Shown here one piece after another: positions 1 through 64,000 of a stretch of DNA of 64,000 nucleotides. Source of the stretch: an uncultured Thermogutta sp. (GTDB lineage: Bacteria > Planctomycetota > Planctomycetia > Pirellulales > Thermoguttaceae); the NCBI GenBank assembly GCA_937128505.1, contig CAKZMM010000084.1, positions 186,001-250,000 of the forward strand, in the 5' to 3' direction. Each line of letters begins with the position of its first letter. The stretch's first letter is position 1. Both the position numbers and the translations under genes were made by a program. The notes under the pieces are model-generated. The model was not told the origin of the DNA and ran no database searches. It saw only the letters and a list, made by a program, of their open reading frames with translations.

Positions 1-150
1 CTTCGGTCAGACTTTCACCTGCTGACTGAGTGGCTCAATCAGGAAATACTAACGATTGTACCAGGCATCGATCATGTAAACCGGTCGGGAAGCCGACCGC
101 TCAACCTAAAGCTTCACGAGAATATTCTGCGGAAGGTTAACCCATTTTAA
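1..150 (+). CDS. Possible C-terminal end of an upstream gene (5' truncated)
   Basis: The first reading frame is open from the window edge to a TAA at 148-150, giving 49 codons, while the other two forward frames close within the first 30 bases. The stop lies 16 nt before the groEL start, a spacing that would suit an operon. The residues (rich in Leu, Asn and His) do not match a family I recognise, and they are not GroES. An open stretch of this length can arise by chance, so the call is tentative. Confidence 0.3.
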   Translation, partial: LRSDFHLLTEWLNQEILTIVPGIDHVNRSGSRPLNLKLHENILRKVNPF

Positions 151-166
151 GTGAGGGTGGATAACC

Positions 167-1783
167 GTGGCCAAACAACTAATGTTCGAAGATCAGGCTC
201 GTAAGAAGCTTTTCGACGGCGTGGATAAGCTGGCCAAAGCCGTCGCAGTAACTTTGGGGCCTACCGGCCGAAATGTCATTCTGGACAAGACGTACGGTGG
301 TCCAACCGTTACCAAGGACGGGGTGACGGTCGCCAAGGAGATTGAGCTAGAGGACCGCTTCGAAAACATGGGGGCGAAATTGGTGAACGAGGTAGCCTCC
401 AAGACATCAGACATCGCCGGTGACGGCACCACCACGGCGACGATCCTTGCGCGCGCCATCTACCGTGAGGGCCTTCGGCATTTGACGGCCGGGGCCAACC
501 CGACGGCTTTACGGCGCGGAATCGAACGCGGGGTTCGTGCCGCGGTCGATCATCTTTACACAATTGCCAAAAAAATCACAAGCAAAGAAGAAATCGCCAG
601 CGTCGGTGCTATTAGCGCCAATAACGATCGGAAAATTGGCGAATTGTTGGCTGAGGCCATGGAAAAGGTCGGCAGCGACGGGGTGATCACTGTCGAAGAG
701 GGGAAATCTTCAGAAACCACCTATGAGATTGTTGAAGGGATGCAGTTCGACAAGGGGTACCTCTCCCCATACTTCATTAACCGTCTAGAGCACATGGATT
801 GTGTGTTCGAGGATGCCTATCTGCTCATTCATGAGAAGAAAATCAGTAACCTCCGCGACTTGATCCCCGTACTTGAACGGGTTGCCCAGACCGGTAAGCC
901 GCTCCTGATTATCGCCGAGGATGTCGAGGGGGAAGCCCTGACAATGCTGGTGGTCAACAAGCTCCGGGGCGTGCTCAACGTTTGCGCGGTAAAAGCGCCG
1001 GGCTTCGGCGACCGTCGCAAGGCGATGCTCACCGACATCGCGATCCTTACCGGTGGTACCATGATCAGCGAAGATCTGGGATTGAAGCTGGAGAATGTCA
1101 CGCTGGCACATCTCGGCAGAGCCAAGAAGATTACGGTCGATAAAGATTCGACCACAATCGTGGGAGGGGAAGGTAAACAAGAGGACATCAAGAACCGGAT
1201 CGCGCAGTTACGGCGGCAAATCGAGGAAACCGACAGCGACTACGACCGCGAAAAATTCCAGGAGCGCTTGGCGAAGCTTGCCGGCGGTGTCGCGGTGATT
1301 TCTGTCGGGGGTGCGACAGAAGCGGAAATGAAACAGACGAAGGGTCGGGTCGAAGATGCTCTGCATGCAACCCGGGCGGCCGCCGAGGAGGGAATTGTCC
1401 CCGGGGGTGGCGTTGCCTTGCTTCGGTGCCGTGAGGCTGTGGAGAAGGCTCGGCAAAATGCCCGGGGCGATGAAAAGCTCGGCGTAGATATTGTGTGTCA
1501 AGTCCTGTCCTATCCGCTGGAGCAAATTGCCGAAAACAGCGGATACGACGGCGCGGTCATTGTCGAAGAAGTTTTGCAGAAGCCAACCAACTTCGGCTTC
1601 GATGCTAATACCGGCAAGATCGTGGATATGTTTAAAGCCGGGATCATCGATCCGCTTAAAGTAGTGCGGATTGCACTGGAGAACGCGGCAAGTATCGCCG
1701 GCCTCATGCTCACCACAGAGGCCCTCGTAACGGACCTGAAAGACGAGGATAAAAAGAAGGCCGTCGAGGGAGCAGTGCGGTAA
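167..1783 (+). CDS. groEL: Chaperonin GroEL (60 kDa, Hsp60)
   Basis: GroEL is the ATP-driven double-ring chaperonin that folds proteins in the cytoplasm with its lid GroES. At 538 residues it has normal family length and is collinear throughout. The nucleotide-binding signatures LGPTGRN (about 30-36) and GDGTTT (85-90, with the catalytic Asp) are intact, as is the C-terminal equatorial GGGVALLR segment near 413. The GTG start at 167 follows a purine-rich GTGAGGGTGG stretch. The C-terminus stops at EGAVR and lacks the flexible Gly-Gly-Met tail of many GroELs; planctomycetes often carry several paralogues, so this may be one of them. No groES is visible. No CIRCE element is seen in the 166 bases upstream. 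dnaJ and grpE follow downstream on the same strand but are separated by long spacers. Confidence 0.98.
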
Positions 1784-3719
<1,936 letters not shown>

Positions 3720-4067
3720 AAAACCTTAACTCTGAAAGCAGTAAAAAATCTGTAAACAGTGAAAAAACGCAGATCGTGCGGCATAAAACCTCACGCCATC
3801 ATGAAGCGTTAAGGAAATTGGAACGCGCGAAGCGCGGGGCATGAGGATACCTGAGAGAGTCGGAAGAACGACTCTTTAACCTCGCGGATTCTTCTTCCGA
3901 ATTCACCTTGGAGTAGAAAAAGAGCGGCGGCTGTACATGTAGATTTGTGCAGCCGAAGGTAAGTTCGTTGCCGGTTAAGTTTTACGGCAACTGACACACT
4001 TTCGCTCTTTATATCCATTGAAAACTCGGGTGAGGATTCAGAAGTTATCCGTGTCGGGAGTCGAAAT
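3720..4067. other. Gene-less spacer between dnaJ and grpE
   Basis: About 350 bases, A-rich at its start. I see no gene, strong terminator or repeat here. Confidence 0.5.
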
Positions 4068-4868
4068 ATGGCGGATCGAAAGCCGAGACGTTCTATACCG
4101 GAAGGTAAGCCTCGTCCGCAAGAGGAATTGCCTGCGGACGAACCGCCTGCCGATATTCCGCTGGGGGCACCCGCATCGGCACCAGTTTCTTCCGGCAGTA
4201 ACGAAACGCCTGCCTCAACAAACGTCAACGAATCAGCTAGGTCGTGCGCCCCCTCTTTGGAGGCTGGGGAGGATAGTATCTTGACTACCGAAGGTTCTGA
4301 GACTGGAGCGGCCGCCGAACATCCGCTGACGGCGCAGCTTCAGCAGTTGGAAGAGGAGCTGAAAGAGACTCGGGACCGTCTGCTTCGGGCCCATGCGGAA
4401 TTGGATAATTATCGGAAACGCGCGGCTCGCGAGCTCGAAGATCAGCGGCGTTATGCCGAGCTTACACTACTGCGGGACTTGATCCCGGTGCTGGACAACA
4501 TGCACCGAGCCGTACAGGCGGCTCAAAATGCGACCGATCCGCAGGGGCTCATTCAGGGCTTTCAAATGGTAACCGCTCAGCTCGAGGAAGTGTTGGCGCG
4601 GCACCATTGCTTGCGAATCGAGGCGGAGGGGCAACCCTTTGAGCCCCACTTTCATGAGGCTGTTGCTCAAGAACACAGTACCGAGGTCCCTGCGAATACG
4701 GTACTTCGGGTGCTACAGCAGGGGTATCGCCTGTTTGACCGGGTGGTGCGACCGGCGCGGGTGGTCGTCTGCTCAGGACCGCCCCCATCTTTCGGGAGCG
4801 CCACGAGGGAAAATCAGGACCCAAACGAAAATAAGAAAAATTTGGACCCAAATTCGCCAGGCAATTAG
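4068..4868 (+). CDS. grpE: Nucleotide exchange factor GrpE
   Basis: GrpE releases ADP from DnaK. The protein is long for the family (266 residues; typically about 190-210) because of a disordered Pro/Glu/Ser-rich N-terminus (about 1-85) and a Asn/Lys-rich tail. The diagnostic core is clear: a long dimerising helix (about 85-150) containing AHAELDNYRKRA at 109-120, and the C-terminal beta domain with the PFEPHFHEAV and GYRLFDRVVRPARVVV segments. It belongs functionally with dnaJ upstream, although the 350-bp gap makes a single transcript uncertain. The start follows an AT-containing stretch without a clear Shine-Dalgarno, so the exact N-terminus is less certain than the identity. Confidence 0.95.
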   Translation: MADRKPRRSIPEGKPRPQEELPADEPPADIPLGAPASAPVSSGSNETPASTNVNESARSCAPSLEAGEDSILTTEGSETGAAAEHPLTAQLQQLEEELKETRDRLLRAHAELDNYRKRAARELEDQRRYAELTLLRDLIPVLDNMHRAVQAAQNATDPQGLIQGFQMVTAQLEEVLARHHCLRIEAEGQPFEPHFHEAVAQEHSTEVPANTVLRVLQQGYRLFDRVVRPARVVVCSGPPPSFGSATRENQDPNENKKNLDPNSPGN

Positions 4869-5101
4869 GGAGTATTGTCAGAATACTGCGGCATAGTGGC
4901 TGACCTGATACGGGGCAATTGCCCGCCGCCGGTGCGTTTTTCCCAGATGCCCGGGCTTTGTCAGGCGATGCTCGGTCTTCGGCGGAGCTACCCTCAGTTG
5001 GGCGTCTCAATACACATGAACACGATTAAATGCGACAATATCGGGCGAATGATGCGTGGATGATCAGGCGACATGATGAGCTACTGAAGAGGAGGTGATC
5101 C

Positions 5102-5410
5102 ATGCCTACCTACGAATATCTGTGCGATGCGTGCGAGCATCAATTTGAACTTTTCCAGTCGATCACCGCAGAGCCGGTGAAAGTCTGCCCGGAGTGCGGC
5201 AAGCGGAAGGTCCGACGGCTCATCAGTCCAGGAGCGGGGATTCTCTTCAGAGGCTCCGGTTTTTACCAAACAGATTACCGGAGTGAATCTTATAAAAAAG
5301 CGGCAGCCGCCGAGAAAGGTTCCGATGGAGCGAGTCGCTCGAATGGCCAGGATGGTAAAAACGGAAATGGGAAGGCACGCTCCAAGGCCACGGCCAAAAA
5401 AGAAGCCTGA
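5102..5410 (+). CDS. FmdB-family zinc ribbon protein
   Basis: This is a 102-residue protein opening with [16 protein letters not shown] and a second knuckle [12 protein letters not shown]. The CxxC...CxxC pair defines the FmdB/CxxC_CXXC_SSSS regulatory zinc ribbon, found widely in bacteria as a small cytoplasmic protein of uncertain, possibly regulatory, role. The C-terminal half is low complexity (Lys, Ala, Ser, Gly, Asn). An exceptionally strong Shine-Dalgarno, AGGAGGTGATC at about 5091-5100, sits just before the ATG and fixes the start. The zinc protein yacG starts 37 nt after its stop in another frame, so the two are probably cotranscribed. Confidence 0.92.
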
Positions 5411-5447
5411 TGCAAGAACGTCGATCGCGGCATGCAAGTCTCCGCAC

Positions 5448-5654
5448 ATGGAAACTCGGTGGCGATGCCCGATTTGTGACCGACTCTTCAACCCAAATCA
5501 CAGCGGGGCATTGCCGTTTTGTAGTTCGCGTTGTCGAGAGATCGACCTGGGACGGTGGTTGGAAGAACGATATCGCATTGAGGGTGAGAAGTTGAATGAA
5601 TCATCCCCAGAGTCAAGCCAACCAAACGCCGACAGCAATGGTCCGCCCGCGTAA
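5448..5654 (+). CDS. yacG: DNA gyrase inhibitor YacG (zinc-binding)
   Basis: YacG binds one zinc with four cysteines and in E. coli inhibits gyrase by binding GyrB. The 68-residue product starting at ATG 5448 reads METRWRCPICDRLF, then FCSSRCREIDLGRWL, the CPxC-x(n)-FCSxRCRxxDLGxWxxExY signature of the family, and the length matches (about 65). The frame is open further upstream to 5283, but that extension overlaps the fmdB-like gene and is basic junk in character. It follows the fmdB-like gene by 37 nt. Confidence 0.92.
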   Translation: METRWRCPICDRLFNPNHSGALPFCSSRCREIDLGRWLEERYRIEGEKLNESSPESSQPNADSNGPPA

Positions 5655-6229
5655 TAGCTTTCGGGCATTGCTGGATGCCCCGTCGGGACCTATTGCCGCA
5701 AGTCGCCTCTTCGATTAATCTGTCAGCTGGTTCATGCCAAGGTGCCTTAAAGCCGGCTGGGTCTAACCTTTCCAACACTTCGGCAGCATGTTGCCTGCAA
5801 CGATCCGAGGGTGAATGCGGTGCCGCCGCGGCTCTTGCCCGACGAAAGTCCCGGACCGGGGCATGACAGCCGCTCTTGTGGCCGGGCAACAAGGGCTGGT
5901 ATAGTAAGAATAGTAAGAAGTGTAGCAAGCTGGCTGCTTCGCTTTGGGTGACCCAGGCACGTTGAATCATCGAAGGAAAGCAGCCTTTAATTTTTGGCGA
6001 ACTTGGGTCGAGCGCACAAACTTTAACTTATGGCGGAAGCGAGTATCAAATAAGTCGTTTTTGACGGTTGGCGTCACAAAACTGATTGCGTATGACACAA
6101 GTCATAGGCCCGGCTTAATTCCCGGGTAGCGCGCACCGAACCTCCAGCGATATGATCCCTTGAAAGCGCGAGTTGAACACGTTAGTTTCTGACGCACTAT
6201 TAGCATAACTTCAAACGAGGGAGACTTTC
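5655..6229. other. Gene-less spacer
   Basis: About 575 bases with no supported gene. It includes a short duplicated TAGTAAGAA (around 5898-5917). Confidence 0.5.
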
Positions 6230-6319
6230 GTGGGCACTAAGAAAACAGGAAAGGGTAGACGAAAAATTGGGCGCAAAAAACGACGCATGCGTTCGAAGAT
6301 TCGCCATCGTAAGAAGTAG
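6230..6319 (+). CDS. Very small Lys/Arg-rich protein, probably ribosome- or RNA-associated
   Basis: A 29-codon ORF starts with GTG at 6230 and ends at TAG 6317-6319. A purine-rich CGAGGGAG ribosome-binding site ends about 6 nt before the start. More than half of the residues are Lys or Arg (segments KGRRKIGRKKRRMR and RHRKK), with a Gly-Thr-Lys N-terminus. Such composition and size resemble tiny ribosomal proteins (bTHX) or the AURKAIP1/COX24-domain peptides, but I cannot assign a family by eye. The good start signal and extreme composition argue that it is translated. Confidence 0.6.
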   Translation: MGTKKTGKGRRKIGRKKRRMRSKIRHRKK

Positions 6320-6483
6320 CGGTTTGGAAGATTGAGGTGACCGGTTGCCGGCCCAACGTCTTCCCTTTTTTCACCGTTACGCGGCCCAACTCAAAGGTCC
6401 TCTTTTGACGGGGTGACGATTTACGCAGGGGCGATCTAAGGCACAGCAATGACGCCGTCGGAATTAATCCCGCCGAGGGCAGG

Positions 6484-7233
6484 TTACGGTTCTGCCGTCA
6501 GATTGCCTGCTTCGTAAACGGCAAGATCGACAACCCGAGCGGTACGCACATGCCGCTGAATGACCCATCGCGAAAGGTTTACCCAAGCATGGCAGTAATC
6601 CAAAACGATGCTGTCGGCGGTCGCTACGGGGACTTGCGAGTCGATGAGCAGCGGGTCGGGGTTCGGCACAAGCTCTACAGACCAGTGCCAGCCATTTTCT
6701 GCGGCCACTTGCTCGATCAGCTTCTTAAGCCGTCCGCTGTTTGAAACGGGGCGATCCAGCAGCCAGCGGGCACTTGTACAACCTAACTCCGATAAGCTTT
6801 CTCCCACGAGATATAGCGCCGGAAGCGTCTCGGCCACTTTGCGATAGTGTCCGTGCATGCTGGCCATATCGCGGTAAGTGGAATCACACGCTGCCAGAAT
6901 GATCCCTCCGCCCAAAGCAGCCTCGACCGTAGTCAGTACATTGTAGCCGTCAATCCAGAGAGTGGTTCCTTGCGTTGCTTCAATCTCTAATCGGTGCTCT
7001 AAGCGTCTTCTGAGCTCTGCAATGGAGCAAGCCGAGCGCTCAACGGCGCGACGCTGTCGTGCGGTCAACCGAAAGCGATCCCCTACCAGGGCTAACGCCG
7101 AAGGGTTAACATACCCGCGCGAAAGAAGCCAACATAAATCCCTCGTGGCTTCGCGGAGAATCCCCCAAGTGCTGGGGGCAAAAAGTTGTTCATCTTCCGG
7201 GTGGGGGCCCCGGTGTGTGCGGCTATCAGGCAC
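6484..7233 (-). CDS. DUF434/DUF5616 domain protein
   Basis: This 249-residue protein has an N-terminal DUF434-like segment (about 20-75, with LLSRGYVNPSALALVGDRF and RQRRAVERS) followed by a DUF5616-like domain (about 90-230) beginning LWIDGYNVLTTVEAALGGG. The latter resembles PIN/NYN-like folds with acidic residues (IDGYN, LAACDSTYRDM), so a nuclease activity has been suspected for the family but the function is unknown. It lies apart from its neighbours on the minus strand. I am confident of the family and not of any reaction. Confidence 0.85.
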   Translation of the reverse strand: MPDSRTHRGPHPEDEQLFAPSTWGILREATRDLCWLLSRGYVNPSALALVGDRFRLTARQRRAVERSACSIAELRRRLEHRLEIEATQGTTLWIDGYNVLTTVEAALGGGIILAACDSTYRDMASMHGHYRKVAETLPALYLVGESLSELGCTSARWLLDRPVSNSGRLKKLIEQVAAENGWHWSVELVPNPDPLLIDSQVPVATADSIVLDYCHAWVNLSRWVIQRHVRTARVVDLAVYEAGNLTAEP

Positions 7234-7587
7234 GAGTCGCTACGCTTTTTGCTGGGTACGCTCTTAAAAGACCTGCCACAAAGCGTATGCCAATCGCTTT
7301 CTCGGTCTCGCAGTAACGATCCAGTTTGAGCGATGAATTCGGGGGTAACAGATTGCCACCTGTTCCTTCACAAGTCGCGAAACAAAAAAACACAAACACG
7401 CTTCAGAAGAGTATGCCGTTTTTCGTACCGCAGTAGGTGACCAACACCGATCGTATCGATCGATGGAGTCCCTTTCGCACACGGCCGACGGATACTATTT
7501 CCTCAAAACCCGAACTGTAATGGCTCCCTTCGGTAGCACCAAAAAACTTGTTCTGAGCCGGGCAGCGTACATTTTCGGTATCGTTGC
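7234..7587. other. Gene-less spacer
   Basis: About 350 bases. A minus-strand ORF (7264-7482) has no start signal or family features and was not accepted. Confidence 0.5.
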
Positions 7588-8070
7588 CTAGCGCTGATAT
7601 GTTCCCATCAGCTCGCCTTCGTCGATGATGTGACCAGAGATTTCCTTCATGAGACTTTTCTTGTCTTTCCCCGGTTCAATCACCGGTTTTCCATCCAGGG
7701 CATAGACACGAAAATAATATCGATGAACGCCGCTACCGGGTGGAGGCGCCGGTCCTCGATACCCGATCGTCTGACCAATCGTCCACGAATTTTTCCCTTG
7801 GAGAACCGTGACGGGGCTTTTCACCCGGGCTTCTTTCGGAATACCCTCGGGCAAGCCCGGTAACTCGGCCGGGATTTTGTACACCACCCAATGCACCCAA
7901 GGTTCGGGTGTGGGGGCATCGGGGTCCTCACAAATCAGCACAAGCTCCTTTGTCCCCTTCGGCAAATTAGACCACGAAAGAGGCGGCGAAATATCCTGCC
8001 CATCCCCCGTGTATTTTTGGGGGATAGGCGCCCCATGGGTAAAAGCGGTACTAGTGACTTGGATGGCCAT
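7588..8070 (-). CDS. YbhB/YbcL-type phosphatidylethanolamine-binding protein (PEBP)
   Basis: A 160-residue member of the bacterial PEBP (Raf kinase inhibitor-like) family, usually cytoplasmic ligand-binding proteins of unclear physiology. The ligand-pocket motifs are intact: DGQDISPPLSW (about 23-33), DPDAPTPEPWVHW (49-61) and GSGVHRYYF (about 113-121). I place the start at ATG 8070, which has GGGAGGAG 6-8 nt upstream; the frame is open for 23 more codons but that extension lacks homology. A second PEBP paralogue lies directly upstream on the same strand. Confidence 0.95.
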   Translation of the reverse strand: MAIQVTSTAFTHGAPIPQKYTGDGQDISPPLSWSNLPKGTKELVLICEDPDAPTPEPWVHWVVYKIPAELPGLPEGIPKEARVKSPVTVLQGKNSWTIGQTIGYRGPAPPPGSGVHRYYFRVYALDGKPVIEPGKDKKSLMKEISGHIIDEGELMGTYQR

Positions 8071-8296
8071 CGGCAACTCCTCCCATTTTACGCGTCGGAA
8101 CTGACCCTCACCCTTCGCTGACATCACCTGAGCTCGCACTATGCCAATCTTCGGAAATTTGATAGCCGCGACGAGATTTAGGGCTCTTCTGCCAAATCTC
8201 GACGCACCTTCACACCTTCATGGATGCAGGAATTTGGCGACCCTAATGCGTTACAACTTCGAACACGGTTCCGGAGAATCCCCGGACGAATTGGCA

Positions 8297-9112
8297 TCAG
8301 CGTTCATAAGTTCCAATCAATTGGGCAGTGGCCAAGGTGTGTCCTCGGATAGCTGCCAATAGCTCAAGTTTCGTCAAGCCGGGTTTCAATTCCAGTTTTT
8401 GGCTTAACGCATAAAGGGTGAAGATGTAACGATGCGGGCCACTGCCCCGTGGCGGAGCCGGCCCCCGATAACCGACCGTGCCCCAAGAGTTTTTGCCCTG
8501 AGCAGTCCCCGAAGGATCGTTCAGCCGCTCTTGTGGGGGAATCGCTTCCGACAGCCTGGTGCAATCGGGCGGGATCTGATAAATGACCCAATGCACCCAA
8601 GGCTCCGGGGCAGGCCGCCGTGGGCTCGGAGCATCAGGATCATCACAGATTAGAGCCAATTGCTGCGTTCCCTCAGGCCAATTACCCCAAGTTAAGGGAG
8701 GCGAGATATCCTGACCATCCGCCGTGAATTGGCGGGGGATCGGTTGCCCCGATTCAAACGCCGGGCTTCTTATGTACATCTTTCCAGCTCCAGGGTTCTC
8801 CTCAGTTGGCGTGCCGGAAGGTTCGCTTTCCCGGGCGGCCTGCATGCTGGAATTTGCATCCACAGATCTGGAATTTGCCTCCGGCGATATAGTCTGAGCG
8901 AGTTCCGGAGAAGCAAGAGGGGGGGTACCCGTTTCTAAAGCGGTTTCTTGGGGCACATTTGAAGTGCAGGCACCGCTGAAAAAGAAGAGGATCACAACCA
9001 GAATCACCACTTCCGGATGGCCCAGCAAAAATGCTGAGGTCTTCTCCCGCCGCCCGGAGCCGATATCCCACACCCAATCGGCAATCGTTGCCCGCTGCCG
9101 AACGGTTCCCAT
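8297..9112 (-). CDS. Putative lipoprotein with a YbhB/YbcL (PEBP) domain
   Basis: This is a paralogue of the adjacent PEBP gene with an export signal. The start at ATG 9112 has GGGAGGG about 7 nt upstream. Residues 1-50 hold a basic stretch and a hydrophobic helix (VVILVVILFFFSGAC) ending in a possible lipobox; Ser at -3 is non-canonical, so lipidation is inferred. A Ser/Thr/Pro/Glu-rich linker (about 50-105) leads to a full PEBP domain with DGQDISPPLTW, DDPDAPSP, PEPWVHW and GSGPHRYIF. It probably sits outside the cytoplasmic membrane. Tandem arrangement suggests duplication followed by relocation of one copy. Confidence 0.9.
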   Translation of the reverse strand: MGTVRQRATIADWVWDIGSGRREKTSAFLLGHPEVVILVVILFFFSGACTSNVPQETALETGTPPLASPELAQTISPEANSRSVDANSSMQAARESEPSGTPTEENPGAGKMYIRSPAFESGQPIPRQFTADGQDISPPLTWGNWPEGTQQLALICDDPDAPSPRRPAPEPWVHWVIYQIPPDCTRLSEAIPPQERLNDPSGTAQGKNSWGTVGYRGPAPPRGSGPHRYIFTLYALSQKLELKPGLTKLELLAAIRGHTLATAQLIGTYER

Positions 9113-9624
9113 GGCACAACCCTCCCACAAGCCAATGGGTTGGAACATGCCCCTCAATTTCTAAGGTATCGCAAGCATAACGGCAGGTCAACGCTTCCAC
9201 CCGGCGAGGCACAGCGCCGGTTTACGCGCAGTGGCACACCCCCCGACAGTCTTGTTTACGGCACATCTTATTCCAGCTTTGTATTCCGGCTTTTAAACAT
9301 CAGCCGGCTTCCTCGCGAGCTACAAATAGCTACAAGTATTTGCTGGGGGCGTATTGAATAGTTTTTGCTGGTGTCTGCCCCATCTTTACTTAACCATCTT
9401 TGCTTAACAGACATGTGCCGCTATTTCCTAGACATTTGCGCCCTTTATCAGCCCGGGTGTGCAAAACCACCATGAGCTGCTTTGTGAAGAAGACATAACC
9501 TACTGCGCCCCATAGACTTGTGCGTGGATGCCCTTGAGGAATTCCCCCAGTCAGTTCGCCCCGGATGCCCAAGCGCATACTGCGAGAATCAGGGCACAGT
9601 GCATGAATGAGAGGTTGGCGGAGA
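9113..9624. other. Gene-less spacer
   Basis: About 510 bases between the lipoprotein PEBP gene and the 3' end of rtcB, both on the minus strand. Contains a 14-bp tandem duplication at 9381-9408 (CATCTTTACTTAAC then CATCTTTGCTTAAC) and a 10-bp one (AGCTACAAAT/AGCTACAAGT) near 9319-9338. No gene seen. Confidence 0.5.
9381..9408. repeat. 14-bp tandem duplication
   Basis: Two abutting 14-bp units, 9381-9394 and 9395-9408, differ at one base. Confidence 0.7.
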
Positions 9625-11088
9625 TTACCCCTTCACTACCCCCAGAGGTCGAAGCCTTGCCACCTTCTTGGCCAACCCCGCACGTTCGACCACATCGACC
9701 ACCACGCTCACATCTTTGTAGGCTGCCGGTTGCTCTTCGGCCAAACCGGTACGGCTTCGCGCCTTGGCGATAATCCCCAGCTCGGCGAGCTCCGCGTCGA
9801 TTCGTCGCCCCTTAGCCTGCCGAATGGCTTCGTTTCGGCTCATCACACGCCCGGCACCATGACAGGCGGTGCCGAAGGCCTTTTCCATACTCCCCGGTTG
9901 ACCGACCAAGACCCAACTCGAGCGGCCCATATCCCCAGGAATGATAACCGGCTGACCCACGGCGCGGTATCGCGCCGCAATATCCGGATGACCCGGCGGA
10001 AAAGCACGCGTAGCTCCTTTTCGATGCACGCACACCGTCTTCTGTTTGCCGCCCACCTGATGCTTTTCGATCTTCGCGATATTGTGTGCCACATCGTATA
10101 CGAGGTTCATTCTGAGCTCTTGCCAAGGGCGACCGAAGAACTCTTCGAATGCCTCGCGCGTCTGCCACATCAAAAGCTGCCGATTAGCCCAAGCATAATT
10201 GGCCGCAGCACGCATGGCGGCTAAATACTTTTGCCCCTCGGGTGATCTGACTGGAGCACACGCCAATTGTCGATCCGGGAGGGAGATCCCGTATTTCTCC
10301 GGGGTGTTCCGAAATTCACGCAGGGCATCGTCACAGACTTGATATCCTAAGCCCCTTGAGCCGGAGTGAATCATAACACAAATTCCCCCCTCGCGCAGAC
10401 CAAGGGCATTCGCCACTTCGGGATCAAGCACCTCCTCAACCGCCTGAACTTCAAGGAAATGATTGCCGGAGCCGAGCGTCCCGCATTGATCTTCGCCGCG
10501 TTCCATTGCCTTTTGACTGACGGCGTCTGGATCGGCTCCCGCCATGCAACCGGATTCTTCGGTGCATTCGAGGTCTGAATCCGTTGCCCAACCTTTCTGA
10601 TGAAGGAATCGGACCCCCTCCGCCAAAATTCGGCGTAACTCGTGCCGGTTAAAACGATACGGTCCCCCCGTACCGACACCGGCTGGGATCCGCTTGAAAA
10701 GCAGGTTGACCAATTCTTGGATTCTTGGCTGCACATCTTCGCGCATTAGGTCGGTACGAACGAGCCGCACACCGCAATTGATGTCGTAGCCGACGCCGCC
10801 CGGGGAAATCACGCCTCCTTCTTCGGGATCTGTTGCACATACTCCGCCAATACAGAACCCGTAGCCCCAGTGAATATCCGGCATGGCCAAGCTAGCTTCT
10901 TGGATCCCGGGCAAAAAGGCAACATTTGCCACCTGCTCCGGGGCTTGGTCGGCACGCACTTGATCGATCAGCCTTTCCTCGGCAAAAATTCGCCCCTCTA
11001 CTCGCATTCCGGGTTTATAACTGGTCGGTATCCGCCAAACGCATTCATCTATTTGCTCCAAAGGACCGCTGAATCCTTGCTCGGCCAC
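9625..11088 (-). CDS. rtcB: RNA-splicing ligase RtcB
   Basis: RtcB joins RNA 2',3'-cyclic phosphate (or 3'-phosphate) and 5'-OH ends using Mn2+ and GTP, in tRNA splicing and RNA repair. The 487-residue protein carries the active-site signatures in order: PDIHWGYGF, DINCGVRL (metal-binding Asp/Cys), GTLGSGNHFLE, HSGSRGLG, VAHNIAK, KGATRAFPPG and TACHGAGRVMSR with the guanylylated-His context. I choose GTG 11088 as start because AGGAGGATGCAAA precedes it; eight upstream codons in frame include that ribosome-binding site. The form resembles the archaeal/thermophile type. No archease or RtcA gene is adjacent. Confidence 0.97.
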   Translation of the reverse strand: MAEQGFSGPLEQIDECVWRIPTSYKPGMRVEGRIFAEERLIDQVRADQAPEQVANVAFLPGIQEASLAMPDIHWGYGFCIGGVCATDPEEGGVISPGGVGYDINCGVRLVRTDLMREDVQPRIQELVNLLFKRIPAGVGTGGPYRFNRHELRRILAEGVRFLHQKGWATDSDLECTEESGCMAGADPDAVSQKAMERGEDQCGTLGSGNHFLEVQAVEEVLDPEVANALGLREGGICVMIHSGSRGLGYQVCDDALREFRNTPEKYGISLPDRQLACAPVRSPEGQKYLAAMRAAANYAWANRQLLMWQTREAFEEFFGRPWQELRMNLVYDVAHNIAKIEKHQVGGKQKTVCVHRKGATRAFPPGHPDIAARYRAVGQPVIIPGDMGRSSWVLVGQPGSMEKAFGTACHGAGRVMSRNEAIRQAKGRRIDAELAELGIIAKARSRTGLAEEQPAAYKDVSVVVDVVERAGLAKKVARLRPLGVVKG

Positions 11089-11858
11089 TTTGCATCCTCC
11101 TGAATTATTCACAAAGTTACTAACTTATAACCAGAATGACCTTTGATTGTTTAAAATAGATGACTTGTTTAAAAAATTTTCCGTGTTATTGTATACTCAC
11201 GAATTTACCCAAATTGCCCATCATCATATTCAAATGGACTTCGATTCGGGTTTCCCTGCTTTAGGCACCATTACATCCAGTACATCCAGAAGCTGGGCAC
11301 ATGCCAGCCCCTTTTTCCAGAGCTTGTGTGAGAGCTTCTTTAATTATTGCAAGAGGCACGCTCCATGGAGCCTCGTTGCAAAGAATCCTCCCTCCCACAA
11401 TGACAAATAAGTGCAGCCGGTTCGACCGGATTCGGCGCCCGTTGCCGCTTTTCATACAACAAGATCCTTCCAGCCTCAAAGCCTGAGCGGAGAATTCTGC
11501 TCCCCGAAGAGGCTCTCACAAGGCGGATTCAACAAAAGCCGAACTAGGCAATTCCGAGCGGAGAATTTTGCTCCGCGAGGACACGCTCACAAAGTTTTGA
11601 GAACGAAGGCATGCAACGAGCGTCGAACCGCGTAAACCCGCAAAGAGCCAGGTCGAATCCCACAGCTTTGTTCCCCGAATAGGGGTAATTGCCGTTTACA
11701 AGCCAAAAACTCTGCGCCCGCCGGAAAGAATACGCAGAGCAATTAACAAAGGTAAATTAGTTAACTGAGCGGGTAACATTACCCCCCGAAGGTTCCCAGT
11801 AAAGTTACAGTAAAGTTATCGGATCAAACCTAATTTTACCCTGTTCCCATCCAGGGGA
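11089..11858. other. Gene-less spacer with duplicated hairpins
   Basis: About 770 bases between rtcB and the DUF1559 gene. It holds the 37-bp repeat pair at 11485-11592 (separate entry). No gene accepted. Confidence 0.5.
11485..11592. repeat. Pair of 37-bp direct repeats, each forming a hairpin
   Basis: Copies at 11485-11521 and 11556-11592 (71-bp period) differ at a few positions. The second contains a perfect 6-bp inverted repeat, GCGGAG-N7-CTCCGC, and the first a shorter version, GGAG-N7-CTCC. They could be interspersed small repeats or RNA hairpins; orientation and role are unknown. Confidence 0.6.
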
Positions 11859-12953
11859 TTAAGGGGCAGCGACCGCCTCGCCACCGCGGCGAGTGATCAT
11901 GGAGGCCAATACGAACGCATCTACGCTCTCAGAAAGGGCCCGAACCGAGCCGTCGGCATTCAGGAATTGACAAACCCCGGGGTGGAAAGAGTGGAATGAG
12001 CCCCCACGCAAATTGCTACAGTTGATCGCACACGGGCCACCGTTCAAACCACTGCCGTCGTACAGAACCCCTTTGATCCGGTTTTCTCCGTTCACTAAAT
12101 CCCCCCAACCACCGCCGTTAATGAAGCGGAGCTGATCGTACGGGGGCGTAGCCACAGGCGAATACCGGAAATAGATCGTGGCCCCACCCGTTCGCTCGCC
12201 GACTATGAACGTGTTTGATGTGCCGTCCGTAATATCCGAAATTCGCCCCGTATTGTTCTGAAATTGGCCGGTGAATGGATTCGTCCCCGCGAATTGAAGC
12301 ACCCCCTCCAAGCTGCCCGGGGCCCCACCGGGAAACTGAGCATACGCCAAGTTCGCAAATGGACTCTGGGGTTGAACTCCCGATGAGACGCAGTAATCGG
12401 ACGGGGCTACCGTGAAACGAAATGGAAATCCCCCTGGGGTCAAATCAGCCCGATAGATCCGTTGCGCAGGCGACCCGGGCACAGACGGACACACATAAAC
12501 GGGAACCACCGTCCGGATCACACTGAGATTTCGCTGAACAATCGCCGGGTTGTGCCCCATGCCCATCGCTTCCTCGATGGCCGGCACCCTAAAATCGTAC
12601 TGTGACGCCAGCGCGGTCTGCTCAATGAACGGCAGAACGAGCACTCCCCACACTTGCGCATTCCAACCCGCCATATTCGGAGTGTTGGGCAGGTAGACCA
12701 TCCAAGAGAAGGGGAACGCCTGATACGTATCGTGGTAATTGTGGAGGGCCAAACCGAGTTGTTTCAGGTTATTCGAGCATTGCATTCGCCGAGCCGCTTC
12801 TCGAGCAGCTTGTACAGCCGGCAATAGCAATGCAATGAGAATGCCGATAATGGCAATGACCACCAGAAGTTCCACCAACGTAAATCCACCTCGCGCCGGG
12901 CGAAACGACTTTATGATCTTGCCTCCAAAGTAACTCGACTCGTTAAGTTTCAC
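11859..12953 (-). CDS. DUF1559 domain prepilin-like protein
   Basis: A typical planctomycete DUF1559 protein of about 364 residues. It opens with a basic leader ending in a type III (prepilin) signal, GGFTLVELLVVIAIIGILIA, processed at the Gly-Phe junction in related proteins. This is followed by LLPAVQAAREAARRMQC and NNLKQLGLALHNYHD, and near the C-terminus by the H-X9-DG box (HPGVCQFLNADGSV). These proteins are numerous in planctomycetes and are thought to be pseudopilin-like surface or secretion components, with no defined reaction. I prefer GTG 12953, preceded by TGGAGG at 8 nt; GTG 12968 is also in frame. It stands alone, far from its neighbours. Confidence 0.95.
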   Translation of the reverse strand: MKLNESSYFGGKIIKSFRPARGGFTLVELLVVIAIIGILIALLLPAVQAAREAARRMQCSNNLKQLGLALHNYHDTYQAFPFSWMVYLPNTPNMAGWNAQVWGVLVLPFIEQTALASQYDFRVPAIEEAMGMGHNPAIVQRNLSVIRTVVPVYVCPSVPGSPAQRIYRADLTPGGFPFRFTVAPSDYCVSSGVQPQSPFANLAYAQFPGGAPGSLEGVLQFAGTNPFTGQFQNNTGRISDITDGTSNTFIVGERTGGATIYFRYSPVATPPYDQLRFINGGGWGDLVNGENRIKGVLYDGSGLNGGPCAINCSNLRGGSFHSFHPGVCQFLNADGSVRALSESVDAFVLASMITRRGGEAVAAP

Positions 12954-14495
12954 GAACACAACCTCCACCCAAAAGTCTCACCCGGCGCTATTTGGGTTGT
13001 TTCATCGCCCAGGAAGTTTTCAAGAAGCTTTCAACTCATAATGCTACAAACACCCGCCCGAAGGGAGCCAAGACTGCTCACTGGCGCCCTTACCCGATGG
13101 AGTCCCGATAAAACTGGGTTCCACAAAATACATCGCGAAATACAGCGGCATACGATGTATGCGCAACACATTCAATGTATGCCCAACACATTCAATCGGG
13201 GACAAACGCCGCTCCACCACCAGCACCTGTCTTCGTCACCCCCACCCAAATTTCTCTCCCCCCTTTCAACACCCGGAAGGTGTATCCTCCAAAACCATTC
13301 GACCCCGTCGGCCAACCAAACCATCAGGGCTCCCCGCAACGATGCTCGTGCCCGGGCAAGCCGCCAACTAGGCCATCCCCTATAACGTTTCGGGGGGCAA
13401 TCCCGCCAAGTAATTTGCTGTAGTTCCGCCCCACCCGTTAAACATGCTTGCAAACATTCTTGAAAGAATACGAACTCAAATTGCCGTAAACCACCGCAAA
13501 ATGGCAAACCCTCAGAACACCCGCGGCCAAACCTCCTCCAAACAGCGGAAAAAACCTTTTAGCCAATTATAATCGGCATTCGTGAGAGGCTTTTCAGCGG
13601 ACTTCCTCGAATCGAAACTACTCCCCACTTGCCGGATTACCAATTTTCTGTCGTCTTCCCCTCCGGCAATTATGACGACTTAAAACGCATCAATTTTGGA
13701 CAATTATATAAGTCAAGAGCGAAAGAAAAGGTTGTCAAAACTCGACTAGGCCCCGAGTTTCATTCCGATCCAGAGTTCTTCGGTCATTCGAAAACTGTTG
13801 ACGTAGTCGCACCTACTTGCGTGACCTCTCCCCTCCGGAGAAGCCAGCAGAAGCAGAACCAAGTTATTGCTCCAGTAAACACCGGGGAACGGACATCCGC
13901 AGACGAGTACCGTCGCGCCTTCACCTACCCCCGAGGAGAGTTGTCTGCGGTTTTCCTAAAGATCGGAATAGATCGGAACAGAAATTCCTAGACATCGAAA
14001 AAGAAAAATGCCTCGCCCTATTCCTGGCACAACCCGAGAAACTTCCACCTAAGGCGTTTGCAAGTCTTCCTTGCCAAATCTTACTCGCCAAATCTCGCGA
14101 AGAAAAAACAAAGCCCCGCCTCGCTTATTGCTCGCCTAAGCTAGACCCTAGGCGGCAAAGGGGTGCAGATTGACAGCGGAAAGCGTAGCAAGCACAGTAC
14201 TCCCACCCTCCGCGGCTGAAGGGGGCAGATCTACTCGATTCCGACTCAACCACGTGCGACTAAAGCACGCTAGCCCCATTTCTTAATGCGATTCCTTTAA
14301 GCCAGAAATCCTTAAAAATGCTAAGGTTGCACTCATTCTCATTTTCTTGCGCAAACCCCTCCATTAAGCTTGCCACTGCGACCGCTTCGCTACTGTGCTC
14401 CAACCTCGCCTTCCTTCGGACTTCAAAGAGATTTAGCCTCTATGACTTGCATCGCTTCGAGGGAGCGCACCGCTCATAGCCAAGCTGATGCCGGC
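12954..14495. other. Large gene-less region
   Basis: About 1.5 kb without a supportable gene. Forward ORFs at 13041-13385, 13629-13991 and 13817-14173 overlap each other in different frames, lack ribosome-binding sites and show no family features. The region carries a 20-bp tandem duplication at 13155-13194 and a C-rich stretch around 13205-13280. Confidence 0.5.
13155..13194. repeat. 20-bp tandem duplication
   Basis: Two abutting units (13155-13174, 13175-13194), ATGTATGCGCAACACATTCA and its copy with one substitution. Confidence 0.75.
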
Positions 14496-15263
14496 CTAAA
14501 TACCCGAATCCGCAGTAACCTCCGTCGATGCCTCATCACTTGCCCCCGAGCCATCGTGCCGGGCGTCGACTGATCGCTTCCGCGGGGTAGTATCTTCATT
14601 AGGTCTCGGGTCTCTCCGAAAACTCAAGGCCGCAAATGGAATAAGCCAACTTCGGCTAGCACTCAGAAGGCAGCCAATTCGCGGGATAAGCCGCGGAGTT
14701 TCCCGACTGTAGGCCACATATTGCTCCCCGAAAGCCCGCCTAAGAAGGGCTTCTTCCCGCGGAATCCGCCAAGTTACAAGGAGCACCATGCCCCCAACTA
14801 GTCCACAAGCTGGGACAAGATGCGCCGAGACCAGAGCCAAACCAACCACGAAAATTAGCCCCGCCCCATAAATCGGGTGTCGCACATACCGATAGGGCCC
14901 TTCCGTCACCAAGCGATGATGAGGTTTGATTTCCAAAGCAACACTTAAGTTCTCTCCCAAGGTGTGATCTGCCCACCGCAAAAAGGCCAATGCCGCTACA
15001 CAGACGGTGGCCCCCGAGGCTCGAAGCCAGGCCGGTGGGTCACCTTGCCCCCAAGCAATCCATTCCGGCCAAGCCAGATACACGAATGTTCCGGCGGTCA
15101 TTAAACCCGCTGTCAAAAAGAAGACCAGACAATCCCAGGCATCGTGCCGGAGTGCCCTGAAAAAGGACGCCGGTGACAAATACCGCTGCACCGGTAGCCG
15201 GGTAATCCAAAGCAAGAAGAGGAGCCCAATAAAGAGCGTACGAAAAGATGAGTGGGTATCCAT
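14496..15263 (-). CDS. Isoprenylcysteine carboxyl methyltransferase (ICMT)-family membrane protein
   Basis: A 255-residue polytopic membrane protein with about five hydrophobic segments and the ICMT/PEMT-type C-terminal signature: HHRLVTEGPYRYVRHPIY, then EEALLRRAFGEQYVAYSRETPRLIPR. In this superfamily the conserved His/Tyr/Glu residues bind S-adenosylmethionine at the membrane face. Bacterial members methylate diverse, mostly unidentified, substrates. The tail after about residue 210 is hydrophilic and probably disordered. It is flanked by long spacers, so context gives no substrate. Confidence 0.88.
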   Translation of the reverse strand: MDTHSSFRTLFIGLLFLLWITRLPVQRYLSPASFFRALRHDAWDCLVFFLTAGLMTAGTFVYLAWPEWIAWGQGDPPAWLRASGATVCVAALAFLRWADHTLGENLSVALEIKPHHRLVTEGPYRYVRHPIYGAGLIFVVGLALVSAHLVPACGLVGGMVLLVTWRIPREEALLRRAFGEQYVAYSRETPRLIPRIGCLLSASRSWLIPFAALSFRRDPRPNEDTTPRKRSVDARHDGSGASDEASTEVTADSGI

Positions 15264-15619
15264 TTCAAGATTTTGACGAAGAAATTCTCATTGCCGGCAA
15301 GCCGCCAATCGAATGCGGGTCATTTCCTACTGACTTTGCGAGCTACTCCCAACGTTGATACAAAAAACGCCGCCCTGAAACCGCCAATTCTTAATTACGC
15401 TAGTAACTCTTCTTTATTACACAAGCACCCCCTCTTGATTGGGCAAAAACCTCTTTGCTATTCCTGGACTACCGCTCCCCCCTCCGGCAAATACCTCTTT
15501 TCTTAAACAAGCAAAACATCTCTAGAAAAGAACGCGACGCATCCCGCGCAAAAAGCCGCCCCTACCGTTTGCTCTTCTCCCCTCGGCGATAACCGCGAAA
15601 ACCGTGCAAGAGCGTCGCG
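15264..15619. other. Gene-less spacer
   Basis: About 355 bases with no gene or clear signal. Confidence 0.45.
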
Positions 15620-16309
15620 CTATTTAAGCCCCTTTTTCCGCCTTTCTTCTGCCGTGAGATACTTTACGGTACATCCGAAAACTTTATATTCACCCATCCC
15701 TTCACGGACCTCAGGCCGCGGTACTTCCCGGCCAGCAAGCACCGATTCAAGGGCATCGGCCAAATAAAACGGCTCCTTGTGATAATTGTCGATCGGCCCT
15801 TTATAAGCTAAGCGACGATCTGGTCCGAAAACGAACACATGTGGAGTCCGCTCTGGTCCGTAGGCACGAGCGACCTTTTGTGTCTCGTCATAAAGATACG
15901 GGAAGGGAAAACCTTTCTCTTTTGCCCGTTTGACCATCTCGGGAAAACTATCGGCAGCAACTTTGTCCCCCGGATTCGGATTGATCCCTATGAACTGTAC
16001 GCCCCGATCGCGATATTTATTGGCCAAATTGATGAGGGTCTCCTCATAGTCGTTACTCACCGCACAGTGGTTACACATGAAGACGACAACCACCACCTTC
16101 CGATCCTCGTACATATCCAGCGAATGGTAGCGGTAATCGACCCCGAAAAGCTCGAAATCCGGCGCCTTCTCGCCTAAAGCTAGTTGAGTTAGCTCAATGT
16201 CCTCCGATACACCGTGCCCGGCAGGCACTACCACTTTTTGGGCCAAGGCCGGAATTGCCAGTGCTAAAGTAGTCAGAGTGACCGCAAAGATCCCGCACCG
16301 CCACATCAT
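15620..16309 (-). CDS. Secreted thioredoxin-fold (AhpC/TSA-like) protein
   Basis: A 229-residue protein with an N-terminal signal peptide (MMWRCGIFAVTLTTLALA, cleavage likely after ALAQ) and a redoxin domain. The domain has GEKAPDFELFGVDYRYHSLD, then VVVVFMCNHCAVSN with a CxxC redox pair, and the cis-Pro region ERTPHVFVFGPDRRLAYKGPIDN. It is probably an extracytoplasmic thiol-disulfide oxidoreductase or peroxiredoxin-like protein, common in planctomycetes. The start at ATG 16309 is fixed by AAGGAGA six nt upstream. No partner genes are adjacent. Confidence 0.92.
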   Translation of the reverse strand: MMWRCGIFAVTLTTLALAIPALAQKVVVPAGHGVSEDIELTQLALGEKAPDFELFGVDYRYHSLDMYEDRKVVVVVFMCNHCAVSNDYEETLINLANKYRDRGVQFIGINPNPGDKVAADSFPEMVKRAKEKGFPFPYLYDETQKVARAYGPERTPHVFVFGPDRRLAYKGPIDNYHKEPFYLADALESVLAGREVPRPEVREGMGEYKVFGCTVKYLTAEERRKKGLK

Positions 16310-16956
16310 TGCCTGTCTCCTTGTAAAAGTGGACTTCCGCTTCCGCTAAAAAGCGCCCTTCTCGCCAGGCGAATCCTCAGCAAAACACGAAGACACACAC
16401 TGGGGAAACGCCCCTCCGGCATCAAACTTCAAAACCAGTGCTACATGTTACCCATCTATTTTTACCCATCTACTTATACATTAAAAGCTGTATCTAAAAC
16501 TTATGGCATGACCGACACGCGGGCAACTCCCGCGGTATTTCCATCGATGTAACCCAATTCTCCGATCCGACCGAGTCCCAGATTAACTTGTATAACGCCT
16601 TTCGCAAGGGAATAATAAAATTGCATCAGGTTTACGGGGGCAAAAAACCAGACTGGAAAAGAAATTCTTTGCTTGTCATCCCGGCTTTGAAACCTACGTA
16701 TTGCATTTAAAACGGCCAGAAACTAAGCATTCTTGGGCTTGAGGATTTCGATTCATTTCCCTGTTTATACCCTCCTGACAGGTTTGTTTATATCCTCCTG
16801 ACAGGGCATGAGAAACGGTTACCCTGCTGAATGAACCCCGTTTTCAGAGGAAGCAAGGCCCGCGTCGCACACACCGATTAGCTTGGCGATTTCTCAAGCT
16901 GACTTGAGTTGCCGAAGACCGAGGGGCAGTTTTTTCGCGGTTCAAAGAGGCCGATT
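16310..16956. other. Gene-less region between two divergent genes
   Basis: About 650 bases separating the minus-strand redoxin gene and the plus-strand DUF3754 gene, so it must hold both promoters. It contains a duplicated TTACCCATCTA near 16447-16472 and the 21-bp repeat at 16762-16805. Confidence 0.5.
16762..16805. repeat. Two 21-bp direct repeats containing CCTGACAGG
   Basis: Copies at 16762-16782 and 16785-16805 (23-bp period) differ by one base. Each ends in the near-palindrome CCTG-A-CAGG. They lie about 150-195 bp upstream of the DUF3754 start and could be a duplicated operator or a slippage product. Confidence 0.6.
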
Positions 16957-18816
16957 ATGGCTCGTCTAGCGCCCGACTTGAGCTTTCTACAGCCCCGGGA
17001 GCGTTTCATTCCCGTTCAAGTTCCCGCTCTGACCGAAAAGATTTGCGCCGATCCGACGCTCACGCCGAGCGAAGGGGCTCACCTTCGGCTCCTCAGTCGC
17101 CTCCTCCAAGCTCGTTTCCACTTCGAGTTCCTGGGGGAATTGGAGCGGTTAAAAGAATTGTACGATCCGTTCAATCCGGACCGAGACACCTTGCCATTAT
17201 GGGAGGTATCATCGGAAAAACGCGAGAAACATTTCGAAGAGTTTCGTCAGGGTGTTGAGAGAATCCTCACGCAGAGCAACTTTTGCCGGTTGTCGCGAGA
17301 GCAATTGCTTGCCTGCCTGGAGGCCGAAAACCCTTGGGGGGTTGCGGTTAAAGTCAACTTAGGACGATTCAAAGTACTGGACGTCTTCTACCGCGGTGTT
17401 CGCGAGGAGACCGTTTCGGTCCAACCCTGGCATAAACCATTTAAAAGAGAAACGCGACAGCAACGGCGGCTTTCGCGGGTTGCGGTCCTCGTGAGAAAGA
17501 CGGACGGCGACGAGAAGTGGTGGGTACCTTGGCGGCGGGTAAATCCGGGTCCGGATTACGTACTGCTTAAGCTTTTCAAGAATGTCTTGCTTGAAGAGCT
17601 GAAGATGACCTCGCCCGATATCCGCGTCAAAATGCGGTTGATCGATCGCGCAAAAATTGCCTTAACCGTTTTGACAGGAGTGGCCACCTCCGCCGCGAAG
17701 TTTCTCATGGCTGTTGCCATCAATCCTATCCTGCTTTTCACCGTGTTGACGGGTTGTGCCGGTGCTTTCCTACGCGGAATTTACGGCTTCATCGCTTGTC
17801 GAACTCGGTACATGGAACGGCTCACCAGCCACCTTTATTACCAATGCTTGGCCAACAATTTGAGCGCATTGACCCGCCTGTTCGATATGGCAGAGGCCGA
17901 AGAGTTTAAGGAAGCCTTACTGGCTTACTACATTCTGTACAAATACCGCACATCCGATCTTACGATGGAAGAGCTCGACCAGAAGGTGGAGGCTTGGCTT
18001 GCGCAGGAATTCGGCCTGCCTCGAGTGGATTTCGAGGTGGATGGCGCCGTCCGAAAACTCCTCGAAAAAGGCCTGCTGGTGGAACTGACGGAGGATGAGC
18101 TTCATGCCCTCCGGCAGGAGCAAGGAGGCTCTTCGGCTCCGACGGATCGACCGGCTAGCCGCAGCGCTAAGATCCCGCCGCCGCATCTTTCGCAAGTCGA
18201 GACAGTGGAATCGCCAGCACGCGTTATACACGATCGGGAGCCATGCAGAATCGATGCGATCGCTCAAGAAGACTCCGCCAGATTGATACCGGCCAGCGCA
18301 ACTCCCTTATCCCGGCCTGAGGAACCAAGCAGTTTACTTTCCGAAAACTCGGAAGAAGCTGAAGATGGCTATCTTCCGGCGATAACGGGGGATCAATCTT
18401 CGGACCGCCTCCGGCAAGACAAATTCCCCGTTGGGGCGTCCACACTAACGGTGGTACCGACAACCGGCGCCGATAGCTCCCAACATCACCCCGAAGGACC
18501 TGCCACAAATGAAACCTTGATGCCGAAAGAAGACAGCCTAGCTGAATTCACCGAATCTGAATGGGTTCAAGAATCGGCGGAACTTCCGACGTCCCTTGCC
18601 GCAGAAAAAAGGCCAACCCTAGAGGGCGGAGCTATTCAAAGTGGAGCCCCCTCTCCCGCTTCGGTATGCGCAGCCCCAAGCGCGGACACCCCCCCACGGG
18701 TTATCCTCAAGGTTTACGATCTACCCTCGGCCTTAAGGCGGCTCGATGAATGGTGGGATCAATATTTTATGATGGCCAACGTGGGCCGAGCCGAAGACGA
18801 TAGGCTCGCCTTATGA
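16957..18816 (+). CDS. DUF3754 family membrane protein
   Basis: A 619-residue protein whose N-terminal two-thirds match DUF3754 (the TMEM143-like family): an opening FLQPRERFIPV, the segment FKVLDVFYRGVREETV, DYVLLKLFKNVLLEEL, and two hydrophobic helices around 225-285. The C-terminal roughly 200 residues are Ser/Pro/Glu-rich and low complexity apart from a final conserved-looking stretch. The family's function is unknown. ATG 16957 is preferred over the TTG at 16909 because AAGAGG precedes it. It is monocistronic in appearance; the convergent folC lies downstream. Confidence 0.82.
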   Translation: MARLAPDLSFLQPRERFIPVQVPALTEKICADPTLTPSEGAHLRLLSRLLQARFHFEFLGELERLKELYDPFNPDRDTLPLWEVSSEKREKHFEEFRQGVERILTQSNFCRLSREQLLACLEAENPWGVAVKVNLGRFKVLDVFYRGVREETVSVQPWHKPFKRETRQQRRLSRVAVLVRKTDGDEKWWVPWRRVNPGPDYVLLKLFKNVLLEELKMTSPDIRVKMRLIDRAKIALTVLTGVATSAAKFLMAVAINPILLFTVLTGCAGAFLRGIYGFIACRTRYMERLTSHLYYQCLANNLSALTRLFDMAEAEEFKEALLAYYILYKYRTSDLTMEELDQKVEAWLAQEFGLPRVDFEVDGAVRKLLEKGLLVELTEDELHALRQEQGGSSAPTDRPASRSAKIPPPHLSQVETVESPARVIHDREPCRIDAIAQEDSARLIPASATPLSRPEEPSSLLSENSEEAEDGYLPAITGDQSSDRLRQDKFPVGASTLTVVPTTGADSSQHHPEGPATNETLMPKEDSLAEFTESEWVQESAELPTSLAAEKRPTLEGGAIQSGAPSPASVCAAPSADTPPRVILKVYDLPSALRRLDEWWDQYFMMANVGRAEDDRLAL

Positions 18817-19006
18817 TGACGATAGAGGGGTCCCACGAGCCTTCGGGCAACCGATCCTGCGCGTATTTTCTTGCAGCATAATGGCGGACCTAGCACTTCG
18901 GTTCGTTCGACCTTCAGAGGTATTCCACCATCTCCGACGCTGCAAGGAATGAAGCTCGTACCGCAGGCGAGCAGGTTTGTTTATCCATTCGTCAGAGCCC
19001 GATTAT

Positions 19007-20659
19007 TTAACCCTCAGGGGCACTGAGAGCAATGTCCCGGAGCATTATCCGGCGAAGTTCTGCCGCAAGAAAGAATGAACCGGTTACACAGATTAAATCG
19101 GTCGGTCCACTCTCCCTCCACGTTTGCTGCCAAGCTGCTACTGGGTCCGGCAGAACAAGGATCTTGCCACCAAGGAGGCTTAAACCGGGGGGTATCCCTG
19201 CGTGAGCATCACTGGGTAGTCGCATCTTGGCGTGACGTGATGCGGCTAACTCGGCGGCAATCTCCCCAGCAATCGAAGCCAGATCACTTGCCGGCATGAC
19301 GCGGGGATTGCTGCGGTACTCGGTCAAGAAGAGTCGATCGAATGCCGGCAGAAAATGCCTCAGCATCCCACGAATATCCTTATCTTTTGAAGCAGCGAAG
19401 ATCAGGGACTTTCTGGCGGGCTTGAAACTTTCCGCCAGTGTCTGGACAAGCGCCGCGGCAGAGGCCGCATTGTGGGCAACATCCACAATCACCGTCGGAC
19501 GCCGCGAGATTACCTCGATCCGAGCGGGCCACCGCAATTGCTCGAACCCGCGCCGAATGGCCTCATCCGTAATGATCCACCCTTTATTTTTCAGGATTAA
19601 AAGTACGGTTAGAGCGACCGCAGCATTTGCCGCCTGATGCTCTCCCATTAAGGGTAAGGGAAGTTCGCAGTAAACTCTTTCGAACGCCGAAGAATCCCTG
19701 GTTGCGTAAGCAAACTCCGTCGGCATGGCCCCCGGGAAAGCTTCACAATTGCTGGGCAGACAAACTCCGTGGGCAATCTCGGGGACGACAAGATAGTCGA
19801 ATTTTGCCTGCGCGCTGGCTGTTTCCGCGGTAATTGGCGCCGGCTTGTAGGAATAGCAAAAATGCTGGCCCAATTGCAGGAGCGGACTTCCCTCCCGCTG
19901 ACTTACGGCCTCGATCACGCGGCGCGCAGCCGGGTCCAAGACTCCACTTACAGTGATTATACCCGGCTTGATGATCCCGGCCTTCTCTCGGGCGATCGAC
20001 TCCACCGTACTTCCTAACTGATCCATGTGGTCCAAACTGATACTGGTGATCACACAAATAAGGGGCCGACAAACGTTCGTGGCATCCAGCCGGCCTCCCA
20101 ACCCCACTTCAAGGAGCGCTAAATCCACATGCTGCCGGTGGAAATAGGCAAATGCCAAGGCGGTCAAAATTTCGAAGTACGTGGGTCCATGAAAATACCC
20201 CTTTGCAGAGGCGATTTGGTCGATTTTCTCGACCGCGGGCATAATTTCCTCGAGAATCGATAAAAAATCCTCTTCCGGACAAGGAACGCCGTTAATGGCA
20301 ATTCTTTCCCGCGGGTCTTCCAGATGGGGCGATGTATAGATACCCACCCGATACCCGGCTGCGGTCAACACCCCGCCAAGCATGGCCACCGTGGAGCCCT
20401 TGCCCTTCGTGCCGGCTACATGGACCACGGGCAACTCGCGATGCGGCACACCTAGAAGCTCCAAGAAATCTTCCATTCGTTCAAGCTTAAAACAGCGGTC
20501 GCGATACGGAATTTCCCTCAGCCGCTCATAATCGATTCTGGAGCGCAGAAAATCCCTCGCCCGTTCCCGGGATTCGCATGCCGAATCTTTAGCGCTTTGC
20601 TGGGATTCGCATGCCGCGGAGCACCTCTGAGGATTGTCTTGACTCGAGAAACTAAACAT
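19007..20659 (-). CDS. folC: Folylpolyglutamate synthase / dihydrofolate synthase
   Basis: FolC adds glutamate to dihydropteroate or tetrahydrofolate in the folate pathway, using ATP. The core runs from about residue 36 (DFLRSRIDYERL) with the Mur-ligase-family P-loop HVAGTKGKGST, the folate-binding loop YTSPHLEDPRERI, EVGLGGRLDATN, ISLDHMDQLG, EKAGIIK and the C-terminal domain with DVAHNAAS and SKDKDIRGML. At 550 residues it is longer than usual (about 430-450). The first 35 residues are poorly conserved and include a 15-bp duplication 33 bp apart (20569-20583 and 20602-20616). The middle also has an insertion (about 250-290). The true start may be further inside than 20659. Confidence 0.95.
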   Translation of the reverse strand: MFSFSSQDNPQRCSAACESQQSAKDSACESRERARDFLRSRIDYERLREIPYRDRCFKLERMEDFLELLGVPHRELPVVHVAGTKGKGSTVAMLGGVLTAAGYRVGIYTSPHLEDPRERIAINGVPCPEEDFLSILEEIMPAVEKIDQIASAKGYFHGPTYFEILTALAFAYFHRQHVDLALLEVGLGGRLDATNVCRPLICVITSISLDHMDQLGSTVESIAREKAGIIKPGIITVSGVLDPAARRVIEAVSQREGSPLLQLGQHFCYSYKPAPITAETASAQAKFDYLVVPEIAHGVCLPSNCEAFPGAMPTEFAYATRDSSAFERVYCELPLPLMGEHQAANAAVALTVLLILKNKGWIITDEAIRRGFEQLRWPARIEVISRRPTVIVDVAHNAASAAALVQTLAESFKPARKSLIFAASKDKDIRGMLRHFLPAFDRLFLTEYRSNPRVMPASDLASIAGEIAAELAASRHAKMRLPSDAHAGIPPGLSLLGGKILVLPDPVAAWQQTWRESGPTDLICVTGSFFLAAELRRIMLRDIALSAPEG

Positions 20660-21150
20660 GGATCAAATCACCATACCTAAGAACCGCTAACCAAAGGTCT
20701 CCCTCAGAAACAGCCAGAAAGTCAACCACGGTACTTGCCCGCCTTTGATCGCTCCGTTATACTACCACCCCTCTGAGATGTAGCAATAGCTTGTTGGCAT
20801 AGGTACTCAAATACCCTCCCAGCTTTTCTTTTAAGAGAAGCCTTTATATAAGATTTCCTCCTGCCGCTCGGTGCGTTGTCAATTTTTGCTAGGCCCCCTT
20901 GCGGATAACCTGGGGGGGAGACCTCTAGGGCAACAGAGGCTCATGCAACCGCGAAGCTCTCCTACGCGTTTACTGACCTGATACTACGGACTTAATGACT
21001 TGATCATATTTCTGAAGGATGAATACCCTGGGGTATTCCCGGAGGATGAAGCGTGCTGAGTCGCAACACCAGTCCCTTGCCCTCTTGGCACGTGAAGGGT
21101 TGCCGATCGTTGCGGCAGTATCGTGCCCTCAAATCGAAGGAGGTGCGGTC
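20660..21150. other. Divergent spacer between folC and the sulfatase
   Basis: About 490 bases expected to hold both promoters. The forward frame of the sulfatase is open from 21019 but its first 44 codons are not signal-peptide-like. No clear operator was found. Confidence 0.5.
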
Positions 21151-22701
21151 ATGTACCACAAACCCATTTGGCGTAAGGCGCTCGGCGGAGGCTTGATCGG
21201 CATTTGTGTCTGTTTGGGGTTGCCGGTTTTTGCTGCTCCTCAGGCGGAAATGCCCGACACCAGGGGAATGAATATCCTCTTCATCAATATCGAGGATTGT
21301 AATGCGAGTGTCTTCGGCTGTTATGGACACCCGATCTGCAAAACCCCGAATATCGATCGTCTGGCGGCCACCGGTGTGCGATTCGATGCGGCTTATTGTC
21401 AAGGGATTTGTTGTAATCCAACTCGGACGTCTTTTCTGACGGGGCTGCGCCCGCTTTCAACCCGGGTCCTGACCAATGCCCAGAATATGAGTAAGTTCTT
21501 GCCCCCGGGGGTGTTGACGCTACCAGAACTTTTGAAACAGCGGGGGTTTTATACGGCGGTCATCGGAAAACTATTCCACCAGGTTGACTACGCGGAGCGT
21601 CAGCTTGCTACCTTCGATCGCATTGAAATGTATGGAAAACCCGTCGGTTGGCAGGGACCACCCCCCATCATCAGTTTCCCGCCGGTTCCTCGTCGGGAAG
21701 GGGAACCAGCCCCTCCGCGAGACCGTAATAGCCCCGAATACCGCAAATGGCGGGCTTGGCATTCGGACCGTTACGGCGATTCCGGCCGGACTAGGGAACA
21801 AGAGGGTGATTGGCGCATGGCCCGCACCGCTGTCGCTTTACTCGAGGAATTTGCGAAGAGCAAGCAGCAATTTTTCTTAGCCTTGGCCCAATCGCGGCCT
21901 CACACGCCCTTGGTCTGCCCAAAAGAATATATCGATTTATATGATCCCTCGATGATTCCGGATCCACCCGCTCCGCCAAGCTCGCTAAAGGATTTCCTAT
22001 ACATGAGCCGGGCAACGGGCGGAAATCCCGACATCTTCATGCAGCAGCAGCCCACCCCCCAGCAGGCCAAGGAAGCCATTGCTGCCTATTATGCGTGCGT
22101 AAGCTTTGTGGATGACAACATTGGGATGGTGCTCCGGGCCCTGGAGGAAACCGGCCTAGCCGACCAAACGATTGTTATCTTTTTGGCAGATCACGGGTTT
22201 CACTTAGGCGACCATGGCATGTGGTCGAAATACTCGATGCTGGAAGCCACCCGCCGAGTTCCGCTGATCGTCCGCGTTCCTGGTGCACCAGCTAATGGGC
22301 AGGTCTGTAGGGAGTTCGTCGAGTTTGTCGATCTCGTGCCGACCCTTGGAGAGCTGGTCGGTTTCCCGTTACCGGAGAATTTGGAGGGAATAAGCTTTGT
22401 ACCGCTTTTGGTGAACCCGAATCAGCCTTGGAAAAAAGCCGTCTTCATGGCTGACGGGGGCGGCGGTCAAATGGTGCGGACCAAAAAATACAGTTACTTG
22501 TACTTCGAGCTCAAAGAAAGGCCCGTGCTGGTTGCCCTTTATGATCTGGAAAAGGATCCTTGGGAAACCATCAATTTGGCCGAGGACCCTGCATACGCCG
22601 AGGTTCGCCGAGAAATGGCCGCGCTGCTGGCCGCAGGCTGGAAGGCAGCGCTACCACCCCATTTGGCAACGAAAACGGCTGCACTGAAGGGGGGTAAATA
22701 A
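21151..22701 (+). CDS. Secreted type I sulfatase, iduronate-2-sulfatase-like
   Basis: A formylglycine-dependent sulfatase of 516 residues. ATG 21151 follows AAGGAGGTGCGGTC, a strong ribosome-binding site, and gives a signal peptide (KALGGGLIGICVCLGLPVFAAP). The metal-binding start NILFINIEDCN resembles iduronate-2-sulfatase-type sulfatases. The modification site is CNPTRTSFLTG with Cys88 as the residue converted to formylglycine by the C-x-P-x-R rule; the preceding residue is also Cys. The second metal site LADHGFHLGDHGMWSK is intact. It would cleave sulfate esters, possibly of algal or animal polysaccharides, outside the cytoplasm. No maturase or glycosidase is adjacent. Substrate is inferred only from family resemblance. 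Confidence 0.95.
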   Translation: MYHKPIWRKALGGGLIGICVCLGLPVFAAPQAEMPDTRGMNILFINIEDCNASVFGCYGHPICKTPNIDRLAATGVRFDAAYCQGICCNPTRTSFLTGLRPLSTRVLTNAQNMSKFLPPGVLTLPELLKQRGFYTAVIGKLFHQVDYAERQLATFDRIEMYGKPVGWQGPPPIISFPPVPRREGEPAPPRDRNSPEYRKWRAWHSDRYGDSGRTREQEGDWRMARTAVALLEEFAKSKQQFFLALAQSRPHTPLVCPKEYIDLYDPSMIPDPPAPPSSLKDFLYMSRATGGNPDIFMQQQPTPQQAKEAIAAYYACVSFVDDNIGMVLRALEETGLADQTIVIFLADHGFHLGDHGMWSKYSMLEATRRVPLIVRVPGAPANGQVCREFVEFVDLVPTLGELVGFPLPENLEGISFVPLLVNPNQPWKKAVFMADGGGGQMVRTKKYSYLYFELKERPVLVALYDLEKDPWETINLAEDPAYAEVRREMAALLAAGWKAALPPHLATKTAALKGGK

Positions 22702-23048
22702 GTTGTCAAATTTCTAAAATTCGCGGTGGGTACAACAAGCCATCGCCGTCGACTGGCCTACGCCGGAGAGGCTTCGCGCAATTGCGGAAATTCGCAGATG
22801 CGGCCCCTCCACTGAACTGACGTTCAGAAGACTTCTAACAAGTCCGGAAAATCGGGCTCCTTCGACCTCACGCCGATACCGCGACAAAACCTCTCCGCAC
22901 TTCGGGGAGAAGCCGCTTCGAGGACGCAAAACTTTTGCGCTTCTTCAAAACCTTTTCGCACAACGGGGAAAAGTGGAACAAGTTATTCGCGGCCCTCACC
23001 GAGCACACGACGCCTTCGCGCGCCCCGGGAAATTTGTGCCGGAATTTG
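22702..23048. other. Convergent gene-less spacer
   Basis: About 350 bases between the 3' ends of the sulfatase and the RACo-like gene. Antisense ORFs here were rejected. No clear terminator is visible. Confidence 0.45.
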
Positions 23049-25037
23049 TCATTCCTCTGGGAAGTACATCGCCTCGGCAAACGCGTCCCGAAAGCGGGGG
23101 TCCATGGAAAGTTCCACGTGCTCGGTGTGGTGTGCGATTTTTTCGGCCGTTTCTCGGGCCTGAAGCGAAACGGCAGCCAGCCGAGCACCAGCCAGGGATG
23201 CGTTCCCGACGAACTGGATACGCTCAGTTTCGATTTCAGGGGGGAGCAATCCCATTCGTTGGGCATTATGCGGACGAATGAAGTTCCCAAATCCGCCGGC
23301 CAGCAGGATGCGATGAACTTCATGAATCCCGAGTCCCGCCCGGTGCAGCAGGACCCGGATTCCCGCTCGAATGGCTCCCGATGCTAGTTGGAGCTGCCGC
23401 ACGTCAGGCTGGGTGAGGAGTATCGCTCGCCCGACGGGTGATTCCTCGGGGCGTACCAGGAGGAAAGCCCAGTGGTTCCCCATGCAAACGACTCGGTCTC
23501 GAAGTTCGCCGGGCAAGTCCGGGGCAAGCTGATCTCGGGAGCATAGTCGACCGTCCGGTCGAAGGAGGCGATGACGGAGCAATTCGGCGGCTAAATCGAT
23601 TAACGCCGACCCGCACAAACCAATCGGCGGCACATTTCCGATCACCGAATACTGCACTTTGCCATCGAAGATAACCCGCTCAATGGCCCCGGCGGCGGCC
23701 CGCATTCCCTGGCTAATTCGAGCCCCTTCAAACGCCGGTCCTGCCGCGGTAGCAGCGGCGATTAAACGCCCGGTGTCGCTGAGGACGATTTCGCCATTGG
23801 TGCCGATATCGACCAGCAACATCGGTTCTGGATGCTCGTAGATTCGTGTCGCCAAGATGCCGGCGACGGTATCGCCCCCAACAAACCCGCCGATTACCGG
23901 AAAAATATAGACTCGTCCCCTCGGGTGTATCCGCAATCCCAATTGCCGAGCTTCCAGGAGCAAACCCTCTTGGAAGACCGGCACGAACGGAAGTTCTCCC
24001 AAGGCGCGAACATCCAGGCCAGCCAGAAGATGCAACATTGTCGTGTTACCTGCGAAAGTGGCTTCATACACTTCCGCCGTATCGATCCCAGTTTGCCGGC
24101 ATAATTGGCTCAGAAGTCTGTTGCATGCCGAAATAACCAACTCATGCAGCTCCGCGAGCCCCTCGGGATGCTCGCGCACAAGCTGAATCCGAGAGATCAC
24201 ATCGTCCCCTTTGCGAGTCTGCGGATTAAGCTCCGCAACCACAGATAATTGCCGCCCCGTAGGCAGCTCGATGAGCGCGGCCACCAAAGTCGTTGTGCCT
24301 ATGTCGAAGGCAAGACTGTAAGTGCTCTTTGAAGCTTCGGAGGGTTGAAAATCCAACAACGCAGGAATGCCGAAAAGCGTGCTTCCCTCGGGCGAACTGC
24401 CGCTCGAGCATGCCGCGGTGGGGTGACAAGTGCTTGTTATCGATCCAGATTCTTCGGGATATTCTCCGGCAAATCCCAGCCGACTACCCCCCCCGACCTG
24501 ATGGCGAAACCCCAACACCGCCACCCCCTTAAATCCTTGACGCCGCAACTGTTGGGGCAACTGCCGCAGGAGTTCCAACGGAATCTCCACCTTCCCCACC
24601 CGGTCCTCAAAGCGCACCAAATCGGCGCGATCATCTTCCTGAGCCGGAAGTTCCAACTCGATCGGCTGCTTTTGCACAGGTGGGTCGCAGGTTGCCGGAA
24701 GCTCGCCGGCGGTCGTTTGCAGGATCTTGTGGAGCGAACCAAGAAGCGAGCTTGCCGGGACCTCGACCACCAGCGGGTTCTCAAGGCGGCACTGGCACGC
24801 AAGCCGCCAACCGTGGGTTAGCTCTACCTCAGAAAAGAAAGCGAGCTCCGCAGCGGTCGGAGGCGACGCCCCTTGATGCACGAGCACCTTACACTTCCCA
24901 CAACGTCCCTCTCCACCACAGGGTTGCTCAAGGGCCAAACCGGCTAGGATCGCCGCTTCCGTCAGTTTGGTTCCCCGAGGCACGTGAACACTGGCCCCGG
25001 ATGGCCGGAACCTCACGAGCAATAACTCGGCACTCAT
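23049..25037 (-). CDS. RACo-like [2Fe-2S] ASKHA protein (corrinoid protein reductive activator family)
   Basis: A 662-residue protein with an N-terminal plant-type ferredoxin domain (1-95; Cys40, Cys46, Cys49 and Cys81 in the CGGEGRCGKC...LAC pattern), a linker domain (about 110-240) and a C-terminal ASKHA ATPase domain starting with DIGTTT (245-250) and containing GFVGGDTVAG, DIGTNGE and LAGGFGNF. This is the architecture of RACo/RamA-type enzymes that reduce inactive Co(II) corrinoid proteins with ATP. A Ser/Gly-rich stretch around 180-240 looks like an insertion. It starts 3 nt after the LysR gene's stop, so the two form an operon. No corrinoid protein or methyltransferase is in the window, so its client is unknown. 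Confidence 0.9.
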   Translation of the reverse strand: MSAELLLVRFRPSGASVHVPRGTKLTEAAILAGLALEQPCGGEGRCGKCKVLVHQGASPPTAAELAFFSEVELTHGWRLACQCRLENPLVVEVPASSLLGSLHKILQTTAGELPATCDPPVQKQPIELELPAQEDDRADLVRFEDRVGKVEIPLELLRQLPQQLRRQGFKGVAVLGFRHQVGGGSRLGFAGEYPEESGSITSTCHPTAACSSGSSPEGSTLFGIPALLDFQPSEASKSTYSLAFDIGTTTLVAALIELPTGRQLSVVAELNPQTRKGDDVISRIQLVREHPEGLAELHELVISACNRLLSQLCRQTGIDTAEVYEATFAGNTTMLHLLAGLDVRALGELPFVPVFQEGLLLEARQLGLRIHPRGRVYIFPVIGGFVGGDTVAGILATRIYEHPEPMLLVDIGTNGEIVLSDTGRLIAAATAAGPAFEGARISQGMRAAAGAIERVIFDGKVQYSVIGNVPPIGLCGSALIDLAAELLRHRLLRPDGRLCSRDQLAPDLPGELRDRVVCMGNHWAFLLVRPEESPVGRAILLTQPDVRQLQLASGAIRAGIRVLLHRAGLGIHEVHRILLAGGFGNFIRPHNAQRMGLLPPEIETERIQFVGNASLAGARLAAVSLQARETAEKIAHHTEHVELSMDPRFRDAFAEAMYFPEE

Positions 25038-25040
25038 GAT

Positions 25041-25994
25041 TCATACTTGGGTGGGGGAATCACCGGCCTCATTCGGGAGTGGCTTATCCGCCGCGGTCGC
25101 CAATTCATCGCAGGCATTCGGATTCTGTAACAGCTCGATGAATTTGGCCATGGTTGGGGTCAGAACCTTCCGATGTTGAAGGATGATCCCAATGGGGCGC
25201 GTCAAGCCACCGGGTCTTAGTTCTATCGGCACCAAGGTCCCCCGTGCTACTTCGGTTCGAATCGTCGGTTCGGGGAGAATGCTGACCCCTGCTCCGATCT
25301 CCACCGCCTGTTTGATCGTCTCGATATTATCGAAGGCCATCACGATCTTTACCGTGACATCATATTCTCGGAGGTAGCGATCAATTTGCTTTCGAATCAC
25401 CAGCCCACGGTCAAAGGCCACAAATGCCTCGTGCTGGAGCTCTTTGGGCGAGATTTGCCGAAGCTTGGCAAAGCGATGGTCCGGGTGGCTCACCAGAATC
25501 ATGCGCTCCTCGCGGAGCGGGATGACTTCTAGCTCCGCGGACGGGCTCGGATACGAAACAATTCCCAGATCCAACTCCCCCGTAAGCACGGAGTCGTAAA
25601 TCCGGGCCGGATGGAGAAATTCCAGGCGAACATTTGCCTTCGGATAACGCCGGAGAAATTCCCGCATGCAATGACTCATGTCGTGCAGCCCGACGGAGTA
25701 AATGGCACCCACCCGGACGGTACCTACCACCTCCCCCCGCATCGCTTGCAAGCGGGCCTGGAGATTGTCGTAAAGCTCGACTAATTCCCGGAATTTCTCG
25801 TAGCACAATTCTCCCTCAGGGGTGAGCACAAAAGGCCGCTTTTTCCGGTCGAGTAATTCCACCCCCAAATGCTGTTCCAGTCGCCGAACCGCTTGGGTCG
25901 CCGCGGACTGCGTCACTCGGTTGACCGCCGCTCCTCGGGAAAAACTCCGATGGTGTACGACCGCACAGAAAAGGCGAAGCGTCTCGATATTCAT
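25041..25994 (-). CDS. LysR-family transcriptional regulator
   Basis: A 317-residue LysR-type regulator with an N-terminal winged helix-turn-helix (residues 1-60: METLRLF-like start MNIETLRLFCAVVHHRSFSR, then TQSAATQAVRRLEQHLGVELLDR) and a periplasmic-binding-protein-like effector domain (about 90-300). The effector part resembles the CysL/YtlI branch. It is cotranscribed with the RACo-like gene (3-nt gap) and diverges from the zinc alcohol dehydrogenase at 26622 across 627 bp, a usual arrangement for regulators of this family acting on the divergent gene and themselves. A 19-bp perfect inverted repeat in that gap (26275-26293) is a candidate binding site. The effector is unknown. Confidence 0.95.
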   Translation of the reverse strand: MNIETLRLFCAVVHHRSFSRGAAVNRVTQSAATQAVRRLEQHLGVELLDRKKRPFVLTPEGELCYEKFRELVELYDNLQARLQAMRGEVVGTVRVGAIYSVGLHDMSHCMREFLRRYPKANVRLEFLHPARIYDSVLTGELDLGIVSYPSPSAELEVIPLREERMILVSHPDHRFAKLRQISPKELQHEAFVAFDRGLVIRKQIDRYLREYDVTVKIVMAFDNIETIKQAVEIGAGVSILPEPTIRTEVARGTLVPIELRPGGLTRPIGIILQHRKVLTPTMAKFIELLQNPNACDELATAADKPLPNEAGDSPTQV

Positions 25995-26621
25995 GGCTGG
26001 AACTTCGTGCTATTTGCAGATGCCTGACTGACAGGATTTCTCCGTTTTGGAACATTCCGGCTATTTTCCTGCAATTCCTGAATTTCAGCCTCGCGCTACA
26101 AATCCAAGCCTAGAGGTTTTCGCCGACAGCGTGAGCTTAAGATACTCCGCATCAACCCCCGGAAAATCCATCAACCCATAAACCTTATATGGACGCCGTT
26201 TTTGTCTAGATTTTTTGTTCTTAAACGAAAACAACTCGCAAGCGGATCTTTTCTTGCCTAAATGCTTGCCTTGTATATTAGCAGATCTAATATTTCATTG
26301 TCAATTGGCATTTGCGAGCGCAGATTCCAGGGATAAAAACGTTGGGGGCGGAGTCGAAAGCGGATCATCAGCTCGTGGGTAACCCTTAAGATCGGAATTT
26401 CGGTATGCTAAGCCATCGCTCCTCCGGGGCTGAGTAGCGAGTCAAGCGCCGTTTTTCACGAAAAAGGATTTCTGTCGGCGGCAATTGCGGATAATCGGCT
26501 CCAAGGATTGCCGATAATCCGCCCGAAGGAAAAGCCGAACGTTGGATACATCAGTGCTCCTGGGAGTTCGCGGCGGGCAGAGTATCAATGACGGCGACTA
26601 AGCGGAAAAAAGGAACCGATG
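25995..26621. other. Divergent regulatory spacer between the LysR gene and the alcohol dehydrogenase gene
   Basis: 627 bases without a gene, with an A/T-rich core (about 26190-26310) that contrasts with the surrounding GC-rich DNA. It includes the inverted repeat listed at 26275-26293 and a near-palindrome TGTCAATTGGCA at about 26300. Confidence 0.6.
26275..26293. promoter_or_regulatory. Candidate LysR operator (7-bp inverted repeat, ATATTAG-N5-CTAATAT)
   Basis: A perfect dyad with arms 26275-26281 and 26287-26293 around CAGAT. It satisfies the T-N11-A rule of LysR regulators (T26278, A26290) and sits in the A/T-rich centre of the divergent LysR/alcohol dehydrogenase spacer, about 280 bp from the LysR start and 330 bp from the dehydrogenase start. 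Function is inferred from position and symmetry. Confidence 0.5.
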
Positions 26622-27662
26622 ATGAAAGCGTTGGTTTTGGTCGAATATGGCAAACTGGGAATAAGAGAGGTTCCTACCCCTCAACCGGGACCTGGAGAGG
26701 TTTTAGTGCGGGTGGAGGCCTGCGGCATCTGCGGCAGCGATGTTCATGGGTTGGACGGCAGCACGGGGCGCCGAATTCCGCCCCTGATCATGGGACATGA
26801 AGCTGCAGGCACGATCGCCGATTTGGGGGCCGGCGTTGACGGGTGGACCATTGGGCAAGCGGTGGCTTTCGACTCGCTTTTGTGGTGCGGCCAATGCGAA
26901 CAGTGTCGCAGCGGCAAGACCAACCTTTGCGATCACCGGGAAGTGCTAGGGGTTGCGTGCAGCGAATTCCGTCGCGATGGGGCCTTTGCCCAGTTTGTAG
27001 TCGTCCCGGCTCGGCTGCTTGAGGCCATCCCACCGGGCGTGAGCCATGAAAAGGCGGCACTGGTCGAACCGATCGCCGTCGCTATTCACGCCGTGCGCAG
27101 GCTCTCTGTTCAGCCCCACGAGCGAGTGCTCGTCATTGGAGCCGGCGTGATCGGCCTGTTGGTTATTCAGGTGCTGCAAAGCTTCGGGTGCAAAGAGATC
27201 TGGGTGGCTGATATCGACGGATCTCGGTTGGAGTTAGCGCGGCGCCTTGGGGCGCGGTATACGCTCGATGCCACCCCGCCGAATTGGTGGGAGGAAATCC
27301 TTGCTCGTACGGCCGGCAAGGGCCTCGATCATGCGATCGATGCCGTGGGGGCCATTTCGACGGTCAGCGCAGCAGTTCACAGTGTGCGGAAGGGAGGTTC
27401 GGTCGCTTTGATCGGTAATCTTCGCCCGGAAGTCCCTCTTCCCTTACAGCGCGTAGTGACTCGCGAAATGACTCTTCTCGGTTGTTGTGCCTCCGCCGGG
27501 GAATACACCATGGGGCTAAAAATGATTGCCGAGAGGCAAATCGATCCAACCCCCCTCATTTCCGCAGTGGTTTCGCTAGAGCGTGCCCCCGAATACTTCC
27601 GCCGGCTCACACAGAAAGATCCGAATCTGATCAAAGTCGTTGTAAAGCCCTGGGAGGAATAA
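26622..27662 (+). CDS. Zinc-dependent medium-chain alcohol dehydrogenase (sorbitol/threonine dehydrogenase type)
   Basis: A 346-residue NAD(P)-dependent dehydrogenase of the MDR superfamily. The catalytic zinc ligands are Cys37 (CGICGSD), His59/Glu60 (GHE) and Glu149; the structural zinc is held by Cys89, 92, 95 and 103 (CGQCEQCRSGKTNLC). The Rossmann motif is GAGVIG at 173-178. Two adjacent ATGs exist (26619, 26622); AAGGAAC upstream gives better spacing to the second. It converges with the AOR gene 92 bp downstream and diverges from the LysR regulator, so it may oxidise an alcohol whose aldehyde product is handled by AOR. That link is inferred; the substrate is not determinable from sequence. 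Confidence 0.93.
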   Translation: MKALVLVEYGKLGIREVPTPQPGPGEVLVRVEACGICGSDVHGLDGSTGRRIPPLIMGHEAAGTIADLGAGVDGWTIGQAVAFDSLLWCGQCEQCRSGKTNLCDHREVLGVACSEFRRDGAFAQFVVVPARLLEAIPPGVSHEKAALVEPIAVAIHAVRRLSVQPHERVLVIGAGVIGLLVIQVLQSFGCKEIWVADIDGSRLELARRLGARYTLDATPPNWWEEILARTAGKGLDHAIDAVGAISTVSAAVHSVRKGGSVALIGNLRPEVPLPLQRVVTREMTLLGCCASAGEYTMGLKMIAERQIDPTPLISAVVSLERAPEYFRRLTQKDPNLIKVVVKPWEE

Positions 27663-27737
27663 GTCGAAAGCCTCCAGAGCTAAGTCTGCGACCGTCAAGC
27701 CCTCGCATCTCACGATCTTTATGAGGATCCTGCGCCC

Positions 27738-27777
27738 CAGGTTGCAAATCGGTCTCATGCCGCAGGATGCAAATCGG
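27738..27777. repeat. 15-bp direct repeat spanning the AOR stop region
   Basis: CAGGTTGCAAATCGG (27738-27752) and CAGGATGCAAATCGG (27763-27777) differ at one base. The second copy lies in the last AOR codons. Confidence 0.6.
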
Positions 27778-29623
27778 GGATTACAAAGTCGAGGCCCAAG
27801 CGCTCCAGGGTTTCCCGGGTAGGAACGCCGGTTTCGGGATCCCAACCCATCGCTTGCAAGTAGTCGCGTACCTGTGTTTCCAAGTCGATCGTGATGCCCG
27901 CTACAGGTCCGCGATCTAAGGGGGGGATACCCAAGATGCGGTCCGGGATTTTCAGATCCTTGTTCCGAATACCTTCGCGGAGATTGAAGGAGATTCGCAG
28001 GGTGGCGATTCGGGCCCCAATTTTCAGCACATCCTCGAGAGAAAACGGGTGGCCGGTCGTGTAGGTAAGCGAATCGGTCAACGCGGTGGGCTTGAGAACC
28101 GACCAGCCAAAAAGGCACATGCCGGCACTGGTGGCAGCATGGTGATGATTGCTGACGGTGGCATGAGCTTCCCCCTTGCCCGCATATCGGTACCGTTCTA
28201 TCGGCTTAGTGTAGAGCCCGGGCGGGGCAAACTGCGCCTCGAGCGTCCATGCAGACATTTGCGTATGTCGGCCCGGTGTGGCGTCCATGAGGTAACTGGT
28301 TGCCAGGCCGGGATTAAGCCGGGGATCGTGCATCGGGACTTCCTCGCCCGCGATGTGCATGGCGAATTGTTCGGCACCACGACCGATCCGCTCTGCGGCC
28401 ACTTTCGCCCCGTCAGCCAGTACGCGGCCAAACCCTCGGCCTTCAGCAATTTGCCGAGTCAGTTCCACAATTGCCTCGCTGTTGCCCCAGGTGAGCTTCA
28501 GGCCTCCAGTATCCGAATCACCGATAATTCCCTGTTCGTAACACTCGAGGGCGAAAGCGACCGTACAGCCGGTGCTGATGGTATCAAGGCCTGCTCGATT
28601 GCAAATCTCGTTGCAGAGATTGATGGACTCCAGGCTGTCGTTCAGACACAAGGCTCCGAACGAAGCCAGCGTCTCATACTCCGGCTTGTGCCCGCGGGAT
28701 TGGAAAGGACCGTTGGGAACTTCGGTTTCGCCGCCGCAACCGATCGGACATCGCCAACAAGCGTACTTACGGTGCTGGATCGCCAACACCGAATCGTCGC
28801 TAATTTTCTTGGCCGTGGGGAAATCCTCCGGCGTACCGCCCCAATTCTTGATGGGGGCATCTGCGGTGGCGACCGCGGACGCTGTGATCCCCGCAGTGCC
28901 ATACTGATGCAGCACTTGAAAGAAATCTTGGTGCCTCATGAATTCGCGATGTTCTTCAATGGCCCGTCGCATACCTTCCGGATCGGCCATTTTGGGTTGT
29001 GCATCACCGAGCGTAACAATGGCTTTCAGATTCTTGGAACCCATGACGGCCCCAAGGCCGCTACGGCCCGCAGCCCGGCCCCGATCATTGATCACACAGG
29101 CCAAAAGCTGGCGTCGCTCGCCGGCAGGACCCACGCAAGCGAGCCCCGCTTGTCGGCCATATTGGGCCTGAACGCGATCCTCGAGTTCATTGGTGTCTAA
29201 CCCCCACCAATGTTCTGCAGAAAGAAGCCGGGCGTTGCCGTTCTCAATAAGGAGATACACGGGTTTCTCACTCTGGCCCACGAAAACAATCCCGTCAAAG
29301 CCGGCGGCTTTCATCCGCGGACCAAAAGTGCCGCCCGAGTTGGCGTCTCCCCAAGTTCCGGTCTTCGGACTTTTCCCTACCACAAAGTATCGATTACCCG
29401 TTATAGCTGCCGTGCCGGTCAACAGCCCGGTGAAGAACCCCAAATAGGCTTCAGGGCCGAGTGGGTCCAGTTTCGGCCGCTGCAACCTGTAAAGGTAGTA
29501 GGCTCCTAATCCATACCCTCCGAGATAATTCAAGTAGATTTCATCGGCCGGCATTTCCGCCCGACACTCTTGCCGCGATAAGTCGACGAAAAGAATCTTG
29601 CCCATCGTCCCGGGAACTGCCAT
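27755..29623 (-). CDS. Aldehyde:ferredoxin oxidoreductase (tungsten/molybdopterin type)
   Basis: A 622-residue AOR-family enzyme that would oxidise aldehydes to carboxylates with ferredoxin as acceptor, using a tungsto-bispterin and a [4Fe-4S] cluster. The N-terminal domain has LNYLGGYGLGAYYL, the GNRYFVVGKSPKTGTWGDANSGG pterin region and GPAGER. The cluster ligands are C289-x2-C292-x3-C296 (CWRCPIGC) and Cys503 (GMCLFGW). ATG 29623 is preceded by CAGGAGA and is preferred to upstream in-frame starts. It converges with a zinc alcohol dehydrogenase, and a RACo-like protein is near. Closest functional subtype (AOR, formaldehyde or other) cannot be told by eye. The family points to anaerobic or low-oxygen metabolism. 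Confidence 0.95.
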   Translation of the reverse strand: MAVPGTMGKILFVDLSRQECRAEMPADEIYLNYLGGYGLGAYYLYRLQRPKLDPLGPEAYLGFFTGLLTGTAAITGNRYFVVGKSPKTGTWGDANSGGTFGPRMKAAGFDGIVFVGQSEKPVYLLIENGNARLLSAEHWWGLDTNELEDRVQAQYGRQAGLACVGPAGERRQLLACVINDRGRAAGRSGLGAVMGSKNLKAIVTLGDAQPKMADPEGMRRAIEEHREFMRHQDFFQVLHQYGTAGITASAVATADAPIKNWGGTPEDFPTAKKISDDSVLAIQHRKYACWRCPIGCGGETEVPNGPFQSRGHKPEYETLASFGALCLNDSLESINLCNEICNRAGLDTISTGCTVAFALECYEQGIIGDSDTGGLKLTWGNSEAIVELTRQIAEGRGFGRVLADGAKVAAERIGRGAEQFAMHIAGEEVPMHDPRLNPGLATSYLMDATPGRHTQMSAWTLEAQFAPPGLYTKPIERYRYAGKGEAHATVSNHHHAATSAGMCLFGWSVLKPTALTDSLTYTTGHPFSLEDVLKIGARIATLRISFNLREGIRNKDLKIPDRILGIPPLDRGPVAGITIDLETQVRDYLQAMGWDPETGVPTRETLERLGLDFVIPDLHPAA

Positions 29624-30056
29624 GGGATGTCTCCTGACACCAATCGTTTTTTCCGACGCCTCCATCCAGGTTCTTACTTCTTATGTCGATCGAGACCGAT
29701 TCACGAAGCCTAATACCACCCGGATTGACCACGATGAAAAATTAGTGAGTATACAATATCGTGGTTCACCGTGCGGGCGTCAAGTTGCCGTGTTTCTGGC
29801 CGTTAGCCTTCTGAGGCCAAAACTCACCGGACGGGGACCATGAATTCTCCATTCCCGAGCCGCAAAGCCTGCAATTGACGACGCATGCCGAGAGGCCGCC
29901 TCCGAGAGCGGCTTGCTGCACCTTCCAGAAATCAGACATAAATTCCCAAAGCTCGGCGAATCCCCTTTCAGCACCAGGGGTATTGAAGGTTTTCGGCTTG
30001 ATGGGGAGGTCTTAACAAGGCCGACTGCATTCGATCTGCAACTTCACGTTGCCGGC
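29624..30056. other. Gene-less spacer between AOR and motB
   Basis: About 430 bases that include the AOR promoter region and the downstream end of the flagellar cluster. No gene or clear terminator found. Confidence 0.45.
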
Positions 30057-30854
30057 TTAGGGAGAAGGACTTCGCGGGGCAACAGGAGTGGACGCGGAGG
30101 GGGGTGGCGGAACCGTTTGAGGTGGGGCTAAAGGGGGTTCCCAAATCTCGTCAAGCAGCAAAACTTCCACGCGATCATTGAGATAGGCCGTTTCGCTGCG
30201 CGGCACAACGGTCAGGGGTTCGCTATCACCTGCAACCGCAACACGCAGCCGCCCTTTCTCGATCCTGAGGGCCACCAATCGATCCATCACCACCATGGCA
30301 CGCTCAAACGCCAAATGCCGGTGATCGCGAAATGGGCTGCCTGGCGGAAGGGGGCGTGAAGAACTATGGCCGCGAATTTCAATCTTCTGGGGTTTTCCGG
30401 CCAAAAGTTCGGCCACTTGGCGAAGCGTTCGCTCCCCGTCCGAATTGATGAGGGCCTCCCCGGGCGCGAAGAATACCACCCCACCTTGAATGGGTTGACC
30501 TAACCCGTGAAGCGTCCGCACGCGGGGATAATCGCCCACGGGGGCTTGCGCTCGGTCTCCGCCTTTATGGGTATCCTCGCGGCGGGCCCGTGCTGAGCTG
30601 GGATTCCGGTTCGGAGCCGTCGGGCTTGGCCGAAATTGACCCGGCATTAGACTCATCGGAGCGTCCGCGTTCCCAAATCGTCGGCGAAGCGATTCCAGAA
30701 ATGCGATACTTTCTTCCCGCTTGATTTCGCTCATGGAAAAAAGCAGAACAAAGAAGGTCAGCAGTAGCGACATCATATCGCCGTACGTGACCACCCATTC
30801 CGGGGCACCTTGGGGTGCCGCTTTTTTTTTCCTACCCGGCATATTTCGATCCAT
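30057..30854 (-). CDS. motB: Flagellar motor stator protein MotB
   Basis: MotB anchors the stator to peptidoglycan and with MotA forms the ion channel that drives rotation. The single N-terminal membrane helix PEWVVTYGDMMSLLLTFFVLLFS carries the proton-accepting Asp, and the C-terminal OmpA-like domain (about 120-245) contains the EIRGHSSSRP and NDRVEVLLL motifs that bind peptidoglycan. The 265-residue product ends in a Pro-rich tail. motA lies 99 nt upstream, and the pair closes the 16-kb flagellar cluster. Confidence 0.95.
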   Translation of the reverse strand: MDRNMPGRKKKAAPQGAPEWVVTYGDMMSLLLTFFVLLFSMSEIKREESIAFLESLRRRFGNADAPMSLMPGQFRPSPTAPNRNPSSARARREDTHKGGDRAQAPVGDYPRVRTLHGLGQPIQGGVVFFAPGEALINSDGERTLRQVAELLAGKPQKIEIRGHSSSRPLPPGSPFRDHRHLAFERAMVVMDRLVALRIEKGRLRVAVAGDSEPLTVVPRSETAYLNDRVEVLLLDEIWEPPLAPPQTVPPPPSASTPVAPRSPSP

Positions 30855-30953
30855 TCCGGGGAACGCAGTTAGCTCTCAATCGTTCGGGCTAGTTTCAATC
30901 TTTCGGCTTAGCGAAGGACAACCGCAACCCACACGCTGCAATACAATTTTCCC

Positions 30954-31730
30954 CTACGCCGCCTCCTTCATGTTGTTGCGAAGCCGAGGCGGCACAAATG
31001 TAGATAGCTTTTGCGAAATAACGCGAGGATTCTCGCCAGCTTGGATGGCCATGATGCCGCGTAAGGCGATTTCCATCGTCAGCATTTCGTGCTCGTGGAT
31101 ATAAGCTAGTTTCTCCGCGCAAGGCAAAAAGACAGCGTTAGAGATAATGGCCCCGTAAAGTGTTGTAATCAGAGCCACAGCCATCCCGGGCCCGAGTTTA
31201 TCAGGATCATCCAATTGGCCTAGCATGATGATCAACCCAATGAGGGTGCCGATCATTCCGTAGGCCGGCGCGAATTTACCCATTTGATCGAACAGCTTTT
31301 TGCCGGCCGTATGTCGCGCGTCCACCGCGTCCATTTGGGTTCGCAGAATATCTTCGATCACTTCAGGGCGCGTGCCGTCGACGGCCATCTGAATTCCCAA
31401 CACAATGAATGGATTACTGATTTCCTCGATCCGGTTTTCCAGGGCCAGTAGCCCGTCGCGCCGCGCCGTTTCCGCAAGTGACACAAGTTGGTCGATAAGC
31501 TTCTGAATATCCTCCTGCTTGTTGAAAAAAATTACTTTCAAAACCCGTCCCAGATTGAAGAAGGCACTAAGCGGAAAACAGACGAGAACCGACGCGATCG
31601 CCCCGCCGATGACGATCATCAGCGAGGGATAATCGATGAAAGCTCCGAAATTAGCGCCGGGCGAAATCCCAATCGCCATGATGATCAGCGCAATTCCGGC
31701 GATAATCCCAATAAAACTGGCTATATCCAT
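30954..31730 (-). CDS. motA: Flagellar motor stator protein MotA
   Basis: A 258-residue four-helix stator subunit. Helices lie near 4-24, 34-55, about 150-172 and 182-205. The family signature RDGLLALE with the FliG-facing charges is present in the cytoplasmic loop (about 90-97), as are the loop-3 region QMGKFAPAYGMIGTLIGLI and DPDKLGPGMAVALITTLYGA. It is followed by motB and preceded by flbD in the flagellar cluster. Whether the stator uses H+ or Na+ cannot be settled by inspection. Confidence 0.97.
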   Translation of the reverse strand: MDIASFIGIIAGIALIIMAIGISPGANFGAFIDYPSLMIVIGGAIASVLVCFPLSAFFNLGRVLKVIFFNKQEDIQKLIDQLVSLAETARRDGLLALENRIEEISNPFIVLGIQMAVDGTRPEVIEDILRTQMDAVDARHTAGKKLFDQMGKFAPAYGMIGTLIGLIIMLGQLDDPDKLGPGMAVALITTLYGAIISNAVFLPCAEKLAYIHEHEMLTMEIALRGIMAIQAGENPRVISQKLSTFVPPRLRNNMKEAA

Positions 31731-31748
31731 AGCCGATACCCAAAACTC

Positions 31749-32009
31749 CTACGGCCTTTGGCCAGGGACTTTTGTAGCATAATCGGGGCAATGGTTACAC
31801 CTTTGGCACCCGTTGGCCCGCGAAGGAAACAGATGCTTCGCTTGTTGATACGCGAGGGCTCGCCGCAGGACCTCATCCATGCTTTCGCGAACAACCAGGC
31901 GCTCACCCGTCGTAAGCGTGATGAAGGTATCCGGCCGCTCTTCAACGTAGCGAATCAGGTCGGCATTGAGCACAAACAGTTCCCCATCGAGACGAGTCAG
32001 CTTGATCAT
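31749..32009 (-). CDS. flbD: FlbD family flagellar protein
   Basis: The family core MIKLTRLDGELFVLNADLI, then RPDTFITLTTGERLVVRES, marks the small FlbD (swarming-motility protein) found between flgE and motA in many flagellar operons. It is not the sigma-54 activator of the same name in Caulobacter. The start at ATG 32009 gives 86 residues; the frame is open for 21 more codons but those lack homology. The C-terminal 20 residues include a CxxC and are unlike the family. Its exact role is unsettled. Confidence 0.88.
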   Translation of the reverse strand: MIKLTRLDGELFVLNADLIRYVEERPDTFITLTTGERLVVRESMDEVLRRALAYQQAKHLFPSRANGCQRCNHCPDYATKVPGQRP

Positions 32010-32102
32010 CGTTCTGCTCGTATGATCCAACCGTTTCGAATGCCCCTCGCAGAAGGCAGGATTACTCCTCACTATTGCTCTTCACTAAAGGCCACTCATC
32101 GA

Positions 32103-34574
32103 CTAACGCCGTAAAGCCAGCAACTCGTCGATCATCTGCTGAATGGTGGTGATTACGCGGGTATTTCCCCGGTACATTGTTGATGCGAGGATTAAATCGA
32201 TCAGGTTCCCTCCAATATCCGTATTGGAAAGCTCCACGGCTCCGGCGATGATCGTTCCGATACCCTGTTGCCCCGGATCCCCTTCCACGGGTAATCCCGA
32301 GTTGACTCCCTCGGCAAACAGGTTTTCCCCTCGCTGCTCCAAACCGGCGGGGTTAGCAAATCGGGCTAATCGGATTTGTCCCAGATTGCGCGTTACCCCG
32401 TTACTAAACACACCCCGGATTAGTCCTTCTTCACCAATGATAAAGCTCGTCAGCACTCCTGGCGGCGAGCCGTCCTGCCGGGTGACCGCCAGCATACTTC
32501 GCTCGGCAGCCAGGCCGGAAAGCTGGGAAAAATCCAGCTCGAATTCCAGCGGGGAGCGCGAGGCCACGTTCCGCCGCTGAATGGTGACCCGAGTATTCGA
32601 TGCGGAAACAAAGTTTCCTTCCCCGTCGAAAGTAATTCGCCCTGTACCCACCGCGATTTCTGAACCGGTTAGCGGATCATTATCGGGCGAATCCGCAAAC
32701 CATCGGTAAGTCGTGGACGAGCCGGTCTTTTCTTCTAGCACAGCAGTGAGCCTTACGCGGATCGGGATTCCCAACGAGTCATAAACGAGAAAATCCGTCA
32801 CAGCGCTTTCGCCGATAGGTCGTTGGAGGATCGACCACGGCAAGTTAATCGTGGTCGTTTCCGTGGTGGTCCGCAATTGCATACCTGAAAGCCCGATATC
32901 CAGGGCATTATCGACCCCGTTGTTACCCGTGAAGATGATTCGGCCTTCGCCGGTCACCATGCCGCCGGGGCTTAGTCCGGACCCTCGGTCAATCGGAATG
33001 GGATACACTTCGTCGTCAGTAGTGGCCCGGATACCAAACGCTTCGTCCATAAAATTGATCAAATCTTGTACGGTAGTTGTACTCGTGATCGCGAACTCCT
33101 TGACGCCCAGTTCGCGGCCCCCTTTCTTCCCGTTGAAAAGCAGGGTTCCGGGTTGGAAAACACGCTCATAGACGGAAGCATCTCGTCTCAACACATTGAT
33201 TAGAAGTGTGGAGGGGATGATTTTGGGGCCATCCAAATCGATCGTGGGTCGTCCAATGATCGAGCTATCCCGCAAAGAGTCCGTAATCGTCCATGGCTGA
33301 TCCGTATTGGGGATTTCGCCAACAAAGTGAAACTCACTACTATTGGTCGACAAGCAACGATAGATGCGGCGAACCTGCCAGATGGCGTCGGCAGGATCGC
33401 CCGGATCGGTTTGCGGCAGGTTATAGAGGAGAACACGACCGTTACTAATGTTGATGGGATCTGTGATCGGTGACGGGCGGCTCTCCATGCCGACGCCGGG
33501 TCCACCGGGGGCCGTGGCAAAGGTGATGTAATAGGTGAAATTACCGGTAATCAATGTCTCGTTCAACGCGGCGTTGCCCGAAGCTGTTGCGTCGTCAAGA
33601 GTATCCAAATACGTACCCACATTGTAGGGTTCCTCAGCCACCAACCGATATACGGTGTCCCCCGCTGTGACGTTGCGCCGATAAATGCGAATCATCGAAT
33701 AAGGTCCGCTGGGTCCTTCAAGGGGGGGAGTCACCGGGAGATTGTTTAGTAAGACAGATCCCTCGCCGGCCCCCAAGGTGACCGTTACCACCTCGGAGGG
33801 TGCCGATTCGGCCAGGTCGGGCAGCGCATTGTCGCTGTACCAGACGAAGCGATATTGATAAGTGCTCCCCGGTGTCATTCCCCCGCCTGCTTGGCCCGTG
33901 GCGGTCGTTCCGGCTCCTGCCACGTGCGGAGGAGTGGCGAACATGACCGATGCGGCGGTTTCCGGCGCACTATACCGAGCATCGCCGAGAATAGGCGTCT
34001 GAATCCGCTGAGCTTGAGTGGCAATCCCGCCTTGAGGGATCAAGGTCCCTTCCAAATATACGTTTTCGGTTGCTTGAGCCACGGCTGTGGCCCCCAGTGG
34101 AATCCTCAGCGGTACCAGCACCGTCCTTTCTATTTCGAAGTTGTCGTTCACGCCGTAACCGAGGAGCCGGTTCCCGGTGATCGTCACCAGTTCGTTAGCC
34201 GAGTTGAACTTGAAAATGCCATTCCGGGTATACAGGCGCTCTCCTTGGCTTGACGCCACTATAAAGAAGCCTTCCCCTTGGATGGCAAGATCGGTAGGGT
34301 TAGCACTTATTTCGATAGTGCCTTGATTGTGGTTGGGCGTGATGTCAGTAACCATGGTGCCCAGCCCAAGTTGCCGCGGATTGGTGCCGCCGGATCCCTC
34401 CGTCGGCATGGATCCTAATGCAAGCGTTTGGAGAAATTGCGTGGCAAAAGCCGCGCGAGAGGCTTTGAAGCCCACGGTGTTCGAGTTGGCAAGATTATTG
34501 CCTACCACGTCGATCGTTGTTTCCGCAGCATTCAAACCGGTAAGCGCTGTGCTCAGAGCGGATTGAAGTCCCAT
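32103..34574 (-). CDS. flgE: Flagellar hook protein FlgE, enlarged
   Basis: FlgE polymerises into the hook. The N-terminus MGLQSALSTALTGLNAAETTIDVVGNNLANSNTVGFKASR and the C-terminal NLIDLILASTMYRGNTRVITTIQQM helices are the standard D0 domains, joined by the FlgE-specific segments NPTDLAIQGEGFFIV and a DFLVYDSLGIP-like region. At 823 residues it is about twice the E. coli length. Residues about 190-430 hold two related beta-rich modules of about 110 residues each (YQYRFVWYSDN... and FTYYITFATAPGG...), resembling fibronectin-type or Ig-like surface domains. CGGAGG precedes ATG 34574. It follows flgD and precedes flbD. Confidence 0.95.
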   Translation of the reverse strand: MGLQSALSTALTGLNAAETTIDVVGNNLANSNTVGFKASRAAFATQFLQTLALGSMPTEGSGGTNPRQLGLGTMVTDITPNHNQGTIEISANPTDLAIQGEGFFIVASSQGERLYTRNGIFKFNSANELVTITGNRLLGYGVNDNFEIERTVLVPLRIPLGATAVAQATENVYLEGTLIPQGGIATQAQRIQTPILGDARYSAPETAASVMFATPPHVAGAGTTATGQAGGGMTPGSTYQYRFVWYSDNALPDLAESAPSEVVTVTLGAGEGSVLLNNLPVTPPLEGPSGPYSMIRIYRRNVTAGDTVYRLVAEEPYNVGTYLDTLDDATASGNAALNETLITGNFTYYITFATAPGGPGVGMESRPSPITDPINISNGRVLLYNLPQTDPGDPADAIWQVRRIYRCLSTNSSEFHFVGEIPNTDQPWTITDSLRDSSIIGRPTIDLDGPKIIPSTLLINVLRRDASVYERVFQPGTLLFNGKKGGRELGVKEFAITSTTTVQDLINFMDEAFGIRATTDDEVYPIPIDRGSGLSPGGMVTGEGRIIFTGNNGVDNALDIGLSGMQLRTTTETTTINLPWSILQRPIGESAVTDFLVYDSLGIPIRVRLTAVLEEKTGSSTTYRWFADSPDNDPLTGSEIAVGTGRITFDGEGNFVSASNTRVTIQRRNVASRSPLEFELDFSQLSGLAAERSMLAVTRQDGSPPGVLTSFIIGEEGLIRGVFSNGVTRNLGQIRLARFANPAGLEQRGENLFAEGVNSGLPVEGDPGQQGIGTIIAGAVELSNTDIGGNLIDLILASTMYRGNTRVITTIQQMIDELLALRR

Positions 34575-34813
34575 GGTCCGGCCTCCGTGCCTAATGATGA
34601 CCTATCGGAAGCTTGCAGTTCTGTTGATTTGCCGTAAAACGCCGTCCTTTCAGTTGCCGCAAGTGCGCGGGATGAGTGATTACGGGTTTTATTCTGCCAT
34701 CGCTTGCATCTTTTTATATCTTGCTATCACCTGTATCCTGCCAGTGCTTGCCTGCCTCAAAAAAGCATGAACGATCTCGGCGGAATACCGTTTCGCCCCT
34801 ACATACCTCGGAA

Positions 34814-35266
34814 TTAACGTCTCGATTGCACCGACTGTACGTTTCGTAGATCGACCAAATGACCATCGATCCGTAATTTGGCCCGGCCATCAACCATACT
34901 GACCTCCTCCACCTTGCCCCGGACTTTTTGGCCGCTGTCTGAAAGCCCTTCAACATTTTGGCCAAGTAGTCCCGTCGCCGTGTTGAGCATCTGGCCCAGG
35001 AACACGGCCTCCAAGGTCTCGGTCAATTGCATATTCGATTCCACTTCACGAATTTGGCTTATCTGCTGAAGTAACTCGTGATTATCGAGCGGTTTCAGCG
35101 GATCTTGGTTTTTCAGCTCAGCCAGCAACAATTTCAGAAAAACATCCATGCCGATTTGCCGCATGGTTTGCGACTTATTGCCGGTAGAGCTGGTGCCACT
35201 CGTGCCCGCTTTGGCCGCCGTCATGCCCACCGATGAATCCCGCAAACCGCTGGTATTCGAGATCAT
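34814..35266 (-). CDS. flgD: Flagellar hook assembly (capping) protein FlgD
   Basis: FlgD caps the growing hook. The diagnostic core is MDVFLKLLLAELKNQDPLKPLDNHELLQQISQIREVESNMQL, followed by VEEVSMVDGRAKLRIDG. At 150 residues it lacks most of the C-terminal beta domains of long FlgDs, as in several other phyla. ATG 35266 has GAGGTT 8 nt upstream and is preferred to the TTG five codons earlier. It lies between fliK and flgE. Confidence 0.93.
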   Translation of the reverse strand: MISNTSGLRDSSVGMTAAKAGTSGTSSTGNKSQTMRQIGMDVFLKLLLAELKNQDPLKPLDNHELLQQISQIREVESNMQLTETLEAVFLGQMLNTATGLLGQNVEGLSDSGQKVRGKVEEVSMVDGRAKLRIDGHLVDLRNVQSVQSRR

Positions 35267-35376
35267 GGCATCGAACCTCAAACCACGGCTAATTAACGAT
35301 TGATTGTGACCTCTTGTCTGCGCTTACCGCTTCCTCCTCTGTCCCCGGTAACCGCTGACGGGGCCCAGGAAGCAGG

Positions 35377-37116
35377 TCAGATCCACAGATCTACACGGTT
35401 TGATTCGAGGATCGGAGCTCGCGACAGCCGTTGATTGGTCGGGGCAGAAACCGCCTCAGGTGCTTTCCGCTCAGAATGATTCGGAATGATCCCCGGCGGC
35501 CGGCGCGGCTGATCGAAGTTTCTCGAGGGATCCCCTTGCTGGGGATTGGCTAAATCCACCTCGAAACGTTCAACCCGAATTTGATATTCCGCTAAACGAT
35601 CCCGGAGCTGACCAACGTTCTCCAAAAGTAATTGCCGGATCTCTGCGCTTTCTGTCTCCAGCCGCGCGGTCAGCACCCCTGTTTTCATCGTAAGCTCTAG
35701 TTTCAAGGACCCAAGCGCCGGGGGGTGAAGCCGAAGTCGCAGCACTTGGCCTTGGCCCCCAAGAGCCGAAAAAGCTCGGGCCACACGTTGAATAAATCGC
35801 ACTCGGTCCGCTACGTTTATCCGATCGTTTGTCCCCTCGGCAGTACTATGACCGGAAGTTTCGGGCGTAGAAGTACGGGGATTGACGCTCGTTCCGCTCT
35901 CAACTCGCGGCAAACCATTTGCATCGGTGGGTTGCGCAGCAGTCGAGCTTTGTCCCGAGGGGGGCCCCGGTCTTGCAGCCAGAAAGCTTGCATTGTTCTC
36001 GCCGGGCAACACTCCGTTTAGCCTTGTTATCGTTTCCAGGGGGCTGGAAGCTTGGTTTGACTCCACGGGTACCGGGAAACGCGTGAGTTCGCCGTTTCCA
36101 AATGTCGACGAGTTCACCTCAGCCTGATTGATGGAACCTTGCACGACAGATTCGCGCCCCACCCGCGACCCCCTAATATTGACCAAGCCTTTTCGGCTGC
36201 TTGCCCCCCAAAAAAAGGGTCTAAATTTTGAAAGCAAGGCCTTTTGAATATCGGTATCGTTATTAACGATCTCGGCGGTGCTTATCGCGCCGTGAGTTCC
36301 GCCCTCAGGAAGTTCATCCGAATTTGAACTGGTTGACTCAGGAAGGAGCTCGTTCTTGGCTAAGGATGCAGTATGAGAGGCATTCAAGTTCCCCTGTACT
36401 GGGCTAAGCTTGCTCGGGTTACCTCCAGGCATCTCAGCATCCAAGGCGATACTTCCGAGACCCAGTGGTTGCGAAGGAGAATCGCCGGTACCTCCCAAAG
36501 TCGTCTCCATATACCCCACTTGTAAGGCACCGTCTTTCGTACCCTCCTCCGCCATGGAATCCAGCTCATCCTGCTCAGAATTTGCCGATTTGTGTTCGCT
36601 TACGGCCGTAGCCACCTTCCCTTTGTTCCCATCGAAGGATTGTTTTCGTGAAGCCGAAAATTGCTTGGAATGATCGAGGCGAATTTCCGAAACCGCTTTT
36701 CCAAATACCCCCTCGGCGTCCGCGTGGCCGAAGGACTCACAGGGTGTCTCCGAGGCGTGAATCCCGTCGATAGCACTGCTATCCCCGGAAGAGAAATCTT
36801 GGCCCTCTTCGGCCGAATGCGTCGGGCATGCTTTAGAGTTACCGACTTCTTCGGATGGAGGCACATCATTTTCCTTGGGAGCCAACTCGCTTGGGGGGGA
36901 CACCTTTCCGCCAGGTTCGCCTGAAGCGGCTGTGCCCTTGCTTTGCTGCGGTAGTGTTTGATGGATCCATTCCGCGATTCGCATCTGCTTCTGGGCTTCG
37001 TCCACGGCGCGGAGCCAAAGGGTTTCGGGCGTGACACACTCCGGAATCGACGCCTGCGGGGGCCCAATTTTCCCAAACTGCATTCCCATTAGAGGTTGGA
37101 ATCGAATTTCCGTCAT
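35377..37116 (-). CDS. fliK: Flagellar hook-length control protein FliK
   Basis: FliK measures hook length and switches export specificity. As expected, residues 1-430 are poorly conserved, rich in Ser, Glu, Asn and Gly. The C-terminal domain (about 445-540) has the family pattern LRLRLHPPALGSLKLELTMKTG...LTARLETESAEIRQLLLENVGQLRDRLAEYQIRVERFEVD. GTGAGG precedes ATG 37116. The length, 579 residues, fits a ruler for the unusually large hook protein. Confidence 0.9.
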   Translation of the reverse strand: MTEIRFQPLMGMQFGKIGPPQASIPECVTPETLWLRAVDEAQKQMRIAEWIHQTLPQQSKGTAASGEPGGKVSPPSELAPKENDVPPSEEVGNSKACPTHSAEEGQDFSSGDSSAIDGIHASETPCESFGHADAEGVFGKAVSEIRLDHSKQFSASRKQSFDGNKGKVATAVSEHKSANSEQDELDSMAEEGTKDGALQVGYMETTLGGTGDSPSQPLGLGSIALDAEMPGGNPSKLSPVQGNLNASHTASLAKNELLPESTSSNSDELPEGGTHGAISTAEIVNNDTDIQKALLSKFRPFFWGASSRKGLVNIRGSRVGRESVVQGSINQAEVNSSTFGNGELTRFPVPVESNQASSPLETITRLNGVLPGENNASFLAARPGPPSGQSSTAAQPTDANGLPRVESGTSVNPRTSTPETSGHSTAEGTNDRINVADRVRFIQRVARAFSALGGQGQVLRLRLHPPALGSLKLELTMKTGVLTARLETESAEIRQLLLENVGQLRDRLAEYQIRVERFEVDLANPQQGDPSRNFDQPRRPPGIIPNHSERKAPEAVSAPTNQRLSRAPILESNRVDLWI

Positions 37117-37258
37117 AGGGCCTCACCACACCGACTATTTCAGGTTCAAAGATCCGGCTGAATTTGTCCGCGCTGTCGGCAAGCTGACGTTGTTGTTTAA
37201 AGGTAGCCGGACTCCCCGGTTACCACTTTCCGGTGTTCCGTTTTTCGACGATCGTTCC

Positions 37259-37609
37259 TCACTCGGAGTTATCGCAGAGTTTTCCACATGTTAATTGCGA
37301 AAATTGCCGCATCAGTTTGCCGAATGCCGCCGGTTCCGCAGGCGTGCCGGGAATCTCGCCGCAGGCAAATCCCTCTTTTTGAGATTCAGCCGCCGCCCGC
37401 CGTATGCAGGAAGCTTCCAGCCGAAACTCCGGTTTACTAGAAAGGCTGACACTCAGCCCGCCATACGCCGGCAGGTTCACCACTTTTTTACCCGATAGAC
37501 CCTGCATCCGTGCCCGGGTCATCCCTTTCATTAGGTCCTCAGCCACCAAAGCTAAACGGTTGGCTTTAGGTCCCTGAGGTTTGGCCCGAAACAACCAGCG
37601 GTTTACCAT
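37259..37609 (-). CDS. Hypothetical protein in the flagellar cluster
   Basis: A 116-residue ORF between fliK and the motE-like gene, overlapping the 3' end of the latter by 44 nt in another frame. Its residues (LALVAEDLMKGMTRARMQGLSGKKVVNLPAY, a His-poor Leu/Ser-rich middle, then Cys-containing tail) match no family I know. Position, direction and coding-like codon usage support it, but no ribosome-binding site is evident. Confidence 0.4.
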   Translation of the reverse strand: MVNRWLFRAKPQGPKANRLALVAEDLMKGMTRARMQGLSGKKVVNLPAYGGLSVSLSSKPEFRLEASCIRRAAAESQKEGFACGEIPGTPAEPAAFGKLMRQFSQLTCGKLCDNSE

Positions 37610-38246
37610 CACGAATCCGCGCCAATAGTTCGTCGAGCTTGCTTAATTCCTCCGGCGTCTGAAACTCGGCTAAAATCTTTGCCCGACGTGAGCCGGACAT
37701 CTCGGTGAGGATCTTCGCAGCTTCGTCCAACTCACCTTTTTGAATCATCGCCCAAAGGTGCGCTTTGGCTTGATCGGGTTTGAGCGATTCCAGGATTCCG
37801 CGGACCATATCTCGCCCAGCCACCCGCGCCGCCTCTTCTTCAGCGTTTTTCTGCTTGTTGAATTCGGCTACCGCCTTCTCATGCTCTTCGCGAAGCGTGG
37901 CTAATGCCGCCCGTTCCTGCCTCAGCCAATTGAGATGATCTTGAAGCTGGATACGCTGCAATTCGAGGTCTCGCGCCGCCATCAATCGCCGCGTCAAATA
38001 CTCCTCATAGGACGGTTGCTCCTCTTGCACTTGTTGAGTCCAAAGATTTTGTTCCCGTTGCGTTGCAAAGGGGTCCACTCCCTGAGCAACCGCGATCATC
38101 TGAAGAAGTTTCTCGCCTGTTAATTGCCACCGCCAAACAAGGTAGCCTGCGATGAGCACCTCCGAAATCACCGTGCCCACGCACAGCCAAACGAACAACG
38201 TACCAATTGCCCCTAAGATGCGGCCGATCACCGACACCGTTCCCAC
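37566..38246 (-). CDS. MotE/FlbB-like flagellar protein (membrane helix, coiled coil, MgtE-N domain)
   Basis: A 226-residue protein with an N-terminal membrane helix (IGAIGTLFVWLCVGTVISEVLIAGYLVWRW), a long coiled coil (about 60-150, Glu/Arg/Gln/Leu-rich) and a C-terminal segment SLKPDQAKAHLWAMIQKGELDEAAKILTEMSGSRRAKILAEF of the MgtE intracellular N domain type. Between fliJ and fliK such proteins are MotE or spirochaete FlbB relatives that aid motor assembly or stator recruitment. The start is a GTG at 38246 with only a weak ribosome-binding site. Confidence 0.75.
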   Translation of the reverse strand: MGTVSVIGRILGAIGTLFVWLCVGTVISEVLIAGYLVWRWQLTGEKLLQMIAVAQGVDPFATQREQNLWTQQVQEEQPSYEEYLTRRLMAARDLELQRIQLQDHLNWLRQERAALATLREEHEKAVAEFNKQKNAEEEAARVAGRDMVRGILESLKPDQAKAHLWAMIQKGELDEAAKILTEMSGSRRAKILAEFQTPEELSKLDELLARIRDGKPLVVSGQTSGT

Positions 38247-38271
38247 GGACCTAGTTTTCTTTCATTAAGTT

Positions 38272-38727
38272 TTAACCAGTTACACGATTCCGTTGCCAAC
38301 GGACTTGTGCCACTTCGTCCATTTGGCGATTTTCTATCTGAGCACATTCCCGGAGATAACGCTCGTAATGTCGATCGTGCAATTTCTCCAAGGCCTTCAC
38401 GGCACGATCTGCCTCGATCAACGCCTCTCGCCGTTTGTCGATTTCTTGCTGCACCGCCTGAAGGGTCTTTTCCCAATGTTCTTCCTGTGCCTTCAGGAGG
38501 ACCTCGTAACGGCGAAATTCCAATAATTTCTCGATGTCAACGGTTCCAACACCTGCTGCTTCCGCCGCCAGCTCATAAAGCTTGCTGCGATCCTGCTCGA
38601 GCCGCTCTTTTTCTTGCTCCACCAAGGAAAGCGCTTGATATCCCTCCGCAAGCTGCTCCCGACACCGGTCCCGCTCCGTCAACCGATGTTTGAGAACGTT
38701 TTCCAGTCGAAAACGGAACAATCCCAT
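38272..38727 (-). CDS. fliJ: Flagellar export chaperone/stalk protein FliJ
   Basis: A 151-residue all-helical protein with the N-terminal MGLFRFRLENVLKHRLTERDRCREQL and a long coiled coil including YERYLRECAQIENRQMDEV typical of FliJ, which interacts with FliI in the flagellar type III export apparatus. It lies 157 nt after fliI on the same strand, as expected for the family. Confidence 0.88.
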   Translation of the reverse strand: MGLFRFRLENVLKHRLTERDRCREQLAEGYQALSLVEQEKERLEQDRSKLYELAAEAAGVGTVDIEKLLEFRRYEVLLKAQEEHWEKTLQAVQQEIDKRREALIEADRAVKALEKLHDRHYERYLRECAQIENRQMDEVAQVRWQRNRVTG

Positions 38728-38884
38728 CGGTGCTTTTCCTGCGTTTCTGACCTTGGGACTTCACCCCTTGATGAAAACGATTCCCGAGTACACTTACCAA
38801 CTCCTCCCCCCGTCGAGAGATGTAAAGGAAACGCTTGATTTCCTTACCCGCCGTCGCAAAAAACGTTACCTTGGTCCGCAAAAC

Positions 38885-40321
38885 TCATTTGGGCAAACTC
38901 GTCGTCCCACTGAAGGAAGTTCCCGCCGATTTACTTGACGGGTTCCCACCGGCAGCACCGCCGGAATTCGCCGATGTAGCCATAGCCGGCTGAGGCCGCA
39001 TCCGCTCGGCAGCTTCCTGATGCAATTGCAGGAGTGGATCTCTCGCTTGTTCCCATGTGGAAGGGTGTTCCACCGGTTGGCGCAAAAAGCCGAGTATTCT
39101 ATCCCGCATTTCCACTGCGACATCTAACTCGCGGTTAGTTCCACGCCGATATGCCCCGATTGTGATCAGATCCTCATGGTCGCGATATGCCGCTAGAAGC
39201 CGTCGCACCGTGGTAGCCGCATCGCGATGGTCCTGAGCCGTGATATCTGGCATGAGTCGGCTGAGACTTTCCAGCACATCGATAGCTGGATAATGTCCTT
39301 GGCCAGCCAACTTACGGGAAAGCCAAATGTGCCCATCGAGCAAACCGCGGATCGCGTCGCTGATCGGCTCGTTGGGGTCATCCGCCTCAGCCAGGACCGC
39401 ATAAAAGGCAGTAATGCTTCCCCTCGCAGTGCGCCCGGTGCGCTCCACGAGTCGGGGTAAGAGGGCGAAAACCGAAGGGGGATACCCCCGCACGGTCGGT
39501 GGTTCACCGGCTGACAGACCAATCTCGCGTTGAGCCAGGGCAAACCGCGTCAGCGAATCTACAAGAAGGAGCACGTCGCACCCGTGGTCGCGGAAATACT
39601 CGGCCACCGCGGTCGCCGTCAAGGCTGCCTGAATACGCAGCAGGGCCGGCTCATTACTCGTGGCTACCACCACGACACTTTTCGCAAGTCCTTGGGGTCC
39701 TAGATCCCGCTCGATGAATTCTCGAACTTCGCGGCCCCGTTCTCCGATTAACCCCACCACCACTCGCGACGCACCGGTATAGCGTGCCATCATCCCAAGA
39801 AGCACGCTTTTACCCACTCCGGATCCGGAGAATATCCCAACCCGTTGTCCTTTCCCGCAGGTGAGCAGAGCATCAATCGCGCGAATCCCCGTCGGCAAAG
39901 GCTCACTTATCCGCGGCCGTTCGCAGGCTTGAGGCACATTGCGATAAAGGCGAACCCGCTCCGGTAAAGCCGGTAGCGGCCGGCCATCCAGGGGGTTTCC
40001 CCGGGCATCAATCACTCGTCCCAGCAAGCCATCTCCCACCGCAATCCAACGTTGCGAGCGGGATAAACGAACCCGATTATTCGGTCTTATCCCATCCGGC
40101 TCGCCGTACGGGTACAGCAAGGTCAGACGATCGCTGAAACCGATGACCTCGGCCGAAAGAGGTTCAAGGGGGTCGCGGTCGATCTGCGCTACCGCCCCAA
40201 GCGGGGCCGGAAAATCGGCAGCCGTGACCACCCATCCGGCAGTTCGCACCACCGATCCCTCGATCGCCACCGGGAAAGCAGCTTCGATTTGAGCGAGGAG
40301 CGAAGAGGCCGGATCCGTCAT
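38885..40321 (-). CDS. fliI: Flagellum-specific ATPase FliI
   Basis: The type III export ATPase, homologous to F1 beta. The 478-residue product from ATG 40321 has the Walker A GSGVGKS at about 166-172, Walker B VLLLVDSLTRFA, and the export-ATPase pattern YPPSVFALLPRLVERTGR. ATG overlaps the fliH stop (ATGA, 4 nt) and has GGAGGAG 8 nt upstream; the 27 codons upstream in frame are inside fliH and not part of it. The C-terminus has a Gly/Ser/Thr-rich extension of about 45 residues. Confidence 0.97.
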   Translation of the reverse strand: MTDPASSLLAQIEAAFPVAIEGSVVRTAGWVVTAADFPAPLGAVAQIDRDPLEPLSAEVIGFSDRLTLLYPYGEPDGIRPNNRVRLSRSQRWIAVGDGLLGRVIDARGNPLDGRPLPALPERVRLYRNVPQACERPRISEPLPTGIRAIDALLTCGKGQRVGIFSGSGVGKSVLLGMMARYTGASRVVVGLIGERGREVREFIERDLGPQGLAKSVVVVATSNEPALLRIQAALTATAVAEYFRDHGCDVLLLVDSLTRFALAQREIGLSAGEPPTVRGYPPSVFALLPRLVERTGRTARGSITAFYAVLAEADDPNEPISDAIRGLLDGHIWLSRKLAGQGHYPAIDVLESLSRLMPDITAQDHRDAATTVRRLLAAYRDHEDLITIGAYRRGTNRELDVAVEMRDRILGFLRQPVEHPSTWEQARDPLLQLHQEAAERMRPQPAMATSANSGGAAGGNPSSKSAGTSFSGTTSLPK

Positions 40322-40983
40322 GACACAAGCTCCTCCGCCAAACGCTCCAGTTGGACATGCCACTGGTGATCGATCGAGCCAAATCGCGTTTGTACCCGGC
40401 ACCCGCCCCGCGAAATACTGGGGTCCGCTACGACCGACGCCTTACCCGCTGCTTGCACGGCAGCCAGTACCGCGGAAAGTTGACTTTCCAAGGCCTTGCG
40501 ATCTTCAGGATGGAGGCGGATTTCGATCTGCGGGCTGGTCGCGGCCAGCTCCAAAGCCTCCCGCACATAGCGAAATGGAATTTCCGGTTGCCGATCCAAT
40601 TGGCTTCGTAAAATTCTTTCGGCCATGGCCACGGCAACCCGAATCACAGCCTTTTGCCAGTAAGCCAAACAATCCTCGCGGGCCTGACGCAGTTGATTGG
40701 CGGCCTCTTGCAACGCCGGCAGAAGCGTTGTCAATTGTTGGCGGACTTGTTCGCCCACCAAGGCTTGCATTTGCTCCCGTCCTGCTTCCATACCCCGGCG
40801 GCGGCCTTCGGCCTCTGCTTGCGCCCGGATTTGAGCAGCTTGAGCGCGAGCCTCGGCCAGGATTTTTTGGGCCTCGGCACGAACCGCGGCTAGATATCGT
40901 TCGCCCTTGGCCTTAAGGTCCTCGAAATTGAAGGCCACAGGACGGGCAGCAGCCGCTTGATCCTGCTTGATGACGCGATTCAT
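40318..40983 (-). CDS. fliH: Flagellar assembly protein FliH
   Basis: FliH regulates and docks FliI. The 221-residue protein has a long Ala/Glu/Gln-rich coiled coil (about 25-110, AEAQKILAEARAQAAQIRAQAEAEGRRRG) and a C-terminal V-ATPase E-like domain with LHPEDRKALESQL and DPSISRGGCRVQTRFGSID, the FliH signature. Its stop overlaps the fliI start by 4 nt, so the two are translationally coupled. Confidence 0.94.
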   Translation of the reverse strand: MNRVIKQDQAAAARPVAFNFEDLKAKGERYLAAVRAEAQKILAEARAQAAQIRAQAEAEGRRRGMEAGREQMQALVGEQVRQQLTTLLPALQEAANQLRQAREDCLAYWQKAVIRVAVAMAERILRSQLDRQPEIPFRYVREALELAATSPQIEIRLHPEDRKALESQLSAVLAAVQAAGKASVVADPSISRGGCRVQTRFGSIDHQWHVQLERLAEELVS

Positions 40984-41025
40984 CGGCTAATCCGACTCAT
41001 TAAGTCGTTTCACTTCATGCTTACT

Positions 41026-42222
41026 CTACGCAGCTACAAGCGAAGTTTTCCCTCTGAATTGCTTGCTTTTCACCTCGCCGAATGGCAGGAGCTGATGTGC
41101 CAGTTGGCACAGGCGTTTTCGCGCTGTTAAAACATCGGCCAGTGCGGTCGGGCCGAGCTCTTTCAATCGGGCTGCCAGGATGGCTCGCTGTTCTGGGGGC
41201 ATTACCCCCATGATTCGCTGAACGAGCACTTGTGGTGCACCAATAAGGGCAAGTTGAAGGACGATCGGCTCGGCTCTCTCCGCTAGTTGTTGCAGGATAG
41301 CTCCGTCGAGTGAAGCTAACTCCTCAAAAGTTGGCTCCGGCGGCGTGAAATGCCGCGCTAGATCCTCATCGTGCGCGGCTAGGTTCGCCAAAAGCTGTCC
41401 CCGAGTTTCGGGGTCACCCGCCTCGATAATGCTGCGAATGGCTGTCAAGCCCGAGTTGCGTCGTTCGGCCCCCTGCACCAGTTGGGCCAGCCGTGCCTCC
41501 AGGGCCCGTTCGATTTCTTCCAACAACTCCGGATCGGTATGCTCCAAGTCGATCAGACGTCGAATGATTTCTACCTGGAATTTCGGGGGAAATTGCACCA
41601 GCACCCGGCCCGCGCATTCCGGCGACAGATGGGACAATACCAGCGCAATGGTTTGCGGTCGTTCGTGAGAAAGAAGTTGACTCAACCAATGGGCTTGAGC
41701 CGGCGAAAGCTGACCGAAAAGGCCACGGGGCTCCCGGCTGCGCTTGGACTCCGCCGTTGGATTGCCTCCTGCACCCTGCGGAAAAGCTTGGCGAAGCAAG
41801 TCCGGACTGCCGACGGTTGAAGATGCGTCAGCGTTGGGGCCAGAACCAAGTCCGGACGAAAACCCCTTTAACGTGGAGGTTGCACCCCGGGAACCTGCCC
41901 CAAGGAAACCACTTGTTGGACTGGTTTGCCGGGAGTCTCTCAGCGATTCACCCTTGGTCTCGCTCCCTTCACCAATCCCCATTGAAGCAGGGCCCAACCG
42001 ATGCGGTGAATTCACTCTTTTTTCCTGACAAGCGACGAAAAATTCTCGCAGAATTCTCTCCTGCTCAACCGGGTCGATATGATCCAGCGATAACACGCTC
42101 TGTCGGACCCGCTCGGCGACAGGGGGCGGCAGCGCATCGAGCAACTGGTCCGCGGTTGCCTGGTCCACGGCGGTAATCAAGACGGCAACTTTGCGAAGGC
42201 CTTCACGGTCTAATTCGCTCAC
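41026..42222 (-). CDS. fliG: Flagellar motor switch protein FliG (divergent C-terminal domain)
   Basis: FliG couples the MS ring to the stator. The N-terminal FliF-binding domain (1-80: REGLRKVAVLITAVDQATADQLL) is followed by a Ser/Gly-rich linker of about 80 residues, the middle domain with HERPQTIALVLSHLSPECAGRVL (the EHPQTIA-like motif) and a C-terminal domain ending LCQLAHQLLPFGEV. The torque helix region, DDRS in enteric FliG, reads DGAI here. GTG 42222 overlaps the fliF stop (GTGA, 4 nt) and is preferred over ATG 42243, which would overlap fliF by 25 nt. Confidence 0.92.
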   Translation of the reverse strand: MSELDREGLRKVAVLITAVDQATADQLLDALPPPVAERVRQSVLSLDHIDPVEQERILREFFVACQEKRVNSPHRLGPASMGIGEGSETKGESLRDSRQTSPTSGFLGAGSRGATSTLKGFSSGLGSGPNADASSTVGSPDLLRQAFPQGAGGNPTAESKRSREPRGLFGQLSPAQAHWLSQLLSHERPQTIALVLSHLSPECAGRVLVQFPPKFQVEIIRRLIDLEHTDPELLEEIERALEARLAQLVQGAERRNSGLTAIRSIIEAGDPETRGQLLANLAAHDEDLARHFTPPEPTFEELASLDGAILQQLAERAEPIVLQLALIGAPQVLVQRIMGVMPPEQRAILAARLKELGPTALADVLTARKRLCQLAHQLLPFGEVKSKQFRGKTSLVAA

Positions 42223-43871
42223 TTCTTCACACTCCCAATCCAACTCCGAAGGATGTTCGCGGCTGCTTCCGGGTCCTCGGATACCAGTTCAGCCAACTCA
42301 TCACGCAGCGAGGCTCCAGAGCCCTGAAATCGCTTAAGCTGCCGTTGAGCGGTAGATTCCGCGGTTGCTTCTGCTGCCGGTTGCTCGCCCGCTGCCGGGA
42401 CTGCCGCCACCGAAGATGCTCGCTCGCCTTCGTAACGCAGCGCACTCCAGAGGACCACCAAGCTGGCCAAAATCAAACACAGTAGTCCAAGCGTGGTCCA
42501 TTGCTGCTGCAACCATTGCATCATGATGGTGCCCCATCCCGGTGCCGCGGGTTCAGGCGCGGGAATGTCCTGAAACTCAGCCACCGTCACCAGTTGCGTA
42601 AGATCCGTCACGCCTTCAGGCTTCGGCAGTACTGCGGCGACGAGCTGCCGGATATTCGTGATCACCTCCGTGCGGATCGCATCCAGTTGAGTTTTGTCCG
42701 GATTGGTTGCCGGGGCGCCGGACTGCGGCGGATTTCTTTCCCGCCAAATTTTGGCGAAATAGCTACTGGGCACGGTGACGGCCACGCTCACGCGCTTAGG
42801 GATCAGCCCGACGCGCTCCGATCGCACTACTTGACTTGAAACCGCATTGATTTGGCTTCGCTGGCTTTCTTCCTCTTCCTCTTGAGTCCCGCTGCTGCCA
42901 CCGAGCCGAAGGGGGGTGTTCGCGCCTTGCTGCGCAACAAAACCAGGCCGACCACCTGGGGGTTGGTCTTGCCGGTTGCGGGTTTTGGTCGACTCAAAGG
43001 TTTGATACTCGATCGTTTTGGGATCGTGTTTGATTTGTTCTTCCCGACGAAATTGCTCAGGATCAAGTTCCACGTAAGGAGTGACTGTCACCCCGGGAAC
43101 CATCGCTAGCGCACGGAGAATGTCGTCCTTAAGCTGCTGTTCATAAAGTCGCTTCCGCGCGAAATACGGGTCGTTCAACGGAGAGCCAAAACCGGAGGAC
43201 TCGCCGAAGGTGGTCTGACCAGTGTTCACATCGGTCACGGCCACATCCTTCGCGTGAAGACCCGCAATTGCAGCCATGACCATCATGCGGATTGAATCGG
43301 CCAGGGCAGGATCGAGCGGCCGATTTCCTTGGGGTTTGACGATCACAGCAGCCGTGGTGATCTTCTGGCGACTGAGTCCGCCCCGTTCGTCCGTATCATA
43401 CATCACCATAGCACGTTCGATGCCCTGCATCGAACTAATGAATTGCGAAAGGACCATTTGCCGGGCATTTTTGATCCGCTCTTGCCGACGGTCCCTTGGT
43501 TCGTAGGGGCTTCCCTGGTCTAAAGCGCGATTCAAAATCTCCCCAAAATTCGCAGGCAAAGCGTTGTGTTTGGCTAAAGCGGCGACGAAGTCGTTTTGTT
43601 TGCCTACCGGCACGCGGATTCTACCGGCAACAATCTCGTACCCACGCAAATTCTCCTGGGCAAAAGCGGCCTCCATCTGCGCAAGCTCAGGAGAAGAAAA
43701 CGACTCGCCGCCCAGGAGAAATACCCCGGGACCCTCGGCTTGGTACCAGAAGAGGTAGGCGAGGCTGACTACCAATACGCCAAATAGAAGCCCGGTTGTG
43801 ATCCGCATTCCCGGGCTCATCGATCGAAATAGTTGCTGAAATTGTTCGACGGCTTTATTCCACCAATCCAT
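42219..43871 (-). CDS. fliF: Flagellar MS-ring protein FliF
   Basis: A 550-residue ring protein with two membrane helices (about 20-45 and 455-480), two ring-building motif domains between them (with SSMQGIERAMVMYDT and KQKITTAAVIVKP) and the C-terminal FliG-binding peptide ELAELVSEDPEAAANILRSWI. ATG 43871 follows GAGGTCGCGG and is preferred over an in-frame start 21 codons upstream. A large charged segment around 300-330 (EEEEES) is disordered. It precedes fliG with a 4-nt overlap. Confidence 0.96.
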   Translation of the reverse strand: MDWWNKAVEQFQQLFRSMSPGMRITTGLLFGVLVVSLAYLFWYQAEGPGVFLLGGESFSSPELAQMEAAFAQENLRGYEIVAGRIRVPVGKQNDFVAALAKHNALPANFGEILNRALDQGSPYEPRDRRQERIKNARQMVLSQFISSMQGIERAMVMYDTDERGGLSRQKITTAAVIVKPQGNRPLDPALADSIRMMVMAAIAGLHAKDVAVTDVNTGQTTFGESSGFGSPLNDPYFARKRLYEQQLKDDILRALAMVPGVTVTPYVELDPEQFRREEQIKHDPKTIEYQTFESTKTRNRQDQPPGGRPGFVAQQGANTPLRLGGSSGTQEEEEESQRSQINAVSSQVVRSERVGLIPKRVSVAVTVPSSYFAKIWRERNPPQSGAPATNPDKTQLDAIRTEVITNIRQLVAAVLPKPEGVTDLTQLVTVAEFQDIPAPEPAAPGWGTIMMQWLQQQWTTLGLLCLILASLVVLWSALRYEGERASSVAAVPAAGEQPAAEATAESTAQRQLKRFQGSGASLRDELAELVSEDPEAAANILRSWIGSVKK

Positions 43872-44632
43872 CCGCGACCTCGTCCTTGAGCTATCAATCC
43901 ATCCTGGGGTTGGTGGCGTAGGTGATCCCAGCACCGGCGGGCTTTGGTAGCGCGAGTCTCGAATCGCAGCTCATTGCCCCGCGTATGGAACGCCGCTTCT
44001 ACCGTTCCCTTTCCACCGATCACTACATGCGAGATTTTCTCGGCAACCTACAAACGGTTAATTCGCCCTGCGGGTTTTCCCCGTAACCTACTCAGCAACC
44101 TACAAAGGCTTGATCCTGCCTTCAGAATTCAAAGCAGCAACGTAACTCGACGCTTGTTTTTACCGGCAAACTTCCGAGCGATGCCACTTACTGACCGCCC
44201 TAAACAAACAGATGCTTCTCACAGCTTTCTATAAACAAGCAGATTTAGAAACAAGCAGATTATTGCTATACTGCATCCATCTCAACTTTTCCAAAATGCC
44301 AAGAAATAAGCTGAGGATGTCACCCATTCAATTTCCCAATCGGTGGCGCGGTCCCAGGCACGACAGCGACTTTATTCGGCGGACGCTTGTTTTGGCGATA
44401 GCTGCGCGATTTGCTGACTACTTCTTTTTCCCGATATCCTTACGATTACTCTGCTTCCGTTTCCTCTACTCTGCTTCCGTTTCCTCCACTCTGCTTCCGT
44501 TTCCTCTACTCTGCTTCCGCTTCGTCCGCCGAAGGACGTGACTGGGAACCGAATAATCTCAAAGGACCTTAGATCCTTCCCGGCACGAACAGTATAGATC
44601 TTTCCCAACGCGAACGGTCTCCAGTCCCAGGG
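43872..44632. other. Gene-less spacer between fliE and fliF
   Basis: About 760 bases interrupting an otherwise tight operon. It contains the 20-bp x 4 repeat (44448-44527) and a duplicated AACAAGCAGAT near 44233-44260. A minus-strand ORF over the repeats (44372-44608) is an artefact of them. Confidence 0.55.
44448..44527. repeat. Four tandem 20-bp repeats between fliF and fliE
   Basis: Units at 44448-44467, 44468-44487, 44488-44507 and 44508-44527, consensus ACTCTGCTTCCGTTTCCTCT on the plus strand. The first three are identical or differ at one base; the fourth has several changes. The 20-bp unit is not a multiple of three, arguing against a coding repeat. On the flagellar transcript it would be purine-rich. 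Confidence 0.85.
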
Positions 44633-44944
44633 CTAAACACGAATGTTTTGTACCTCCTGGTACACTTGAACCAGCTTATTGCGAATTTGCATCATGAGCC
44701 GAAATGCAATATCGGCCTTTTGCACGGCAATTAGCACTTCCGCGGGACTAAGCTCTTCACCGGCGGCGAGCGCTTCAACAGCACGCTCGGCTTCTTGCTG
44801 GACGGCGTTAACCTCCCGGATCGAACTTAGAAGTATGTCCTTAAATTTCGGCCCATCCGCCGGCGGGTGAACACCTGGCATCCCCGGAGTTGAGGGCAAC
44901 GAAATCGGTTGCGAAGCACCCGCGATAGAGAAAACTTGACTCAT
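44633..44944 (-). CDS. fliE: Flagellar hook-basal body complex protein FliE
   Basis: FliE links the MS ring to the rod. The 103-residue product has the standard helical C-terminus: FKDILLSSIREVNAVQQEA, then SPAEVLIAVQKADIAFRLMMQIRNKLVQVYQEV. Its ATG overlaps the flgC stop by 4 nt, the usual flgC-fliE coupling. Confidence 0.96.
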   Translation of the reverse strand: MSQVFSIAGASQPISLPSTPGMPGVHPPADGPKFKDILLSSIREVNAVQQEAERAVEALAAGEELSPAEVLIAVQKADIAFRLMMQIRNKLVQVYQEVQNIRV

Positions 44945-45360
44945 GCCAAGATCCTCAGCGTTTGGTGCGTCATGTCCTTCGTGATCTCGATGGCACCGAG
45001 ATTCGCCTCGTAAGACCGAGCGGCCTCCAATGCATCGGTAAATTCGGTCATCATGTTGATATTTGGATAAGCCACATACCCTGCCATTGGTCCTGCCTTG
45101 ATCGCATCCGGATGGTGCGGCTGGTACTTGTAAAGGGGTTCAACGTCGTCAATTTCCACAGAGGAGACCTTGACGCCTGCCGCGCCATACGCGCCGATCG
45201 AGGGGTCGGCCTGAAAAACAACAAACCGCGGTTGATACGGCTCCAACTCGCCCGCTTCATTGCGAGTCGTCATCAAGTTGGCAAGATTTCCCGAAATGGC
45301 CGTGAGCCGCAGTCGCTGCGCCACCAACGCACTAGAACTAATATCTAAGGCGCTGAACAT
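44941..45360 (-). CDS. flgC: Flagellar basal-body rod protein FlgC
   Basis: A 139-residue proximal rod protein. N-terminal rod signature MFSALDISSSALVAQRLRLTAISGNLANLMTTR and C-terminal YPNINMMTEFTDALEAARSYEANLGAIEITKDM are diagnostic. TGAGGAATCC precedes the ATG. It lies downstream of flgB and overlaps fliE by 4 nt. Confidence 0.97.
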   Translation of the reverse strand: MFSALDISSSALVAQRLRLTAISGNLANLMTTRNEAGELEPYQPRFVVFQADPSIGAYGAAGVKVSSVEIDDVEPLYKYQPHHPDAIKAGPMAGYVAYPNINMMTEFTDALEAARSYEANLGAIEITKDMTHQTLRILA

Positions 45361-45845
45361 GGATTCCTCATCCGTGAATCACTTCCGGTTGAATTTGTCG
45401 CTGAATACCCAGAATCAAATTTGATGGATACACCGATTTCAGGAACTGAATGAGATGTGTACACCGATTTTTTGATAGGAATCGTTGCCTTGCGTCTTAC
45501 GCCGTGAAGAAACACGGGGTACGCGATGGGATTTTGGCCCGTACTGGCGCCAGGCTTCCGAGTATTCGAATGAATGGTCCGCCTCCTTTTTGCCTTTTTT
45601 CCTCAGCTTGGAAGAAACTTCTTGGCCGAGGGCCCCTTGAAGCGCTCGCTGCCTCTTGTCTCTTTAACCCCTTGCGATTCAGCCTCCTCTGAACCCGTTA
45701 TGACTCAGCAAATTTGATTTTGCGTGCTGGTCTGAAGCTACCACTCCGGTTGCAGCTTATTCTTTTAAGGATTATCCGTTTGCCGCTAACCCATTTGTGG
45801 CTTATCCATTTGTCACTTAAAGCTTAGCCCGATAACCCACAATCC
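45361..45845. other. Gene-less spacer between flgB and flgC
   Basis: About 485 bases within the flagellar cluster, unusual between these two genes. It carries a 15-bp x 3 degenerate repeat (45772-45816) and a duplicated TACACCGATTT at about 45429 and 45460. No gene accepted. Confidence 0.5.
45772..45816. repeat. Three degenerate 15-bp tandem repeats
   Basis: TTATCCGTTTGCCGC, TAACCCATTTGTGGC and TTATCCATTTGTCAC follow each other at exact 15-bp steps just past the 3' end of flgB. Confidence 0.6.
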
Positions 45846-46310
45846 TTACAAATGTTCAGAGATAGCCGTTTGTAATTGCCGAAATTGATGGGTCATGATC
45901 GCTAACGCGGTATTATGCAACATGTGATTCTTGACCATTTCGATCACTTGTTGCTCTAAACTCGTATTTGTAAGGTCGTGGTAAACGACCAAACGCGGAT
46001 CTTTTACCGGTTGTGCCTTTAGCACGGGATGGTTTCCAAACGCCGGGGTTGTCTCGGCCCGACCAAGATGATCCATGTAGGCACGCTCCCCGGGAGAGAT
46101 TTCTGCCCCCGGCGCGGGGCTTCCGTGTCGCTCCGCGATCGCCTGGCGTAAATAACGCTGAAACTCCCCAACCGATAAATCCCGGACTTGGTAGCCGGGC
46201 GTATCCATATTTGCCAAGTTGCCCGCCAGCACGTGATGTCTGGCCTGGGTAAACCGCACCACCTGTTCCAAAATGGGAATGGTTGTTCCGGCAAAAAGTT
46301 GCTGGATCAT
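45846..46310 (-). CDS. flgB: Flagellar basal-body rod protein FlgB
   Basis: A 154-residue rod protein with VVRFTQARHHVLAGNLANMDTPGYQVRDL near the N-terminus and NTSLEQQVIEMVKNHMLHNTALAIMTHQFRQLQTAI at the C-terminus. It is the first gene of the flagellar cluster and lies about 67 nt downstream of a sigma-54-type promoter (46377-46392). A ribosome-binding site is not obvious. Confidence 0.96.
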   Translation of the reverse strand: MIQQLFAGTTIPILEQVVRFTQARHHVLAGNLANMDTPGYQVRDLSVGEFQRYLRQAIAERHGSPAPGAEISPGERAYMDHLGRAETTPAFGNHPVLKAQPVKDPRLVVYHDLTNTSLEQQVIEMVKNHMLHNTALAIMTHQFRQLQTAISEHL

Positions 46311-46376
46311 AAGCCACGAATAAGGGGTGCTTTTCGACGTTTACGTCGCCGGTCTATCGAAAGCCCGCACTTGGTC

Positions 46377-46392
46377 GCAAGCAGCATGCCAA
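46377..46392 (-). promoter_or_regulatory. Predicted sigma-54 (RpoN) promoter for the flagellar cluster
   Basis: On the minus strand the sequence TTGGCATGCTGCTTGC matches YTGGCACG-N4-TTGC at all but one position, with the invariant GG and GC exactly 10 bases apart. The GC (-12) element is at 46377-46378, so transcription would start near 46365 and leave a 5' leader of about 55 nt before flgB. Position and consensus fit support it; activation by an enhancer-binding protein is assumed. Confidence 0.65.
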
Positions 46393-47162
46393 ATAGAACA
46401 CTTTTGAAACCTGGCATGCGTGAATCACCATAAAGTTGCTAATCGACCAAAAGTTACCAGATTTACCGCCCCCCTACCTGAGCGAAGCAGCCGAATGATA
46501 ACCCGATCCATTGCCCGCAAGCTGCTTCGCAGCGAAATGTTGCGTTCACACCCTCCCTATGCGGCCGGTTGAACACAGGGATATCGCGTTCTTTAAGCTA
46601 CCCATCATTTCCCCAAACACGGCTATGCTTGAGCAAGCAAATTCAAAGAATCCTCTGGTTCGAGGCCTCGGTTTGGAGGTTCGGTGGCCAAGACCGGCTT
46701 AAATTGCCGATGCGCTCGGCAAATTCTGCCGTTTGGTGGCGGGCCTTAAGCGAGGGGTTTCTAAGCCGATAGTGCACGCCAAATTCTGAGCAACCATGGG
46801 GAGAACAGAAACCGGGAATCCGCCGGACTGAAGTTGGAGTCCTTACGGCTCAAGAATCCAGCGATGCGCAGCAAGCGATTTGCTCGCGATTCAGAGATCC
46901 ATGAAGTGGTCTGCGGCCGCCGTTGCCGGTATGGAGTGCCTGTCAATCCGAAGGGTCATACCGCCCCAGGCAGAGGGAACCGGTACCTTATCTCAAATAC
47001 GAATAGTACGAATAGTATGGTCAAAGGTGATTTCCTTAGAGGGGTTTTTGGTGTCTAAAGACTCCCAAAGCGGGGGATTGGCGGAGGAAACCATCAGGCT
47101 CTACTTCCCGCCTTCCAGCCGGCTATGAACGAGGTTGTTGGTGGTACCTTGGCAGGCTTTGA

Positions 47163-47218
47163 TACGGGGTTCCGAGCGCACCGTCAAATTTACGGGGTTC
47201 CGTGCCCACCCTCAAATC
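47163..47218. repeat. 28-bp tandem duplication
   Basis: Units 47163-47190 and 47191-47218 share TACGGGGTTCCG and a matching CACCNTCAAAT end, with about four mismatches. Confidence 0.65.
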
Positions 47219-47493
47219 ATCGTAAGCGATGCAATACGGAGGGCGGACTTTTCCGCTCGCGCTAAGCCCGAGACAAGTTCATCGCGGAAAGCATGCCAGG
47301 ACTCTAAGGATGTAAAACCGCCTCGAAACTACGGCAAAGATTTTTGTCTCCCTAACCGTTCCGCCATTTGAATGCCGGTGATTTTACCGGCAAAATAGTG
47401 CCGGTTTGGCCTCCCAAGATGTGGCGGGTAGAAAATTCGAAGTCCCAGTACCTTTGGTGGCTCCCGAGGTGCTTTTTGAACGGGGGAGGAAGC

Positions 47494-49827
47494 ATGAATA
47501 AGCCTTGGTTGCTCCGGCAGGACAGGTTGTTGGGTAAGGCAAAGCGCGTTCTCAAAACGACAATACTTGTCGCTCTCGTGGCATTGGGGGTTTGGGGCAC
47601 TGTGAGTGGTTCCGCCATTTGTTCTGGTCCCGAGGCAAATGTGGAGCTGGCGAACCAGCCGGCGGCCTTGACTCCGGAAAAGACCGCCCGCATTAGCATT
47701 CAGGAGTTTTTCGGAATTCGGGTAGTCGACCAGGAAACAGGGCGCGGGGTACCACTTGTCGAATTGGTAACTGTGCATGGCATCAGGCTTGTGACCGATA
47801 GTCACGGCCTTGCCGCTTTCTACGAGCCGGGTTTGATGGATAGGGAGATATTTTTCTTCGTCAAAAGTCATGGATACGAGTACCCCGCCGATGGATTCGG
47901 TTTTCGAGGGGTTCGGTTGCGGACAACACCAGGGAAGATTTCTACGATACAGATTCGGCGCGTGAATATCGCGAAGCGACTTTATCGACTAACCGGGGCG
48001 GGAATTTATCGCGATAGCGTCTTATTAAACGTACCGGTGCCCTTGAAAGACCCCGTAATAGCTGGGGGCGTACTTGGTTGTGATAGTGTGCAATGTGCTG
48101 TCTTTCGCGGGCGCATCTTCTGGTTTTGGGGCGACACGAACCGGGCCTCGTACCCCCTTGGGAATTTTCAGACCACCGGCGCCACCTCTGCTCTGCCAGA
48201 AACAGGGAAAATTGATCCCGAAAAGGGGATCGATTTCGATTTCTTCACAGGTCCGGACGGCTTCGTTCGACCCATGGCCCCGATCAGCAATAGGGGCCCG
48301 GTGTGGATCTCCGGGCCAGTCGTGATCGGTGATTCAGAACCAACGCAACGCCTTTTCGCCCATTATTTGGTCGTGAAACCGGATCCGAACTCGTTCGAAA
48401 CAGTCGAACGCGGGCTAGCAGAATTCGATCCGGAAAAAGGAGTTTTCGAAAAGCGAAAGGAATTTCCCCTTGAGGGGGCCTTTCCTCACGGCGGTCATCC
48501 AATCCGGGTACGATCGGCCGGCGGCGATTATATCTACTACTGCGATCCGTATCCGCGAATTCGGGTGCCGGCTTCTGCCGACAAACTTGCCGATCCCACA
48601 GCGTACGAGTCCCTGACATGCCTAGCCCAGAGGTTGGAATCGGAGAAAACAAGTGACCTCAAGACGTTACAGCAAATGATCGACCGCGATGATCGCGGCA
48701 AAGTGCGTTGGTCCTGGAAAAGCGGCTGCGAGCCCCTTAGCTGCCAAGAGCATGAGCGACTTATTCGGAACGGGCTGATTCCCGCCGAAGCAGGCCTTTT
48801 CGCTCTTCGAGACGTGGAAAGCGGCCGTCCCGTGGTGGCTCACCGTGGGTCAGTATATTGGAATGACTTTCGCCAGGCGTTTGTGATGATTTTTTGCGAA
48901 ATAGGCGGCAGCTCTTTTTTGGGTGAAATTTGGTACGCGGAGGCTGACCGGCTCCTTGGGCCCTGGGGCTACGCCCGAAAGATTGTGACTCATGATCGTT
49001 ATAGCTTTTACAATCCGAAGCATCATCCGATGTTTGACCGAGAAGGGGGGCGCATCATTTATTTTGAGGGGACTTACACGGCAGCATTCTCAGGAAATTC
49101 CGAGCGGACACCCTGGTATGAATACAATCAGATTATGTATCGACTCGATTTAACGGATACCAGATTGGTCCTTCCCGTTCCTGTGTACGAATGTTTAGAT
49201 GATCAAGGATGCGTTAAACTAGGGACTCGATTTGATCGATCGCTGCATGATGTGGAAGGCTTGCAGAAAAAAACACCGCAACATACCTCTGCAACTTGGG
49301 GACTTTATCACGAGTCAAATCGCCCAAAATTGCGGGGAAAGATCCGCTTTTGGGCACTCGACCGGCCGGTGCCGGGTGCGCGTCCTGTCTTTCAAGAAGT
49401 ACAAGGTTGTGGCTATCGGCTGCTCTGTGGGGAGGAAATCGACCCCGCGGGAGGTGCCACCGCGAGGAAGCCTTCGCCACCAGGCGAGGGAGAAGCTCCT
49501 CAGGTTGGCCTTACCCAGGTTGGTCGGGAGCAAACCCGGCAGGATCGACCGATTTTCTATGTCCTGAAGCCCGAAATGGAGGATCAGCTCGATTCCTATG
49601 GCCAAATCGCTCCCCGGGGCGAAAGCGAAAAGTTGCGGCAACGACGCCCGGAAGCCGCTTCGCAATCGGAAAAGCCTATGGTCTTGCTCCAAGAATGGAT
49701 GAGCACCGACAATAAACTACTCTATCTTACCGCGGCCGAGAAAGCACCGCCCGGTGCCCAATGTCGCCAAACGCTCGGCTTGGTTTGGATTCATCCGTTA
49801 GAGCCCGAGCTTTCCTTTGATCCCTAA
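47494..49827 (+). CDS. Large secreted protein of unknown function
   Basis: A 777-residue protein with an export signal (MNKPWLLRQDRLLG, then KTTILVALVALGVWGTVSGSA) and ATG 47494 preceded by GGGGGAGGAAGC. Residues about 65-160 look like a carboxypeptidase-regulatory or CnaB-type beta sandwich (FGIRVVDQETGRGVPLVELVTVHGI, TDSHGLAAFYEPG). The rest has repeating motifs with aromatic/Asp/Gly pairs (GRIFWFWGDTNRASYPLG, GDYIYYCDPYPRIRV, RGSVYWNDFRQAFVMI, HHPMFDREGGRIIYFEGTYTAAFS), reminiscent of beta-propeller glycosidase folds (DUF4185 or GH43-like). I cannot assign a reaction. It stands alone in its strand context. Confidence 0.8.
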   Translation: MNKPWLLRQDRLLGKAKRVLKTTILVALVALGVWGTVSGSAICSGPEANVELANQPAALTPEKTARISIQEFFGIRVVDQETGRGVPLVELVTVHGIRLVTDSHGLAAFYEPGLMDREIFFFVKSHGYEYPADGFGFRGVRLRTTPGKISTIQIRRVNIAKRLYRLTGAGIYRDSVLLNVPVPLKDPVIAGGVLGCDSVQCAVFRGRIFWFWGDTNRASYPLGNFQTTGATSALPETGKIDPEKGIDFDFFTGPDGFVRPMAPISNRGPVWISGPVVIGDSEPTQRLFAHYLVVKPDPNSFETVERGLAEFDPEKGVFEKRKEFPLEGAFPHGGHPIRVRSAGGDYIYYCDPYPRIRVPASADKLADPTAYESLTCLAQRLESEKTSDLKTLQQMIDRDDRGKVRWSWKSGCEPLSCQEHERLIRNGLIPAEAGLFALRDVESGRPVVAHRGSVYWNDFRQAFVMIFCEIGGSSFLGEIWYAEADRLLGPWGYARKIVTHDRYSFYNPKHHPMFDREGGRIIYFEGTYTAAFSGNSERTPWYEYNQIMYRLDLTDTRLVLPVPVYECLDDQGCVKLGTRFDRSLHDVEGLQKKTPQHTSATWGLYHESNRPKLRGKIRFWALDRPVPGARPVFQEVQGCGYRLLCGEEIDPAGGATARKPSPPGEGEAPQVGLTQVGREQTRQDRPIFYVLKPEMEDQLDSYGQIAPRGESEKLRQRRPEAASQSEKPMVLLQEWMSTDNKLLYLTAAEKAPPGAQCRQTLGLVWIHPLEPELSFDP

Positions 49828-49968
49828 TGTTCTGAAGTTGGGATCCTGCAATTAGGAAAGGTTTCAAAATGCTTTCCTGAAGCACTGTTCACAGCCTGCG
49901 TAGAATGGAACGAAATCAACTTGTTTTGGTCAGGCGCAAAACTTTGTAATGAATCTGAGGAGGAAAGG

Positions 49969-50175
49969 ATGTCGGAAGTCATCATCACCGTACGGCCGAA
50001 TGGTCCGCTTTTAGTCCAGGGAAATTTTCGACTCCAAGATGCGGATGGCCGCGCGTTTTCGGTCTCCACCGAGAAGCCTGTGGCTCTTTGTCGCTGTGGC
50101 CAGTCGAAGTCGCGGCCGTTTTGCGACGGGAGTCATCGCACATGCGGCTTTCAGGCAGACGATCGAGCTGCCTGA
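49969..50175 (+). CDS. CDGSH iron-sulfur domain protein
   Basis: A 68-residue protein with the [2Fe-2S] CDGSH motif: Cys41, Cys43, Cys52 and His56 in CRCGQSKSRPFCDGSH. The N-terminal half (VRPNGPLLVQGNFRLQDADG) is the usual beta-cradle lead of bacterial members. ATG 49969 follows GAGGAGGAAAGG. These proteins bind a redox-active, acid-labile cluster; cellular role in bacteria is unclear. The 140-bp gap to the upstream secreted protein suggests an independent promoter. Confidence 0.93.
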   Translation: MSEVIITVRPNGPLLVQGNFRLQDADGRAFSVSTEKPVALCRCGQSKSRPFCDGSHRTCGFQADDRAA

Positions 50176-50224
50176 GCAGTGCGTGAAATCGAGGCAGCTG
50201 TCCCCCAAATACACGCTCTCCTAA

Positions 50225-50386
50225 ATGCTTCATCTTGTTTGCTTCGATAATCAGTTGCGCACAGTTGCCGGAGGAGAACCCCTAATAGGCACCAACGAAG
50301 AGTTAATCCGGCATTTCCGCGCTGCCGTGTGGCGGATCGAGCTTGCAAAAGAGCGGATCAAAGTTCGCGCAGCCTTTTCCTTCTAG
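50225..50386 (+). CDS. Possible small ORF (53 residues)
   Basis: ATG 50225 to TAG 50384-50386 encodes MLHLVCFDNQLRTVAGGEPL, then a helical stretch TNEELIRHFRAAVWRIELAKERIKVR. The composition is protein-like, and it follows the CDGSH gene by 49 nt, but no Shine-Dalgarno is present. Confidence 0.35.
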   Translation: MLHLVCFDNQLRTVAGGEPLIGTNEELIRHFRAAVWRIELAKERIKVRAAFSF

Positions 50387-50621
50387 CCATGCTGAAGCTT
50401 GAAGTGAGAATTTGAAGAATATTTCCCACGGGGCGAAAATCAGTAAAAATTCTGCTGTGGTCGCTGGGGTTGACCTAAGATTTGCCTGGATAGGGGTATG
50501 TGGCGCAGCCTCAACTTGCCACGATTTGACAGGTTACGGCGAATGCGCGATGATAGAAAGGGTGTAATGGTGAAATGGGGAACTTTTCTCAGCCATCCTC
50601 TGTCTAAATGATAGGTTCACC

Positions 50622-51182
50622 GTGGTTAGTGACGGGGAATTGTTAGCACGGGTTCTTGCCGGTGATGTAGGAGGCTTTGAGGAGCTTGTTCGCAAGTACC
50701 AAAGCCGCCTTTTTAACACCATTTTCCACGTGCTCGGTAATGTTCACGACGCAGAGGAACTCACTCAAGAAGCGTTCCTAAAAGCGTGGTCGCATTTGGC
50801 GGAATTCCGGCAAGCCAGCTCGTTCTATACTTGGTTGTACCGAATCGCGATGAACCTAGTGGCTACCAGGCGACGCTTGCGGCGGGGAAATGCGCCTCTC
50901 GAGATTTTTGGCGAGCAAACAGGGTCAACCGTGACCGATCATCGAAACAACCCAAGCGGCTTTTTGGAATCGGAAGAAATCTGTCAGCAAGTTCGCGAGG
51001 CTCTCGGAAAACTCCCCCCAGCGTATCGCGAAATCCTAGTGCTGCGGGAAATCGAGGGCCTTGACTATCGCGCCATTGCTGAGGTGTTGGGAATCCCGGT
51101 GAACACGGTGCGAAGCCGGCTGTTCCGGGCGCGAATGGAGCTGCGTGACCGCGTCGCGCCTTTTTTACCGAAAGAAGTTTAG
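50622..51182 (+). CDS. ECF-type RNA polymerase sigma factor
   Basis: A 186-residue ECF sigma factor. Region 2 (about 20-90) has YQSRLFNTIFHVLGNVHDAEELTQEAFLKAWSHLAEFR with the -10-recognition helix, and region 4 (about 125-180) has LPPAYREILVLREIEGLDYRAIAEVLGIPVNTVRSRLFRAR, the helix-turn-helix for -35 recognition. The GTG at 50622 is the best start, with AGG nearby. The anti-sigma factor gene follows after 672 bp on the same strand, unusually far for such a pair. Confidence 0.96.
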   Translation: MVSDGELLARVLAGDVGGFEELVRKYQSRLFNTIFHVLGNVHDAEELTQEAFLKAWSHLAEFRQASSFYTWLYRIAMNLVATRRRLRRGNAPLEIFGEQTGSTVTDHRNNPSGFLESEEICQQVREALGKLPPAYREILVLREIEGLDYRAIAEVLGIPVNTVRSRLFRARMELRDRVAPFLPKEV

Positions 51183-51854
51183 CTCGCTGCGATTTCAATG
51201 AATGGTAAGGACATCAAGAAGGCGTTTGAAAAACACGAGCGAAAAGTTGCTGGGATCCGGTGAAGGGTCCGGATCGGTTTATGGAAAAAACGCGAACCCC
51301 CGTCTAAGCTTCGTCGACTTTAGGTCAAACCGGCCTTCATTGCCCGGAGCGACAAGTGGCTTTGATCAAGGTGGTTTCCGCTGGTTCTGTGCTAGTGCCG
51401 CTCGGCCTAAAGCCCGGTGTGGGCGTGAAAGATGTCGCGGATTAGATCGAAAAGCCAAGCGGCTTAGATTAAGCAATCAAAAGGCTTAGATTAAGAAATC
51501 AGGTGGGTTAGATTGAGAAACCCAGTGGAAGATGTGGCGGATTAAAAGAACAATAGGCGGTAAATGATTAATCTGCCAATCCCCCAATCCCAAGGAAAAG
51601 CAATTCTTTTTGGAATCATACTCGAAATGATAATTCGTATAGACGAAGGATAACGATGGACGTGGGAAATCATCATGTTGCGAGAGATCAAGTTAGAAGG
51701 ATGCCCGAATTAAGCTGGGATTTAGGAAGTCAGACTCTGGCTCGCAAGGTAAGGTCAGAAGCCAGAATCATCATAGGTTAAAGTTAAGCTAGTAAGCCCT
51801 GTGAGCCTGACCGAAGGAATTAGGTAATTCACCAAATATTCACCAAATTCGCCA
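51183..51854. other. Gene-less spacer between the sigma and anti-sigma genes
   Basis: About 670 bases, including the 22-bp x 4 tandem repeat (51439-51526). ORF 51202-51489 is in a different frame from both genes and lacks features. The separation is unusual since sigma/anti-sigma pairs normally overlap or abut. Confidence 0.55.
51439..51526. repeat. Four tandem 22-bp repeats between sigma and anti-sigma genes
   Basis: Units at 51439-51460, 51461-51482, 51483-51504 and 51505-51526 keep an exact 22-bp period with a GGNTTAGATTNAGAAA-like consensus; unit 2 and unit 3 are nearly identical and the outer ones more diverged. The block is flanked by a second short direct repeat, GAAGATGTNGCGGATTA-like, at about 51427 and 51528. 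Two helical turns of spacing would place each unit on the same face. Confidence 0.8.
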
Positions 51855-53639
51855 ATGAATAAACTACCCAATGAGCAATTGGAACTCCTCAGCGCCTATC
51901 TCGACAGTGAGCTAGGGCCGGAGGAAATTGCGCGGGCAGAGGAACTGATTCGCAGTGAGCCATTGGCTCGCGAATTTGTTGATCAGTTCCGTCGGATTCG
52001 CGAAGTGCTGAAACGTTTGCCGATTCTTGAACCTCCTGACGATCTATCGGAGGCTATCACCGCGCAAATCCGCACCGGTAATGTCCCGAGCCAAATAACC
52101 GGCTTGCCCGCTGTTTTCCCGGATGCTTTGGTCGGTGCCCCTCATGCTGTAGCAAAATCCGGGCAAAGCAGTGCGTTTCGTGAGGAATCGACCGGGGACG
52201 AAGCATCCTCGGAGGGCTCCGGCAAGGTAACCTCCGAGCCCATCTTCGCAGCAAAGTCTGACCCCACGCAAAAGGCAAGCGAGACTTTTGAGCAGGAAAG
52301 ACGCCTTTGGCCGCGGAATTTTCGTGATGTGGGGAAGCGATTGCTCCGCCCCCGAACCCTGCTTTGGCCTGCGGTCGTTGTGACTGTAGCCATCCTACTT
52401 ACCTATTTGCCGGCGATACTTCCGCCCGATGAGCGGTTGGAATCCTATTCGCCTCAGCGTCGTCACGACATCGTGGCTTTCAGAGGACCTACGGAATCGA
52501 CCCAGCAAGCCGCGGTTTTAAATTCCGAGCTTGGCCACGCAGTAGTCGCGGAAAGTGCTAGGATTGGAGGCTTGGTACCCGCCCTAAGCGATGACATGGG
52601 TTATGCCGGGACTCTCGCTGATAGGCTTTCGCCAGGACTGGAAGCAAAACCGCCGATTTCGGAAGCAATCGCCGCGGAAGTTTCGGCACAGCAGCAAGCT
52701 CGAAGAGCTGCCGGCACAGCGGCTCCATCCGCCAAGGAGGGGCTGCCCGAGCGTACACTTCGCCTTTGGTGCCGCGTGGCACCTGAGTTGGTAAGGGACC
52801 AATGGCTGCACACTTTGGCGGCACGTCATGGACTGTGGGTCCAGCGTGAGGCCCAAATGGAAGAGCAGCTTAAAGGCGCAGGGGCACTGGCGGCAGACTC
52901 CGGAGCTGTGGCCGCCTCAGGCGGCGGAGAACCGGCTCGGGAAGCTCTCGACGGTGCCAGTCGCGATCGGGCCGATTCGTTCATCCAGTGCAACGTTCGG
53001 GGTACAGAAGCTCAGATCGCGGCCTTTCTTGCTGAATTGCCGCAGGATCCCCGTGAGCTTTTCATTACCAAGATCGATGCGTCACCCCCTGGAGAGAAGG
53101 CCCCTCTGGTGGAGCAAGCGTTCCGGCTTCAGCAATCGCAGTTGGCGGTGGGAAGTCGCAGGAGTATGTCTCCCCTGAGTTCAGCACCAGGATGGCTAAC
53201 AACACGATCGGCGGAAGGTGAATCGGTCGGGGACGCTCCAACCATCCCGCCGGCACCGCGGCCTCCGCTCGCACATCCTCCGATGGTGGCCCGGTGGAAC
53301 TTAAAGACCGCGCCCCCAGAAGCCTCGGCATATCCTTCGGCCCTCCGGGAAGAAAGCACGAGAGGTCCGGGAGCCAGTGAGAAGCAAGCGGCAGCCTTAG
53401 GGGGATCGGGAATGGGTCAAGCACAGAATGGCCCGGGAGTTGCCGGTACACCGGCTGCACCAAGCTCCGAGACAAGTAGCAGGGGTGAGCCGGCCGACGA
53501 AAGTGGTCAAGAGATCTGGAATTTGGAGCTGATCCTCTCTCCCTCTCATGACACCGGCACCTTGAGTATAGCTGAGCATCCGGAAGAGAGTATAGCTGAG
53601 CATCCGGAAGACACAGACGAGACCGAGGCAAGGGATTAG
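51855..53639 (+). CDS. Membrane-anchored anti-sigma factor
   Basis: A 594-residue protein starting with an anti-sigma domain (residues 1-60): LSAYLDSELGPEEIARAEELI, then LAREFVDQFRRIREVLKRLP. The domain resembles zf-HC2 anti-sigma domains but lacks the zinc-binding His/Cys. One membrane helix (about 168-188, LLWPAVVVTVAILLTYLPAI) leads to a long periplasmic part that is Ala/Ser/Pro/Glu-rich with some structured segments (LRLWCRVAPELVRDQWLHTLAARHG; AQIAAFLAELPQDPRELF). The last 25 residues hold a tandem octad SIAEHPEE/SIAEHPED encoded by a 24-bp duplication. It lies downstream of the ECF sigma gene and presumably holds it inactive. Confidence 0.85.
   Translation: MNKLPNEQLELLSAYLDSELGPEEIARAEELIRSEPLAREFVDQFRRIREVLKRLPILEPPDDLSEAITAQIRTGNVPSQITGLPAVFPDALVGAPHAVAKSGQSSAFREESTGDEASSEGSGKVTSEPIFAAKSDPTQKASETFEQERRLWPRNFRDVGKRLLRPRTLLWPAVVVTVAILLTYLPAILPPDERLESYSPQRRHDIVAFRGPTESTQQAAVLNSELGHAVVAESARIGGLVPALSDDMGYAGTLADRLSPGLEAKPPISEAIAAEVSAQQQARRAAGTAAPSAKEGLPERTLRLWCRVAPELVRDQWLHTLAARHGLWVQREAQMEEQLKGAGALAADSGAVAASGGGEPAREALDGASRDRADSFIQCNVRGTEAQIAAFLAELPQDPRELFITKIDASPPGEKAPLVEQAFRLQQSQLAVGSRRSMSPLSSAPGWLTTRSAEGESVGDAPTIPPAPRPPLAHPPMVARWNLKTAPPEASAYPSALREESTRGPGASEKQAAALGGSGMGQAQNGPGVAGTPAAPSSETSSRGEPADESGQEIWNLELILSPSHDTGTLSIAEHPEESIAEHPEDTDETEARD
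53565..53612 (+). repeat. 24-bp in-frame tandem duplication in the anti-sigma gene
   Basis: Units 53565-53588 and 53589-53612 differ only at the last base and encode two copies of an eight-residue Ser-Ile-Ala-Glu-His-Pro-Glu motif near the C-terminus. Confidence 0.9.
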
Positions 53640-54201
53640 GCCTGATTTTGCGAATCGGGCTCACAACATGCGGGCGGCGTTTGAAGCCCGGGGCTTGCCG
53701 GCAAGGGTTTTAGTCTCACACGGATCGAGAGTTGAGTTTGGCATGCGATGGAGAAAAGAGTTTCCGCTTCTATCTTCGAAATAAACAAGCTTGTGCGATC
53801 CTGGTTAGCTTTTTCCGGACGGCGCGGCTAATCGCCGTGTAGCACGCACGGCAACCGGCAGCCTTGAACCGTGCGTCCCTCATGGTTATCGCCTTCAAAT
53901 TTGTCTCAAGTCGCGGTGCCCAATGACGACTCATCGCCGGGCTCCCAAGCGGCCGGCTTTTAGTCGCCCCCTCGAAATCCGTTGAGTGGCGACTAACCGC
54001 CGTAACATTTCGCATCGCCATGTCAGTGCAGAACTTGCCGCCGCGCTAAAGCAACACGAGGTAAATTGCTGAATTTTAGAGCAGTTCGCTATTGATGAAG
54101 GATTCGGGAATCGAACACCGAGCGGCGGATGCCAAGTGGCGGATCGGCAGGGGGCCAAGGGGAAATGGCGGAGGAGTAAGTGGGGTTGGATATCGGGGAT
54201 C
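53640..54201. other. Gene-less spacer
   Basis: About 560 bases between the anti-sigma gene and infA, which are convergent. Minus-strand ORFs at 53770-54021 and 53931-54158 overlap each other in different frames and were not accepted. Confidence 0.5.
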
Positions 54202-54420
54202 TTACCGCTCGCGATAGGTGATGCGGCCTCGGGTCAAGTCGTAGGGGGATAGCTCAACGGTTACCCGGTCGCCCGGCACAATCCGGATGAAATTCTTTCG
54301 GATCTTGCCGGCCACATGCGCCAGGACCTCATGCCCGGTGTCAAGTTTCACCCGAAACCGAGTATTAGCCAGTGCTTCCGTTACCACGCCAGAAACCTCT
54401 AATCCTTTTTCCTTAGCCAT
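54202..54420 (-). CDS. infA: Translation initiation factor IF-1
   Basis: A 72-residue OB-fold protein: [26 protein letters not shown], then [42 protein letters not shown], the IF-1 signature across its length. It binds the ribosomal A site during initiation. ATG 54420 is the conserved start; four codons upstream in frame are ignored. The gene is isolated here, not in a ribosomal operon. Confidence 0.97.
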
Positions 54421-55210
54421 AAATCGCTCCAATTTCTACAGGATACTCGAACTTCAAGTCCAGTTCTTTCGTCACTTCAGAACCCCTGTCATATGAATAG
54501 TGAATATTTTAACGAAAACAGTGCTTCCGAACCCAAGGGATGCCCGATTAGGCGCCCCCAGTCTCAGGGAAAAAGCCGTCAAGCTCAAAAAAACTTACGC
54601 CCTCGCCAATGACTCAGTTATGATCCGCGGTGCCTTTGTCAAGGGGTAGGCCGCCCCTTAAGCCCACCGCTTTCACGGCTTGATTTCTTTGATCCTATCG
54701 GAGGCTTCAACAAAAGTTAATTGTCTAAAGTTAATTGTCTCATCCGCATGTAAACGCTCTTGGCAGCTTCCTCGTTGGACAATTCATCCCTGCCACTTTT
54801 ACGTGTAGATGATAGCATATTCCTTTCAGGCGGCCAACTCCCGGCGAGATAACGCCGAAAAGGCCTCCTCACGCCTGCCCCACCGCTCGATAGGCGAAAT
54901 CATCGCGTACAAGGTCGGGGAACTTTTGGGGTTACCCGCATAACCTCTTCAAGTAAAGCCGCCTCTTCCCCAAGTCGCGCGGATGGGGCGAGGAAGAAAA
55001 AGAAATGGCAAAAGAACAACAAGAAAAAGAGAAGGCGATGAGCTAATCGCACGCTGAGACAAGTTTTGCGAAGGCAGAGTACGCACCTCCCGAACGCGGG
55101 AGGGTTCACCTCTTTTCCAGGATCACCAGAATAACCCTATTCCGGGCAGGCATCCGGGAGGCGGACAGAGTCGGTTGAAAGCGCCGTCACCCGGTTTCTC
55201 CACCACGTCA
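54421..55210. other. Gene-less region between infA and the TPR gene
   Basis: About 790 bases. Includes a perfect 14-bp tandem duplication AAAGTTAATTGTCT (54713-54726, 54727-54740). A minus-strand ORF around 54900-55109 is Phe/Leu-rich and unconvincing. Confidence 0.5.
54713..54740. repeat. Perfect 14-bp tandem duplication
   Basis: AAAGTTAATTGTCT occurs twice with no intervening base. Confidence 0.8.
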
Positions 55211-56668
55211 TTAATTAGGACTTGAGCCTTCGTCACCATCTGATGAAGACTTTTCGTGCTGCAATTCGGCGAGTTTTTCCAGAAGCTGCGGTACATCTTT
55301 GTACGCGAAATCGGTGCCGGCCAAAGCCGTAAGATATTCTTCCGCTGCGGGTAGATCTCGCAATCCCAGCGCAAGTCGTCCCGCTCGATACAAAGCTAAT
55401 TTCCGCAGCTCACCCTCGCGATCGGCAAGCTCTTTGATGGCCTCGGCATAGTGGCCCATCGCCAAGCGATATTGCTTAATTTGCTGGAAGCACTCGCCCA
55501 GTTCGACCAAGCATGCCCCGCGATGGCGCGGTTCATGCCGAGCTTTTTGAAATTCGGCGATCGCCTCGTTCAGATTCCCGGCTTGTTTGTATCGCAGTCC
55601 CAATTCGTAATGGAAGGTAGCATTATTCGGAAACCGCTCCACGCGTTTTTGGAAAAGCTCAATTTCTTTTGCCAAAACCGCCTTTTGAGCCTCCTCCGCC
55701 TCCTTTTGCAAAGCAGGATCAGCTCCGCCTGCAGCTTTTTTCTCAAGTTCGGCAGCCCTATGCCGGAGGGAACGCAGCTCCACGTCCATGAGCCGCTCGA
55801 GAACATCCGGGTCGTTGTCCGACGCTTGCACCGCCTTTTGCATCAGTTGGATGGCCGCGTCGAACCGGTGATTTGCGATATACAGCTCGGTTAGCTCCAA
55901 ATACTTCGGGAAATTTTTTGGGTTGCGACGGATTTCCGCCAGCAAAGCCGCCTCCGGAGTCGCAGGGCTCGGTTGGGGCTCCTCAGGACGTGCGGCAGGA
56001 GTTTCGCTAACGACTTTTTTGCCGGCCCGGCTCGGGTCGGAATAGCCACCGCTATGGATCGTTTTTTCGATCGTAAGCTGAGCGATGGCCTTCGCGGCCT
56101 CTTCATCGCCCGGTTTAGCGCGCTCCACCAGATGCCAACACGCAATCGCTTGGTCGTACTGCTTCAATTCGGCCAGGGCCAACGCACACATCTTGTTGAC
56201 CGCGGGATCGTTGGGCCGGGCCTCCTGGGCCATCTTTAGATATGCCAATCGCGCATCTTGTTGGCCGAGTTCACGACAAGCATCGGCTAGAGAGGCCAGC
56301 GTGGGAACATGCCAGGGGTTGAGCTTCAACATTTCCAGCCCGGCACGGATGACCCCCATCCAATCTTTTTGCCGAGCCGCCTTTTTCATCCCCGCAAGAT
56401 GCCGAGCCCCCTGAATAGTGGCCAGAGCACTACCCCTTTTATTGTTGTTGTATTTCTTCTTTAAGTTACCCAGAAAACTTTGAACATACGCCACATTTCC
56501 CGGATCACCGAGCACACATGTGGTAAACATTTCGGCAGCATAATCGTAATTCTCCTGAGCCATTCGCATGCTACCTTGCTCGAAGCACTGTTGCAATCGG
56601 CGACGAGTGGCCTCGGAAAGACTATCTGCTCGACTAGCCCCCGAGGTGGGGGGGAGTTCGGAAGCCAT
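55211..56668 (-). CDS. Tetratricopeptide-repeat (TPR) protein
   Basis: A 485-residue protein with repeated TPR-like helices: NYDYAAEMFTTCVLGDPGNVAYV (about 41-63), DWMGVIRAGLEMLKLNPWHVPTLASLADACRELG, QYDQAIACWHLVERAKPGDEEA, RFDAAIQLMQKAVQASDNDPDVL, and further C-terminal units. There is a Glu/Ala-rich coiled segment (about 300-335) between two TPR groups. No signal peptide is evident, so it is probably cytoplasmic. Such proteins scaffold complexes; its partner is unknown. It is common in planctomycetes. Confidence 0.88.
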   Translation of the reverse strand: MASELPPTSGASRADSLSEATRRRLQQCFEQGSMRMAQENYDYAAEMFTTCVLGDPGNVAYVQSFLGNLKKKYNNNKRGSALATIQGARHLAGMKKAARQKDWMGVIRAGLEMLKLNPWHVPTLASLADACRELGQQDARLAYLKMAQEARPNDPAVNKMCALALAELKQYDQAIACWHLVERAKPGDEEAAKAIAQLTIEKTIHSGGYSDPSRAGKKVVSETPAARPEEPQPSPATPEAALLAEIRRNPKNFPKYLELTELYIANHRFDAAIQLMQKAVQASDNDPDVLERLMDVELRSLRHRAAELEKKAAGGADPALQKEAEEAQKAVLAKEIELFQKRVERFPNNATFHYELGLRYKQAGNLNEAIAEFQKARHEPRHRGACLVELGECFQQIKQYRLAMGHYAEAIKELADREGELRKLALYRAGRLALGLRDLPAAEEYLTALAGTDFAYKDVPQLLEKLAELQHEKSSSDGDEGSSPN

Positions 56669-57004
56669 GTCGGAATCCCCACATTAAACGGCTCAATTTG
56701 ATACCCTAAGCCCTTGACAACTCTCCTACCGCCTCCACACACAAACACACAGCCCCTTAAAAGTGGCGTATTTTCATCATAACGCGTAACCTACCGGGGC
56801 TTGCAGTAGCACGCCACAAATCTCGCAGTGAACCTTTCCCGCCGATCCCGGAACGCATCCTCATTTTTCGCATTTTAACACACTTAGGTCCCGACACAAC
56901 ACAAGACACCGAAGTTGTGCCGGTTCGCCCCCTCCCCCGCAGGCAGTGCTTGAGAGAGCCGTATTTTTAGCGACGTTTAGCACACGGTTACAGGATAATT
57001 TTTC
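56669..57004. other. Gene-less spacer between the TPR gene and the IS630 remnant
   Basis: About 340 bases with no gene. Contains no obvious terminal inverted repeat for the remnant. Confidence 0.4.
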
Positions 57005-57394
57005 TTAGCGATGTTTCACTTTGATGCGTGCCTCATCGGTGGTGACCTGCCAATCGACGCCGATTTGCTTGGTGTTGCGTCAGCCGTTCCAACCGGACCG
57101 TCTTTTCACCGTCCCGCTGGAGGGGAACGGTCGACACTCGCGGCTTCCGCTCCAAAAGCGATAGTGGCCCTTGTTCTATGGCTTGCTTTCGCCACGACTC
57201 CAGGCTCCGCGTAATGCTGCCAAGCCTTCCGCAATACAGCCATCGGTCCAGCCGGGCCATTCCGGCCCTAGGTCGAAGGGCAAACCCGCTACGGCTCGTC
57301 CCAACTCCCAGCCTGCCGCCTTGCTCTTTTTTACCAACCACTCTAGAACTTCACGACAGTTGGCCGTAAGCATCACGACGTATTTCTTCGCCAT
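57005..57394 (-). pseudogene. Internally deleted IS630-family transposase remnant
   Basis: The minus strand from ATG 57394 encodes an IS630-type N-terminus (MAKKYVVMLTANCREVLEWL, then ELGRAV and PEWPGWTDGCIAE). The reading then shifts frame once to SITRSLESWRKQAIEQGPLSLLERKP and RDGEKTVRL, matching the following IS630 segment. Close to the left end a third frame gives VDWQVTTDEARIKVKHR before a TAA at 57005-57007, the usual C-terminal end of IS630 transposases. So roughly the first 110 codons are joined to the last 20, with the DDE catalytic centre missing and frameshifts present. It could be mobilised only by a transposase in trans, if at all. Confidence 0.75.
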
Positions 57395-58765
57395 GAGTCC
57401 CTCCCTCCTTGACCGGAACCCTTCTTAATCGAAATCATTTCCCTACCCAGGCCAACGATACCCGAATAAAACGATGCGACGCAAGACTCGGCGGTCTTGG
57501 AATTTCGCCACCAGTGCTCGTCCAAGAAGACTACCTGCCAGCACCACTGGCGGCTGGAGTTTGGGTACTTGCGGGTAAAGCCACGGAGCAGTGCAGCGCG
57601 CGTATACGCTTTAGGCAAGTCGCGCGGAAGAACCTCTTCCTCAAGTCGGAGCTGCTGGAGCTTGGCCGCCGTGAGGAGGTCTTGGCCAAAGCCCAAGAGC
57701 AGGTGCGGCTCTGCCGCGAGGCCGGTCTAGCGCGGCTCGCCGCTTAGGTGCAGGGCATCCTGGGCCGCATCCGTGAGGGCGGGTAGATCTAGAGGGAAAT
57801 TGGAAGGGAACTGATCATGCGGCCGTCCCCAGCGATCAAGATAGTATCGGACCTTGCATGTATCGAGAACTGTCGGCAGAGGGGGCGAGATCAAGACGGA
57901 GGATTTCCTGGCCGCGCCGACGAAGGTGGCCGCGTTCTGCTCGCGCGACGGCCCGATCGCAGCGGGTTCAAGGCGTAGACCCCAGCAGTTTTGTGGCGGA
58001 GGCAGAACGTGTCGCCGGAGTGCTTCAGACGGGGGGATAGACGCCGACGGTTTTCGCCACAAGCTGCGGGAGCGATTGGGCCGTGGGAGCTACCAGCACG
58101 AAAAGGGCGAGACGCTGCACCGATCGGCTCGGTCGCGGAAACTTCTTGTCGCGCCGATGCCATTGCCGGCGAGGCGAACACGCTCGAGGTGAAATCCGCG
58201 CACCTGTTTCTCCAGATGTTGGAAGAGGACGACTTCCTTGGATGCTGGCTGCTAGAGGAAGAGGGGACGGATTTACGCCAGCTGGGGGGCAAGGTGCGAG
58301 AGCGGTTGGTGAAGGAGCCGATGCGCCAGCTCGCTACCCCGGCAGCCCGGGAAGTGGCAAGGGAGCACCGTACAAGGACCCCATTTCTGGACCAGGTTGT
58401 GAATCGGTACGGTCGGGACCTTACCTAGGTGGGCCGACAGCCAGACCATGCTCTGGAGTCACACTGGGCAAAGCATTGAATGCGGGAATACGGCCGCTTG
58501 ACCTCTTAGGAGTCCGGAAGGCACTCCGAGGCGGTCCAGTAAGAGCCCTTCTATCGGGCACCTTTCATTCTCATCAGGCCGCCATAATTTATCAGGCTGC
58601 CACAATTATTGTCATCAGGCCGCCATAACGACTCTTCAACCCCGCGAGCCTTCAATATTGCCATGTGCGCAAAAATGCCTTACGTTGGCTCTGTGTGCAG
58701 CTTTCCTTTGACGTGCCTCAAATAGCCAAGCTTTTGAGCACCGCTTCGTTTGGAATCAGATCCGT
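57395..58765. other. Gene-less, probably decayed region
   Basis: About 1.4 kb next to the IS630 remnant, with overlapping ORFs on both strands (forward 57409-57747, 57991-58428; reverse 57727-58062, 57891-58292) that have no start signals or recognisable motifs. It has a higher GC content than the flanks and may be degraded mobile DNA. A repeat of ATCAGGCCGCCATA occurs three times at 58573-58627. Confidence 0.5.
58573..58627. repeat. Three 14-bp direct repeats (ATCAGGCNGCCANA)
   Basis: Copies at 58573-58586, 58591-58604 and 58614-58627; the outer two are identical and the middle one has two changes. Confidence 0.6.
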
Positions 58766-59488
58766 CTACCGAGGGGGAGACGGATCCCTTATTTTTATCG
58801 CGGTGACCGGTTTCGACGGGCCGGGAACGACGTGCTTCGAGACCTCTACTTCCCACCATTCCATTGTCGCACTGCGGGCACGCTGCTGAAGTCTTTCTCC
58901 CAAAACTCGATACACGGTGGATGCGCGCCCTGCGGCGGGATTCGCAGCTTTGTTGTGAAACGGAGTGTGCCTGCCTTCGGTTCCCAATTGACGAGCTTGA
59001 GGCGGGATTGGATTGGGCACACAGACGCATCCGTGTTTCCAGATCCGAACCCATCGACCTGCGCAGCCAAGATTCGGCGGCGGGCAGGGATAATGGAATA
59101 AGATTAGCGCGGCATTACGAGACAATTGCTCTTTCAGGAAATTTACGAATTCCCGATCGTTCTGCTCCCCTTGCGAGACCTCAGCTCGCTGGGTCTGATC
59201 AACATTCAGCAGCACACCGTTTAGTGCAAGCCGAGTGAGGAATTCCTCGATGGGCCTCAACGTGTTCGGGGGAGTCTCGTCCGGGTCATACAAGATGACG
59301 AATCGAACCCGAACGTTAGCCCCGGGCCCCTCCCTTTGCTTCTGCTGGGCGGAAGATGAGTCCTTCCGTTCGAAGCTGCGCGGTGGATCGCGCCGCAGTT
59401 GTCCATATGCCGGCGCTAGCACCGCCATGAAGATTGGCAAAACGAGAAATGCATTCAAACCATGGAACCAATTTCTCACGACTACCAT
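58766..59488 (-). CDS. Putative secreted hypothetical protein
   Basis: About 240 residues from ATG 59488 (a GTG ten codons upstream is also in frame). The start gives a signal peptide (VVVRNWFHGLNAFLVLPIFMAVLAPAYGQ). A central segment, VRVRFVILYDPDETPPNTLRPIEEFLTRLALNGVLLNVD, is well formed. Beyond about residue 150 another minus-strand frame (58846-59070) also looks protein-like, so a frameshift near 59070-59090 is possible. No family is recognised. Confidence 0.5.
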   Translation of the reverse strand: MVVVRNWFHGLNAFLVLPIFMAVLAPAYGQLRRDPPRSFERKDSSSAQQKQREGPGANVRVRFVILYDPDETPPNTLRPIEEFLTRLALNGVLLNVDQTQRAEVSQGEQNDREFVNFLKEQLSRNAALILFHYPCPPPNLGCAGRWVRIWKHGCVCVPNPIPPQARQLGTEGRHTPFHNKAANPAAGRASTVYRVLGERLQQRARSATMEWWEVEVSKHVVPGPSKPVTAIKIRDPSPPR

Positions 59489-60465
59489 CCTTTTCAATCG
59501 CTGTTTTCCTGCTTCCACCGTTTGACCAACTTCACTCCGGGATCTCCTAAAAATTTAGCCTATTGTGTCAATTTTGCTAATTAATATAGCTATAATTTCC
59601 GTCCAAAAAAGTTGCATGTCGTCAGTGGAGCATGAGGGCGACTCGGGGGACGAAAAACGCAGCCAACGAAGGGTTTTCGAAAAGCTTTATCTACTACCTC
59701 CCCGACTAGCGCATTTTTACGGCAATCCCGAGATATTCTCCGTTCCCGCTGCGTGAGCTCTAAAAAGCGATTCCCACCCCGTGTGCAGCACGATTCTCCG
59801 CCACGGCATCCGCAATTCTCGGATTCGGGCGTCTCGGATTTATGCGCGGAACTAAACGGCCTAGAAGACGAACGGTGCGAAAGAGAGGCCCTAAGGGAAA
59901 TCATAAGGCCTGTCTTAAATGTGGGTTGGGAGGCAAGCCTTTCCCTTGATGTTTTATTCTTCGGAGCGAATTCGTGCCGTCAAAATCTGATGTGAACACA
60001 AGCATTTGACCTCGTCGGCACCAAAGCTAGATTTTGATAAGGAGCCGTGTAGGTTTCTTGTCTTTCCCCTAATGACGGGGCTAACCCATGATTAGCATGG
60101 ACTGATTCTCTGGCTGCGCTATTTAGATTACCACTCTTGCGAACCACGGTTTTTTTCCACCGCTCAAGATTTTTCGGTCATCGGTAACCATTCGGAATCT
60201 AACGAAATTGACACTTAAACCGGTTTTGCGACCTCTCCTCGTCAACAAAAAAGAAGCGCGATGGCTAGCGGTGTTCGCGGGCCAATCAAACCGCTTCGCG
60301 AGGCGAAACAACCCGAGTAAGGGTGGCCATTGCGGCGGTTAATGAGACGTCACACGAGGTGAGCCGCAGAACGAAAAGGAAGCCCCAGCAGAAAGTAAGC
60401 AGAAAGTAATCCGAGACAAGCTCCAGCAGAAACTATCGCACTGAGCCAACCTGTGGAAAGAAGCC
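59489..60465. other. Gene-less region upstream of the AAA ATPase
   Basis: About 980 bases with small overlapping ORFs (59590-59904 minus, 59753-59995 plus, 60123-60311 minus) that were not accepted. It is A/T-rich around 59540-59620. Confidence 0.45.
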
Positions 60466-62007
60466 ATGACGCGTTGCTCTGAAGACCAAATCTTAGCCCG
60501 GCTGTTGGATTTAGGCGGTCCGGAGTCTCGTTCTGCTTCCTCGGATCAAGCTATCCCAGCAACGGCCGAACATAATAGATCGGCGAAGAATTCTGGCTCC
60601 GATTCGCCCGCGGATTCGGAGAGCGTCCAGGCAAAAGAAGAAGGGCTTGCGGTCCTATTAGAAGGGCTCAATCGGCGGCTTAGTCAAGGTTTGCCGGCGC
60701 GGAAGCCTGCACCTTTTCAGCCCCCTGAGCTTCCGCAAGATCCCGACAATCCCTTTGTTCCCCTGGAGCCTCGCTCATTTGAAGAGGCCCAACTGACGGA
60801 GACAGAGGTCGAGGGTTTGGTGCTTAAATTCCTTCTAGCCCGGGGAGATGGCAGTGGCCGCCAAATTGCCGATCAACTCAAGCTTCCCTTCATCTTGATC
60901 GAGCGGCTGCTGCGTTCGATGAAGCAGGATCAACTGCTTGCGCACCGACACTCGGCACCAATGAACGATTTTCAATACCAGCTAACCGAATTCGGACGCG
61001 AACGTGCCCGACGGCTTGCTACCTATTGTACCTATTTCGGGGCGGCTCCCGTATCTTTGCGCGACTATGTCACAAGTGTGGCAGCACAATCTTTGAGCCG
61101 GCAAAGTCCGACTCAGGAAAGCCTGCGAGCTGCCTTTGCTGACTTAATTATGGACCGCAAATTGCTGGATCGCCTTGGTCCGGCCATTTGCTCGGCGCGA
61201 GGCCTCTTCCTCTATGGTGCGCCCGGAAACGGTAAAACGAGTATTGCCGAGCGGATTACTCAGGCTTTCGGCAAAACCATCTGGATCCCTCGAGCACTAG
61301 GCATTGATGGCGAGATAATTCGCCTTTTTGATCCGGTCAACCATCAGGAAGTTCCCCTCGAGCAAACGGACAGTGTTTATGACGGTCGACCCATCGACAA
61401 GCGCTGGGTACGCATCCGCCGCCCGACGGTTATCGCCGGAGGCGAGCTGACCATGGATTCACTGGAGGTCACGATCAATCAGTCAACCGGCATTTGCGAA
61501 GCACCGTTGCAGCTCAAAAGCAATTGCGGAACCCTTGTGATCGACGACTTCGGCCGCCAGCGCATTCGGGTAGACGAGCTGCTGAATCGGTGGATTGTAC
61601 CGTTGGAAAAACGCTACGATTTTTTGAATCTTCCCAATGGGAAAAAGATTACCGTCCCATTCGATCAATTGATCGTCTTCTCCACCAACCTGGAGCCACG
61701 ATCGTTGGTTGACGAGGCCTTCCTTCGGCGAATTCCCTACAAGATCGAGGTTCCGGATCCCACCGAAGAACAGTTTCGCGAACTCTTTCGCGTGATGGCG
61801 AGCAAACTCGGCTGCGAGTGCCGCGAATCGACCCTGGACTACCTCATCGATCGGCACTATCGAAAGCCAGGGCGGCCCTTCCGATATTGCCATCCCCGCG
61901 ACTTGCTCTTGCAGATCCGGAACTTTTGCGCTTTTCATCAGCGGCCATTCGAACTACGAGAAGAGTATCTGGATTTGGCCGTCGAAGTTTACTTCTCGAT
62001 CATATGA
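60466..62007 (+). CDS. AAA-family ATPase
   Basis: A 513-residue ATPase. Residues 1-110 are low complexity and acidic. A winged-helix-like segment (about 115-180: [26 protein letters not shown]) precedes the ATPase core with Walker [10 protein letters not shown] (251-259), Walker B LVIDD (357-361) and sensor-like [17 protein letters not shown]. It resembles planctomycete ATPases of unknown function. A GGAAAG ribosome-binding site precedes the ATG. The long noncoding stretch and CRISPR array downstream do not indicate a partner. Confidence 0.85.
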
Positions 62008-62325
62008 ACCGCACACAGCGGTAAAGAAAAAACCCACCGGCTGATTATTCGAAACTCTGTTTCCTTAAGGAAAAAAGGCTCGGGGGTGCGCGAACTTACT
62101 GCCGAGACACTTTCTGCACTTCGAATCCTTCGTTAAAAAAAAGGATCTTCAGTCCCTCGCTCTCGGCACGTCTAATCTCCACGGGAGTTCCCTTGGTTGA
62201 CGGCCGCCTTCCGGCGTTTGAGCCCAGGTTTTTGCGCCGGTAACCCACCTGCATACAGCGTTTGCTTAACCGGGCAAAACCCTGACACACACTCTGCTAA
62301 TTCTTCAACAGTTTTTGAGATGCTT
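62008..62325. other. Spacer before the CRISPR array; possible leader
   Basis: About 320 bases without an accepted gene. If the array is read left to right, this stretch would hold its leader, but no cas genes lie beside it. A minus-strand ORF (62096-62290) is unconvincing. Confidence 0.4.
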
Positions 62326-62721
62326 ACACTCTCCCACGCACGACGGGTTGGTTATCGCATACGCCGCGCGTCGATTTCGGCAGAACAGACATTCCCATGC
62401 GCATAAGGGGGAGGTCTCGCGTCTTTAGGGATTGGTGATTTCGCGCGGGATACTCCCATGCGCATGAGGGGCAGGTGCTCAGCGTAGTGGGCATACTCAA
62501 CCGGGGTCAGATACCCCCATGCGGATGAGGGGGAGGTAAACGGGCGTTGAACCTAGCACGCGCGTCGTCAGATACTCCCATGCGCATGAGGGAGAGGTAT
62601 CAACGCAAATCAATCGCGGCGTTTTGCAAAAGGTGCTCCCTTACGCATGAGCGGGAGGTGCCTCGAGCGCTTTAAACGGCGAGGTTGCGCTCGGACACTC
62701 CCTCGGCCACCAGTAGGAGGT
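62326..62721 (+). CRISPR. Small orphan CRISPR array, type I-E-like geometry
   Basis: Five clear 29-bp repeats end at 62415, 62476, 62537, 62598 and 62659, an exact 61-bp period. Spacers between them are 32 bp and unrelated. The consensus contains CTCCCATGCGCATGAGGG with an internal palindrome. Two further degenerate repeats flank them at the same register: one at about 62326-62352 (61 bp before the first clear repeat) and one at 62693-62721 (62 bp after the last). That gives 7 repeats and 6 spacers of 32-34 bp. Repeat length, 61-bp period and hairpin suit type I-E. No cas gene is in the window. Confidence 0.82.
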
Positions 62722-63818
62722 GCGCCACCGCCAAAACCGTGCGTCCCATAAGCCTCTGTTCTAAAATCCCCATTGCCGCCTAAATTTTTCCCTCAGCCCG
62801 AGTTGGTCTTCGGCAGCCGATCCCGCGGGGCAAAACCGCAATGGAAAAGCTTTAAAACACTTGCAGGCAAATCCTCACTCGGGCCTTGCAAACCGCTCCG
62901 GGGTCCATTCCGGGCTGCGAAACCATTCCATCCGTTCACGCGTCGATCGGCCGTTTTTTTTGACTGTTTTCCTCAATCCTCGTTATTGGAAAAGTTTCGC
63001 TCATCGGAAAACGCGTAAAGTTCCGTATGGTCGCTAAAACAAGTTAATCTTCTTAAAGTGGAATCCACAGACCATACGAAACTAATCCAAAGAGGTGCAC
63101 TACTTTTATGATTGTGTGCTGAACGAGTTTTCAGAATTCCCTGGACAAGGTTGCCCTAAACCTCGCCGACAGGAGGACGAGCCGCACAGTGCCCGGATCG
63201 GCTTCGAACACGCTCAGAGCTTCTCGGAGCACTAACCCCCTTAGACTGAGTTTGCCGACAGAAAACCTGCGGTTTTACACAGGCCACGGCCGTACAAAGA
63301 TTGGTTAATGGCGTAAGGCCAAATTGAGTCACGAAAAATAGGGCGCGATACCACCGAACATTCTACCCAAAGTTGCTAATGATTGTGAGTCTTGGAACTG
63401 CTGATTGAAGGCCGGTCGTTGACAAAAAACAGGAGGGAAATCCCAAGGCCATAGATTCGTTAAGATCGATCAAGCTAGCACGTTTCGGGATTTGGCGGTT
63501 GCCAGAGGCGAACGTGGTTTGTCTATTTTGCTGATTTTCACTGTTTTCCAACCCAGAAAACCGCCGATTCTTTAATAACGGTGCGGGAAATCAGGTGGTT
63601 ACCGCGCCAACACGGAGAGAACACCTGGTTGTTGCAGCCCTGACCCAGGCGTTGGCTTTCGCCGCGGTGGTGCTGGCAAGTAAACGATGTAACCTGTGAG
63701 CGGGGCCAGACCGCCGGACGGTGTTGACGACGTAGGGCAAGCCGATGATGCCGGTGGGAACAATCCGGCACTTTGCAACCGCCGAATCGTTGCTGACAAG
63801 GATAATCGGAGAACCCGC
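62722..63818. other. Gene-less region after the CRISPR array
   Basis: About 1.1 kb with only short unconvincing ORFs. No cas gene, repeat or tRNA was recognised. Confidence 0.5.
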
Positions 63819-64000
63819 GATGAAGGTTTACACGACCGGACAGGTGGCCAAAATCTGTAAGGTGGCCCCAAGAACTGTTAGCAAGTGGTTTGACTCTGGC
63901 CGTTTGAAAGGTTACCGAATTCCCGGCTCCCAGGATCGACGTATTCCGCGCGAGTACCTAATCAAGTTCCTGAAGGAGCATGGAATGCCCCTCGGGGAGC
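63819..64000 (+). CDS. Helix-turn-helix (excisionase/MerR-like) DNA-binding protein, 3' truncated by the window end
   Basis: ATG 63819 opens MKVYTTGQVAKICKVAPRTV followed by SKWFDSGRLKGYRIPGSQ, DRRIPREYLIKFLKEHGMP. This is the winged helix-turn-helix of excisionase/MerR-like proteins, also found at the start of planctomycete response-regulator-type genes. The frame stays open to the last base (60 codons), so the C-terminal part lies beyond the window. A CGGAG sequence lies 8 nt upstream. Confidence 0.85.

What the first reader, a model, noticed from the sequence alone, without database searches (positions are those of the whole stretch)
62326..62721. Orphan CRISPR array with strict 61-bp period and decayed repeats at both ends
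Five clear repeats of 29 bp are spaced exactly 61 bp apart with 32-bp unrelated spacers. Two more degenerate repeats extend the same register on either side (one with a 2-bp deletion, one with a 33-bp spacer). The geometry matches type I-E, and the repeat has a CCCATG-CG-CATG core that can fold. Decay at both ends and the absence of any cas gene within the window suggest either a relic or an array served in trans by Cas proteins encoded elsewhere.
Basis: seen in the sequence. Interest (0 to 1): 0.7.

Follow-up and report, generated by a model that had tools for sequence, protein, structure and literature searches.

The report
Decayed orphan type I-E-like CRISPR array
This is a small, mutated leftover of a bacterial CRISPR immune memory bank, of the common I-E kind, sitting far from any cas gene in a genome that has a complete I-E system elsewhere with a different repeat; it is a fossil of an ordinary kind.

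Summary
Window 62387-62659 has five 28-29-nt repeats exactly 61 bp apart with unrelated spacers; one more degraded repeat lies at each end (62324-62352, 62693-62721). No cas gene or remnant was found near it, but the genome holds a complete I-E operon (contig C102) with its own array, plus a type III-B locus with Cas1 and a reverse transcriptase (C122). The resident I-E repeat differs from the orphan repeat (13 of 29 positions shared). At the canonical I-E stem positions live repeats pair 6/6, the orphan copies only 1-5/6. No two copies are identical, no leader is visible, and no spacer has a convincing target. The repeat occurs as an array in no other genome of the family (119 searched) or of a phylum sample (392). 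Best reading: a decayed relic of a former, separate I-E array, probably non-functional. New member of a known kind; low interest.

The parts
62324..62352 (+). R0, degraded repeat, 18/29 to consensus, register shifted by -2 bp
62387..62415 (+). R1 repeat, 26/29
62448..62476 (+). R2 repeat, 27/29
62509..62537 (+). R3 repeat, 27/29
62570..62598 (+). R4 repeat, 28/29 (closest to consensus)
62631..62659 (+). R5 repeat, 24/29
62693..62721 (+). R6, degraded repeat, 19/29, register shifted by +1 bp
62353..62386 (.). spacer 0 (34 nt, between R0 and R1), no match
62416..62447 (.). spacer 1; a 21-nt match to a viral tape-measure-like gene (L062) does not extend and is read as chance
62477..62508 (.). spacer 2, no match
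62538..62569 (.). spacer 3, no match
62599..62630 (.). spacer 4, no match
62660..62692 (.). spacer 5 (33 nt), no match

Best explanation
A relic type I-E-like CRISPR array. Shown: repeats of constant length, unrelated spacers of constant length, the 61-bp period of live I-E arrays of the same genome and order, similarity to I-E repeats, no cas genes nearby, and mutated repeats. Inferred: it was built by a former I-E adaptation machinery whose repeat differed from that of the resident system (an earlier locus now lost, or an array brought in by horizontal transfer). When its cognate Cas1-Cas2 and Cas6e were lost it stopped growing, was no longer kept uniform by copying of the leader-end repeat, and drifted: substitutions in every copy and small indels beside the two outer copies. 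It most likely no longer yields working crRNAs.
For: Exact 61-bp register over five copies, 29 conserved and 32 random columns. Live I-E arrays beside cas2 in this genome and its relatives have period 61 (now and then 60 or 62) and 28-29-nt repeats. A Thermoguttaceae I-E array (L060, beside cas7-cas5-cas6e-cas1-cas2-like frames) has GTTGTCCCCATGCACATGGGGGTGAACCG, which shares the CCCATGCRCATG core and 17-19 of 29 positions. Summed similarity to 12 I-E repeats exceeds shuffles of the repeat in both orientations (159 and 182 against 120 +/- 14). Decay: all copies differ; stem at the canonical positions 6/6 in eight live repeats, 3-5/6 in R1-R5, 3/6 in R0 and 1/6 in R6. Singleton: one locus in the genome, no array in 119 family genomes or 392 phylum genomes.
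Against: No spacer target was found, so a memory of invaders is not shown. Orientation is unresolved: stem register and the 28+33 layout favour the + strand, overall similarity to I-E repeats slightly favours the - strand. Degradation at both ends is unusual, since degenerate repeats are expected mainly at the leader-distal end. The consensus itself has one unpaired position in the stem, and in other registers single copies pair better (R3 6/6 on the - strand). Non-function is inferred, not tested.
Confidence: 0.85

Rival explanations
1. The array is still used: it is transcribed and processed in trans by the resident type I-E Cas6e and Cascade encoded on contig C102.
For: A complete I-E operon with open frames for cas3, cse1, cse2, cas6e, cas7, cas5, cas1 and cas2 exists in the genome. 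Orphan arrays served by cognate Cas proteins supplied from elsewhere are known: orphan I-F arrays of E. coli act when I-F cas genes enter the cell (PMC8616872).
Against: The resident repeat GTTCTCCCTGCACACGCAGGGATGATCC matches the orphan repeat at only 13 of 29 positions, and the stem is imperfect in the orphan copies. No promoter-like site was found around it and no similarity to the resident leader.
Confidence: 0.07
2. Not a CRISPR array: a tandem set of protein-binding sites or regulatory elements with fixed 61-bp spacing (about six helical turns), where selection holds the sites and not the DNA between them.
For: The repeats have a palindromic core (CATGCGCATG); the block lies in a 1.7-kb intergenic region before a helix-turn-helix/response-regulator gene.
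Against: The exact 61-bp register, repeat length and I-E-like repeat sequence are the I-E signature seen in the same order. The block is absent downstream of the same neighbour gene in five relatives, where gene order differs, and absent from the family and phylum samples, so no conserved regulatory role is seen.
Confidence: 0.05
3. A degenerate array kept as a source of crRNA-like regulatory RNA, as in CreA or CreR mini-arrays.
For: Degenerate repeats are a feature of such elements (own knowledge).
Against: Those elements lie within or beside the cas operon and have one or two repeats close to the cognate repeat (own knowledge); this one is on another contig, has seven copies, and a non-cognate repeat.
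Confidence: 0.03

Closest known systems
Live type I-E arrays of the same genome and order (C102/L009; L059, L060; G002, G019, G020, G079, G081)
   Same: 61-bp period, 28-29-nt repeat, hairpin-type repeat with a C-rich and a G-rich arm, unique spacers
   Different: Live repeats are uniform, 6/6 paired and lie beside cas2; here all copies differ, the stem is imperfect and no cas gene is near
Orphan / isolated degenerate CRISPR arrays reported across bacteria (reviewed in PMC8616872)
   Same: Array without cas genes nearby, read as degeneration of a former system
   Different: No difference of principle; degradation at both ends rather than one is the only oddity

Membership tests
CRISPR array | Direct repeats of constant length at regular spacing | tested here: met
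   Five copies at exactly 61 bp, outer copies within 2 bp of register
CRISPR array | Unique spacers, unrelated to one another | tested here: met
   Spacer-to-spacer identity at shuffle level
CRISPR array | Repeats near-identical within the array (living array) | tested here: not met
   72-90% pairwise identity; outer copies 18-19/29; this argues for a relic, not against CRISPR origin
CRISPR array | Spacers derive from mobile elements | tested here: inconclusive
   No credible match in phages, plasmids or as exact 20-mers in IMG/VR; one 21-nt chance-level match; low power for decayed spacers
CRISPR array | Leader with promoter at one end | tested here: inconclusive
   No sigma-70 promoter-like site in 62000-63000 and no similarity to the resident leader; other promoter types are not covered
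Type I-E array | 28-29-nt repeat, 32-33-nt spacer, period 61 | tested here: met
Type I-E array | Repeat sequence similar to I-E repeats | tested here: met
   18-19/29 to L060/G020 (+) or 20/29 to G019 (-); above shuffles
Type I-E array | 6-bp stem with 4-nt loop at repeat positions 6-21 | tested here: not met
   4, 5, 5, 5, 3 of 6 in R1-R5, 3 and 1 in R0 and R6, against 6/6 in eight live repeats; only the imperfect stem remains
Type I-E system (locus) | Adjacent cas3-cse1-cse2-cas7-cas5-cas6e-cas1-cas2 | tested here: not met
   None in the window or 12 kb beyond; complete set on contig C102 with another repeat
Functional CRISPR | Processed crRNAs | not testable with these tools
   Needs small-RNA sequencing

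The most novel reading that the evidence does not exclude
The orphan array is still expressed and its repeats, too diverged for defence, have been taken over for another role, for example as decoy or regulatory RNA for the resident I-E or III-B Cas proteins.
Probability: 0.04. Interest if true: 0.55.

Novelty: new member of a known kind. Interest (0 to 1): 0.15.

Why it matters
It suggests that this planctomycete lineage once carried an I-E array with a repeat unlike that of its present I-E system, so I-E systems have been replaced or exchanged there. Otherwise it is an ordinary relic.

Tried and rejected
Conserved repeat element: rejected, single locus in the genome and absent from relatives. 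Same-site comparison in relatives: gene order downstream of the neighbour gene is not conserved, so no direct empty-site comparison was possible. Plasmid hit to a Deinococcus replication gene (H7, E 0.004) over R2: inside a coding gene, no repeat series, read as chance. Viral 20-mer hit of spacer 1 (L062): does not extend beyond 21 nt, chance. Single 22-mer hit in G109: no repeats around it, a few such hits are expected by chance in that much sequence. Rfam scan: nothing above threshold; the one weak match is below its gathering score. Two-copy pattern over 84,980 species genomes: none with the orphan core; a looser pattern gave three arrays of the CCCATGCACATGGGGG kind.

Full report
What is there. 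The window lies on contig C84 (302 kb) of a 5.58-Mb, 198-contig genome (98% complete). Five repeats with consensus AGATACTCCCATGCGCATGAGGGGGAGGT start at 62387, 62448, 62509, 62570 and 62631, exactly 61 bp apart. In the 61-column register the first 29 columns are conserved and the next 32 are not; spacer-to-spacer identity is that of shuffled letters. Two degraded copies extend the series, at 62324 (18/29, interval 63) and 62693 (19/29, interval 62); no other + strand site of the 64-kb window reaches 18. Further outward the register holds nothing above 12/29.

Is it type I-E. I collected I-E arrays independently by searching 397 genomes of the order for the I-E type Cas2 family and reading the repeats beside the hits. 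They have 28-29-nt repeats with a 61-bp period, like this array. The resident array of this genome, GTTCTCCCTGCACACGCAGGGATGATCC, has period 61, so 28+33; the orphan block can be read the same way (62388-62415 plus 33). The orphan repeat is not the resident one (13 of 29 at best), but it shares the core CCCATGCRCATG and 17-19 of 29 positions with GTTGTCCCCATGCACATGGGGGTGAACCG, the repeat of I-E loci in L059, L060 and G020. Against the whole set it scores above shuffles in both orientations, with the - strand a little higher, whereas the hairpin register and the 28+33 layout favour the + strand. I leave the orientation open, leaning to +.

Where are the cas genes. None in the window or 12 kb beyond. 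The genome has a complete I-E operon on C102: cas3, cse1, cse2, cas6e, cas7, cas5, cas1, cas2, confirmed by Pfam, followed by an RNase H-like gene and an array that runs off the contig end. It also has a III-B (cmr) locus with Cas1, Cas2 and a reverse transcriptase on C122, whose repeat (CGCGCAATTCGCGGGATCATTTGGATGAGATTGAAAC) is unrelated. One HD-domain Cas3 was found, on C102.

Is it alive. Every repeat differs from every other; the core copies carry 1 to 5 changes from the consensus, the end copies about 10. At the canonical I-E stem positions, eight live repeats pair 6/6; the orphan copies R1-R5 pair 4, 5, 5, 5 and 3 of 6, and R0 and R6 3 and 1 (in other registers some copies do better, R3 on the - strand reaches 6). 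No promoter-like site and no leader similarity were found. A living array is renewed by copying the leader-end repeat, which keeps repeats uniform (established knowledge of CRISPR adaptation); this one has not been renewed for long. Spacer searches gave no credible target in phages, plasmids or IMG/VR, nor elsewhere in the own genome or in 59 relatives. That is expected for old, mutated spacers and is weak evidence either way.

Is it shared. The repeat with up to 3 mismatches forms an array only here among 119 family genomes; one isolated site elsewhere is at chance level. It occurs only here in a phylum sample of 392. A two-copy pattern over 84,980 species genomes found no array with the exact core (the own genome may be left out there).

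Verdict. The finding is real and the interpretation right in its main point: a decayed, orphan, type I-E-like CRISPR array. Orphan and degenerate arrays are a well-known class (PMC8616872; PMC12814883), so interest is low.

Noticed in passing
L009:234-1055 (-), and L044, L045, L046, L048, L049, L050, L051: A PF13482 RNase H-like gene lies just after cas2, between cas2 and the array, in the I-E locus of this genome, and homologues (33-47% identity) lie beside cas2 in seven of the other 16 I-E Cas2 loci found in the order. It may be an exonuclease that trims spacers before integration (inference).
   Followed up: partly
L010 (G000:C122:16000-34745): Type III-B (cmr) locus with Cas2, a 361-aa Cas1 and, directly after it, a 520-aa reverse transcriptase (RVT_1), so possibly spacer acquisition from RNA.
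   Followed up: partly
window 63019-63083: A 14-bp inverted repeat (93%) with 37 nt between its arms in the same intergenic region; not repeated elsewhere in the genome.
   Followed up: partly
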